From contig JADCRB010000114.1 in assembly GCA_021464245.1 (NCBI GenBank), positions 868,001 to 932,000 of the forward strand: a stretch of DNA of 64,000 bases, read 5' to 3'. Shown piece by piece: positions 1 to 64,000 of the stretch (position 1 is its first letter; each line of letters opens with the position of its first letter). The notes beneath the pieces were generated by a model. It was not told the origin of the DNA. It did no database searches and saw nothing but the letters and a program-made list of their open reading frames with translations. The position numbers and the translations under genes were made by a program. Origin of the DNA: Carallia brachiata. Its lineage: Eukaryota; Streptophyta; Magnoliopsida; Malpighiales; Rhizophoraceae.

Positions 1-341
1 TTTGGGGTTTACTCCTGAAATATCACTCAAAAAGGAGTTAGGAGAGTATATTGCAGAGTAAAAGTACGTAGGAAAAGGAGAAATTTTCTTAAGAGTTTTT
101 AAAATTTTTTTTTCTCTCAAATTCTCTAAATTTTTCTATTTACATATTTGCTGAATATGTTTTGAACTGAATGGCGGGGGCCTATTTATAGGGTTTCTTT
201 CTCGTGTGAAAATATGGTGGGAAAAGAATATATTTTTTGAAAAAAATTTTCAACGTCGGCGTTGCCAATTTTGAAATTGGCAATGCCGACAAAAGACTTG
301 ACTTTTTCTTTTTGCTTTTTTTTTTTTTTCATTTGTTTACA
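1..341 (-). repeat. Partial LTR of the same Tat-type Gypsy family as 34-44 kb
   Basis: This stretch aligns by eye with the U3 end of the LTRs at 34,154-34,927 and 43,582-44,351. It shares phrases such as GGAGTTAGGAGAGTAT, the TTTCTCTCAAATTCTCT block and the terminal TGTTTACA at 334-341. The rest of the LTR lies off the left edge. A minus-strand TATA box is visible at about 181-191, and a hairpin at 255-290 occupies the same place as the hairpin in the young LTRs. It is more diverged, so it is an older insertion. No internal retrotransposon sequence follows on the right, so it could be a solo LTR or a rearranged end. Confidence 0.85.
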
Positions 342-479
342 GTTTGTTTTCGTGAAGGGCCTTTTGTTTTGTTATTGAGCGATTTTTAGTGTGCATGGAC
401 CAACAATTCCGATTAGAAAAGCCAGGCATAAAACAATCATTAGCATTTTGGATTCAATGTTACTATTTTTAGATAAAAT
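342..479. repeat. Direct repeat, copy 1 (138 bp), abutting the LTR end
   Basis: Positions 342-479 recur at 622-759 in the same orientation with only a few mismatches. Shared phrases include CGTGAAGGGCC and GTGCATGGACCAACAATTCC. Copy 1 begins exactly at the base after the LTR terminus, which suggests the duplication breakpoint and the LTR end are related. No coding potential is seen. Confidence 0.85.
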
Positions 480-621
480 TGATTTATTTTGAACTCGTTT
501 AGAAACTTTGTCATTTTTTTTATTGTTCTTTTTTATTTTTTGTTATTATTTTTTTTATTTATTGAATTTTTATGTTTATTATTATCAACTTTTGGTTTTT
601 TTTTTTTCAATAAGAATAATT

Positions 622-759
622 GTTTGTTTTCGTGAAGGGCCTTTTATTTTGTTGTAGAGTGATTTTTAGTGTGCATGGACCAACAATTCCGATTAGAAAA
701 GCCAGGCATAAAACAATCATTAGCATTTTGGATTCAGTGTTACTATTTTTAGATAAAAT
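622..759. repeat. Direct repeat, copy 2 (138 bp)
   Basis: Second copy of the 342-479 repeat, offset by 280 bp. The sequence between the copies is AT-rich and unrelated. A short open frame follows at 796-993 but shows no recognisable domain. Confidence 0.85.
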
Positions 760-2510
760 CCCATACCCACAATTCTAGAAAGAGACCAAGTAGACATGAC
801 GAGGAACACCTTCATCAATAACAGAAGAAATAGGAAACACTGTTTGCTATCGAGCATCAAACCTTTGAATTTTCATAGACTCCAGAAAGACATGAATTTT
901 CCAGAAGGCTCCATACATCCTGTGGATTCTTTAGTCCCAAAGATGCATTGCAGAAACTGGAAGGCTCCATACCCGCAAACATTTTCCGTTTAAAAAACAA
1001 TGATAATAGTACTTCAAGGTCCGTGCAGTTTATTACGTTGGCAATTGAAATCCTATGTTAGGATCACTGGAAGTGATTGCCTATTAAGTATGCTTTCCCC
1101 CATATTCACCCAGGTTAGAGTCTCATTGCTGCTATTTGTCCTTAATAGAAGGGGATTAATATCAAGCGTACAATATTAAGTTTAAAATTTGGTAATATTA
1201 TAATTGGTGTGGAAGAGACCCATTTCAGTTTAATAGTGCTCTAATTGTGGGTTATTTTTATAAGAAAAGTTAAATGAAAAAATCAACAAATAATTATTGA
1301 TTTTGATTCACAAGTATGATAATTAAAATATCTACTGTACATCTTTTTTTAGTTTTAGTTGATAAAATAGTTATATGTGAAGATATAGGATTCTATTAAT
1401 TTTACTAAAGAAAATGGGTCCAAACAACATACTTTTAAATATATTCAATTTTTTTGGTTAATAAAACTTTAAACTATTGGATTTACAGATCATTCTCGCT
1501 TATATATTGCTTAATTTTTTCTCTTACTTTTCTCTCTCCTCTCTAATATAGGACCCCTTAACCGCATAACCCACACTTAAAATCTCAAACAATTTTTTCT
1601 TGAAGTATGAGTGTCCTCCACATTTGGGTTGCTCTCCTTCAACTTGCGAAGAACTCATTATCACTCAACCAAGCCCGTGTGCTCTAATTCTAGGGTGTGC
1701 CTATGCCAATACTCCAAGTTTCATTCTTGGGCCACACGTGTTGCTGCTTTTCTTACTGAATACTGTAACCAATTTCTTCCTTCTTCATGGGACAACAACC
1801 ATAGGAAAAGTGCATCATTCCTACTCATCTCTTGTTGAACCATCAATCCTTGTACTACTTATAAGAAAAATGCAAGAGCCCATAACCTATAAACAAATAG
1901 GCTCAACATCATATCTCAATTCAAAACTTTAATATGTTGGATTTATGGATTTTTCTTACTTATATATTAGTTACTTATCTCTCTCATTTTCAATGTGAGA
2001 CTCTTTAATTACACAAGTTACACTTAAAATCTCAATAAAATTATTAGAACTTGCAAATTTTAATACATATTCTCATGTCGTTTTTATTTCGGATGTCTAC
2101 TATTTTTACTCACTTTTTTTTAATACAACTAACTCTTAATGTTATATTATATAAATCTATTTTTTATTTTTTATTTTAAGTATATCCTATTTATTATATT
2201 GTATAAAATAATAAATAAGTTATACTCAATAAAAAAGTGAATAAAATTAAAAATTTCCTGTCGGAAATTTCCTTTAACGTGCTTGGGACTGTTTGTTGCC
2301 GCGTTACGTTAGAAAATCCAATTTTTGCGCGGACAATTTGAGAAAGTTGGGACATTCAGTAGGGGTAGGAGTTGAGGACTAGCACATTCCTCCGTGATGA
2401 TTTTTTTTTCCCTTTTTGCAGCTGATTAAGATGAAGTATGCTTTAGACTGTAGCCTTTACATTTTTTTTCCTCCCCCCCCCAAAAAAAAAACATTAGATT
2501 TACTAACAAA
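760..2510. other. Gene-free AT-rich stretch
   Basis: No gene is supported here. An open frame of 110 codons at 1600-1932 has no recognisable domain, and the flanking DNA is AT-rich intergenic sequence with long T runs. There is a short C/A homopolymer junction near 2473-2491. Confidence 0.6.
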
Positions 2511-2611
2511 ATTGTCAGAATTAGACCAGTCATCAAATTGAAAACATTAGTAATTTAAAATTCAATCGATTGAACCGATCGAACCGATATTTAAACCGGT
2601 ATTTAATATAT

Positions 2612-2802
2612 GAGAAATACTAGCAACAGTCACTTTTACTTTCTCTTTTACAGTTGCTGCTTACGTGGTAGGTGTTGATTGGTTGCCAAAAAGTTGAATG
2701 TCAAAAATATTACAGAAATGCCATTTAAAAGTGTTGATGTGTTGATTTGTGATTGGTGTCTATAAAAGAGAAGGTAAAAAGTGACTGTCCGTAACAAACC
2801 TC
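2612..2802. mobile_element. Mutator-like MITE with 9-bp target duplication
   Basis: Terminal inverted repeats of about 38 bp are visible; both arms contain ACAGTCACTTTT followed by a CTCTTTTA core. The element is flanked by the exact 9-bp direct repeat TTAATATAT at 2603-2611 and 2803-2811. A 9-bp duplication with long inverted repeats is typical of Mutator-like MITEs. It is 191 bp long and non-coding. It sits inside the older element at 2511-4193. Confidence 0.8.
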
Positions 2803-3246
2803 TTAATATATATATATATCTAAAAGTAATTATAAAAATGATAATTATAAATAATGATTAAATATTAATTTTTCTAATTTTAAGGACTAAATTGAAAAGT
2901 TTGATTAAATTTAAGACTAAATTAAAATTTTTAATTAAATTTAAAGATTAAATTATAATTTAAATGACATTTAGGGGGTGTTTGTTTAGGAAAAACGTAA
3001 TGTGAGAATGAGAATCAACTACTTAATTCTCATTCTTATTATTTATTTTATAAAAAATGCATTCTCATTATCTTAAAAAGCGAAACGAGATTCTTCATTT
3101 TAAAGGAATCATAATTCTTAAGTTTATTATATCAATCATTTTCATTCCCCTCCTAACTACCTCTAACTCTTTAAATTTCTCCACTTCCCCATGTCTTTAT
3201 TTTTATATTGTTATTATATTGCTTTTTTGATTTTATTTATTCATAA

Positions 3247-3283
<37 letters not shown>

Positions 3284-3285
3284 TA
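3247..3285. repeat. (AAT)n microsatellite
   Basis: Uninterrupted AAT trinucleotide repeat inside the Harbinger-like MITE. Confidence 0.9.
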
Positions 3286-3649
3286 TTTTTATATTATAAT
3301 AAAAATTAAATATTTCAAAACTTAAGATAAATAATTAAATTGTAAATACTAATATCATTTTATAGTTAGAATAATCATTTGTATATTATTAATAAATTAT
3401 TTTATAATATCTAAAATATTATTTTCATAATAATAATAATAATAAATATTATTTTTATTGCTATTGTTATTATTGTCATTACCATTACTATTTATTAATG
3501 ATAATATGTCATAGTATTATAACTAGCAAAAATTTAAATGTCAAAATATTTAAATTATAAATTAACAAATGATTATTATTATAATAACAATAAAATTTTA
3601 TGTTAAGATTTTCTTTTTGGATTTTATATTTATGGTTATCATTGTGAAG

Positions 3650-3651
3650 TA

Positions 3652-3697
<46 letters not shown>
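3650..3697. repeat. (TTA)n microsatellite
   Basis: Uninterrupted TTA repeat inside the same MITE. It is complementary to the AAT tract about 400 bp away, so the two can pair as a stem. Confidence 0.9.
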
Positions 3698-4484
3698 TTT
3701 TATTATAATTTATAATTTTATTTTTATGGTAATTTAATATTTTTAATTTTACATTACATTATAATATTTTTTGTATTTCATACTTCTTAATTTAATATTA
3801 ATAATTTTTTAATTTTAGATTATTTAAATAGTTTAAGAAAATAATTTTGATTCTAATTCCTGACTAAAACCAAACAATAACAAAAGAAATTTGATTTTGA
3901 TTCCTAAGTAAACCAAATATATTGTAATTGTAGTCATTCCGATTCCGATTCCGATTCCAATTCCGATTCCAATTCCATTCAATTCTGATTCCAATTCCAA
4001 TTTCGATTTCGGACCACAAACCAAACGGCCCCTTAGAGTCAAATTATAATTTATGAATTTTTTAATTTAGTTTGAACCGGTTCAACCGATCTGGTCTAAG
4101 TTTTCTTTAAAATCAACCCTAAATTGCATCAAATCCTGATCGGTCACCAGTTAAATCGATCCGACTAATGGGTTCAGTTCGATTTTTTACAACACTGTTT
4201 ACAAGTTGGTATGCACGTGGAATACAATACTTTTTTTTTTTTATCCGTACGTGGAATGCAATATTGATTCAAGGGGTTCTGGACTGATGAAGCAGAACTG
4301 AAGAGGTGGCCTTATTAAATCTCCAATTGGGCGAAGCCTTTAAGCTTAATCATTATGATGTTGGAATGTAAGGCCTAGGCCCAATTGACTCAGTCCATCA
4401 AATGACAAAACTCACGTATGGGCCGCATAACCTCCAAATGATGACCACATACAAAACCTAACAACAAATGTCAAAAAAGCCTCT

Positions 4485-4607
4485 GGGATGCAATTGTTGC
4501 TGCAAACCGTGAGGTTTGGGATTTGATCCCCAGACATCCCACCCCACCACTTTCTCTCTTTATCAGCTGATGTTCAGCTTTTTAATGACTAAAAAATAAA
4601 AAATTGT
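4485..4607 (+). mobile_element. tRNA-derived SINE with 12-bp target duplication
   Basis: A 123-bp insert is flanked by exact copies of AAAAAAGCCTCT at 4473-4484 and 4608-4619. It begins GGGATGCAATTGTTGCTGC, which resembles a tRNA 5' end with box A. The GATTTGATCCC segment is a plausible degenerate box B. It ends in an A-rich tail. Target-site duplication, internal Pol III-like boxes and A-rich tail together fit a plant SINE. The source tRNA is not identified. Confidence 0.7.
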
Positions 4608-5125
4608 AAAAAAGCCTCTAACCAAAAGAAAAAAAATGTAAAAAAACCGTTTACCTAAAAAGAAAAACAAAGTGAAAAAACCACCTAAATTAAAACATGT
4701 GGGATTTTTAGTATTAGTTCTGTCAAGAATGTTGTTGGGTCTCCCATCATATCTCTCCCTAATTTTTTTTTTTTTTGTATGGATTTAACCTTTTCTTAAG
4801 ATAGAAAAAAAAACAGGTGATTACCTGTTTGCCCAATTTAGGACGGAGGATTCGAACTACATCTCACTTCCTCTTTCTTTTTTAGTTATAGGAGACTTGC
4901 CCTTCCTTGATGACCAAAAAATAAATATATATAAATGACGTCATTTTGCTTATATTAGATTTTATGTGGTTTAAATTTGGCAAATTATGACGTCTCAATT
5001 TTGTATTTCTCAATCTGGCTGGTGGAAATTGTTTGGAAATCAAAATCAGCTCGTTTGTTTTTTTTTAGTTTTGGCAGGTGTTGGACAATTGTTGTAGGGT
5101 TGAGCAGTGTTTTGAACGCCCCAAT

Positions 5126-5327
5126 TGTGGAAACAACAAGGAAGAAGAAATTATTTGTATTATATATTTCTTTGATTAGTGTTACACACCTATATAAATA
5201 AGCTTTACACAACCCACGAGGTAGAGCTCAACCCACGGGATAGAGCCAAGCAAACAATTCAGTTACTAATTGATAAATAACATAACCAAAAGAGATGAAT
5301 ATGCAGCACCAAACTAATCTGATAACA
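5126..5327 (-). repeat. Copia element 1, 3' LTR
   Basis: Begins TGTGGAAACAACAA and ends CTGATAACA on the plus strand. It is closely similar to 9723-9958 but lacks a roughly 34-bp internal duplication present there. A TATA-like TTATTTATATAGG lies on the minus strand near 5191-5203. On the minus strand it is preceded by a polypurine tract (GCGGGGGGC, plus-strand positions about 5328-5337). Confidence 0.9.
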
Positions 5328-8300
5328 GCCCCCCGCAAGCCAATGGGCACTGCTGTTGGTGCAGACGTTGGCGAAGAAGAACAAACCGGGCAATGGCCAA
5401 TGGCTTGGTGAAGATATTAGCAACTTGATCATCATTAAAATTAAATCGAACGTCCAATTTGCCTTGTGTGACCTCATCACGAACAAAATGATAGTCAACC
5501 TCAATATGCTTGGTACGTGCATGAAAAATGGGATTAGTAGTAAGATAAATAGTCCCAATGTTGTCACACCATAACACTAGTTTGGGAGGTCGAAATCCAA
5601 GTTTTGATAACAGAGATTGGAGCCAAAAGAGTTCAGCTGTAGCATTAACAAGTGCCTTATATTCTCCTTCAGTTGACGACCTCGCAATGGTCAACTGCTT
5701 CCTGGAACTCCAGGAAATTAATGAGTTGCCTAGAAAAATGCCTTACCCCCAAGTGGAACGGCGATCATCAGGACAACCAGCCCAGTCACTATCGGTGTTA
5801 CAATGAAGAACCAAGTCAAAACGTCGAGAGAAAACTAATCCAAAATCGGTTGTGTCCTTTAAATATCGGAGAAGCCTCTTGACAGCAATCCAGTGAACAT
5901 CCCTTGGGTCATGCATAAACTAACATAATTTATTAACACAGAAATAGATATCTGGTCGCGTCATGGTCAGGTATTGAAGGGCACCAACAATTTGGCGGTA
6001 AAGATCGCCATTAGAGAAAGGAACACCATCTGTCTTAGATAACGATGGCTTAGTTGCCATGGGGGAAGAACACGGCTTGGCAGTCACCATAGCAGTCTTG
6101 TGAAGCAAATCACAGACATACCGGGACTGAGATAAGACAAGGCCCGACGAGTGGGTGGCCACCTCAATCCCAAGGAAATAATGTAAAGCCCCCATGTCCT
6201 TGACTGGAAACTCCTTCTGCAAGGCTTGTAATAGAGTTGTTAGGAGTACAGAAGAGCACCCAGTTAAGACAAGATCATCAACATAACATAGAAGCAACAT
6301 CCTGTCAGAACCATGTTGAAAAATAAAAAAAGAAGCATCAGCTTAGAGGCCACAAAACCATAAGAGAGAAGAAAAATGCTGAGACGATGAAACCAGGCCT
6401 GTGGAGCTTGCATGAGACCGTATAAAGATTTTTGTAGTTTGCAGACAAAGTGAGGCTTGGAAGCATCAACAAATCCTGGAGGTTGTGCTACCTAAATCTC
6501 CTCTGTGAGATTACCATGAAGGAAATTGTTTGATATATCCAACTGATGCATAGGCCACTGATGTTGGGTGGCCAGCGCAAGGACTAATCAGATTGTGGTG
6601 GCCTTGACGACCGAACTAAAAGTTTCAGTATAATCAACACAGGACTGCAAGGTGAAGCCTTGGGCAACAAGATGGGCCTTGTAGCGATCAACTGTCTCAT
6701 CGAACTTCTGCTTTATTCGATAAATCCACTTGGAGCCCACAATGTTCTTACCAGCTGGTCTAGGAACTAGAACCCATGTGTTATTAGCTTGGAGGGCCTA
6801 CATCTCGTCATCCTTAGCATTAGTCCATTCAGAATATTGATGGGCTTGTTTGAAAGTGGATGGTTCGATTTGAAGATAATTAATTGGGGATTGAGAAATG
6901 TGGGCTAAATGAGCCTGACGGAGGGCCAACATGGTGGGACGGAGAGTCATGGGATGGGTTCTAGTGATGATAGGTGTAGATGTTGGAGAGGATGGAGGAA
7001 GAGTAGTTGGATAAGAGGTAAGGTCGACCAGAAGATTAAGATCAGGTTTTTCAAACGTTGGGGCAGATGGTGTAGGGGAAGAGGTTGGGCATTGTGAATG
7101 AGAAAAATTGTGGTGAATCAAGGGTGGAGATAAGGGCAAGGATAAGTCTCATTGTGAAGTAGAGGAGGACGTTTGTTGAGAGAAGAGGGTACAGAAGTAG
7201 GAGATTGTGGTAGAATGGGTAAAGGAGATGGAAAAGGATGAGTTTGAGAGGGAGAAGAAGTGTGACCTGCGTGGGATCCTTGTGCAAATGGGAGGACGTG
7301 ATGTAGATGGAGCCATGGGCTTGGTGAGTTTGATTGGGGAGTGACCGGCTGCACGTTTGGAAAAGTTACATACGGAAAAGTGGTCTTATCAAAACGAGCA
7401 TGTCTAACAATATAGACGCAACCTGTATCAATATCTAAATAGGAGTACCCTTGGTGATTTACTGAATTACCCAGAAAAACACATTGTTTGCTTCGAAAGG
7501 ATACCTTGTGTGAATTGTACAGTCGAAGTAAAGGATATACAGCACAACAAAAAATGTTTAAATTGAAATAAGGAGGTTCTTTACAAAATAAAATACTATA
7601 GGGACTCTTTTTCTGAGTAGTTTTAATTCATAAGAGTAACACCGGTCGCAAAGGCATAAGACCAGAATTTAAAAGGAACATTAGCATGGGCAAGTAATGT
7701 GAGTCCAGTATCAATTATATGTCTTATTTTGCGTTCTGTTGTACCATTCTGCTCATGGGTATAAAAACATGCTATATGATGTTCAATACCAATTTGTTTG
7801 AAGAAATTGTGAAGCTTTTGATACTCACCCCCCAAAGTCTGATTGAAATGCTTTAATTTCAAGATTAAATTGACGTTCAACATAAGCTTGAAATTGAAGA
7901 AAAATGGAGAAAACTTCACTCTTATTCTTAAGAAAATAAATCCAATAGAAGCAGCTAAAATCATCGATAAAGATCACAAAATAATGAAAACCTCAAGAAG
8001 AGAGTGTTGGGCCGGCCCCCAAACATCAGAATGCACTAAATCAAATGGACCTTGACTCTTGTGAACAACAGGAGATAAATGAGAACGGGAGAGTTTCCCT
8101 AATTGATAAGCTTGACAAAAAAAGAACGTGAAGACAAAAGAGGGCAAATTATTTTTCTTGATGACTTGAGAGACCACTCGACCATGAGGATGTCTCAAAC
8201 GCGCATGCCAGTCAGGAAAACCAACTCGTTCGCCCAACAAGGCTTGCTTCAACATTTGAGGAAGAACATAAAGACCATTTGCACTAGGACCGCGTAGGAA

Positions 8301-8681
8301 GACTTCTTGGGTCTGTTGATCCTTAATTAAGAAATAAAAAGGCCAAAATTCAAAGTAACAGGAATTGTCAGTGGCAAATTTTTGAACCAATAATAAAGAT
8401 TTAGTGATTTTAGGAACAAGTAATATATCATGAAGTAAGAATTGACGACTAGGGGTTGAATAAACTAAACTACCAGTATGAGAGATAGGCAGGCCTTAAC
8501 CATTGCCAATACGAACATAATCAATTCCAGTATATTCAACAGCAGTGTTGAAATTAGAACTATCTGTAGTAATGTGACGCGAAGCACCAGTATCTGGGAA
8601 CCAAGGCAAACCAGAACCTCCATAAAATTGAGGCATTAACGATGCTGAGGGAGAGGTAGCCGATTGATATTGTTGTTGCAT
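5328..8681 (-). pseudogene. Copia element 1 pol remnants: protease, integrase, reverse transcriptase, RNase H
   Basis: Read 5' to 3' on the minus strand. A protease segment with DTGASRH is at about 8496-8681. The pre-integrase and integrase parts are at 7974-8390 and 7623-7964; the latter includes the HEQNGTTERK block around the catalytic Glu. A reverse transcriptase part at 5920-6300 contains YVDDL (about residues 6-10 of that open piece). The RNase H tail at 5314-5694 includes the STEGEYKAL and ADIFTK-like VANIFTKPL blocks. The pieces are in different frames and separated by stops, so no intact polyprotein can be made. Family assignment is firm from the motifs and their order. Confidence 0.9.
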
Positions 8682-8735
8682 AGGTAATGTCCAAGCAACG
8701 TTGGCTTGTGGAGCTTGTTGACGAGGTATATATCA

Positions 8736-9695
8736 TCAGCGACATCGATCTACAGTGTGGTTTCGATACCCACAAATTTGACATGGGCCACGATTTCGAT
8801 GATTTTGGTTGTTGGAGCGACCTGAAAAATTAACAGATGAATTAAGATTAGCTGGCCTTGGGGATAAAAGGGAAGTATTTTCTACTGAGATGCCTCGCCC
8901 TCCAGTAAATCCTAAAGCTGTTGGTCTTGAAGATAGAACAGCAAGGTGCGCTGTAGGGCCTTCATGAAGACTTTTGAGAAGATTCTCATGAGCTATAAGT
9001 TGGTTGTGCAGCTCGTGAAATGAAACAGGTTCAGGATGCAAATTCAGGGCTATGATAATAGCATGATAATCTGCACCAATATTGCGATAAATTATCGCAT
9101 TAAATTCAGCATCCGTAATTTTCCTTCCCGCTGCTGCCAATTCATCAGCCAATGCTTTTGCTCTTTGAATATATTGCGAGACAAAGAGGTCATTCTTTTT
9201 AAATTCCTGCAGCTCAATATTAAGTTGTAATTGACGATTCTGAGATACAGAACCGAATGCATTTGGTAATGCATTCCAAACTGAATAAGAGGATTCTAAC
9301 CCGATAACATATGGAAATACTTCTTCAGAAAGTGAAGATAAAAGCCATGATAATACCAGCTGATCCCTTTGAAACCATGTCATATACGCTGGATTTGGTA
9401 TAGTTGTTGGTGTACCTTCGGTGTGAGAGGAAGACACATCGGGATTAGGTATAGTTTTTGTTGGTACTGTAGTGGTCCCATCAATATATCCATTAAGTTG
9501 ATAGTAATTGAGAAGTGGTAAGAATTGAGTCTTCCAGCATAGATAGTTTCTGGAATTAAGCTTTACTGAAAATGTTCGATTAGCTGCTGTCGGGATTTGT
9601 GAGGTGCTGCTTATAACTTGTGCAATTGGAAAAGGTATTGGAGTATTTGATGTAGCTAAAGAGGAAGAGGAAAAAGAAGAAGAGGAAGATGTCAT
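8736..9695 (-). pseudogene. Copia element 1 gag, ending at a premature stop
   Basis: A 319-codon frame starts at the ATG at 9695, just inside the primer binding site. It begins with a Ser-rich stretch, continues through a Copia-type gag domain (FSVKLNSRNYLCWKTQ near the start, then LNIELQEFKK and FVSQYIQRAKALADEL) and reaches a CCHC zinc knuckle (CQICGYRNHTVDRC). A stop follows directly at 8733-8735. In related elements this frame continues into protease, so the stop is probably a lesion. The longer upstream open frame to 9809 lies in the LTR and is not coding. Confidence 0.85.
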
Positions 9696-9709
9696 AGATG
9701 GACTTTTAT

Positions 9710-9722
9710 GGCTTTGATACCA
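9710..9722 (-). other. Primer binding site of Copia element 1
   Basis: On the minus strand TGGTATCAAAGCC directly follows the 5' LTR terminus CA. The usual plant Copia site complementary to initiator Met-tRNA is TGGTATCAGAGC, so this carries one change. Confidence 0.85.
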
Positions 9723-9958
9723 TGTGGAAACAACAATGAAGAAGAAATTATTTGTATTATGTATTTCTTTGATCAGTGTTACACACCGATATAAATAAGC
9801 TTTACACAACCCACGGGATAGAGCTCAACCAACAGGATAGAGCCAAGCAAACAATTTAGTTACTAACTGATAAATAACATAACCAAAATAGATGAATATG
9901 CAGCACAAAATTAATCCCAAAAGAGATGAATATGCAGCACCAAACTAATTTGATAACA
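9723..9958 (-). repeat. Copia element 1, 5' LTR
   Basis: Matches 5126-5327, with a tandem duplication of about 34 bp around AGATGAATATGCAGCAC (about 9889-9950). The terminus pattern TG...CA is intact. Confidence 0.9.
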
Positions 9959-10889
9959 CCAACATATTTGATTTATTGTTTAAATCTCTAGGACATTGTT
10001 CTATTTTAACAAATATTTAACTGATAAACTATTTTACGAGCCCCAAACTTGGCTGTTAAATCATCGTCTTGTGGCAAAGCTTGTTGGGTTAGTCCAATTT
10101 AATTTGTGCTGGTTAAAGGCACAAAAATGGTCTATTACTTCATTAACAACCAGGCCGGATCAGCACCAGTTCATTCATTGGATCAACCAATATGCTTCGA
10201 TTATTATTTAGTTCAGAGAACTTTCTAATGACCTATACAATTAGTATTAGATCCATCTCAGAAATGAAAGTTTTGAATTAGAATCTCAGAACCAATTAAC
10301 CAAAAAAATTTTAAAAAGGGTTAAAGAGCATTTTTTGTCTTCAGTAATTGTTATGATCAAAATAAGATGATGCTTAAACACAAAGAATGGATACAATCAT
10401 GATCGTGTTAATAACATTAAAATTATTAAATGGAATTGCATTAAGACTTGACTTGATGGAAAAAAAAAAAAAAACCCCTGCAATTTTCTTTAGTACAGAA
10501 GGACTCTCAATTTAACTATTCTAATAATGTTGTGGTGTTGTGTATTTAGATTGGAATAAGTACTAATTTGGTCTTAAACTTTTTGGAAAATTTTCAATGC
10601 AATTTTAAACGACTTGTTATTTTCATTGAATCTTATAACTCAAAATGTGCAACTTTATTCACAAATATGAGTGAAAGAGAGAATGAGAGAGCGAGATGAT
10701 TAGAATGTGTAACTTTATTCTCAAACTAAGCACAAAGTACACAAATACATATAGTAATGGCAGAGAAAACAAGTTATTGCTTCCAACCCTCTGAACCATG
10801 GCTACATCCTAGAGCATTGGCATACCATAAGAAAGCCCTTCTTATTTCATATGCAACAGTAGCAATACAGACAGAGACATACATAAAAG

Positions 10890-10890
<1 letters not shown>
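9959..10890. other. Gene-free stretch; probable 3' UTR of the MLP relic at its right end
   Basis: No gene is seen from 9959 to about 10,690. From about 10,720 to 10,930 the minus strand reads like the 3' UTR of the MLP relic. It includes AATAAAG, a candidate poly(A) signal, near 10,716-10,722 (minus). Confidence 0.4.

Positions 10891-10922
<32 letters not shown>
10891..10922. repeat. (CA)n microsatellite
   Basis: Sixteen CA units, just downstream of the stop codon of the MLP relic on the minus strand. Confidence 0.95.
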
Positions 10923-10928
<6 letters not shown>

Positions 10929-10936
10929 CCTTGAAA

Positions 10937-11053
10937 TCAAGCCTTGACAAGGTGGGCATCAATGTCTTCGACAACATCAACAGCATTCTCCAAGTAATTA
11001 TTTGGAGGAGGGACATCAGCCCTCAATTTCTCATATTCCACATGAACTTCTCA
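10937..11053 (-). pseudogene. MLP/Bet v 1-like gene fragment (C-terminal end of last exon)
   Basis: The minus strand encodes about 38 residues ending at a TGA (10937-10939). They contain VEYEKLRADVPPPNNYLE and DIDAHLVKA, the conserved C-terminal helix of plant major latex proteins (Bet v 1 fold, small-ligand-binding cytosolic proteins). An upstream in-frame stop and loss of homology near 11,060 show that the first exon and most of the second are missing. The second Copia element begins about 270 bp further on, and a second MLP relic lies on its far side. I infer a former tandem MLP cluster broken by transposon activity. Confidence 0.75.
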
Positions 11054-11325
11054 AGGGTTTGATTCTAGTATTGCAACCTGTAATCAAGTGTGCTTTATTT
11101 TATCTTGTAAGGGAGTTCGCATTAAACTTTTGTTACAATTAAGTGAGGCGAATTTTATCTAAAAGAAAGTAGCTCTATTATACCATTTGAAGTAAATTCA
11201 TTTATATTCTGATCTACCCTTTTTCTGGCTGACCACTGATAATAATTTTTAACGTTTAATTTTGTTAGGCTGTTAGGAAGCTCATTAGGGCATGAGTTGT
11301 GTCCGTTTAATATTCTAATCGTTTT

Positions 11326-11752
11326 TTTTTTTTACTAACCGTTTTGTACTGTTGGAGGTAGTTGTTACAACTATTAAACACAACTTTGACATTCATTATT
11401 CATATTTATGTGACATTACAAATGGACGAATATAAAAGGACCTATCAGCTTTCTCAAATGGACACAACTCTCTCCATACTCTTCTTCTCCCTAGCTACAT
11501 TCTAAAATTTGTTGATTTACACAAGTTCGTGCTATTTTTGTTTCCTCACTTACAAGGTGCACACCAGTGGAAGGATATATCGTATTCTAGCAAGATAGTC
11601 GCGGTTATACCTGTTGCACTATGGTCATTTTGCACACGAGAATGCAAATCTATCCTTAAGGATAGTGCACTCTCATGCTTCATATTTCACATAAGCTTTG
11701 TTTTATTTCTATTGATCTATATTCATTTTATTTTTCCCTATTATTTCTATCA
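11326..11752 (+). repeat. Copia element 2, 5' LTR (truncated)
   Basis: Alignable with about 16,580-17,012. Both contain TATAAAAGGACCTATCAG (a TATA box), the CTCTTCTTCTCCCTAGCTA block and end in CTAtCA/CTAACA. The expected primer binding site after the LTR end is not recognisable. Confidence 0.8.
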
Positions 11753-11939
11753 ATTTTAAGGATAAATTTGATTTTAAATTTTGGATGCAACTGCTAATCA
11801 ATATGCTACCAGTGCCAATCAAATTGTTACTGTTACCAATTAGTCTATATATATTCCTTCTTAGACTTAGCTAGCTCCTCTTGTTTCGAAGATTTTGCCA
11901 GACACTTCAAAAATCAAAACTTTTACTGCTTTACATTTC

Positions 11940-14900
11940 AAACATGGGCAAGAACGTGCTTATTTTGCTCTAGATGTCTTGGGGATTACTTTTGCTCTTA
12001 CTAATCCCAAGCCTAAGTCTAGATCTGAAAATTATGATAGGACTCTACCCGCATAGGAACAAGTTAATAAAGATTGTCGTTATACTATTTTCAGTACACT
12101 CACTAATGATCTTTTTGATGTCTACTATTCTTCAAAGGAAGCCAAAGGAGATATCAAAGAAAATGAAAAAAATATATATGGTTGAGGATGCTGGTACTCA
12201 AAAATTTGTTGTTCCTAATCATTTGCATTTTCGTAATACCGATGAAAAAAAATATGTCGGATCATATCAATGAATATCACAAATCACAAGCTGTTGGACG
12301 ATCTAAATAATGAAAATATCAAGTTGCCAGATGAATATGTTACAGATTGTCTCAATGAGAAGCTTCTGGAGTCCTAGAATGACTATGAGCAACAACTCAA
12401 ACATAAGAGGAAGCATATTTGTTGGAGGATGTAATTGTGCACATCCTGATTGAGGAGAAAAATAGAACAAGGATGAAGGAATCAAAGGCAAAGGAGATGG
12501 CTTCAAAGGCTAACATAATTGAACAAAAGAAAGATGAAAGGGCAGACAAAAATCACAATAGTCATTACCACAATCATGACTGGAAGAGATATTACAATAA
12601 GTCCAAAAGTATGATAAGCCATCAAAATCGGTAATCCAACCTTTAAGAAAAAGGGCATATGCTATGTGTGTGGGAAACCAAGTTATCATGCCCCTCAATG
12701 CAAACACAGATAAGGAAATAACGTACCTGCCAAGCCAAATGCCAATTTGGTTTTAGTGGAAGTTATTATTGCTATTGTTTCCCAAGTCAACATTACTACC
12801 AATTCTAAAAATTGGATAATAGATTCTAATGCCACTAAACACATATGCGGGGACAGAAATGCATTTTCCTCCTACACACCAATAGAGGATGGAGAAGAAA
12901 ATGTCTTAATGGGAAATTTGGGAACAACACTTGTTCTCGAAAAGATCAAGTCCTTATTAAGCTCACTTCGAGGAAGGTATTGTCCTTGAATGATGTGATG
13001 CATGTTCATGAGATTCACATAAATCTCGTTTATGTGTCCCTACTTGGAAAGGTTGGAGTGAAGGGCTTTTTTGAGTCTAACAAAAAGGTCATAACTAAAT
13101 ATGATATATTTGTGGGAAAGAGCTACTATAACCAGAGACTTTTCATTTTGAATGTACTTGATATTATTGATAATGGAAATGCATCTACTTCTTTTACTTA
13201 TATTGTCAAGTCTTATGATTTGTAGTATGCAAGATTATGACATGTTACTAATTATTATAGTACAAATGTAAGACAACCTGGTTTAATTGCAAATTTGCAT
13301 GAGAATGTAAGTAAGTGTGAAGTATGTGTTGAGGCCAAATTGGCCAAAAAGAGTTGCAAGTCAGTTCAATGAGAGACTGAATTATTGGATTTAGTACATA
13401 CAAATCTAAGAGATTGAAAAGTACCATGACTAAGGGTAACAAACGCTTCTATGTGATCTTTATAAATAACTACTCTAGATTAACTAGAGTCTTCTTGCTT
13501 GGAGATAAGGATAAGGTGCATGATGTGTTCATCAAGTATAAGAGTAAAGTAAAAAACTAGTTGGGAAAAAAAATCAAGAGACTTAGATCAAATAGAGGAG
13601 GGGAGTAAAGTTCACAGATGTTGTTAGATTATTATAAGAAAGACGGCATTATTCATAAAGTCACACTTCCTTATTCACCAGAGTCAAATGGGGTAATAGA
13701 GAGGAAAAACAAAACCTTGAAAGAAATGATTAATGCAATGCTAGTCAGTGCGCAGGCTCCAAACACTTTATGGGGAGAGGTAATTCTTATTGCATGTTAT
13801 TTACAAAATAGGATCTTTTACCAAAAAACTGGAAAGACCTCGTATGAACTTTGGAAAGGATACTAACCAAGTCTAAATTATTTGAAAGTATGTGAATTTC
13901 TCGCAAAGGTACTACTGTTTGAACCAAAGAAGAGGAAAATAAGTTCTAAGACCTCAAATTGCATGGTTATTATTTATGTGAACATAGTGCTGCATATTAT
14001 TTCCTTATTATTAAAAGTGATGTTCTTGATTCTAACACCATCATTGAGATCAAGAATCCAAAGTTTTTTGAGCATATGTTTTCTAAGAGGAAGGAGCTAG
14101 CACAACCTCTTGTCCCTAAAGTTGAGATGGAAAGTGAGTCCAAGAGCAACCCTTCTGAACTATAAATAAAAAGGATTAAGAGACAGAGGTAAGAGAAGAC
14201 GTTTGGAGATGACTTTTACACCTTTGTGGTAAATAATGATTTTTTAACTAACTTTGAAGCTATATTTTCTAGTGATGTAGGTTTGGGGACAGAAGTTATA
14301 TAGAGTGAAATAGATTCTTTAAATCAAAATGGAACATGGAGACTAGTAGATTTACTTACAGGTGTCAAGCGTATAAGCTGCAAGTGTATCTTCAAAAAGA
14401 AATATAAACCAGATAGATCCATTGACAAATACAAGGCTTGATTTGTAGCCAAAAGGGTATACATAAAAGAAGACTATATATTATTTTGATAATTTTGCTC
14501 TTATTGCGAGAATAGCATTCATTTGAGTTTTGATTGCGTTAGCGTCTGCTTATAATCTCATTGTTCATCAAATGGATGTTAAAACTGCTTTTCTGTATAG
14601 TGATCTAGATAAGGAGATCTGTATGACACAACCAGAAGGTTGTGTTGTACCTGTCAAAAAGAAGAAGGTATGTAAGCTTATCAAATCCTTGGATGGGTTG
14701 AAACAGACACCTAAACAATGACATGAGAAGTTCGATAGTGTTCTGGTCACTAATGGTTTTTTGATTGTTGGTGTCGATAAATGTCTTTATACAAAAATTG
14801 AGAATGATACTTGTGTTATTATCTACCTAGATGTTGATTACATGCTCATATTTAGCTCTAGTATAGGATTTGATAGCCAGGACAAAATCATTGTTTGCAT

Positions 14901-15792
14901 CATATTTTGACATGAAAGACTTAGGATAAGCAAATATCATTTTAAAAGTGAAGATCATTGAAACTCATAATGGCCTATTTCTGTCTCAAAAGCATTATAC
15001 AGAGAAAATTTTCAAAAAGTATGGACATTATGATGTTAAATCACTCTCTACTCCTTTTGATGCAAATGTGAATTTACTGAAAAAAACATTAAGTGTATAT
15101 CCCAATCTTCGTATGCACAAATTATTGGCAATTTGATGCATCTAATGAATTTTACTCGTCCTGACATTGCTTATGTTGTGTATAGATTGAGTAGATATAC
15201 TCACAATCCAGGCCATGATCTTCAGAATGCATTTACAAGGATTTTGAAATATTCAAGAGACACCATGAATTATGGTATTTTCTATAGTGGATATCCCCCT
15301 TTATTAAAATGATACAATGATGCTAACCAGATCTCTAATTCAGATAACATAAAATCCACAAGTAGTTAAGTATTCACCTTTGAAGGTTGAGCGATGGCTT
15401 GGAAGTCTTCCAAGTAAACAATTATTGCTTAGTTTACTATGAAATCTGAGTTTATAGCCTTAAAGATGGCTGGTGTGGGGGGAGATTGACTGAGAAATTT
15501 TCTGATGGGTATTCTATTATGGGTAAAACCAATGTCATTAGTGTCGATGCATTGTAACATTCAAGCCACTATTGCTCATGCAAAGAGCAAGTCATATAAT
15601 GGAAAGAATGGACATATTCATTTGAGACATGAATTAGTAAAACGGTTGTTGAATAATATAGTGATGTCACTTGATTTTGAGAGGTCAGAGATAAACCTGG
15701 TTGATCCTCTGACCAAACCCCTAAGCAGAAATCTAGTTGAAGAAATATGGAGGGGAATGAGACTTATATCCATAAAGAATGGTCAAAAGTGA
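11940..15792 (+). pseudogene. Copia element 2 gag-pol remnants
   Basis: Degraded gag starts near 11,940. A zinc-knuckle segment CYVCGKPSYHAPQCKHR is encoded near 12,660-12,710. Protease-like NWIIDSNATKHICGD (the usual D-S/T-G-A is altered) is near 12,805-12,850. An integrase piece around 13,618-13,866 has the SPESNGVIERKN block. RT pieces occur at 14,530-14,721 (QMDVKTAFLYSDLDKE) and 14,800-15,140. An RNase H tail with HIHLRHELVK and LVDPLTKPL lies at 15,505-15,792. Several in-frame stops and frameshifts make it non-functional. Confidence 0.87.
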
Positions 15793-16329
15793 TGAGAACT
15801 GAACCTATATGATAGAAGATCTTTTGAAGCAAATTCATATGGGTAACAACAGGTCACTACTGACCATGTGTGCACTATCAAGTAAACGAGTGCATTCCTA
15901 TAGTGCGGATAGTACAATAATTCCAGTGAATGAGATTAAGATATACTCTTAATGAATTCTATAACCCTTATTGGTGGTGTGCTAACTAAAATGCACACTT
16001 GATAAATTCAACTATATGAGAATAGAGTAGGGTCGCTCCTAAAAGATCCTAGGCAAGATCTCTAGAGCTCTCATGAAATTAAATCAGACGTGTGCATGGC
16101 CTTCCAGTGGCAAACCACACTAAACAACATGAACTTTGAGATTATAACATGGAGGCACGCTCACTAATCCTTGTTAAGAAGTTATGGTTCACAAAAATAT
16201 TATATTTCATCATACTTCTAAATATCAAAACTTGTACATCCTAAGTTTGTGGTTCATAGCTCAAAAAGTGCCAGAGATAATGTGTCATGTTCTCACCAAG
16301 ACCCAACAAAATTCAACCTTTTAAAATAT

Positions 16330-16338
16330 GTGGGAGAA
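16330..16338 (+). other. Polypurine tract of Copia element 2
   Basis: GTGGGAGAA lies directly before the 3' LTR start TGTTAGAA, the classic arrangement for priming plus-strand DNA synthesis in Copia elements. Confidence 0.75.
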
Positions 16339-17012
16339 TGTTAGAATATAAAAAATATTTTAAAATGTTTGAATCCCATGTAGAAAAGAGAAGTTAAGTT
16401 ATACTTATTGATAAACTAACATGTTGCTTATGCTTTTTAAAAGAAAAAACTCATAAGAGATCTTGCGTAATACAAACTCAGGCCTAATTTGAGTGGGCTC
16501 AAGGGTGGACCCCATGGTTGGTCTACCGCTGAGCCCAAGCTTTTTTAGACCTTTCAAAATCTACAGTCAAACTAGCCATTTTTTTCAACTAGCCATTTCT
16601 GATTATTGGAGATAGCTATTACAACCATTAAGTCAAGCCTTAATGCTCATTATTTATATTTATGTGACATTATACCTAGACTAATATAAAAGGACCTATC
16701 AGCTTTCTCAAAGGGATACAACTCTCTCCAAACTCTTCTTCTCCCTAGCTATATTTTGAAATTTATTGGGTTATACAAGTTCATGCTATTTGTTTTTATT
16801 TCCTCACTTGTGAGGTGCACACCAGTAGGAATATTTGTCATATATTGGGAGGATAGTCGTCATTATACCTGTTGCACTGTAGCTATTTTGTACACAGAAT
16901 ACGCAAATTTATCTTTAAGGACAGTGCATTCGCACGCTTCAAATTTCACACATACTTTGTTTTATTTCTATTGCATCTATATTGGTTTTATTTTTCCTTA
17001 TTACTTCTAACA
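16339..17012 (+). repeat. Copia element 2, 3' LTR
   Basis: Starts TGTTAGAATAT and ends TTCTAACA. A TATA box (AATATAAAAGG) lies near 16,683-16,693. It is longer than the surviving 5' LTR by about 240 bp. Confidence 0.8.
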
Positions 17013-17576
17013 GACATTAAGTAATGAGTTTAGAGTTTAAGAAACCATGTGCTAAAACTTTTGAATTTAACGGTTTCTAAATATGATATCACAGCTTTAT
17101 AATTAAGAGGTTTTTATATTTAAATTATTGTACCATCATTTTTAATTATAAATTATAACAGATAAGTTTAGTCTGTACTTTGTTCACACTACTAACGATG
17201 GACTTTTACATGAGAGGGTGGAGTTTTAAAAAGTTTTAACTCTCGAATGAAATAATTTTATAATATATGCTTAAAAAACAAAAAACAAAATAAAACAAAA
17301 GCTGTTTTATACTTCTTGATGGCCAAAAAGGAGCTTTCAAATGGTCATGGCTCAGAGATCTCTGAATTTTAGTAAAAAGATTCTTTAGAGATAAAAAGGA
17401 AGTTACAGGAAGCAACCATAAATAGAGTATGGCGCCCAATTTTATTTACAACAGAAAAAATTCCCACTATCATAGAATAACACGCTGCTTCAGCTTTATT
17501 TAGTGCAACAAGAGTTGAAAAGAACTTTAGCACCAAGTTCTTTAAATTTACTTAATCATTCGACCCAATTATGCTA

Positions 17577-18510
17577 TTAAGAAGCTTTAACAAGGTATGA
17601 ATCAATATCTTAATACAAGCTAACAAAAAATTCCAAGTAATTTTCTGGAGCTAGAATGTTCTAATCTCTCTTCATATATTCGATACCCAGTTTCAGGACC
17701 ATTGGACTGGAGTTGGCAAGTGGGAATGCACTGTATTGCGACGCAAAAGTTCTTGTAAAGCTTGAAGGCGTCTCCATCCAGGCCAATATATGTAACGAAC
17801 ACGCTTCCATCATGGTACTCAGCTCTGGCTTTATAAGTTTGGGATTCACCTTCTGCAATAAGAAAAATGCCATAATATAAACGAGTGTTCCAATCAATCA
17901 AATTTCCTAAAATGTACTTGAAACTCATATTTAATCATTTTCCTAATACTACCTGCAATTAAGAGGGGTGCAATTAAGAGGAATAACCAAACACAGGTGG
18001 TGAATGTGAGAGGAAAGAAACAGGAAGATCTAAGTTGATTTGAGAATTTTCAGTGCGGAGAGTTTTAGAACAATTATATCTCATACTGGAATAAAAGGGT
18101 GAGAAAAGATTTATCTAACAGACCCTAATTAAATTTTGAATTAATTAAGCCATTGTTGTTATTGTTGTTGTCTAACTCAGGTACTTCTAAATGACGGAAC
18201 TGGGATTCGAAAACACATTTTTCATCACTCTAACTAAATTGAATCCTCTATAATCTAATTCTTTGATTAGTTGATTAAAAAAATTAAAATAGAAATCAGT
18301 AGTGAATTGCACTGGTTGCCTACCAAAGTTATATGCCAAAAGCTTCACACATCCGCTCTGTTCCCAGCTACCTTCAAGTAACTAAATTGATTGAATCTTT
18401 TCTGGAGAACAATTAAGAAGTTTGTAACCTTTTGTTATCATAAAATCATAGAAGCTCTTAGTCGCCGTCTTGCTTTCTATGGTAGTCTCAATCTTTGTGC
18501 GAGCAGCCAT
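17577..18510 (-). pseudogene. MLP/Bet v 1-like gene with two stops and a frameshift
   Basis: Two exons are visible on the minus strand. Exon 1 (18,510-18,324) starts at ATG in MAARTKIETTIESKTATKSF and contains the MLP block SPEKIQSI, followed directly by an in-frame TAG at 18,382-18,384, then LLEGSWEQSGCVKL. A GT donor follows at 18,323. Exon 2 starts after a TTATTGCAG acceptor at 17,852 in the matching phase; it includes GLDGDAFKLYKNF. The frame then shifts and continues as IEYMKRD, ENYLEFF and DIDSYLVKA to a TAA at 17,577-17,579, with two more stops. MLPs are about 150 residues and normally have this two-exon layout. The lesions make this a pseudogene, although an aberrant short product is possible. 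Confidence 0.82.
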
Positions 18511-18557
18511 TATGGGTGCCCAAGAAAAGTATACAAATTCTTAATTGCCAATCCCTT

Positions 18558-18583
18558 CTTTATATATATATATATATATATAT
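18558..18583 (-). promoter_or_regulatory. TATA-rich tract upstream of the MLP pseudogene
   Basis: A (TA)n run ending TATATAAAG on the minus strand, about 50-70 bp upstream of the ATG at 18,510. It is both a microsatellite and the likely old TATA box. Confidence 0.5.
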
Positions 18584-18599
18584 CTGTGTATGCATAGGA

Positions 18600-21029
18600 T
18601 GCAGATGTAGAGATGGTGTTATTCTATCATTTTTCAAATTTAATCAGTTGGTCTAAATATATTTAGACCATGTGATTATAGATCTTTTTAGTAGGTCTTA
18701 GGTCATTAATTTACTCTTTTCACAAAACAAGAAAGAGAGGCTTTCTCATCTAATTATCTACAAATTAGGCCATTATACTTTATCGGTTATTGCGTGAAAA
18801 AAAAAACCTCAAATTAAATCTCAAGTACCCAAAAATAAAATTTTATCTTGATCACTTGCCTCTGATAATGTTAACTTGAGACTTTCAACAATGACTAAAT
18901 AATAGTACAAAATTCATTGATCTTAGAAATAATAGATGCTGTCGAGGGTAAGAAGCACTATGAAGCTAAACCCTAGCAAGCAAATGGGAAGGAGCAAGTA
19001 AGAAAGAAGATTCAAAACAAGGGAAAATAGGAGTCGTGGAAGAATGTGGTAGAATCAAATGTCTACCATCACATCAAAAATACACTGTTAGTAAAAAAAC
19101 AACTTGATTTCTTTCAAATATTCTCATAGTCGTATACAATATTGAGTGACCATATCTACTACTCGCGCGATGGATCGAGCAATTACTCAATCGAGTTAAA
19201 AAAAAAAACTAGTTTATTAGACCAACAGAATTTTGTACCCTATAATTAATGAGTGGGTACTGAGTACCAAGAATGGTGTTCTAATGGAGATTTGATGCAC
19301 GATAAGCAGCATAGGGCACTCCATTAGTTAAAGAAGCCAGATTTCAGACTGAATTTACGAGTCCAATTTTCCATCGCCCCCACCCTGTGGGAAAGGGCTG
19401 GTTAAGTCCGGACACGATAATTCTGCATTATTGCAATATAGGCCACAATTTCATTGATGTCCTATAATTTTATTTTCTATTAACTTCAAACAAGTGACCT
19501 TGTGCTTATAACTCAAAAGACAATAGTAATATGCCAACAAAATAGAGATTAACTGTTTGAATTCTTGAACTCTTTAATTATTCTTTTCTCTTAAATTAGT
19601 TAGTTTAGGTCTAAAATATCTAAAAATAACAATAATAATAACAACCTTCAAACAAGTATTTATGTTCCAAGGTTTTAAATTGAGTTGTGCTGTAAAACTG
19701 ATGAATATGTTGTCTACTTGAACTCACAAATCTTTTATGTCATAAACCTTTTGTTTATAGGTTAATATATATAAAAAAAAATTCACTACTTTTATGTGAA
19801 GTAACAAATTCAGCACCAATTTTAAAAAGTAACAATGTATTTATTTTCATTTTTTTTAATAAATATAGCATGTTATGAAATTTTTTGAATAGAATTTGTC
19901 TGCCTCAATAACATAGCAATCATATGTGTCACTAGACACTAACAGGTATAATGATCATGTTATCAAGACAAATAACGTCCTACAAACATTTAATGAAGAC
20001 ATACGGATTTTGTTCTTAAGAAATCACAGAGTGCTATAGTTGTTACAAAATAATTTTATGAAGGATAAATTTTTACTTTTTAAAATTAGTGTTAAATTTG
20101 TTATTTTGTATCAATTTTTTTTTGTATATTAAGGCTTTATTTATTTATATTGTACTCAAATTTTTTTTCCAATTATGGGCTCTCAGATTTCTTTGTTTTT
20201 GTCTGAAACCCTGATATCCGAAAGTCCATTGGGCCCCGACTAATCTAATTCGAGTCAGATGGACCCATTAAAGGGGGCAAAACTCTTCCAGCGTCTATTT
20301 TCTCCATACACAATACTCATACTCGAGACCTTACTTAAGGGGAATCAAGCTCCTCGCCACTTGAACCAACAGGCGTTGGTGAGCTCTCAGATTTCTCTAA
20401 CACTGAATGTGCCACACATCTTCCTTTTGGTCTTGGTCCATCAGAGCGAGCGGCCCAATCAAATCATGGGTGCTGCAAATTATAATCAAGCCCATATCTA
20501 CATAACATACAGATGTTTTCTAGTCATTCACACAACTTACAAGCTTCTTCAGCCTTCTGTCTGTGTTAATATATACCACTCTTCCTAATTGACACAATTG
20601 CAATTTGAACCTCAAACCTCACTAATGATTAAATTTTTTATCCACTTCAACTTAACAAAAATAATAATAATAATAATAATAATAGGAGTATGATAATGAT
20701 CTTGTTTGTGATATCACCATCAGCAATTTGTTGGCTTGTTGCTAAACTTAATATTGTACAAACCGTTGCTTGCATTATCATAAGCAACCCACTATAGCAG
20801 TTGTCCTTATGGTGTTTGGTTTAACTTTTTAATAGGTGTATTTGTATTTTATCTTCAAAAAATAGAACAACTACTATTTAGTTAATTTTTTTTTAACTTT
20901 GTTGTCATTGATACATCCCCCAAAATGTTGCTCATTGAAAAAGTATAATGAAGCTACTCTTTAATTTGATCAGCAACTGATAAATTATGTTATTACAAAA
21001 TTGCCTTTAACTTAGTTGTGTAATGCAAT
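18600..21029. other. Gene-free stretch
   Basis: No gene is supported. A moderately GC-rich segment at 20,200-20,580 holds a 109-codon open frame with no recognisable domain. Its phrases (CCCATTAAAGGGGGCAAAAC, CTTGAACCAACAGGCG) look like interspersed-repeat sequence, but I could not delimit an element. Short AAT microsatellites occur near 19,630 and 20,658-20,684. Confidence 0.5.
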
Positions 21030-21677
21030 GTTGTTAAAACCCGGATCGGACCGACCGGTTCAACTAGTTAGAGGTTCGGTCCGGGTTATACCTTAAAATT
21101 GACATTAGATCAGATCGGCCAAAACCCGGTCAACAGACCGGTTCAACCGGTCCCGGTTTGGTTTGGGTTGATCGAGTTCAATAATTTTAAAAAATTTCAC
21201 ACTACTTTGTAAGAGTTGGGCTTTGAACCCCTGACCTCCAATAAGAAAGTTGAGCCTCACACCACTAGACTAACTTGTAGTTTGTTGTAAACTTTTTTTT
21301 TTCTTTTACTTATTATTTTCTCATACTTCTTACATAATCCATACACCATCTTATATAACTAATACATTAACAGTTACTATTTTCTCGTTTTGTTAAGACT
21401 AGTATTAATTTTCTTAATTTATTAATTTTATCTTATAATAAATTGTTAATCATTTATTTTAAATTTACAAATGTAAATATTTCAATGCATACATATATAT
21501 TATAATATTACATTTTACATATAAATTTTTATTTGTAATGTATATAAATATTTATTTTTTATATATTTAATATTAAATACCGGTTTTACTGGTTCAATTT
21601 TCGATTAAACCGTTTGAACCTGTTGGACCTTGAACCACGAAACTTTCTGGTTCAATGACCGGTTCGATTTTTACAAC
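21030..21677. mobile_element. GTTGTAAAAATCGAACCGG-type terminal repeat element
   Basis: The left end GTTGTTAAAACCCGGATCGG and the reverse complement of the right end, GTTGTAAAAATCGAACCGG, are inverted repeats. CCGGTTCAACCGGT blocks fill both ends. The middle is AT-rich and non-coding. It is the most complete of four related copies in the window. Confidence 0.6.
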
Positions 21678-22403
21678 ATCAGTGTAATGTAGAACCGTGC
21701 ATTACTTGTGACCAAAAGAAAAAAGGAAAAAATCTATAGGAAAAAAAAGTAAACAAGCGTGCTTATGCAGACGAAGGGCCTGCTATAAAATATAATATTT
21801 TTTGAATAAAAAATTATTATTTCTTTCTTATTTAGAAAAAAAAAGAAAAAGCCTTTGACATAAAGGTTATCCACTAGTTTTTTTTCATCCTAATATTGTG
21901 AAAACACTAATCTGAATATATAAAAGTAATATTATTTTTTTAAACATAGTAATTAGTAATAAAAATAATATTTTTTAAACAAGATTTTTATATATTTATT
22001 ATAATTGTAGTTGTTCTTGAACTCACACAAATTTTTATTTATAAATACATTAGAATATTAGTTCATATTAAATAGAATTAAAAAAATTATCTATCATAAT
22101 AAAATAGAAACAGAATATCTAAAATAGTCACTTACTATTTGAATAGCAACCAGCTACTGTTAATTTAGCTAAACACTCAATTTCATTTTGTTCATTGGCA
22201 ATTACAATCAATAAAAATAATTAGCAATCAATAAATAATAATCAACAATCAACAATAATAACAACAACTACCAACAACAAAATCAAACAAGCCCTTAATG
22301 ATTGTAACAAAAGTTTTTTTTTTTTTTATCATTGGATAAGGAATAAATTAGATTCTTTGAACCTTAGACCTTATAACACATTCCCACGTGCCCACCATTA
22401 TAT

Positions 22404-22905
22404 GGGGATATGTATATTTTTGATCCTAAACCTTTAGGTTTTTTTACGTTTGAACGCTAAACCTTTTTGACATTTCATTTGAGTCTTAAACCTTTTGATT
22501 TTCTATCAAATTAGTCCATTTATTTACCAAAAGTGATCAATCTATTAAAAAATGATTTTAACTTTACAAAACATTATTTAAAAAAAGATTAAATATATGA
22601 ATTGAATGTCTTTTCTATCAAAAATATGCATGTTACCTATTTAATTCGTATATTTCTTGATTAAAAAAATATTTAATGTGCATATTTTGTTGATGAAAAA
22701 AATGTTTAATTCATGTATTTAGCCTTTTTTAAATGATTTTTATTAAGTTAAACTCATTTATTAATGGATTGACCACTTTTTGTAACTGAAAGGACTGATG
22801 TAATAAGAAATCAAAAGGTTTAGAATTCAAATGAAATGTCAAAAAGGTTTAGGACTTAAATATAAAAAAAACTTAAAGATTTAGAACCAAAAATATGTAT
22901 ATCTC
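22404..22905. mobile_element. Fold-back (long-TIR) Mutator-like MITE with 9-bp target duplication
   Basis: The two halves are inverted copies over about 170-200 bp. Both arms share CTAAACCTTTTTGACATTTC and TAAACCTTTTGATTT. The whole 502-bp unit could fold into one long hairpin. Exact 9-bp repeats CCATTATAT at 22,395-22,403 and 22,906-22,914 flank it. Long inverted repeats plus a 9-bp duplication fit a MULE-derived fold-back element. There is no coding capacity. Confidence 0.85.
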
Positions 22906-22914
22906 CCATTATAT

Positions 22915-23224
22915 GAGCATATTTTAGGTTCATGCGTACTCTAGTGTCTCATGAGCCTTTCAACTCATACGTTAACACTTTTTTTGTAAACCTTATAAAT
23001 ATATAGGAGGGTTTTTATCGTTTTACGAGCGCTCTTTCTTAAGTTAGACTACACACATCACTATCTCTAGACCACTCTCCCCCTTTCAACTTTCGGTATT
23101 GACTTAGGTTTTAAGATGTTAATGCAAGGAAGACCTTTTGAATCTCGGTAGCCATACTTTGTTTTGCAAGTATGGGGCATTGATCGACCATCCTCATCTC
23201 GTTAATGATGATTTTCCTCATAAT
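22915..23224 (+). repeat. Candidate Gypsy LTR remnant (3' portion)
   Basis: The stretch ends just before a TTTGGCGCCG primer binding site and contains a TATA-like AAATATATAGGAGG near 22,998 and pyrimidine-rich leader sequence. This is the layout of an Athila/Tat-type 5' LTR. No second LTR or pol is seen, so its left boundary is a guess. Confidence 0.4.
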
Positions 23225-23238
23225 TTGGCGCCGACTAT
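23225..23238 (+). other. Gypsy-type primer binding site remnant
   Basis: TTTGGCGCCGACTA resembles the TGGCGCCG site used by plant Athila/Tat Gypsy elements. The sequence after it has no recognisable gag. Confidence 0.55.
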
Positions 23239-23239
23239 G

Positions 23240-26200
23240 AAAATAATATACTCTGTGTGTCTTCTGTTTATCTATTCAGCCCAAAAATTTTTGTTTTCCA
23301 CCCAAAAATCTAGATATGTTCGAAGATCAACACCTACAATCTTAGAATCATCAAAAAAAAAAAAAAAACAGAAGCAACCTCTAATTAGAAAGAGGTTGGG
23401 ACAACTAAAACCATTAATCCTTGAGCACGACCTGTTGGATATATGCTTCTCTATGAAGAAAATGACCTTGTGTTGGGCCACTGCCGTGGGGAATTAAAAG
23501 AAGGCCCAATTTTATCTCCTTGTACTTCAGCAAGTGGAGGACACGCACAACCTCCGGCCCAAACCATAGGAGAGCGTGGGAAGTTTAAAATCCTGCCATT
23601 TGTGACAAAAAATACTAATAATAATAATAATAAATAGACCAAAAAAAATAAATCCTGCCATTCCTTTTTTTCTTTTTCTGAACGGTGGAAATCATTGTAT
23701 AGGTATTAATTTGCATACACAGAGAAAACACTTATCTAAAATAAGAATACAAACCAGCAAAAATGGTTTATGGCTAAAAGAATTAGGACCATGAATTAAT
23801 AAGATACAAAATCCATTTAGAAAAGACTCTCTAAAGAGAGTATATATCAAACTGCACCTAAATCTACGTAAAGATAAAATCTTAGACTGATATAGAATAG
23901 CGAGACAAAACCGTACATATCAATACTCACTTAACTTTAGCGAACCTATAATGGAAATTAACTGAGTATGCTTGGCGAGGATTTTCCAAAAAAACTAAAC
24001 TACAACGACGACTACTGAAATAAAAATGCATCCAAAAAACACATAGCACCCATATCAGATTAATGAAAAAAAGTCTTTCCCATTGTGAACCAATGGTGAC
24101 AAAGGCAGAAGAGGATGACTGAGATGGCGATTGACTGCGGAGGATGGTGGGGAGGCCATATGTGCCAGATCCATAGGACAAGTTACCTCAACTGGACGGC
24201 GGCCGCGGCGACCGTGGTGGCTACCACGACGGCAGACTGTAGAGGAGCTTGGATCTAATAGTTGGGAGGCCAGAGGTGCTGAATCTAAAGGAATACAAGT
24301 TAAAAAACACCATAACTGGCATAAAAAGAAAAAGAAAGAAAAAGAAAAAGGAGGTGAGGAATTCTGCCATCCTTGCCCCTGAGTCCGATCCAAAATAACA
24401 TGAAAAAAAATTAAGGGTATTCCAATAGTTAAGACTTTGGATTACTATTTTTGAAATCTGGTATTCTAATCCTACGAAGGATTTGTGAGATTCGTAAACT
24501 TATAGAGTTGGTATAGGTAGCCTCAATAAGATTTTTTAGAATTTTCTCTCAAATGTGAGATATCCGACTCGTATTCTCAATTATTTTTATTTTTTTCTAA
24601 ACGTGTCTATAATACAGACATAAGGAAATATATTATCGTAATGAACGTTAGAAATCTATGGAGAAGAAAAGTGGGATTGATATCAAGGAAACATTAGTTA
24701 TGAACTTTGCGAGACATTTTTACCTCTTCGCCAAGCCCTGAAGTTGGCATTTATTGGGTGATAGATAACTTCTCAAACAAATCGATGAAACTGTAATATA
24801 CTTGCCTAAAAAAAAAAATATCTAGTAAAAGTTTTTATAAACAGAAGATAAATTTTTGTCTCTTTTTGGGCCATCAATTGACTTTAACTCTAATTGAAAC
24901 TCAAATTTAAAACTTTTAAACATTATAGATGACTTAACAAAGTACAGAATATATCTTCAAATATTCAATCAATATAATTCCATGAAATGTTCAGTTTTGT
25001 TCAAGGAAGAGATTCTAGCCAATTAAAGGAATCTTCTGATCAATGCAGAGATAATTTTGATTCTGTTAGTAATGAGGATTTGGAACATATATCACACATT
25101 GACCAGTGAAAGAGAGATTTAACAACTAAAACTAAAAGAAAGATCGATTTACCCCTAAGTCAAAACTTATCGAATGTTATTCATTTGATTTGTTGAGTTT
25201 GTGGTTATATTGGAAAATTAATCATACCTCGGATTCTTCCCTATGAAAGAGCATATATGGTTGAGAAGCATAAATGTGACATGCCTTAATCAACATTAAT
25301 TAGTAGGAGCACTAGGTGGTTGATGTATACAACGATTTTTTCTTAGACGCTTGGCAATTTCAAATATCCCATAACTTTTGTAGGGCCTTTTTTTCAATTG
25401 TTATGGCTCCCAAATTAATTGGCTATAGTAATGCAGGCGTGGAGGCCAAGGCATATTCCAAAGAGATGAATGCAAAGCAAGCTAGCAAGCAAAAGTTTGG
25501 GTGGGTGGGAGCAATAAACAAGGATTTTATGGGAGTCATCAACAAAGGAGGGAAGAGAGGCAGTTGAATTCTGCTCAGACCCTCTTTAACTCTCACATTT
25601 AAATGCTCTATAATGGCACCCAAGCAAACATTCATTTCATGGGGAGACCAACTCTCCTTGGTCTTTACTTTGTACCCGAAAAAAAATGTATACTAATGTC
25701 CACAGCTTTGTCATCATATACTTCCATAGAATCTTTTGGACTCAACAAAACCTAATAAATAAAATATCAATTGGAAGTGTAAAATATATCTTCTCTTTCA
25801 CTCCAGCCACTTCTTGGGTGACACAACTGATTCCAAGGAAGTTTCCATGGCTTCTCTATAGATCTCACCTTGAGAGCCCAAAATTTGTTTTCTCCATAGA
25901 TGACATTGGGACAACTAAAACCATTAAATATAGATAAATGGAATGGAAACAGAAAGAGTTTTTTTTTTTTAATCCTTATTTTCAGTAAATAAGTGGACTT
26001 TTCTCCGCGGCAAGTTTGACCGACAAGGAAATTGTAGGGGGCTCAAAGATCATTTGCAGACCTGCCTGCATTCATCCCGTTACTACACAATGTTTAGCAG
26101 CATACACAAAAGGGTAGTGCTAAAATTTGTAACATTGAAATTATGCACAGCCCTGAGGCAACGTGTTGGCCCTGCAATAGAAATGGGTGCCATGAGCCCG

Positions 26201-28950
26201 GACTATGTCCGGTTCGTTGGTGACTTATGCCTCCAACTCTCAGATCCGAAGTTTAAGCTCTAAACTTAGTATTTATCCTTCCCTTTTTATTACCATTAGA
26301 CATCTCCGATGGATCAAAAGAAAAAAGAGAAATAAATGCCATTTTTGCACCAAATAGAAAAAAGAGTCGGCGGAAGGTGTCAGGATAATTTCACTCTTCT
26401 TTTATATAATAAAGTTAGATATATTACTCATCAATCTTATTTAAAACTTTTTGTACACCAATTTTAATTATTATACACAATATTTTTTTAAAAATAAGAA
26501 ATAAAAAATGAGTGGAACCATGAATCCCACACCATGCAACCCTCTCTCCTCTCTCTTTCTCCCTGCTCTAGTCCCTCGGTTTCCACCCAGTCCAGCAAAC
26601 ATTACCGAAAAAGAAATGGGTGGCATTTAAGTCAAAAACGGTTGGCACTTCTAGGAATAATCAGCAAATAGAGATCCTCAACCAGCCAATTATTGAAGCC
26701 AGGCATTTTTGCCACAGCCTCTGAGCAACAAATATTCATGAGACATTACCGTAAACATCACCTCTATATCGTCCTCGTGGCCTACTCATCCACCGTTCAT
26801 CTGTTCCCTGAATAGACATGCTTGTAATTTTGTTGATAAATGGCAAATGTGCTTAAGGTTGCATCGTTAGGGTTTGCAGTAAAACATTAGGCAATAACTA
26901 TAACACTTGTTTTTCCGCTACTGGTCCGGCTACATGGATGCGATTTCTGTAGCCACAAAAGATACATGGTCAAATTTTTGTCATGGTTATATGTACATTT
27001 GGTCTTAACTATTTGTATATTCTACTTAACGATATACACCTTACGTATTTTTTTTTCAAAAATAATAAAAATGTAAATTCCACGTGAGACTCACAAACTC
27101 TTATTCTCTTACACCCTGTCTCTACTTCGTTTATCTCTCATTCCTCTTTACTTTTTTCCTTTTGCTACATCGTAAAATAGGCGATGAATAACACGATGCA
27201 TTAATTTTCTCTTCTATTATCAAACACAAATTGAGCGCAAGACATGCTCTTATTAAAATCTGTATACAAGGACATAGAAACCAGAATTGAAACCTAGATA
27301 TGATTACAAAAATAACTAAAAATGTTGATTATAATTAATATAGTCATCCAATCTTATCCCTTGGAAGCATGTTTATGCCATGTGAACAAATTAAGTTGGC
27401 GCCCTTAAGTTAAATTTCCCTCTTGTGAGAAAACATCAACTAATTGATTACATAAAAGCAGCTAGAACTACTATTAGCAATTGTGGAGATGTTATGCAAA
27501 CGTATGTTCTCCAACTTAGGAGAGATCTGAACCCACAAAAAGTATCGCGTCGTACTATATATCTTAACTTGCATATTTATAGTCCTTTTATATATGATCA
27601 CAATTGACAATAACCGTGCATTCACAACTAAAAATAGGGGCTCAGTTAGAGACCATAAATATGCAATTAACAGCAGTACCTCATTGGTTTATGTCAAACG
27701 TTAAGATAACATGTATCCATTCATCAAAGCTCTAACAATTATGCCTCAATTTTAACATATCCCACTTTTTGATTTGCAAAAATGTTAGCAGGACGAGGGT
27801 TGTGGAACTGGGGAACAGGGGTGAAAGAAACAGAGTAAGAGGAGAGAGGATGCCATGTTAGGGCTCATGATGCGTCTCACATATTTTGTACACATTAAAT
27901 AAAAAGTGAAGATTAGCAACCGGACTGGGCAACTGGACAGACCTACCTAAAAAAATACAATTGTCTTCTTTTTTAGTATAATTATATCAAAAAAATGTGA
28001 AATAAAAAATTACAAAAACTAAAACTTAAAATTATATGTGTTTTACTTTAAAACTTAAAGTATAGATTCTATGTAGTATGCAGTAAACCAAAAAAAATAT
28101 TCCTGAAAAAATCAACCTGATTCCACTAAAAAAGGAACCGGTTGCATTTTGTAGAAGCATCCGGACAAAATGTCTGGTTGCTTCTATCTGGCGCACAATC
28201 TTTAGGGTTAACAAAAATGTGCTATGTGGATAATAATTAAGTTTAATGTGCAACGAATATTATATATATAATAATTAAAATTAATATGTAACATATATAA
28301 ATAAAAACAAAACAAAACAAAATAAAATGACTTCACGTACCTCCCGTCGAATACCCGCGTCAATCTTTGATTTGCCTCTTTGGGGTACTCTAGTTGATTT
28401 AGAGTGACTAAAAATTAGTTTCACAATCCGGTTGCTCTCTGTCTCCTTTTATTTCTTTTTTCTTTTTTTTTTTTCATAGTAAAGGGGCATTTTGTTTTCT
28501 CATTCTTCTAGTTGAAGGACACGATTTTTTTTTTTTTCAAAAGACACAAGTGCAACAAAAAAAGCTTCATTTACGCAGTGCATTTTCACTATCTGGGATA
28601 CAGATGCATCAAAATTTATGAAAAGAACAATTGAGTAAATGAATTGTGCTATTCAAAGATAAAGAAATTCAGAAAAATAGATGTGTTTTGCTAGCTAGTT
28701 GCAAGAGCAAGCATTGGGTGCAAAGGAGATGGGCAGCGAGTAACTACAAGAATTGAACTGAATTCAAACACAAGTTGAGTTTTAATGAGCATAAGGCGGT
28801 ACTACAGCACAAGTAAAAGCACTGCAAAAAAAGAAACAAGAGCATTAACACTAGCCTTCTCTTGTTGGCATTCCCTTGACCCTTCTTCCCCCACAATATT
28901 CTCAAAACAGCCATTGCTACATTTTCCCATACCATTAACCAATCACACCA
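23240..28950. other. Long gene-free stretch
   Basis: I see no supported gene in this 5.7 kb. Open frames of 60-119 codons (for example 23,138-23,497, 24,055-24,393 and 25,316-25,567) lack recognisable domains. There is a small GC-rich island at about 24,115-24,260. A 20-bp phrase GGGACAACTAAAACCATTAA is present at 23,398-23,417 and again at 25,909-25,928. The rest is AT-rich. Confidence 0.5.
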
Positions 28951-28980
28951 CCCCCCCCCCCCCCCCCCCAAAAAAAAAAA
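28951..28980. repeat. Poly(C)19-poly(A)11 homopolymer junction
   Basis: Nineteen C followed by eleven A. The C run could form an i-motif and the opposite strand a G-quadruplex. The length may also be affected by sequencing error. Confidence 0.9.
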
Positions 28981-29231
28981 ACCCCACTGAAAAGGCTAAA
29001 GCCCATGCTCCTGATCTTCTCTCTCTCTCTCATGCAGTTCACTTTCCAAGAAAAGAAAAAAAAAAAAAAACCCCGAAGGCAAAGAACACAAAAAGCTTGT
29101 AGCTAGCATCTTGGCAGCTTATAATTAATTTCTGGCCTTGGCTGACTTCTTCAGGCATAAAGACATTAGAGAATAGCAGAATACAGAACAGAATCTACCA
29201 CGCTTTTTTACTCCATTTAATTTTCTCTTAG

Positions 29232-29567
29232 CTAGTTGTGAAGAGGATTAGGACCTGTCTTAATTGCCCTCTTATAGTCTCCATACAACTGGTCTTGATC
29301 TCCTTCATGACCTTCAGCTTCCACAGGCTGACTTTGGCTTCTAGGAGGTGCATGAAACTGAACCCACTGTGTGTCAAGAAACCTGGCCTTTCTTGGCACT
29401 GATGAACTTACAAACTCTCCAGCTTCTTGATGAAAAACAGCCAAGAAGAAACAAACTTGAGCAAGAATTAACAGAATCCACAAGAAGTACACCTTTGCTG
29501 CTCCCGCCCCAGAATTTGATCTCTGCCCTTTAGTTTCTACCCAACATTCTTTAAAATGAACTTTCAT
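29232..29567 (-). CDS. CLE: CLE (CLAVATA3/ESR-related) signalling peptide precursor
   Basis: An intronless 111-codon frame. Residues 24-45 form a hydrophobic segment (VYFLWILLILAQVCFFLAVF), a signal peptide or signal anchor for secretion. A variable hydrophilic middle follows. The last 12 residues before the stop, RAIKTGPNPLHN (100-111), are a CLE peptide: the TGPNPLHN core is diagnostic. Family members are cut out, hydroxylated or arabinosylated on Pro and bind CLV1/BAM-type receptor kinases to limit meristem or vascular stem-cell activity. Position 3 is Ile and position 4 Lys, where Val and Pro are commonest, so receptor preference may differ. The Met at 29,567 was chosen because it is the only one upstream of the hydrophobic segment. 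A TATA-like TTTATACA lies about 65 bp upstream. I cannot say which CLE number it is. Confidence 0.88.
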   Translation of the reverse strand: MKVHFKECWVETKGQRSNSGAGAAKVYFLWILLILAQVCFFLAVFHQEAGEFVSSSVPRKARFLDTQWVQFHAPPRSQSQPVEAEGHEGDQDQLYGDYKRAIKTGPNPLHN

Positions 29568-30893
29568 TGTGCCGCAAAGAAGCTAGCAGTAGCACCACTT
29601 AGAATGCTCACCAGAAGACCAAAAAATGCGCATGGTGTATAAATGGAAGTAGGGTGTGGATTATTCTTTTAATTGTTGTGGAATTTTCAAACTAAGTTGG
29701 GTCTCTGTCTCTCTCACACACACGTACACGAGAATGGCTTGGCTAGAAAGGAATAAAACAAAAATAGTTCGTACTCCGCTAAATAATTTAATTTTAAGTA
29801 CTACAAAAAAAAAATCACATAATTTAATAAATAACATTTATTAGCTTATTAATTTTTTTAATTTTAATTATTTAATACCATATATCATTTTAATTATATT
29901 TTAATTTTATTTTAAAATTTTTATTAAATATTTTTCAAAAAAATTTTAACTTTGAGTGCTACGGTTCTAGTCACATGACATTTGACCCTTGATTCCTGGA
30001 ACCTTCTTATAATTTTTCTTTCTTTTCGCTCTCACCCTCAGTGAAATCCTTGGACTTTGCACCTTTTACTAACTCTTCACAGTGTCTCATACAACAGCAC
30101 ACGTACAATTCTTTGCTTTGGTTTTTGCCTTTCTCTTTGTTTTAGTCGGGGCACGTGTGTTTATGTTTTGAGTTTCATTACATAATAAAAGTTACTTTAA
30201 TAGTATTTAAATAGTAATAATAAATATATTTTGTATAATTACAATAAAAAAATATTAATTAAAAAATTAATGATATTTTTACATTCCACTTTTTATTATT
30301 TTAATTATATAAAAATATACTCAATATTACCATCTTAATACTGTCTGAATAATTTTTTATTTAACCATAAATATTTACTATTTTTTTTCTTTTGACTGTT
30401 GCATTTGCTTCCCTTTTTCCTCTCTTATTTGCTTGGAGAGGGGCATCCAGTATCCATAGCCGTTGTCTCCGGAGCACATGACTAGAATTTATGTGAAATT
30501 TGCAACGGGAGAGAGAGAAATGGGGTTGCTTTGATAAGCACATTCCAAATACGGCTGTACTATATATTTTGCTTCTTGTTACAGCAAGTAGTGTGCAGTT
30601 GCTATTTCTTTTTTTTTGTTTAAAAAAAAGGCTCCACCTAAATTGCTTTAGACTTTAAAGTAATATAATAGTTAAATATTTGATACTTGATTGATAAGAA
30701 AACATACAATATGTTTTCTACTGCTGAATGAAACTGTATTATTACTTTTATACTATTTAAACGAAATTATATAGTATTACTCTTCTTTAAATTCATGGGG
30801 TCTGGTTACCTAGTTACCCAACCTTGTTATCGATGCCTAGCTTTGAGGGTCTGCTTTTCTAATCTAATCATTCTTCATTTAAGTAAAATCAAG

Positions 30894-31309
30894 GTTGTCA
30901 GAATCAAACTAACTATCGAATCGAAAAAATTAGTATTGAACCGATAAAACTATTGTTTAATAATAAATATATATTTATAAAAATGATTAAAAAAATAATA
31001 CTTATAAATTGTAATTGGATATTAATTTTTTTAGTGATAAAGACTCAATTGAATATGTTGATACAATTTAGCACTAAATTGAACATTTTCATTAAAATTA
31101 GGGCTTAAATTATAATTTAAATATAATTTAGGGCCAAAATTTAATTTTGATTTCATTGGTTTAGTTTGGCCTGTCCGACCAATTCAATTTTTTACCTATT
31201 TTGACCAAGTTTGAAATTGTCATGGAACCAACCATAAACAGAATCGAGAACTTGGACAATCATCGGTTGAACTATATAAACTGACTAGTCTGATTTGATT
31301 TTTTAAATA
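30894..31309. mobile_element. Degenerate GTTGTCAGAATC-type terminal repeat element
   Basis: The left end GTTGTCAGAATCAAACTAAC and the right end CTGATTTGATTTTTTAAATAC resemble the termini of the elements at 2511, 21,030 and 45,161. The interior has the same alternating AT-rich phrases. It is non-coding and strongly diverged. Confidence 0.45.
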
Positions 31310-31823
31310 CTGAGTAAATTTAGATGATCTGACAAATCTGTCCCTATATTATTCACACTTGAGTACAAAATTTTTTTAAAGCATCCATAATGCTTTAGAA
31401 ATAAAATGAAAAAGAAAATCAAAATTTAAGATGAGATTAAGTGTATTTAAGATAATAGTAAATATATTTAACATTTAATTTAAAAAAAATAAAAAGAAAA
31501 AGGAGTATGGATGATGTAGGGTGATGGGAGTCTGATCATGTAATACTGCTGCCCTTTTTCATTTCAAGACTATTACATAAATGCAATAAATTTAGTTTAT
31601 TTTACTATTTTAAGGTTAGATGCACATTTATAGTTCTCCATTATTGAAATCAAGCATAAAAAAAATTTAAGTTGTACAACTAACAATTATTACAATGCAA
31701 TGTACTGTATGTCTAGATCGCATCAACCCAACCGCATCCATTTAACATTTTCTTTCCATTTTGTGCCCGATGTAATTGCACCTTCTTTTTTGTGCCTTGT
31801 GCTTCTATTTACCTCTCCCCAAA

Positions 31824-31840
31824 CCCCCCCCCCCCCCCCC
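31824..31840. repeat. Poly(C)17 tract
   Basis: Seventeen C in a row, the second long C run within 3 kb. No gene is supported around it; the 73-codon frame spanning it has no recognisable domain. Confidence 0.9.
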
Positions 31841-32488
31841 AAGCCACCGATCCACTCGACCACTAGTGTTTTGACTCCCATGTTAAATTTCTGCAACTTG
31901 CATCTTCACATTTGTTACTAAGAGCACTGGCAATCATACAAAACAAAACCCACAAGAAGGAAACCACTTCCCTAGCGTAGAATACCAAGGATAGTCCTTT
32001 TTTTTTAATCTTTTTGAGAAAAAGAATAACAGAGAAATTAGCATTATTCCACTCACAACTAATTATCTCAAAGAAATATTGGTAAACGTTTCGTCATTGC
32101 TTCCTAATCCTATATATAGTTGTAAGTTTGTTTTACACAGGCTGTGTACAACAGTAACTGTATCTAATAATATTCATGCTGTGCTGAAATTGCACTAGAC
32201 TCGCTGCCATGTTACAAAGTATCTACTCAATACATATAGACATTGAATGACACCATGTACTTAAATAGATATGTGTGCGTGTGGATCAAACATTTTTGAA
32301 GTGGGAAAATAACACGCATTATTCTAGGTAGCTATTAAGATGTGTTGTTACATTGTCAATTTATTCTAATTTTCTTCTTGGCTAATGGATAGTTTGTTTA
32401 TAAGATCTACTATTTTTCTATAGATTTTACTCGATCTTAATTAATATGGATAACATGTGGATTACCAATACAACCTTGGGACTAATGG

Positions 32489-32722
32489 TGTTGAGGAAAT
32501 AAACACGATAGATAACAAAGAAAGAGAATAAGAACACACAAATTTACGTGAAAAATCTCAATGTGAGGAAGAGTATAAAGGAGAGGTTCGGGTGTCAGTA
32601 ATAAAATAATAAGCTTACAAGCTTTAGCTAAAAACACAATATATATGTACAATAAACCCAAAAAGCACCGAACATAACAAGTCTTAGACCCGATTCTTAT
32701 GCTTCCACCACAAATCCTCACA
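32489..32722 (-). repeat. Probable solo Copia-type LTR
   Basis: On the minus strand it starts TGTGAGGATTTGTGG and ends TTTATTTCCTCAACA, a TG...CA pair. A TATA-like TACATATATATTG lies in the middle, and a TTGTGTGTTCTTATTCTC leader follows. This is the structure of a short Copia LTR. No partner LTR, primer binding site or clear target duplication is seen, so it is probably solo or a fragment. Confidence 0.5.
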
Positions 32723-34148
32723 GAATTCCATTTTATGTCACATTGCAACCTTTTCGGGCCAAGATGAGATAAAATAAAAATCTTAATTAATAGAAGGTGT
32801 GGCTTGAACCAGCCAAATCAGGTTTGGTTAAATTCCATGTGTTTAACATAACCTGGTAATTATCTATTGTCGTTGTTCTTGGGAAGCCAAGCATCTTGTC
32901 CTTCATGGGGTTAAGACAAAAATGATGAACAGTGGCAGTCTGAGACCGTAGCTTAAATATGTATACAAGGGAACATTCACATATAATGATTGATGCAAAG
33001 AAATGCAGAAACCATGGCAAAATGGGATTGAATATACAGCTAAAACATAGCTGCATGAGAACACTTGATCATGATTTGATCTGGACCATCTTTTAATTTA
33101 ATTAATGATGTCAAGTTTCGATGATTTGCGCTTGTCAAGTGGCAATCATGCTCTAGTGGTTGTACTTTGGACTGTGTTATTCTTAATTAGCATAAAGAAG
33201 CGCCATATCCTTCATCGGTTGGTCTGTTTACAAAATTTAGTACAAAAGTTAGGTTCCATTATACATACATATACCTCGGGGAAACTCGAATTTTGTATGA
33301 TTCTAGGAACAGTTTTCTATGTGCCATATATATAGATATAGATATGGCCATATCTTTTTTTTTTTTTTTTTCAATTAGCTCGAGACTGTAAGTTTTTAAA
33401 GACCACTTTAGTACAATTGACTAATTGAGTTAAAGATTATTAGTTAAAAAGGGCCTTAGTACTTATTACTAAAATTGAATTTTAATAGGCGTGTGAAGGG
33501 TGCTCAGGCACTCACTTGCTTTGGTGAGTTGTCAAGGAATGACTATGGCTAGTATCTCTTTGGTTTATCGAGATTTAGTTGTGTCTATAGAAACTAAGCG
33601 TACAGCCGTTCATATGACCCTGATATTATCGTGGGAGAGGGGCTTGTGGAACGTTATTATGGAAACTTACCTTATGCTTACTTTGCTAAAAAATCACTAT
33701 GAAATTAAAAGTAGGAATTTGATCACTATCACCCTGTTATTGCTTCTTGTTTGCAACTGTTAAATTAGTTTTGGAGTTCACAACTCATTAATACATTAAA
33801 GAAAAAGAATTTTTGTACAAATTTTATGACCAATCTAAGTGTCTCATCGTATTTGTCCCTTTAAATATGAGAATTCCGTCTACCAGCATTCTAGAATCTC
33901 ATTGGAGCTGATGTAATAGGTGAGGCTCTTCCAAGATGAGGGGGCAATCACTTAAATTTTCTTATGTTGATTTGTGTTTTCTTGTCATTCTGTTTTAATA
34001 CTTCTGACATAAAAAAGAAAAAAAGAAAAAAAAAAATCGTTGGTTTACTATGACATATATGAACACGTATATGATAAGATACTTTGGGTAGAAAGCACCC
34101 ACAGATAAGTTTTGTAATTAGCAAATATTTTGGGTAAAAAAATCTTAC
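32723..34148. other. Gene-free stretch
   Basis: Short open frames only (up to 89 codons), none with a recognisable domain. AT-rich intergenic DNA up to the Tat element insertion site. Confidence 0.5.
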
Positions 34149-34153
34149 CTTTT

Positions 34154-34927
34154 TGTAAAGCGTAAATTTCGAAGTTAAAACAATTAAATTCGAAAATACA
34201 AAAATAAATTACAAATAAAAATTATAAAGTAAAAGAAAATTTACGTGGGGTCGATCTCCGTAGATCCTCCGATTAGTGTTCCTTTTTTGACTCCGTCAAG
34301 GGCTGAGCGAGCTTGATCTTGACAGAAATAATTCCACAGCTTTTTCTTGAACTGGGTAGACTGAAACTGGATCTGATTTGAACGTTTTCACTACGGTTAC
34401 GAACCGCAGAGAGCTGATCTGAGCCGATCTGACTTAATTTCACCGAGAGTCGAAGAGACTTGTTCTCGGATGAGCTGCCTGGATTTTGCTGAGGGCCGTA
34501 TGAGGCTTAATCCCAGCCGGATTTGTAGTAATTTGATATTTTTAATTCTATATTCTCAGAAATTCAGATCTAAAGCGATCCAAGAATATAAATTTAAAAA
34601 TAACTTTAGAAATGGAAACAGCAAATTTTTTGGGCCTTACCCCTGAAATATCTCTCAAAACGGAGTTAGGAGAGTATACTGCAGAGTAAAAGCACGTAAG
34701 AAAAGGAGAAATTTTCTTGAGAGATTTTCAAAATTTTCTTTTTCTCTCAAATTCTCTGAATTTTTCTGTTTACAGATTTGCTGAATGTCCCTTTGAACTG
34801 AGGCTGGAGGGCCTTTTTATAGGCCCTCCAGAGAGGACCTTACGCCACCAATCTTGAAATTCAAAGATTGGTGGCTGTCAATCTTCTTCTTTTTTTTTTT
34901 TTTTTTAATTTGAAAAGGATGTTTACA
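34154..34927 (-). repeat. Tat element 3' LTR
   Basis: Begins TGTAAAGCGTAAATTTCG and ends GGATGTTTACA on the plus strand. On the minus strand U3 is at the right end, with TATAAAAAGG (34,812-34,821) inside a palindrome (34,805-34,830). A second inverted repeat, GCCACCAATCTT/AAGATTGGTGGC, lies at 34,844-34,875. Confidence 0.95.
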
Positions 34928-34942
34928 AATGCCCCCACTTCA
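34928..34942 (-). other. Polypurine tract of the Tat element
   Basis: On the minus strand GAAGTGGGGGCATT immediately precedes the 3' LTR start TGTAAACATCC. AAGTGGGGGCA-type tracts are usual at this spot in Tat-like elements. Confidence 0.8.
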
Positions 34943-35290
34943 AGGGTCGGTAAGGAAAAAAATTTACAAAGATGATTCGAACCGAGTCTTGAAGTCCAGT
35001 TTGAAATTTGGAAACGTCTTGACGAACATTGAATCTTGGAGTCTTCTATCTTTGACTATGCCTGCTGTTGTTGGATCGCAATAGGAATCCGATACGATCT
35101 TGAGAAAGTTAGCACCCCAGCCAATATAGAAATTGAAGCCTTGGCTCCAGATGCATTCGAGCTTCCATAGCCCGCAAAGGATTTTTTATATCTCTTAAAG
35201 TTCCAGAGCTCTGGTGAGGGTGATCCGGTAGGTAAAGAACTTCAACATCCCCAAGAGAAAGGCTCAGGACCTTGGAACTTCAAGACCGGC

Positions 35291-35593
35291 TCACAGAGAG
35301 ACTGACTGTAGTGATGATTTCCAAGTCTGCTTCGATGTAAGGAGAGTAGTTGGAACTTCCCTGTACGTCGCTGCATCCAAAGAAAGATTAGGATAATTGC
35401 AGCTTCTCATCCCTCTGTGGTAGATGTGAACTAAGGAGAGTAGTTGGAACTCCATGACACCGAAGGCGTTGGAGACTGAGTTTCGAGGGCTTTTAGGGAT
35501 CCCTCGAAGAAGACTACTCCTTCTTTTCTTAGCTCGTGCGCCTCCAACTTCTTGATCGAAGAACTTCCTGAGACAAGTGCAGAGACTAGCCAT
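35291..35593 (-). CDS. Second accessory ORF of the Tat element (unknown function)
   Basis: A 100-codon frame that starts at ATG 35,593 (MASLCTCLRKFFDQE) and ends just upstream of the 3' UTR and LTR. Visible features are a Cys-containing N-terminus, a basic patch AKKRRSSLLRG at about residues 20-30, and no membrane segment. I do not recognise the family. A TATATATA box lies about 60 bp upstream on the minus strand, with a pyrimidine-rich leader ending AAAGAAA before the ATG. Tandem 22-bp repeats sit upstream of that. An internal 20-bp direct repeat (35,338-35,357 and 35,432-35,451) is in different frames. The open frame could extend 22 codons further upstream, but that part overlaps the TATA box. 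It may be captured host DNA or an element-specific gene. Confidence 0.45.
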   Translation of the reverse strand: MASLCTCLRKFFDQEVGGARAKKRRSSLLRGIPKSPRNSVSNAFGVMEFQLLSLVHIYHRGMRSCNYPNLSLDAATYREVPTTLLTSKQTWKSSLQSVSL

Positions 35594-35647
35594 TTTCTTT
35601 TGAGAAAGAAGAGCTGAGGGGTGAATATTACAACTCGGGCATGCAGG

Positions 35648-35657
35648 ATATATATAC
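35648..35657 (-). promoter_or_regulatory. TATA box upstream of the second accessory ORF
   Basis: GTATATATATCC on the minus strand, about 55-65 bp upstream of the ATG at 35,593. Confidence 0.5.
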
Positions 35658-35781
35658 AAATAATAAAGAGTTTTTTTTTTTTTTTTGAAAAGTCAAAAAA
35701 GGTATGCAGAATCGGGTAGGGTCATCCACGTCCATTTCCTGCATAAGAGACAAAAGAGGCAGCGGCTGACGCGTGTCACGA

Positions 35782-35872
35782 AAGTCGTTACCGTGTGTGG
35801 CAGAAGTCGTTGCCGTGTGCTGCGGAAGTCGTTGCCGCGTGCTGCAGAAGTCGTTGCAGAAGTCGTTGCACC
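35782..35872. repeat. 22-bp tandem repeats between the two accessory ORFs
   Basis: AAGTCGTTGCCGTGTGCTGCGG-like units start at 35,782, 35,804, 35,826 and 35,848 (22-bp period), with a shortened unit at 35,860. They begin about 20 bp beyond the WOX stop codon and end about 125 bp before the TATA box of the next ORF. This placement is typical of an enhancer-like array, but no transcription-factor site is proven. Confidence 0.85.
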
Positions 35873-35889
35873 TTATCTTGTCGGCCATC

Positions 35890-36513
35890 CTAGCGGGGCC
35901 CGAGGTGCAACTCCAAGTCAAGCTCGACCTCGTCTGGTGGGCCGATGATGTTGATGTCAACGTCGACGTCGCTTTCCGGCTGGTTGATGCTGCCGGAATA
36001 TTCTGGAAAGAGAGGCAACGTTTCGCCGGAATGACTCTTTTCTGCTAGAAAATGTCCTCCTAGACTTAAGTACCTAGGAGGGATGAACCCTTGGCTGACT
36101 CCGTAAGACCACCAGGACCAGCATGCATGCTCCCATGGGCTACGGCTTTGATTGTTATAGCCTGAAGAGACCATTGTAGTGGTAGAACTCGGACCTGCTT
36201 CATTTGACGGCGAAGTTGTACCAGTGGGATCTACCATCGGAACGGCAGACTGTTCTTTGGAAAAATCAGCTCTCAGTGCTGGTTTCTTCCTGCTTCTCCG
36301 ATTCTGGAACCAATAAAACACATTTTTTCCTTCGATTGCCCCGAGTGGGCGCAATCGTGAGACAAGTTGGTAAATCTGAGATGCATTAGGCATAATACCT
36401 CCATTGTTGTGGAAGACTTCCTCTAGAATTTGCAGTTGCGCCATGGTTGGTTGCCACCTTGTGCGGGGTGACCTTTCTTCTCCCTTGTCTTGAGGTTCTG
36501 CAACTGGTTCCAT
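35890..36513 (-). CDS. WUSCHEL-related homeobox (WOX) protein carried by the Tat element
   Basis: An intact intronless 207-codon frame. Residues 17-79 are a WOX-type homeodomain. It has RTRWQPTMAQLQILEEVF in helix 1 and the extended loops peculiar to WOX proteins. The recognition helix is IEGKNVFYWFQNRRSRKK (60-77), with the invariant W-F-Q-N. Residues 165-170 are TLPLFP, matching the WUS-box of the WUS clade. Residues 198-204 are LDLELHL, an EAR-type motif that recruits TOPLESS co-repressors. Family members are nuclear DNA-binding regulators that keep meristem stem cells undifferentiated. The IEGKNVFYWFQN block is WUS-clade-like, while NRRSR resembles the WOX9/WOX11 group. The frame lies between integrase and the 3' LTR, in the element's own orientation. 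A TATA box precedes it. Host WOX genes usually have introns, so a processed origin is likely. The family call is firm; that it is expressed is inference. Confidence 0.93.
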   Translation of the reverse strand: MEPVAEPQDKGEERSPRTRWQPTMAQLQILEEVFHNNGGIMPNASQIYQLVSRLRPLGAIEGKNVFYWFQNRRSRKKPALRADFSKEQSAVPMVDPTGTTSPSNEAGPSSTTTMVSSGYNNQSRSPWEHACWSWWSYGVSQGFIPPRYLSLGGHFLAEKSHSGETLPLFPEYSGSINQPESDVDVDINIIGPPDEVELDLELHLGPR

Positions 36514-36610
36514 CTTTCTTGTGGCAGAGGAGCAAAGGTCTGGTGTGTGGTGAAGATCGGTTGAGACTGATACTGAGTTTCAGACTCAAACCCTCCGTTG
36601 CTTTTATATT
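36514..36610 (-). promoter_or_regulatory. Candidate promoter and 5' leader of the WOX ORF
   Basis: The minus strand reads AATATAAAAG at 36,601-36,610. An A/C-rich leader of about 60-70 nt follows, reaching ATG 36,513 in the context AAGAAAGATGGAA. TATA-to-ATG spacing of about 92 bp fits a normal plant transcription unit. No other ATG lies between the TATA box and the start codon. Confidence 0.6.
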
Positions 36611-36619
36611 TTTGGGCCG

Positions 36620-36905
36620 TTCACAGTTTATACTCATGCGGGCCAGGAGTTGGATCGGATTTTGAACTTGGTTTCTGGACTGTGTTTGGAACTTGGAATT
36701 TTTTGGGTTTTGGGCTTTGAATTGAATTTGGGTTGATTTGGATTTGGGTTTTGGATTTAGATTTGGGTTGAGTGTTTGGGTTTTGGATTTGGATTTGGGT
36801 TTTTGGGTCGAGTGTTTGGGTTTGGACTTTCAGATCGGGACTTCCGAACTTTTTTTTTTTTTTCGATTTTTTTGATTTTTTTTTCTTTTTTTTTTTTTTT
36901 TCAAA
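36620..36905. repeat. Low-complexity GGATTTGGGTTTT minisatellite and poly(T) between integrase and WOX
   Basis: Variants of TTTGGATTTGGGTTTTGG and GGGTTGAGTGTTTGGG recur between about 36,690 and 36,840, followed by long T runs at 36,850-36,900. It separates the pol stop from the WOX promoter. The frames through it encode only low-complexity peptide and are not genes. Confidence 0.8.
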
Positions 36906-36910
36906 CATAT

Positions 36911-37999
36911 TTACACATAATATTGTTTCAGAAATTTACCATTGATTGGGCCGATTCGGACGCCTTCTTGGTCTGACAGCATGTAAGCGTTGTGAGTATA
37001 GGCCTCCTGCACTAGGTATGGCCCATCCCATTTGGAAGTAAGCTTGTCACCAGGCCGATGCTTCATGTTGATGGGCCGTCGCACTGCAAGAACAAGGTCT
37101 CCAACTTGAAAAGATCGAGGGCGGACCCTGCGGTTGAACGTGTTGGTGAGCCGGGCTTGGTAGCACTCAAGTTGTTGTTGTGCTTCAAGCCTCCTTTCAT
37201 CAAGGGCTTCTAACTCATCCAGACGTAGGCGAGCATTCTCCTCCTGTGTGAGTCCTTCCAGAACAGCCATGCGCAGGGATGGAATCTGTGTTTCCAACGG
37301 CAGTATTGCTTCGACACCGTAGACAAGTGAGTATGGCGTCGCCTGTGTTGGAGTCCGGTAAGTTGTACGATACGCCCATAATGCCTCCGGAATTCTGTCA
37401 TGCCAATCTCTTTTGGATTTAGAGACTACCTTCCGCAACAGGTTGCATAAGGTCTTGTTGAATGCTTCGGCCAAGCCATTTGCTGGGGCATTGTACATGG
37501 ATGACTTGTACTGCTTGAACTTGAACTTCTCGCAGAGCTTGTCGATTAAGCTGTTGTAAAACTGCTTACCATTATCAGTGATGATGAATCGAGGGACTCC
37601 ATAGCGATAGATCAGCTGAGTCCGGATGAAATTGGCAACATGCTCCTTCTTTACCTCTCTAAGTGGAATGGCTTCAGCCCATTTTGAGAAGTAGTCGGTT
37701 GCTGCAAGGATGTATAGGTGACCCAGGGATGACTTTGGCAAGGGCCCCACTAAGTCGAGACCCCAAGCTTCAAAGGGCCATGATGAGACAGTTGGATGCA
37801 GTGGCTCCGGTGGTTGATGTATGTAATTAGCATGAAATTGACAAGCTTGACAAGTTTTAGCAAACTCAATGGAATCACGTACCATTTGTTGGCCAGTAGT
37901 ATCCCATCCTTCTGAGTTGAAAGTGCAACTTAGGCCCCGATTGATGTCCGCCACAAACACCAGAATGTGCTTCAGTGAGAGCCTGTTTTGCCTCTTCAT
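36911..37999 (-). pseudogene. Tat element integrase (open frame, part of a broken pol)
   Basis: A 362-codon open stretch. Residues 50-53 (TCQACQ) end the zinc-binding region. The catalytic core has D82 (GLDLVGP), D142 (ITDNGKQF) and E178 (GLAEAFNKT), giving the D-D-35-E spacing. The C-terminal part has the GPYLV and LKQYYV blocks of Gypsy integrases. The enzyme inserts element cDNA into host DNA. The core looks intact, but its N-terminal HHCC half lies in another frame (37,875-38,366), so a lesion separates them. I classify it as part of a broken polyprotein. Confidence 0.9.
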
Positions 38000-38366
38000 T
38001 GGCTAGGCAGCGAAGTAGAACTCCATCAAAAGACCTTCGATACAGAGCATCCTTGAGATATATGAACCGGGGAGCTCGTCGTTGAATTTCTGTTTTATGA
38101 CGACGATCTTCGGGCAGCTTCCCATGCTGTAGATAGTCAATGATTGGTTGGCGCCAATCTTCGTCCTCCGCGAGACGTATAAATACAGCATTGGCTGCTG
38201 TAATTTCTTCATCATCCTTCTGTGGCACTATCCATTTCTGACATACGGCAACAACTGTAGCCTGGATTTCTGACTTTGCAAGAGAAGTGGCCAAGTTAGC
38301 CAACGCGTCTGCTTTGAGTGTTTTCTCGTCGAGGCACATGCTCCAAGGTGATGCTTTCAAATTCAT
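37875..38366 (-). pseudogene. Tat element pol: end of second RNase H and start of integrase
   Basis: The frame contains ADALANLATSLAKS, which ends the additional RNase H region. It also has the H-x-GVCGGHQS part of the integrase zinc-binding domain. It overlaps the pieces on either side in other frames, so frameshifts exist near 38,300 and near 37,950. Confidence 0.85.
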
Positions 38367-38826
38367 CCATTAGCTGTCGAGCACGTTGATGGTAAGGTGC
38401 AAGGTCCTCTTTCTTCACGTCATACAATCCTGTAAGTTGGTTGATGACGAGCTGGGAATCTCCATGGACTTCTATAGTTGGAATCTTCATATCGACAGCC
38501 ATTTGAAGACCAATGATCAAAGCCTGGTATTCAGCAACATTATTTGAACATAACTCACCGAGAATGATAGCATATGGTAGTATTTGTCGTTGAGGAGTGA
38601 CAAACACTATACTGGCACCAGCACCATCACGTCTTGCTGCACCATCAAAGAACATCGTCCATGGTGGTAGTGTCTCAATGTAAAAGACCTCTTCATCTGG
38701 AAGATCGTCTGTGAACTCCCAATCTGACGGAATAGGGTGATCTGCAAGGAAGTCTGCTAGAGCTTGTCCTTTGACTGCTTTTTGAGGCACGTAGACAATG
38801 TCGTAGCTTTGTAGGATTATGCCCAC
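38296..38826 (-). pseudogene. Tat element additional RNase H domain
   Basis: A 176-codon open stretch with MFFDGAARRDGAGASIV, NNVAEYQALIIGL and VHGDSQLVINQL. These are the catalytic D, E and D positions of an RNase H of the archaeal-like type seen in Tat elements downstream of RT. The frame is lost near the ADALANLA block. This second RNase H is the lineage marker. Confidence 0.88.
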
Positions 38827-39722
38827 TTGGCAAGTCGTCCTGACAAGATTGGTCTGGATAAGATATATTTGACAGGATCAGCTCTGGCAATGAGACGTAC
38901 CGTGTGAGCTTGCATGTAGTGCCTCAGCTTGTCAATGGCAAAGAACAGTGCTAGACATGTCTTTTCAATGGGCGAATAACTCAGCTCCGGACCGTTTAGT
39001 GTTCTGCTCAAGTAGTACAGGGCAACTTCCTTTCCCTGCTCGTTTTCCTGTGCAAGCAAGGCTCCCAAAGATCTTTCCTGCGCTGCAATGTAGAGAATCA
39101 ACGACTTTCCTTGAATTGGAGCACCTAGGACCGGTGGATTGGAAAGGTACTTCTTTATGCTCTCAAAGGCTTTGCTGCAAGCTTCGTCCCACTCGAAGTT
39201 GACATCCTTCTTCATCAACCGATGGAAAGGTTGACATCTCCCAGCTAAATTGGAGATGAAACGGCGAATGTAGGCCAGCTTTCCTTGTAGACTTCGCAGC
39301 TCGTGCAGGTTTTTAGGTTCAGGCATCTTTTGAATTGCCTCAACCTTTGACTGATCAACTTCGATTCCACGATGGCGCACCACGAACCCAAGAAACTTTC
39401 CTGATGTGACACCGAATGCGCACTTGAGAGGGTTCATTTTGAGCTGATGCCTCCGAAGTCTTTCGAACACTGTCTTGAGATCCTCGAGGTGGTCTTTGCG
39501 CTTCTTAGTCTTTACAACTAAGTCATCAACATAACATTCTACAATCTTGTGCAGCATGTCATCAAAAATTTTTTGCATAGCACGTTGATAAGTGGCGCCA
39601 GCATTTTTCAATCCAAACGGCATAACTTTGTAGCAGTATATACCTTTTGGGGTGCGGAATGCTGTCAACTCCTCGTCTTCTGGTGCCATTCTGATTTGGT
39701 TATAGCCTGAAGAACCATCCAT
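38817..39722 (-). pseudogene. Tat element reverse transcriptase and connection/RNase H
   Basis: A 301-codon open stretch. It has MDGSSGYNQI, the FRTPKGIYCYKVMPFGLKNA fingers-palm block and the catalytic YVDD at residues 64-67. The Gypsy RNase H-like region follows (LILYIAAQERSLGALL, YSPIEKTCLALFFAIDKLRHY). The N-terminal part of RT (KNGQLRVCVDFRDLNKACPKDDFPLP) is in another frame at 39,665-40,039, so a frameshift lies near 39,720. Confidence 0.93.
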
Positions 39723-40739
39723 GAAGACAATGCTTCGTGACCCGTTGTTGCATCGACTGTGATCTCCGTTATGGGCAATGGAAAGTCATCTTTCGGGCAG
39801 GCCTTGTTAAGATCTCGAAAATCAACACATACCCTCAACTGTCCATTCTTCTTTCTTACGGGACAATGTTGGCAATCCACGTTGGGTAGGTGACCTCTCG
39901 GATGAAGCCGGCATTGATCAGCTTGTTCACCTCCTCCTCGATTTGTGGAATGAGTTCCGGGCGGAACCGTCGTTGTGGCTGCTTGACAGAACGGACACCC
40001 TTCTTTACTGCTAGACGATGCACCGCAATTTTGGGTCAAGTCCAGGCATTTCTTTGTAACTCCATGCGAACACGTCCCTGTATTGACTTAATACCTGAAC
40101 ATATTCTTGCTCTTCTTCTGCAGTAAGTAAAGCACTTACAAATGTAGGTCGAGGATCTTCCGGAGAGCCAAGATTGACCTCCTTGAGTTCATCAACAGTT
40201 GCTTGGCCACCATCTTCAAGTTCCGGGGGAGCCTCCTTCACTTCACCATCTGATGAGTCGGACTCAGCCTCCTCGCTAATTGTGACATGAAATGTGAGCC
40301 TCTGACTTCACCTTCTTTGTTTGACTGGATAAGCCTGTCTTGTTGGTGGTGGTGGTGATGCACGTGCATCAGCTGCTCGGCTTCGGCTCTTTAGCGTGAT
40401 CCGCACAGGTGACTTCTCCTGATAGCCTAAGCCAGGTCGGGACTGTGATGTTTGAGAAGCGGCGCCATGTGTGGACGGCAGCGTACCCATTGTGCTCGGG
40501 TTTGAAAGTCATAGCCCGCCTTTGCCAAAAGCTTGTATGCATTAGGATCAAATCCTTCATGTGTTCTTCTTTCTGGAAGTGAGCCGCCTTCGACTGCCCC
40601 CGTGTGTGGTTTGACGAAGCCTTTTAATGGTTTTGAAGACAAAACCGGCTCAATCTTTGGTATCGGCAGAGTGTAAGTCTCCTTCAGGTTGTGCAGCTCC
40701 TTTGTTTTGGGTTGGCTATGACCTTGCTCCTGTTTAAGA
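39665..40739 (-). pseudogene. Tat element pol linker and RT N-terminus (frame-broken)
   Basis: Fragments in alternating frames. GFDPNAYKLLAKAGYDF is encoded in the 40,427-41,017 frame. EEEQEYVQVLSQYRDVFAWSYKEMPG lies at 40,011-40,241. The RT motif RVCVDFRDLNKACPKDDFPLP falls within 39,665-40,039. Each is typical of Tat pol between protease and RT, and the frame changes show accumulated indels. Confidence 0.8.
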
Positions 40740-42554
40740 TCAATACAATAAGAGAAAGGGGGTTGACCTTCTGAGCGTCGTGACTTGGCACATAGCGTAG
40801 GACTGGAGTGGAGCTTGAAGATGCAACATCCTTCGGACGAGTTCAGCAGGCTGTGGCAGCTTTTCATTTTTGGAGCCTGGGTTGGCATTGGCAGGTTCTT
40901 CGACAGCTTTTCCCTTTTTGTGGATGCCCCCAGTCCAAGTAGCTTTTGACGGAATGATCTCCGGATTGTCTGTGTCAGTGTAGAAGACTGCATCCGCCAA
41001 ATGTGATTCAGCATCATCGAACGGCTTTAAGTCAGCATTGACCTTTTGAACGCCACCATTGTAGTACTTGAAACACTGATGCAGGCTTGAGAGCACAACT
41101 CCATTTCCATGAATCCACGGTCGTCCTAGCAACATCTTATATGTGGTACGTGCATCAATCACGTGAAATAGAGTGCTAGAAGTGAGATTACCGATAGATA
41201 GCTCCAAGCGAATCATCCCAATTGCTTTTTGTCCTCCTTGATTAAAGCCATGAATCATCAGACGGCTGTCTGATAACTCATCAACACCGATGCCGAGCTC
41301 CTTTATGGTGGATTTTGGGATAATATTGACTGCTGAGCCATCGTCGATCAGAATACGTCGGACTTTCTGCTCTTTCACATAGCCTGATACATACAGCGGC
41401 CGATTGTGGGGTTTGGACCCCAGCAGGAGATCCTCATCTGAAAATGAGATAGCAGAATAACATCCGACGTGATTTTGATCCGCCTGATGTTCCTTCGAGC
41501 TGGAATTGCTTGATGGCAGAGGTTCAGCTGAGGTCTGAAGAGTATTGCCGACTTGATTTTGCCACACTTCTGTTGTTTGCAAAGCGGTAAACAGCTGAGG
41601 GTTAGCGAGAAGGGTTTGGAGAGCTTCATATACCTTCTCTGTTGTCGACTTTTTGTTGTCGAGCGGCTCCTCCTTATGGTGTGTCACCTCTTCTGATGGT
41701 TTTGCAGTGATGGTGGTCTGGTTTGCAGAAGTTATGCCTTCCTGGTCCAGAATGATTTTATTCTGGCTTTTGAGCTTCATGATTAGCTCCTTCAGGACGA
41801 AACACTTCTCAGTTGGATGACTTACTATCCGGTGATATTTGCAGAATCTTGGATCGCTGACTCGATCCTTTTCATTCGGCCGCTTGCACTCTGGGAGTTC
41901 GATCAGCTTCGCCTGCAAGAGTTGGTCAAGGATGTCGGGAACGTCTGAGTCGGGGAATGGATACTGCTTCTGCTCCAACTCTCGCAATGTCACCTTCCGC
42001 CTTTCCTGTTGTTTTGGCTGAGTTATTTGGGTCGGAGGATTTACCTTAGCTTTGGCGCCCACTTTTACTGGTGCGGCTTCAACAGTCATCACTTCTTTTC
42101 CTTTTCCGAAACTGTTGGGTTTCTTAGTCTCCCTTCTGCCCCCTTGCTGGTCCAACTGGATGGGAACCATGCCTCCAGAGGTCTGGATGCTTATCTCCAT
42201 ATCATGTGCGCGGGTCGCCAATTCTTCGAAAGTTCGGGGTTTAACACCCTGCAGGATGTATAACAGCTCCCAATGCATTCCCTGGATGCACATCTCCACG
42301 GCAGAAGTCTCCGTCAGGCGATCTTTGCAGTCCAAGCTGAGGGCACGCCATCTGTTGATGTATTCGACAACGGGCTCTCCTTTCCTTTGTTTGGTGCTAG
42401 TAAGCTCCATCATACTTACCGTCCTTCGAGTGCTGAAAAATCTGTTAAGGAACTCTCGTTGTAGCTGTTCCCAACTGTCAATCGATTCTGGTTCAAGATT
42501 TATGAACCAGGTGAAAGCGGTCTCCCTGAGTGAACGAACAAACTGTTTCACCAA
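40740..42554 (-). pseudogene. Tat element gag (C-terminal part) and protease
   Basis: A 604-codon open stretch. The first 100 residues form a retrotransposon gag domain (WEQLQREFLNRFF, EPVVEYINRWRALSLDC). A DPRFCKYHR...HPTEKCF zinc-knuckle-like block follows. The aspartic protease core ILIDDGSAVNIIP lies near residue 403. It is open over a long distance but disconnected from the gag N-terminus by a one-base frameshift near 42,665 in a run of G/C. The 3' end runs out of frame near 40,860. Confidence 0.9.
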
Positions 42555-42588
42555 GAGATCTCCGTAAGTCCCTGCGTTGTTGCAGGTT

Positions 42589-43392
42589 TCAACGAAGTGG
42601 GCGATGTGCTGTTTGGGATCGCCTCGTCCGTCGAATTGTTGAAATTTGGGCGGCTGGTAGCCCAGGGGGCATGTTGAGACTTTCGATCCGTCTGGTGTAC
42701 GGTTTGACGTACATCTGTGATCCTTGGAAGGATGTAGCTTGTTGCAGTCGGATCGTATTGGCTATCATTTCCTGCAATTGTTGAACAGATAGCGAAGCTA
42801 CAGAATTTGAGGGTGGCAGCTGTGTAGAACTACCTGGTCGCTTTTCTGCAGTGAAGACGTCGGCTGGTGTGGCTTCGGGAGTGAAACCGGGTGGATATGG
42901 TTGCTCCTCGCGGGTCTCAGGATCAACTTGGATCGGGGCTTTTCCTTTGAGAGCTGCGATCTGTTGATCTTTTTCCTCGACAACTCTGATCAGCTGCAAA
43001 ATTTTGTTCTCCAATTCTGAAATCCTTTCCTCTGTGCTGGTTGTGTTGGTCATCATGACGGCAACAGATGAGGCTCCGGGAAAGACTGGGGGAGAAAACT
43101 CTTCTGATTCTTCTGTGTGAGTCGGATTTTGTTGAGCAGGCTTCGTCGTGTTGCCCCCGATTTCGATCGGGGTGGGTGATCGACTCCTCCATGCGGCAAC
43201 AGAGTCAGGGGAGAGATCCTGTTGTGCAAGCTGTGGACTCTCCATTTCGACATTTTGTCGGGTTTGGACGGCAAGAAATTGTGTCCGTCCCCGGGTTTCT
43301 GGACCTGCGTACCCATGTAGGGTAGTTGATGCAGGCAATGGAGCCGTTGCCTTCTTTTTTGTGGCAGCAGTTGTACTCCTTTTCGGTGCCAT
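42589..43392 (-). pseudogene. Tat element gag N-terminal part
   Basis: It begins at ATG 43,392 (MAPKRSTTAATKKK), about 190 bp inside the 5' LTR. It includes a coiled-coil-like segment (ISELENKILQLIRVVEEKDQQIAALKG) near residues 123-150. It loses frame near 42,665 at a five-base G run, after which gag continues in the frame ending at 40,740. Confidence 0.85.
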
Positions 43393-43559
43393 TTGATGTG
43401 CTGAACACCTGAAAATTTTTTTTTTTTTTTTTTACCCTTTTTTTTTTACTTTTTTACTTTTTTACTTTTTTTTACTTTTTTTTTTACTTTTTTTTTTCTC
43501 TCAGCTCCCCTTTTACCTCTTTTTTTTTTTTAGGAACAAGAGATGGGAGGTGAAGTTGT

Positions 43560-43581
43560 CCCACCGAGTGTGCCAAAAATT
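43560..43581 (-). other. Candidate primer binding region of the Tat element
   Basis: On the minus strand, AATTTTTGGCACACTCGGTG follows the 5' LTR terminus. The TTTGGCAC...GGTGGGAC pattern is in the place of a primer binding site. I could not match it to a specific tRNA 3' end. Confidence 0.5.
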
Positions 43582-44351
43582 TGTAAAGCGTAAATTTCGA
43601 GCCTAAAACAATTAAACTCAAAAATACAAAAATAAATTACAAATAAAAATTGTAAAGTAAAAGAAAATTTACGTGGGGTCGATCTCCGTAAATCCTCCGA
43701 TTAGTGTTCCTTTTTTGACTCCGTCAAGGGCTGAGCGAGCTTGATCTTGACAGAAATAATTCCATAGCTTTTTCTTGAACTGGGTAGACTGAAACTGGAT
43801 CTGATTTGAACGTTTTCACTACAGTTACGAACCGCAGAAAGCTGATCTGAGCCGATCTGACTTAATTTCACCGAGAGTCGAAGAGACTTGTTCTCGGATG
43901 AGCTGCCTGGATTTTGCTGAGGGCCGTATGAGGCTTAATCCCAGCCGGATTTGTAGTAATTTGATATTTTTAATTTTATATTCTCAGAAATTCAGATCTA
44001 GAGCGATCCAAGAATATAAATTTAAAAATAACTTTAGAAATGGAAACAGCAAATTTTTTGGGCCTTACCCCTGAAATATCTCTCAAAACGGAGTTAGGAG
44101 AGTATACTGCAGAGTAAAAGCACGTAAGAAAAGGAGAAATTTTCTTGAGAGATTTTCAAAATTTTCTTTTTCTCTCAAATTCTCTGAATTTTTCTGTTTA
44201 CAGATTTGCTGAATGTCCCTTTGAACTGAGGCTGGAGGGCCTTTTTATAGGCCCTCCAGAGAGGACCTTACGCCACCAATCTTGAAATTCAAGATTGGTG
44301 GCTGCCAATCTTCTTTTTTTTTTTTTTTTTAATTTGAAAAGGATGTTTACA
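43582..44351 (-). repeat. Tat element 5' LTR
   Basis: 770 bp, about 98% identical by eye to 34,154-34,927. U3 is at the right end, with TATAAAAAGG within the palindrome near 44,228-44,254, and the hairpin GCCACCAATCTT/AAGATTGGTGGC follows near 44,270. Promoter activity here would drive gag-pol on the minus strand. Confidence 0.95.
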
Positions 44352-44356
44352 CTTTT

Positions 44357-45160
44357 CTTATAAGATTATGCACATATTGATCTCTATTATTTCTATTTAA
44401 AAATTTGGAAAATGTTAATTTTGAATTACTACATTAAAGATACGAAGCTCTAAAAGGTCATTGTCCTATTTGTTTTCTTTTTTTTTTTTTGTTGGAAATT
44501 GAATAAATGAGTTTTAAATTACATAAATGAGATAGTTTCCTTTGGTCCTTTTCATAATTCCCCACATGTTAACTAGAGATAGAATTTGATCCACATCTTT
44601 TATAACAATATTGTAAGAGTGTCAACCATTTATAAATTGCACGAACGTATTATTGGTCTCTGGCCTACCAATCAACGGACGGATCCTCCATCAAATACAT
44701 GGGAGAGAGACGGTGAAGAGCCGAGTAGTGGGTCCTATACTTTGTCTCGTTAAAAAATTTAAGATGTGCATTTAATTAAGTATAATATCTAAACAATATA
44801 TTTTTATGGTTATATGCGCAATTTATTTTAACTAGTATCCATATTCTATGTTTGCTGTCTGTGCATGATATTTTTTTCAACAAGCAAAAAAAATAAAAAC
44901 TAAAACACGGAAGATAGAAGTCTAGATTTTTAATGAGCAAGTGTTCCTTGAGGAACAAATATCCAGTTGACAAACTCATAATGGTGTTGCTATTTTAAAA
45001 AAAAAAATAATTAATAGGGAAAATATTTCCGTCACCTATCTCTTGGGCCACCCCGCCCAATGAAGAAATAAAAAGGGAAAATCATGATGGGCCTTGGTCC
45101 ATTTGGTCTACCTTAAGCTACCTAAATTGAATCAAACCCATGTAATGGATCTAATTAATA
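44357..45160. other. Gene-free stretch
   Basis: AT-rich DNA to the right of the Tat element. No gene or clear repeat boundary is seen. Confidence 0.5.
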
Positions 45161-45480
45161 AAACCGATCAAAATTGAATCGGTTGGACCGGTTATAAATA
45201 AATCAAAAATTTATAAATTATAATTTAATATTTAATATTTATTTAAATTATAATTTAAATTTTAAATTTAATTAAAAAATTCAATTTAATCTTAAATTCA
45301 ATTAAAATTTTTAATTTAATCCTTAAAACTAAAAAAATTAATATTTATAAATATTATTCTTTTAATTACTTATATATATATATTATTAAATATCGGTTCA
45401 AATACCGATTTAACTGGTTCAATCAATTAAATTTTAATCCACTAATATTTCTGGTTCGATGACCAGTCCGATTCTGAAAA
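45161..45480. mobile_element. Degenerate CCGGTT-type terminal repeat element
   Basis: GAATCGGTTGGACCGG near the left end and GATGACCAGTCCGATTCTGA at the right end match the ends of the elements at 2511 and 21,030. The interior is AT-rich. It is non-coding. Confidence 0.45.
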
Positions 45481-45922
45481 AAAGTATTTAATTAAATGTC
45501 TGTGGAGGGTGAAAAAAGAATATGATTTTTTTGAGGGAGCAAAAAAGAATATAATTAAAAGACTAAAATGTTGTATAAATATAGATCTGCATTTAAAATG
45601 CATTAAATTAATCACGTTTATATAATTTAAACCCCAAAAAAATTAAGGGAAAGTGTAATGTAACATACTAGGATTACAAATTCATAATCATTTACAGGTT
45701 TTTAGGAAAGATAATGGCTGGTAAGCTAAGGAAGAGAATAAAAGAGCAATTCGATCAAATCTAATAAATAACCAAAAATTCTCACATTACCTGCCTTTGA
45801 TAGGTAATGAGAAAACATACTCACATGAAATTAAGTGGCATAACTTAAAGACTCACCTAAATGAAGAATTTATGGGAATTTGTCATTTAGAATAGGACAC
45901 GGCTAGGCGGTCGTAGTGTTTA

Positions 45923-46195
45923 GGGAGCTTGTTTAGTTGTTAAATTTGATACGATAAAAATAGTTATACAATATTACAGACTAATTAAAACAATTTATAC
46001 GATATGTCACAAAAAATTATACAACATACAATTAATTATTATAAATTAAAAAAATTTTTAATAACTTGTTACGATGTAACAAAAAAATATATAACTTGTA
46101 ACTAATTAATAAAGTCAAAAATTCTTTTATACATAATATAATTTTTTTAACATATTATATAATTTTTTTATTTTATTATATATACAAAGACTCCC
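45923..46195. mobile_element. PIF/Harbinger-like MITE
   Basis: The ends GGGAGCTTGTTTAG and ACAAAGACTCCC are short inverted repeats, flanked by TTA (45,920-45,922) and TAA (46,196-46,198). The interior is AT-rich with internal inverted phrases around TTATACGATATG and ACAACATAC. It is 273 bp and non-coding. Confidence 0.5.
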
Positions 46196-47810
46196 TAAAA
46201 ATAAAACCACTTAACATTACCGAATACTGTGTGCACTTCCTGGGACGTTTTTGGACTTTGCAATTTTCGTTTTATTAATTTTTAACAGATTGATTTATTT
46301 GAGTGTTAAAAAAATAAAAATAATAAACCGAAAAAATAAATTTTCCGGCAAAAGTCAAAGCCCAGCTAAAACTAGGTGGCCAGATTTGATTAGACGGGTG
46401 GGATATGCGGGAAGTGAAGCAGAGAAGATTCCAAGAAGCCATGGGCATCTCCCTCTCATATTCCTTTGTTCTTAAAAAAATTCCTGTTTTTGACATTTGC
46501 GTTTCTCAGCTTCCCAGCTCAAAAAACAAGGTAAAAAACGCTTCTCTTTCTTCCTCAGCCCCACACCCAATTGCCACATTTCCCAATTGCTGGTACATTC
46601 TCCTCCTTTTCCCTCATGCATAAATCTTCAAATGTTTGCTTACTTTTTTGTGTGTCTTTTTTTTTTTTTTTTTCTTGGTGATTGTTGCTTGTGGCTTGGT
46701 TTTGTTTGCGTTTTTTTGCTTAATGGGGTGGTTCTATATTTGAGGAAGTAACTTTGAGTTTCTTGTGAGTATTAGTTGAAAAGTTGAGTTTTTGAGCAGA
46801 ACCCAGTTTGAGGATGATGTTTTTTGATTGATTTTCACGCTTATGTTTGGAGTTTGTAAGTTTTACAGCTGGGATTTGATAATTGTTGGAAGTTCTTTAT
46901 TGATGAGTGATTAATTGATGATCGGAGGGCCTTAATAAAAGGAATTTGCAATAGCCTTCCTATTGAGATGTGTTGTTAATCAGCCTCCACGCTAATTTTA
47001 TCAATATTTTCTCCTGCGTCTTAAAAGTAAATACTTGATTGCTTTATGCGGGATTTCTTTGAATCCATTGTACTTGTTCATTGAATGCCTGGAAATAAGT
47101 TTGCTAATTGGTCCTGTAATATTCTTGCTGATTTTCATGGTCTACAACAAAGATTTTGACAGTTAGCTCGAAAGGTTCCTGCTTCATTGGTTAAAGGGTA
47201 TTCAAATTGATTAAGAACTTGCTGGAAGAGAGTGCCCAGGGGTGGGAGGTCAAGGTTACTCTTCAGGAATGCAGATTTTACTTCAAATTGATGCTTGATA
47301 GTATTATAATTTGGCCTGTAGATTAACATGCACTGGATGTTGGTTTCATTGAAGTGTAACAAGGAAATGCACTAAAGCAATTAGCTGCATTTGAGAAATG
47401 CTTTAACTTTGATATATTTTAAGGACCCTTAAAATATCCCAAAGGGTAATCTAAAACTGCATTGGACTATCGCTTAATAATGAAGTTGTTAGCTGTGTTG
47501 AGGACATACAAGCTAGGGAGTCCAACAACAAGCTACAGTAGTTGTTTCATCTTGACTGCCATTCACAATCATAAACTGTCAGATGCATATTACAAAATCT
47601 ATCATATGCTATCTGATATGTAGCTGTGTGTTCTTGTTTTGAAATTAAACTCAATTAGTGTCTGTATATGATGAGTAGTCTCTTTTAGAAACCATGTAGT
47701 AGCACTTAGTATGCACTAATTCAGGTGCTGTTTTATATTATTACAGAGACTGAACAGAATACTTTTTGCATTTGTTGCCAGCAGTATTGCTGGCAACCAT
47801 ACTGATCAAC

Positions 47811-50129
47811 ATGATGAGGCCCCAGAGGACATTGAATACTAGTACAGCCCTAGAAGGTGTGCATGGGATACATGTTTTGCCTCATTCTTCATTTGATTTA
47901 GAAGAGATTGCTCAACACAGGGAATTGCCTCAATCAACGTGTGAAAGTTCTATTACTCAAGCAAATCAGTGGCTAATAGTGCAGTAAGTGTTCTCCCTAT
48001 CAGTTAATATATTTTTGCCAAATAAATCCCCATGCGATATTCAAGTACAAATGTAAAATTTGTTACTTACTTCACAGCTCAAGCTCTCCATCTATTTAAT
48101 CTACATGCCCGTTAAAACTCAATTTGATAATGTAACAACAATATAACTGTCATTTTTTATCTTTATCAGAAGAGTGTGGCAGCAACGCCCAGAATGTTTG
48201 AGGCCCATCCGGAGTTGTATTAGTGGTACGTTGAAGAGGCTCGGGGTTTTCTCTTTTGCCTTCATAAATACTCTTTAATGTACTTTTGATATGCCGTGCG
48301 GTTGTACTTTCACTAGGTGATCAGACCATAGCAGAAAGAGTGGCTAATGTCCTTACCTCCCTTCCTTTTATTGGACTAGGAATCCAGGCTCCAAGGTTAA
48401 TTGGCTTGACTTTTTGTTTTGCTAGTGATACACTACGTTTTTTCCCAAGATATATATGTCTAATAACTTGCGGTACTTCATGCAGGAAGAACCTGAACAC
48501 GAAGTTGTATGCCAACTCATTAATTGGAGTTGGAGTTGCCTCAAGCCTGTACCATGCATCACAAGGAAAATTGAAAAAGTATTTGCGGTGGTTTGACTAC
48601 ACAATGATAGCCGCAGCAACAGTTGTAAGTCATTTCAATTTTCAACTAACTTCTAACCTTTTGCTAATATAATATATATCTGTACATGGGTATTGCCATG
48701 CAAAATTTGACAATGAATGACTAGAACAATCTTACTGAGACTATTTCCACATTGTCAACTTTGCCCACGAACTTACCTAATCTTTTTTTGTGTGTTGGTT
48801 GGGATGGGGGGGTCTAGTTGAACCCTTTTCTATATACTGTCACTTCTAAAAAGTATATAAAACAATGGTTCAATTTTAATCAATTATCTTGTATTTGATT
48901 GCATTCTTCTTTGTTTTGTATTTGATTTTCTTGTCTGCATATTAGGCCAACTATCCAAGTTGGTTCTCATTAGTTAATCTTTTCTCGTTCCCTTTTTTTT
49001 CAAATGATGCTGATTCTGTTTAACTCTGGGCTCGTAACTTCTGTTTCCATTTTCTTACTCCAAAATTGCAATTCTGTGAAGCTCCACCTCAGTCCGATAA
49101 CAGCCTCATATCTTAACTTTTGTTTTCATAGTTTTTCTCTTATCCACACTACCTTGTATTCTCATGTACATGTGGAATTGCTATCTGAACTAATATCAGC
49201 TTTTATCTCTGGAAGCTTTTCAGAATATGGAAAAATGTCATACTGGCAACTGATCTTTAGCGTAGATTATTTCTGAATATAACGGACACTGCATCATTAA
49301 ATATGGGTTCTAAGTCAATATAGATAAAGAAAGTGACATTGGAATTGGATTTGGTATTATGCTTATTTATGTTATTCATTTATTTAGCTCCTTGCTGATA
49401 AATAAGCAAAACGACCTCTGTAAATGATAATTAAGGCTTTTCAGATTCTTAGATAGCAAAAGTTAACTGAAGAACCTCTCTGCAGTGTTTGTCAAGGGCT
49501 CTTAGAAGCGAGAACCCAAAGTTGCTTATGGCCGCATCCGCACTTTTATTGCCCATCCAGCCTCTGATGGTATCGGCGGTTCACGCAGGGATGATGGAGG
49601 TGATTGCCTTGTCGTTGGGCCCTCACCTATTGAGTTACCTGAAATCACTTTGCTTTTCTTTCTTTTTTTCTATTTAAGTTCTGTCAGAAACATTCCTGTC
49701 CGAAGGGAAACATTCAGAAGGGGACTGTTGAACTCATCCAGTATTGAAACGTTCATATACTTGGAATGAAAGACATTCCTCTTCCCATTTTTGTTTTGCT
49801 GTGAACTATTAGAACATCGTGTTTCTGTACCCAATGTGGTCCATCTACCAAATATTGATAAAACATAAATTAATCCTGGATGAGCTGAAACAATCGGGTT
49901 GATTACGCTATTAACTAACGTTGATTCTACGTTGTAGGTGGCATTTGCAAAAAGAGCATTAAAAGATCCGGAGCTAAGAATGGCACATAATGTTCATAAG
50001 ATGTCATCATTGCTGGGAGGTGTTCTTTTTGTTGCAGATGATTTCTTCCCCAGTACCCCTTTCCTTCATGCTGGTTGGCATCTTGCCGCAGCTGTTGGTG
50101 TTGGCACCTGTAACAAGCTTCTTGAGTAA
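47811..50129 (+). CDS. CREST-superfamily (ceramidase-like) multi-pass membrane protein, six coding exons
   Basis: Exons 47,811-47,983, 48,170-48,225, 48,317-48,395, 48,486-48,624, 49,486-49,599 and 49,938-50,129 join in frame across GT-AG introns to encode 250 residues. The CREST signature is visible: S122-x3-H126 (SSLYH), D140 (LRWFDY) and H231-x3-H235 (HAGWH). In alkaline ceramidases and adiponectin-receptor-like proteins these residues bind a catalytic zinc. Hydrophobic segments at about 111-125, 141-152, 160-176, 205-217 and 229-245 fit a multi-pass protein. The soluble N-terminus of about 80 residues could be a targeting region. An in-frame stop at 47,751-47,753 supports ATG 47,811. A 5' UTR exon probably ends near 46,530 (AACAAG before GTAAAA). 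Substrate unknown; I do not recognise a named orthologue. Confidence 0.85.
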
Positions 50130-52090
50130 TGTGCATATTTTAGATCAATTTCTAATGATTCACTTTTCTGGGAAACTGCAACGTGCACTCGAGCACCAGT
50201 GCATAGTCTATTTTTGGAGCTCGACTTCCTTCAATCAGATACTTACTGAGGGGAGCATTTTTCCAGCAAGGGTTAGCCTGTTGCAGTCCAATAATTCAAC
50301 GTTCAGTTGGATTTCCTAAGCTCTCATTATTTACAATCTACCATTGTTATGTGTAATTGTTAGCCACCCAAAAGGAAAAGAAATGTAGTCATGGCCTTTA
50401 GTAGAACAGGTCTTGAACTTGTAGGCATGCAATATTTTCCGCGGAACAGTTCCGATGCAGCAATCTGAATATGGATAAATCAAAGAGTACTTTGTTTCAT
50501 CCACCCTATCAATCCTATCAATTGCATCTCGTCGTTATGCAACCATTAGTTTCTTGCTAATGAAAGAAACAATTCTTCTGGTTTCTAATGCTCTGGATTT
50601 CCACAAAAAGAAACAAAATAAAAAAGTGAAGATTTTCAATGATCTTCTTTGTGCAATAAAAAAGGGTGTGAGAGTTTACGAGGCTTTCAAATTTGTAGGG
50701 TCGGTCTGTTCTTTGTTTTTAGCAAAGAAGTTTTTTTTAGGATTCATACGTGTGATTATGAGGTTATAATAGAATAATGTGATTATGAGGTTATAATAGA
50801 ATAATTCTGATTATAAAATCATAATAGAATAATTTTTTTATTATAAAAAGGGTTGCCTTTTTTTTAGATAAACCAAAGAGAATTTTGCAAGATTTGCTTT
50901 GTTAGAATTTGCCTCCTTAGACCATTTCGTGCTGTGTTATATGTCATCATACTGATCGAAATATTATTATCATTTAAATTTGTTAAAACATGCAAGACGA
51001 AATCTTGCCTCACAACGCAACAAAGTCAAATGCCTTATGCAATGACCTTTGTTTTTCTTGTTCGAAAGGAATTGAAACAAAGAATTCAGATAGCTGTCAT
51101 AAGACCTTGCTCGTAATGGTTTATGCAATGCCAAACGAATACTATTTTCCATTAAATAATCTATGGTTAGCAAAGGTGGCAAATAAGGTCATATTCCTAC
51201 CCAACTTGACTAGTAGTTCTTATTTTGCCCCCCACATTGTGACATCGCTTCATTCAACAAGATTAGAAAGCCATTTCAAGGCCAGTTAATATGATCATTT
51301 CGATTTAGCACGGCACCAGCAAAAATGTGAAATCTACATTTTGATTAAAAAGATGTGATATCTATCACTCTTCGTATTCACTAACAACCTATGGTGTTCA
51401 CAACCTCTGATGATTTTTTTTAGAAGAAGAGTTCTTACCACACATCACATTACTTGAGAAGAATGTGCGAAGTTTTGATCACTATGTTTTGTGCAATTTT
51501 GCGTTTAATGCGTGCTAGCCCGATTGTGGGTGTGCTTGCGTGAGAAAGTTGGTTGGGACCAAGGCAAACTTGGTGCCATTGTAGGCAATTAGTTCAACAA
51601 CAAAGATTGATGACTAGAGAGATGAAAAAAATAATTGTTTACATATTTTAAAAATATCATCTCTCTTCGTGTCTCTTCCTTCGTCATCAATCTTTGTTGA
51701 CATATATCATATAATGTGCAAACAGACTTGAAATGCACTTTTTAATAACGGATGTTTGTTTACATATTTTACTTTATTTATTGGCATATCATTTTTTTGA
51801 CAGAAAATTTTAAGTTTAAGAAAAAAAAAGATTTGAAGCACGTAGAACTGCAAGTAACTGAACTGAATACTAAATGTGCAATTATAAAAACCACAGCATG
51901 GAACTCCTAAAACACAATCACACAGATTCACCGTTATTATTGCATTTTTAGAACAAACAAAAACAGAGAACTGCAAGAAATTAACTTGAAAAAACACAAT
52001 GCAGAATGCCAACAGAGTTTGACAACTCATTTGCATAAAAACTTAAAAAAAAAAAAAAGAAGTGACAACAATAGGATCCATGACACTAGA
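50130..52090. other. 3' UTR and gene-free stretch
   Basis: The first few hundred bases after the CREST gene stop codon are its likely 3' UTR. After that, apart from the 27-bp tandem repeat at 50,752-50,833, I see no gene or delimited repeat. Confidence 0.5.
50752..50833. repeat. 27-bp tandem repeat, three copies
   Basis: GTGATTATGAGGTTATAATAGAATAAT is repeated at 50,752 and 50,779; a third, more diverged unit starts near 50,806. It lies about 600 bp downstream of the CREST gene. Confidence 0.9.
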
Positions 52091-55930
<3,840 letters not shown>

Positions 55931-56063
55931 AGGACTTTGCTTTAGATGTCAGGCTAGTATTTTTCTAAATCAAAAGGAGTTGCAGCTACAAAAAATGGTG
56001 TTTTTTTATACGGTTAGGCAATTATGCAGTACCTAATTGAGCAGGGCTTGAAGCATGACTGGC

Positions 56064-56073
56064 TCTTATATAT
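56064..56073 (-). promoter_or_regulatory. TATA box of the phytanoyl-CoA dioxygenase gene
   Basis: TATATATAAG on the minus strand, about 135-145 bp upstream of the ATG at 55,930. The leader between them is unremarkable. Confidence 0.65.
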
Positions 56074-57286
56074 AGTATAGTATAGCCGAAGAGAGAGAGT
56101 GTGTGTGAACATATTTATCTGCCGTATTGAACGTGTGAACATATATATGGAATTCAATGGACATTAATGACTATATTATTATATTTTTTATGATCTAATA
56201 ATTTAAATTTTTATATATTAATTTTATATTTATTATTGTGTGTTTAGATAATTTTTTTCAATTATTATTATGGCAGCCAAATACAGGATGTGATGTAAAT
56301 GCTATAAACTTTTTTATGATGTATGTTTGACCAAGAGTTTTTAGAGCCAGGCCGCCTAACTCACCAAAAATTGTTCAATCTGAAGTCTAAACCTTGTAAA
56401 TTCGTACCCTCTAATCCATAAACTTGTCGGCTTGGTCGTAAAATATTCGTTTTAACCGCCCAATCGTATCCAAAAACTGCTATGTTTGATTAGATGTAAT
56501 GTAAGGAATCCCCTTGATCGATCCCATCAATTTTCTTCCCATCATATGATGGTTGACCTTGTTTTTTTTTTTTTTTAATTCACTTTTGTTACTGTGACGA
56601 GAACTCATGGATGAGGGTAACAGGGTAATTTTTTTATCTTTTAATTTTAGTTAATTGTACATTAATTTTAAATTTTGTGTGTATCAATTTTAATTATTAT
56701 ACATATAATATATATTATACATTATTTATAAGTTTTATACATAATTTTAAAAATTTTCTATTTTTATTTCTCTTGTACACTAAACTTACTCTTTATGTAT
56801 ATAAATCATTTTTTTAAAAAGAAATTTGAAAGGTCGACAAAACCCGCTATAACTCTGCCATCTCTCCTCTTTTCCCTTCCCTGGCGGGTCCCTTCCACCC
56901 CATTCCACAGCCATTTCCCCTTTGAATTGTGCACTGTGCTTCTGTTGATTGTCGTGTTCCGGATTTGTGGCATCGATGTCCAGAGCATTGGATTATTTTG
57001 CTTTGCCAACAATGCATTGGCAATATTAGCTTGATATGAAGTCTGAATGGTACATGAGGAAGAACACTATAGTCAAAGGAAAATTCCTATGATGGGTTTA
57101 CATCAGTTGCATCAGTTGTCATCTTTATGTATTTGGTTTCACACTGCTCCAAGTTTGGCTTGACTAAATTGGCCAGCATTTAGTTTGAATTCAGGTGAGA
57201 CTAAGTTGGTTACACATATTGTCTTATCGTCGGAAAAATAGGTGTAATGGCGTTTGATGATTGCCTTTTGCTTTGTGTGCGCTGAT
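56074..57286. other. Gene-free stretch
   Basis: AT-rich upstream DNA of the dioxygenase gene. A 79-codon frame at 56,795-57,034 has no recognisable domain. Confidence 0.45.
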
Positions 57287-57303
57287 AAGTCTCGCTGAAA
57301 GTA

Positions 57304-58346
57304 GTAGGTGAATAGACATAATATAATTGATCGATTCTCTCTCTAAATTTTTTTCTTTCACATCTTTTTCTTTTTTAAAAAGAAAAAGAAAAAGCTTATC
57401 CTTAGCTGGCCAGCGGAAGCCAGTTTTCTCCGCCGACCAGCCACCAAATCCTTTCCTTCTATCTCCTAGACTCCCGTCAATTTTTCCCACTATTCCTCCA
57501 ACTCATTTTTTTTCCCCTTCTTATTCACCTTTTCTTCCCTCCCCATCAAACCCCCATCCTTTAAATGGGGCTTTTTGTCTCTTTTATAGCTAGATCCAGT
57601 CACAATAATGCCGCCATAGGCCTTCCGGCATTAAATCCACTCTTCTCGATAGTCAGAACCTGGTTTTGCAGTTTCTGGCGATGGGATCACCGTCGCCGCT
57701 GTCTCAGACGCCTCCAACGACTTCTCTGTCGTAGATTTCGTAACCTGTGCGGCTGTATCGGTTGTCGACATTACGATCTCTACCTCTATATCAGTTGTCG
57801 GCACTGTTCTACTGGTCACCATTGAGCACGACAAAGTTTACTGTTTTGCCGCTGGAGCAAACGCCGCCGGCTCTATCTCTGCCGTCCATGCCTCCTGTTG
57901 AGCTACCGCAAGTCCCACCGTTGTTCACAGTCACTATCTCCACCAGTGGTTTGACTTGTTTTTGCTGTCATCGGGTCATTAGGGTTTATGTAGGGCTTTT
58001 ACTTGCTGTACTATTTAGGAAATGTATTTTAATTGGGTTTTGTGCTATTGTATGGTTGGAAATCATTGTTGGACGTGTCTGATTAATTTTTGTCGTAATT
58101 CTGTTAAAATACAGTATATACTGTTGTATGCAGTTTAGTTCGATTTATTCAGTAAGTACCCTCACTCGAGGATTTTATCTATCTGAGTCTCAAGTTCAGT
58201 TAGTTGGTGGTCTTTTAATCACATTTATTATAAATTTTTGTAACTGTTTATACTTGTTTTATGCAAATTATTTCAACACTTCCAGCTCAGCTTATATCAA
58301 AAAATTATATTATTAATGCAATGATTTCTTTTGATTAAAAAAAAAA
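57304..58346 (+). mobile_element. Poly(A)-tailed retroposon with 17-bp target duplication
   Basis: A 1,043-bp insert ends in about a dozen A and is flanked by AAGTCTCGCTGAAAGTA (57,287-57,303) and AAGTCTCGCTAAAAGTA (58,347-58,363), 16 of 17 identical. Long, slightly diverged target duplication plus a 3' poly(A) is the signature of LINE-machinery retroposition. The 5' part is pyrimidine-rich and GC-richer than the surroundings. The middle (57,680-57,900) contains short Ser/Thr/Pro-rich frames. No reverse transcriptase or endonuclease motif is seen. It may be a processed copy of a host transcript or a 5'-truncated LINE. Confidence 0.75.
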
Positions 58347-58363
58347 AAGTCTCGCTAAAAGTA

Positions 58364-60339
58364 ATTGTTCTAATTGGACCTCGAGACATTCAATTTTGAA
58401 ATAATTTCAGTGTCTATAACTCGATGACGAATTAAATACCTTGGTTCTTGTATACAGTAAGCCCGCAAAGATATCTGTTGAAGAATTGTGAGGGACCACC
58501 TGTTCTTATTACTTTTATCTTCTATTCTCTTCAATTTTATTAGTGCATTTTCTTTTTTTTGTTGTTGCTACCAATAATTTTATACAAGAGACAAAATACG
58601 AGTTTGCTAAAAAGTGAAAAAAAAAAAAAACAATCAATTATAATGAAAGAGATGTACAATGTCCTAATAATCATTTCAATTATTTTAATTGTAAGAGACA
58701 ATATAAATTTAACCAAACATTAAACTTTTTTTTATTCATAAATAACAACAGTCGACTATCAACCATAAAAGCAATCACCAATAACTAAACTAAACAAGCC
58801 CTAACTCATGACGCTACATGTACAACCCTCAAGACTGGATATCATTCTCAAAACTGTCCAAGGAAATAAAATTTTCTTGAGTTTTTAGTGCGGTGACCTG
58901 TACTTGATCCTAACAACTATTGACCAGAAGGATGATTGTGGTATCATAAGAATCTCTTGAGAGAGACTTACGAAGGTTTGCCTTCTTGGCAACTCTGTGG
59001 CTGTTTAAACTGAAAAATTGGAATTAGATTTTTTTTTTTTCAGCACATAGATTTACCATATTGGGTTTAAGGTTAGTTTTATTATACTTGCGGACTCTAC
59101 GATGCATTAAAGTAAAACACATTTTGCTTCAAGTAGATGCTTGGAAGAGTCCTGAATGGTTACAAGTTTAGGAACCTCCCGTAGCATTTTTGGCCTAATT
59201 GACCTTGTAGTTGTAGCTACTCAGTTTTGCATATTCATTGTTCTGTTTTGGTCCATCGGATGGGCCATAGGCCACAAAAACAAGGGTAATCTCCATATTT
59301 TCATGGTCTCTCAAGAGAAATTTGAATCAAACTCTTTGGAAACATCTCAATGCGAGGTTAGCAGCCTAGCAACTTTACCCTTGCTCTCTTTGTACATTGC
59401 ATTGTTTTTGAACTGTTTTAGGGATATATCGTCTCTCATAAACATTTTAATGGTTATCTTTGAGGTTCATGGTTCTATTCTTGGGAAGAGAGTTATAGGG
59501 TTAAATGAATACGAAAAATTACTGATGAGCTGTAGATCAACTTTAAAATTAAAAATCTCGAGTTTGAGTTTTTATCTGAGTCAATTAGCCAAAAAAAACA
59601 AAACTGCGGGAAAGGGTCAAACGCATGGAAAGAGGCAATTACAAGGATTTCAAAGTCTCCGATATATGATCTCTCAAGGATAACCCAATTGATAAAAATT
59701 TAAAGCTACTATTTTTAAAGTTTTGGATTCTATTTTTGAAAAGAGATGTATGGAGCTTATAGGAACAAAAATCGCCGTCCTCGTTATATAGATATAATAG
59801 ACATCTTAATAGATGAAAACAAAAGTGAGAATATATGTCCCACACAAGAAGCATTCGTTCTAATGTCTGCATTGGCACAAGTTTGATTTTAAGATGGAAC
59901 TATATCGTCATATGGAACTTTACTTTCTTCCCATCTTGTGTTTTTTATTGCTGGTCCCGAGCTTGAATAAAAAATTGCAATAACTTGACCGCAAGCGTAA
60001 AACGAACCAAACTTTTATGGCCAGTCGTAAGGAATACTACGACTCAAAAAGCCCAAGAATGAGAATTAAAGTAGTTATTTTTGTCTCATGTATCTAAATG
60101 AGCAAATTAAATCATCTGCATATATGATTTCAAGTCAAATGATAAAATGCCAACATATGATCGATGTATTCCCATCCTTATTATAATCACTTTAAGGTAC
60201 AAAAGAACAAAAGGGCAAAAAAAAAGAAAAAAAAACAGTGCAAACCTGCTGTTATGATCTACAAGGTTGAAACTTGAAACTGAGCATGCACTGCTAAAGA
60301 ACATTGACCCCTTGTCTGAAAACTTATTACATTTAGAAC
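58364..60339. other. Gene-free stretch
   Basis: A 175-codon open frame at 59,156-59,683 is the longest here. It has hydrophobic stretches but no domain I recognise, and it runs into SINE-like or low-complexity sequence, so I do not call it a gene. Confidence 0.4.
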
Positions 60340-60660
60340 TACTAGACTAGATCAAGAAACATGAAGGCAAAGTTCCGTATATAAAATTCTAATTTGTAAT
60401 AAATCTAGATTAACATCAACAACAAATAAGCCAATTAGTTTTTGATGCAACATAGCTTCAAAGAACTAAAAAAGAAAACAAAAAAAAACAGCAGCGGAAG
60501 GCAAAAATGTTTATACGCAATTATTGTTATTATTATTGTTTTTTAAATCTTGGCACATCATGCAAATTGACCACATTAAAGCGCTAACAATAGTCTTGCG
60601 CCCATTCACAGCCGTCGGTATCCACCGCATGCAAGCTGTAGGCACGTCTTGACTTTCGGG
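60340..60660 (-). pseudogene. Relic of a second phytanoyl-CoA dioxygenase gene (exons 8 and 9)
   Basis: The minus strand at about 60,660-60,583 encodes KSRRAYSLHAVDTDGC, which matches [16 protein letters not shown] of exon 8 in the gene at 52-56 kb. At 60,340-60,363, CTAGATCAAGAAACAT repeats the end of exon 9 including the stop-codon region. No other exon is seen, and an Arg-to-other change is not required to call it dead, since exons 1-7 are absent. It is in the same orientation as the intact gene, consistent with an old tandem duplication. Confidence 0.75.
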
Positions 60661-61884
60661 AAAATATACAAGTCGTTTGGTATAAATTTTTTGTGGCCGT
60701 TACGTGGCTTAACTTTATATGAGATCGATCCTAGCACATATTTATAGGTAGAGCCGAGTTAGGTGGACGGGGGATTTGTGGACAGAAAAAAGATAGAAAA
60801 ATCTTTTTTTACGATCAGTTTGTTTATTTATGTAATAAAATACTTAATTTTATAAAAATAAATAAATAAATAATTACTGTTAAATTTTATTACAATAATT
60901 TAATATTTTATTACACAAATAAACTAATTGATTGCATAAATAAATTTTCCTATCCACCAATCTTTTTCGTTATAGATAATTGCGATGAGATGAATCATAT
61001 AAGGTTAATTGGTGTAATTTCAAAACTAACAAATATGTAAGCAATTAGTAATTGATGAACGAAAAAAGAATTAAGTATTAAAGAGAAAAAAATAGAAATG
61101 TAAATTTTTCATTAATAATATCTAAAATTTTATTTCGAAATAGTATGTGACATTTAATAACTAGCAATAATATAAGAATAAAATAATATAAATCATTCGA
61201 TAGAAAAATTGAAAAATTTTCAAAATAGATAAATTGTTAGATGATGTTTGACGAACTGTGTGACTATTTTAGTGCGACTTAAGATTAAATTACGAAGTGA
61301 AACAAAATAAATTTTGCTATTAAATTTAAATAAAAGAATTTTTTGTAGGATTCATAGTTTTTTTATTCAATGTGTGATAAGTAAGACACTTATTTAATTT
61401 ACTACGCATATAAAGATAAATTACAATATATGTGTTGAATTTTATGGTACAGTGAGAAATAGATTATGACTTATAAAATGAATTATATGAGGGCTCAGAA
61501 TTTAAAATAAGACATGTATGACATAATTTAGGAGCTCTAAAGTTGTAGAAAAAAAGTAATCTATTTCACTATGTCTTAGATACTAACAAAGTAGCTTTCA
61601 TCCAACTGTAGCAGTTTATCTATTTTCTCGTTCATCAAATTTTAATTATATAACAACTCATATTAATTAGTTGCTAATTTTTTATTATCTAAATATTGTA
61701 ACTTAGTATTTCTCAAAAATAATATACTAGGCACAAGTATATTACAAGACACAAGTATTCTCTTTTTAGTAAAAGCCTTTATGCTCTTATATTATTCATT
61801 TCATATTAGGAAAATAGTATAAAACTACAAGATTTTAATATTATCATAATGACTTTGATAGCTCCAGATAACACTTAATTATAC

Positions 61885-62062
61885 AATAAAATAATGTGAT
61901 CTCTACACTGAAATAATTACTGTTTCTAAATATAAAATATTTTTTCAACCACTATTTTTATTTTTTATTATTTATTACAAATTTTTATTAGTCATAAAAT
62001 TTAAAACTTGTTATAATTGTATTACAAAAGAGTTGTAAATTGTAGTTGAATGTATCATACAA
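61885..62062. repeat. Diverged direct repeat, copy 1
   Basis: Pairs with 62,347-62,523 (see the entry for 60,661-63,160). The offset is about 462 bp. Confidence 0.65.
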
Positions 62063-62346
62063 AAAAGTTTGTATTATCAATGACTCTTAAAATTTCACGT
62101 AACTAGTGGCTACTATCGATTCATTCACTAAATGCCAAACTTCATTTATTATCAACAATCGTGTCATGCATGACATAGAGAGTAAAGTTATAAGATTTCT
62201 TTTAACGCCTTCAGGAATCTCTACGTCTTTCACCATGCAGGGTAATATTTTAAAGACTCTTATACACTTCCATACCAAAGTAAGACCACGATATTCATAG
62301 GATCACAATGACTTAGATGGATTTGGATATAATTGTGGTTGTAAAA

Positions 62347-62523
62347 TATAATAAGGTAATATTCACACTGAAATAATTATTATTCCAAAAAACACAATGT
62401 TTTTTAGCCAATATTTTGAGTTTTTATTGTATATTATAAATTTCTATATATCATAAAATTTAAAGCAATATGTCGTAATTATATTTTAAAAACGTCGTAA
62501 ACTGTAGTTGAAGGTATCATATA
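62347..62523. repeat. Diverged direct repeat, copy 2
   Basis: Pairs with 61,885-62,062. Confidence 0.65.
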
Positions 62524-63199
62524 AATCAATCATAAGTTTTATATAAGTGTTATAAGTTTTAGGCTCATACAAAATAGAGAATAATCATAGAAAACATGCA
62601 AAATGAGACTCATTTTGATTTTAATAAGAACTTACAAACTTTTCCTTATAATATATGGGGATAAGAAATTTTACAGTAAATTTTTAAATATACTACGACT
62701 TTTATCGAGAATTATATATTGTCTTTTTAATTAGAATATAATACATAGAAATAATTCAACAATGTAGTATCTACCAATGTATTCTACTTTACAAAAAATA
62801 TATGAATCATAATGATTATTTATTTCACTTTATTTAATGTAATATAATTTTTATTTATTATTTGATGACCTTTACCTTTGGTTTATTATTAGGCAAAACA
62901 AAAGTGAGATTAATCAATATATTGTCAGACTCTTTAAATGAAATTGTTTAACTACTTGTTGCAATCTATTTGTTGTCACTTATCGTTACTCAATTAATTT
63001 ACCATTAAATTTTTTTCTGTATATGAACAGTTCCTTATTTATAGAAACATTAAAAAAAATGTTAGATCTATATATGTACAGATAAAATCATAAATAAGTT
63101 TAAGACACTTTTACTTTTTTATCCATCTTTGTATTCTCATCTTACCCTAGAACTAATCAAAAAAAAATTAAAAACCAACTCAATTTTCCAATAACTAAC

Positions 63200-64000
63200 A
63201 AGAGGGACACGTTACGGGTGCTGTCACATGGCTAATTTTCTCACTCAAAATTACGCCTTGTGATGGCACTAAGTCACACTTAGTCTTAGCCAACCGCACA
63301 CACAGTGATTAGCACAATGGAACTTTATGAGTAAGGCACACAACTCACACACTCGAAAGAGACACAAGGGCATATACGGGAAACCTTTCCCAACCTTTTA
63401 TTACTTAACTCAAGCAATACAAAGGAACAATCACCTGAACTCTTAACAGTGTTTCACTCTTTCTCTCTGAGTGGTTTTTCTTTCACTGAGTACAAATGAC
63501 AACCCATAGGGTCTATATATAGCTGAAACCCCCAGCTATCTAGGTCTTGGAGATAAACGTTATCTCCCCACGATCTCTATCGTGGTTGATAATCCTCATC
63601 TTCCCACGTTCTCATCCATGACTCGATCCTGATAAGCCTTATCTCCCACGATCATCCATCACTTGATCTCGATAAGTCTTATCTACCCACGATCCTTTGC
63701 CATGCACGATCTGATGAGCATTATCCCGATGCTTGGCCACCCGGATGGAGCCACACCCGCACGTCCCCACGTTCCACACGTCGTAGGAGACTCGGTGCCA
63801 TGTAGTGCCATGCAGTGCCATGCAGACTTGGCCAAGACCCAGTCTTGTGTTTTGGGCCTCTTGGCCCAAGCCCATGGCCCATCTGATGGAGCCCACGAAC
63901 AAGTAGTCCAGCATCCTTTGTCCAATCCAAGTCTTGGTCCACACTGGGACCCGCATGTAGGCCCGTGCCTGCGCTGACCCTCTCAGCTTTCACCTTGTTT
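63200..64000 (-). repeat. LTR-like end of a minus-strand retrotransposon, running off the window
   Basis: On the minus strand there is a TATA box (GCTATATATAGACCC, about 63,512-63,526). About 120 bp further is a poly(A)-signal-like TAATAAAAGG, then a U5-like stretch to about 63,200. Upstream of the TATA box is a GC-richer region with GATAA-N3-TTATC palindromes. This U3-R-U5 layout suggests an LTR. No primer binding site or coding region can be confirmed. The overlapping open frames at 63,639-63,993 are on both strands and are not supported as genes. Confidence 0.45.
63552..63683. repeat. Four GATAA-N3-TTATC palindromes
   Basis: GATAAACGTTATC (63,552-63,564), GATAATCCTCATC (63,588-63,600, imperfect), GATAAGCCTTATC (63,631-63,643) and GATAAGTCTTATC (63,671-63,683). 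Starts are spaced 36-43 bp apart, each followed by a CCCACG(A/T)TC-like stretch. They lie just upstream of the TATA box on the minus strand. Confidence 0.85.

Follow-up and report, generated by a model that had tools for sequence, protein, structure and literature searches.

A diverged WUSCHEL-type homeobox gene with a conserved homeodomain is carried by a Tat-type Ty3/gypsy retrotransposon family in Carallia brachiata

The analysed stretch of Carallia brachiata DNA, 64,000 nucleotides long and called the window below, contains an LTR retrotransposon that carries an ORF for a WUSCHEL-type homeobox (WOX) protein (Table 1). LTRs, gag, a weak protease match, reverse transcriptase, RNase H and integrase occur in the order of Ty3/gypsy elements, together with a 5-bp target-site duplication. 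This CTTTT duplication is perfect on both sides (AAAAG when read on the minus strand). The 5' and 3' LTRs are 97.8% identical (774 alignment columns, 13 of them mismatched, plus 2 gap openings), which corresponds to an insertion age of about 0.65 million years, a soft figure that assumes the rice rate of 1.3e-8. A second RNase H (PF13456) lies between the first RNase H and integrase, and this domain is a marker of Tat elements. The sequence-only reading had reported near-identical LTRs, a perfect CTTTT duplication and Tat affinity; the first two were recovered with both CTTTT copies located, and the third agrees with the second RNase H. The purine-rich GAAGTGGGGGCATT, presumably the polypurine tract, precedes the LTR in all five copies compared, and TGGCACACTCGGTGGGA presumably serves as the primer-binding site.

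Table 1. Features of the WOX-carrying element and of its surroundings in the window (positions on the forward strand)
Feature	Position	Strand	Remarks
Piece of related LTR	1-192		87% over 197 columns, at the left edge of the window
Copia-type remains	5317-9824	minus	several frames (gag, GAG-pre-integrase and RVT_2 matches)
Target-site duplication CTTTT, left	34149-34153	.	
WOX-carrying element, whole	34154-44351	minus	between the CTTTT copies; minus strand throughout, WOX in the same sense as pol
3' LTR, 774 nt	34154-34927	minus	TGTAAAC...TTTACA
Purine-rich GAAGTGGGGGCATT	34928-34941	minus	adjoins the 3' LTR
Second ORF below WOX, 122 codons	35291-35659	minus	without Pfam match
WOX ORF, 207 codons	35890-36513	minus	between integrase and 3' LTR
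EAR-like LDLELHLG, residues 198-205	35899-35922	minus	
WUS-box ETLPLFP, residues 164-170	36004-36024	minus	
Homeodomain, residues 17-80	36274-36465	minus	
Conserved block (presumed promoter and 5' leader)	36514-36652	minus	-139 to -1; TATAAAAG at about -95
Spacer, A/T-rich, integrase to conserved block	36653-36910	minus	differs between two upstream types
Integrase ORF (rve)	36911-37999	minus	Pfam
Pol frame between second RNase H and integrase core	37875-38366	minus	without Pfam match
Second RNase H (PF13456)	38296-38826	minus	E 4.5e-21
Reverse transcriptase and first RNase H	38817-39722	minus	Pfam
Gag and weak aspartic protease match	40740-42554	minus	protease below its curated cut-off
N-terminal gag frame	42589-43392	minus	without Pfam match
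TGGCACACTCGGTGGGA, primer-binding-site-like	43559-43575	minus	
5' LTR, 770 nt	43582-44351	minus	
Target-site duplication CTTTT, right	44352-44356	.	
Exon-like frame, perhaps of a host gene	48268-48669	plus	weak HlyIII match (E 0.0011, below curated cut-off)

The gag-pol of the window copy looks interrupted because it is spread over several overlapping frames; the WOX ORF is open meanwhile. Elsewhere in the host genome integrase is found in open frames above 900 aa. The carrier element is widespread, since a protein search found integrase relatives up to 87% identical in many eudicots. The region between pol and the 3' LTR measures approximately 2.0 kb in the window element, and about 960 bp of sequence follow the WOX ORF before the LTR begins. 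On the opposite strand, the stretch from integrase to the LTR has two ORFs of 80 aa or more, neither with a Pfam match. An antisense TRP28 gene in the place of WOX was considered and ruled out, as no TRP28 was found in the region between pol and 3' LTR.

The WOX ORF matches the Pfam Homeodomain (E 2.3e-12), and the only PDB sequences at E up to 0.001 were WUSCHEL (3.2e-18) and STENOFOLIA (7.7e-16), in agreement with the earlier description of an intact 207-codon WOX ORF between integrase and 3' LTR. The predicted protein, hereafter retro-WOX, has the features of the WUS clade: a WOX-type homeodomain, a WUS-box and a C-terminal EAR-like motif (name as in PMC7203112). In an alignment of 24 proteins (6 retro copies and 18 WUS proteins) the TLPLFP of the WUS-box is invariant, as are L198 and L200 of the EAR-like end. 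AlphaFold2 predicted a confident three-helix domain, with block means of 90-93 over residues 21-70, and disorder outside the homeodomain (whole-protein mean 58). All eleven Foldseek matches at E up to 0.001 were WUS-HD or STENOFOLIA, and the fold matches 6ryd.

Over the matched part, the retro-WOX homeodomain is 49-55% identical to the WUS and STENOFOLIA homeodomains, and about half of its positions are changed relative to WUS. The equivalents of WUS R38, W39, N90 and R94 (numbering of PMC7203112, as in its excerpts) were kept, likewise those of I66 and F85. The place of S36 is taken by R and that of F101 by A. In WUS, according to the same excerpts, R38, N90 and R94 read bases and W39 anchors, R94 gave the TGAA preference, the S36R change improved TAAT binding, and F101 is a dimer contact (PMC7203112). 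Because S36R has this effect in WUS and R94 is kept, a broadened choice of sites is predicted for retro-WOX. Its targets may also differ from those of WUS, since half of the homeodomain including F101 has changed.

When retro-WOX was searched against the protein database, ordinary WUS orthologs came first (top E 7e-18, at 42% across half of the query), and nothing closer was found among the best 120 of 421 matches (476 candidates). The host itself possesses two WUS genes, one on contig C90 (L069; three exons, read by eye) and one on C65 (L070, of which the first exon was read). Its other WOX homeodomains number at least seven. The C90 gene most resembles a pair of Erythroxylum novogranatense proteins (64 and 66%), followed by Ricinus (63%). 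Both host WUS genes and the two close Erythroxylum novogranatense WUS read NTG where most aligned WUS read NNG. That retro-WOX was recently copied from a host WUS gene was rejected: both host genes differ from it as other WUS do. In a tree with midpoint root, retro-WOX was monophyletic (100/100) and its branch very long, at several changes per site; within the host genome its homeodomain is nearly invariant. Judged by these comparisons, retro-WOX is a highly diverged lineage. A WUS transcript is its likely source because it has the WUS-type extra residue: the homeodomain part compared has 65 residues in 5/5 retro copies and in 16/16 WUS rows, and 64 residues in all seven rows of other host WOX. 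The WOX ORF is intronless and lacks the exon-intron structure of the host gene, in contrast to the three exons of C90, which suggests uptake of a WUS transcript by an ancestral element.

The host genome (337.5 Mb in 164 contigs) contains many further copies. A 44-bp stretch from helix 3 of the homeodomain was found at 621 genomic places with up to 3 mismatches, its reversed control at none, and in the genome search all 150 scored places (of 2327 candidates) reached E 1.8e-115 or better. A one-off capture is ruled out by these two results. At least 220 WOX places on 89 contigs were listed, 19 of them recognised by the upstream block alone. Sixty-eight copies were fetched, 8 cut by the search and 60 out of 92 picked from the ranked list; they come from the top 150 by score among no fewer than 621 places, a choice that favours low dN. 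The ORF is open from ATG to stop in 55/68 of them (201-212 codons), and the remaining 13 have lost the start or have an early stop. A second WOX match in L068 was considered as a diverged subfamily; this was rejected, since the match belongs to the same family and has a broken reading frame.

Since the WOX ORF recurs genome-wide with a window-type LTR downstream in 60/68 fetched copies, chance can be excluded. The flank beyond the 3' LTR was readable in 48 copies and was distinct in 45; three pairs of copies with a common flank may be haplotypes or duplications. The L063 flank continues into the internal start of another element. Thirteen fetched copies carry an identical ORF at twelve distinct flanks, and therefore a recent burst is indicated. 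The sequence-only reading had proposed that WOX moved as cargo of a young element and had suggested looking for it in other copies with the same LTRs. The 621 places, the 45 distinct flanks and the 60 copies with the window LTR bear the cargo reading out, and "young" is a fair word for an element with such similar LTRs and so many identical ORFs. At least 34 of the 113 integrase loci that were scored have WOX within 2.5 kb downstream; by the fuller pattern list, at least 18 of the 33 loci on contigs C1-C70 have it within 3.5 kb. Some relatives of the carrier element may lack WOX.

Selection was analysed in 41 distinct open WOX ORFs. Singleton variants (90 nonsynonymous, N, to 35 synonymous, S) are near the neutral expectation of 2.57:1, and variants common to several copies number 41 N to 33 S over the whole ORF (p 0.0017). 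Shared variants are 2 N to 10 S in the homeodomain (p 1e-4), 27 N to 14 S in the linker (p 0.24) and 10 N to 9 S in the C-terminus (p 0.06). In pairs at dS > 0.1, dN/dS is 0.06, 0.57 and 0.36 in these three parts, respectively. Pairwise dN/dS drops with growing dS across the 41 ORFs, a trend that is partly a binning effect (it was seen in one neutral replicate), so the case rests on the shared-variant counts, the ORF downstream of WOX and simulations. That downstream ORF, open in 36/68 copies by the filter applied and with 25 distinct sequences, is neutral (shared variants 80 N to 31 S, p 0.54). Because best-scoring copies favour low dN, neutral families were simulated with the same picking as the real copies (15 runs on each of five tree shapes; the analysis used the 50 runs, out of 75, that gave at least 8 distinct open ORFs). 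The homeodomain dN/dS over all pairs is 0.11, against a simulated minimum of 0.34, and its pooled shared N:S is 0.2, against 1.7-3.0. The whole-ORF dN/dS of 0.44 equals the lowest neutral simulation (0.44). For comparison, uninterrupted integrase stretches (9 of 56 loci with a match) gave dN/dS of 0.05-0.07 at dS > 0.02; they were used in place of a codon table from mixed frames (33/41 copies), which inflated dN.

Purifying selection on the homeodomain therefore stands. What this test shows concerns the homeodomain; the whole-ORF dN/dS, with linker, WUS-box and EAR motif included, can be reached by neutral drift and picking. The earlier reading had named a one-off capture with neutral decay of the homeodomain as the outcome that would leave WOX without a function for the element, and the data went the other way, with WOX in hundreds of copies and a homeodomain conserved by both the 2:10 count and the simulations. 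It is highly improbable that retro-WOX is passive cargo, in other words a WUS pseudogene that was captured, is carried along by the element and is open owing to recent amplification. A burst with 13 identical ORFs would look open anyway, but the simulations yielded at most 53/68 open copies and 55/68 were observed. Neutral drift with picking can reach the whole-ORF dN/dS, and the linker and C-terminus are without clear constraint; the homeodomain values nevertheless lie beyond all neutral simulations, and the neighbouring ORF downstream is neutral. Contact residues, fold and WUS-box have moreover survived about 50% homeodomain divergence from WUS.

Upstream of WOX, conservation extends beyond the coding sequence. 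Among the 63 copies having the ATG, to which the block statistics refer, every one has a TATAAA in the 180 bp before the ATG, and in 61 the distance is 93-97 bp. Conservation in 15-column means is 0.95-1.00 from about -140 to the ATG, compared with 0.71-0.85 at -260 to -141. Comparison of 307 deep pairs gives a divergence of 0.02-0.07 within the block and of 0.28-0.48 from -490 to -131, a stretch in which many pairs set unrelated spacers against each other. Codon positions 1, 2 and 3 diverge by 0.060, 0.033 and 0.074 in the same pairs. The block is thus conserved about like codon positions 1 and 2, which again speaks against passive cargo. Transcription probably starts from this block, judging by its TATA box and conservation. 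Three TGAA/TTCA sites recur in it in at least 62 of the 63 copies, and the block could therefore be a target of retro-WOX itself. Such a self-regulator, which would bind the LTR, the block or a 44-bp array of its own element and set element transcription, a role that one might also guess for other nuclear accessory proteins of Tat elements, is an unlikely reading overall.

A second upstream type, found in 12/68 copies, leads into the same block, with the junction at about -139. Nine of the 68 copies have no integrase match at E 1e-5 within 1.5 kb upstream. A gag piece lies upstream of WOX in 7 of the 12 second-type copies, the ones read further up, and in 3 of these 7 the gag start lies about 30 bp or less from a scrap of the integrase end; pol is therefore gone. 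WOX is open in 8 of the 12, one of which (L023) has an altered C-terminus, and within these 8 open copies the homeodomain dN/dS is 0.08, a value without neutral simulation. One copy, L056, is complete: it has LTRs on both sides (7 mismatches and 5 gap openings in 979 columns), CACAT on both flanks and a length of about 5.05 kb. Upstream of WOX, no ATG-started sense ORF exceeds a 91-codon remnant; downstream, only the last part of the neutral ORF was seen, and WOX is the sole substantial ORF seen. In L023, positions 913-1386, which precede the WOX block, hold about 10.7 tandem 44-bp units, each with GAGTATAAAA; the array contains a TATA box, and the WOX block itself resembles one further unit. 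The placing of this array before the block would suit a self-regulator.

Over the 57 copies in which the U3 was delimited, the U3 sequences fall into five clusters (25, 14, 10, 7 and 1) that are not linked by blastn, and all five carry the same WOX cassette. The U3s are unrelated between subfamilies and frequently contain short tandem repeats (for example L019, positions 3169-3323). The WOX unit stays while the U3, and in some copies also gag-pol, is exchanged or lost. The WUS-type gene seen by the sequence-only reading can be described more exactly as a minus-strand, highly diverged gene that is preceded by a TATA block and is also found in pol-less elements. TGAA, TAAT, TGAATGAA and TCACGTGA were not enriched over shuffles in the U3s of one member from each of the five clusters. 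The element's own U3 is less probable as a target, given that it was replaced beneath a nearly constant WOX. Unrelated U3s without enriched WUS-type sites count against the self-regulator, even though a prediction of DNA binding exists for the antisense accessory proteins of Retand elements (PMC11963269). LTR self-regulation through the TTGAA-TTCAA palindrome of the window U3 was rejected: the palindrome was found in only 13/68 copies, and WUS sites are not enriched in the five U3s compared with shuffles.

Some other accessory role outside the regulation of host development genes, such as nuclear entry, chromatin targeting of insertions or the blocking of host silencing or antiviral defence, is quite improbable. 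It would agree with a homeodomain that is conserved yet differs from WUS at half its positions, and nuclear or RNA-related accessory proteins are known from other Ty3/gypsy elements (parts of PMC9289625 and PMC7264820). WUSCHEL takes part in keeping RNA viruses out of stem cells, and an altered WUS could interfere with this exclusion (excerpts of PMC10589665). Against such a role, the WUS-box and EAR-like motif, which are repression motifs in WUS, were kept.

The best explanation, to which we give about an even chance, is that a Tat-type family uses a WUS-like repressor on host genes; the conserved homeodomain, the block-preceded cassette and the hundreds of copies point to it. Host targets are suggested because the U3, the natural site of self-regulation, turns over without enrichment of WUS sites. 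An ancestral element would have captured a WUS transcript and kept it as an intronless WOX ORF, and retro-WOX would be made from its own promoter, the conserved block. The protein is predicted, from its sequence and the published WUS structure, to bind DNA via the homeodomain, and would recruit a TOPLESS-type co-repressor through its WUS-box and EAR motif. Host expression altered in this way would keep cells in a state, for example dividing or meristem-like, that permits the element to be transcribed and inherited.

A bolder version is possible but doubtful: an element with a rewired WUSCHEL and a private promoter would repress host genes and keep cells stem-cell-like, insertions would reach the germline, and the cassette would be portable, even as the sole gene of pol-less elements. 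Plants do not separate a germline early in development, and their germ cells descend from shoot stem cells (PMC7560203). The meristem or germline hypothesis would fit WUS biology (PMC10589665 and PMC7560203), and the LONELY GUY-type domain of a Citrus Ty3/gypsy element would fit it as well (PMC9289625, in part). An element that conserves its version of a stem-cell regulator would offer a direct handle on the ways in which a plant retrotransposon might select, or influence, the cell type where it transposes. Retro-WOX makes this question testable through its DNA targets, its expression domain and its effect on regeneration. If the bolder version is true, pol-less carriers are transposons of a developmental regulator and little else. 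For genome annotation the family is a warning: hundreds of WUS-like ORFs in one genome can be non-host genes.

Among the matches listed in a search of the open-licence literature there was no published case of a plant retrotransposon carrying a WUS or homeobox gene. The main text of a domain screen of 121 angiosperm genomes contains no homeobox, WUS or WOX, and nothing relevant was found for homeobox in the literature on Retand, aORF and sunflower elements, or in the viral contigs searched. Accessory ORFs in this position are themselves familiar. Tat, Retand and Grande elements, which are non-chromovirus Ty3/gypsy, likewise have an extra ORF between pol and 3' LTR, and some are likewise defective for gag or pol domains (parts of PMC11963269 and PMC7264820). 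According to the excerpts of PMC11963269, their ORFs are mostly antisense and mostly TRP28, whereas here the ORF is sense and WUS-type and TRP28 was not found. The sense ORFs there were without a known domain, in contrast to the homeobox here, and the region spans 2.9-6.6 kb compared with about 2.0 kb (PMC11963269).

Host-type regulatory proteins are also known as additional ORFs. An orchid Ty3/gypsy element carries an AlkB RNA demethylase, an enzyme active on RNA in vitro, while the gene described here is for a transcription factor and is known from sequence alone (PMC9289625, in part). Regulator domains inside LTR elements likewise include the LONELY GUY-type (YgdH) domain in Citrus Ty3/gypsy and B3 in Aegilops tauschii; in section 12 of PMC9289625 these domains are listed without a selection test, promoter or pol-less carriers, unlike here. 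With plant WUSCHEL, retro-WOX has in common the extra homeodomain residue, the WUS-box, the EAR-like end and the fold of WUS-HD 6ryd. It differs in having half of the homeodomain changed, in being intronless and 207 aa long, and in its 621 matches and its location inside LTR elements. Accessory ORFs and the uptake of host-type genes by Ty3/gypsy elements are thus already known, and a WUS-type cargo is unusual.
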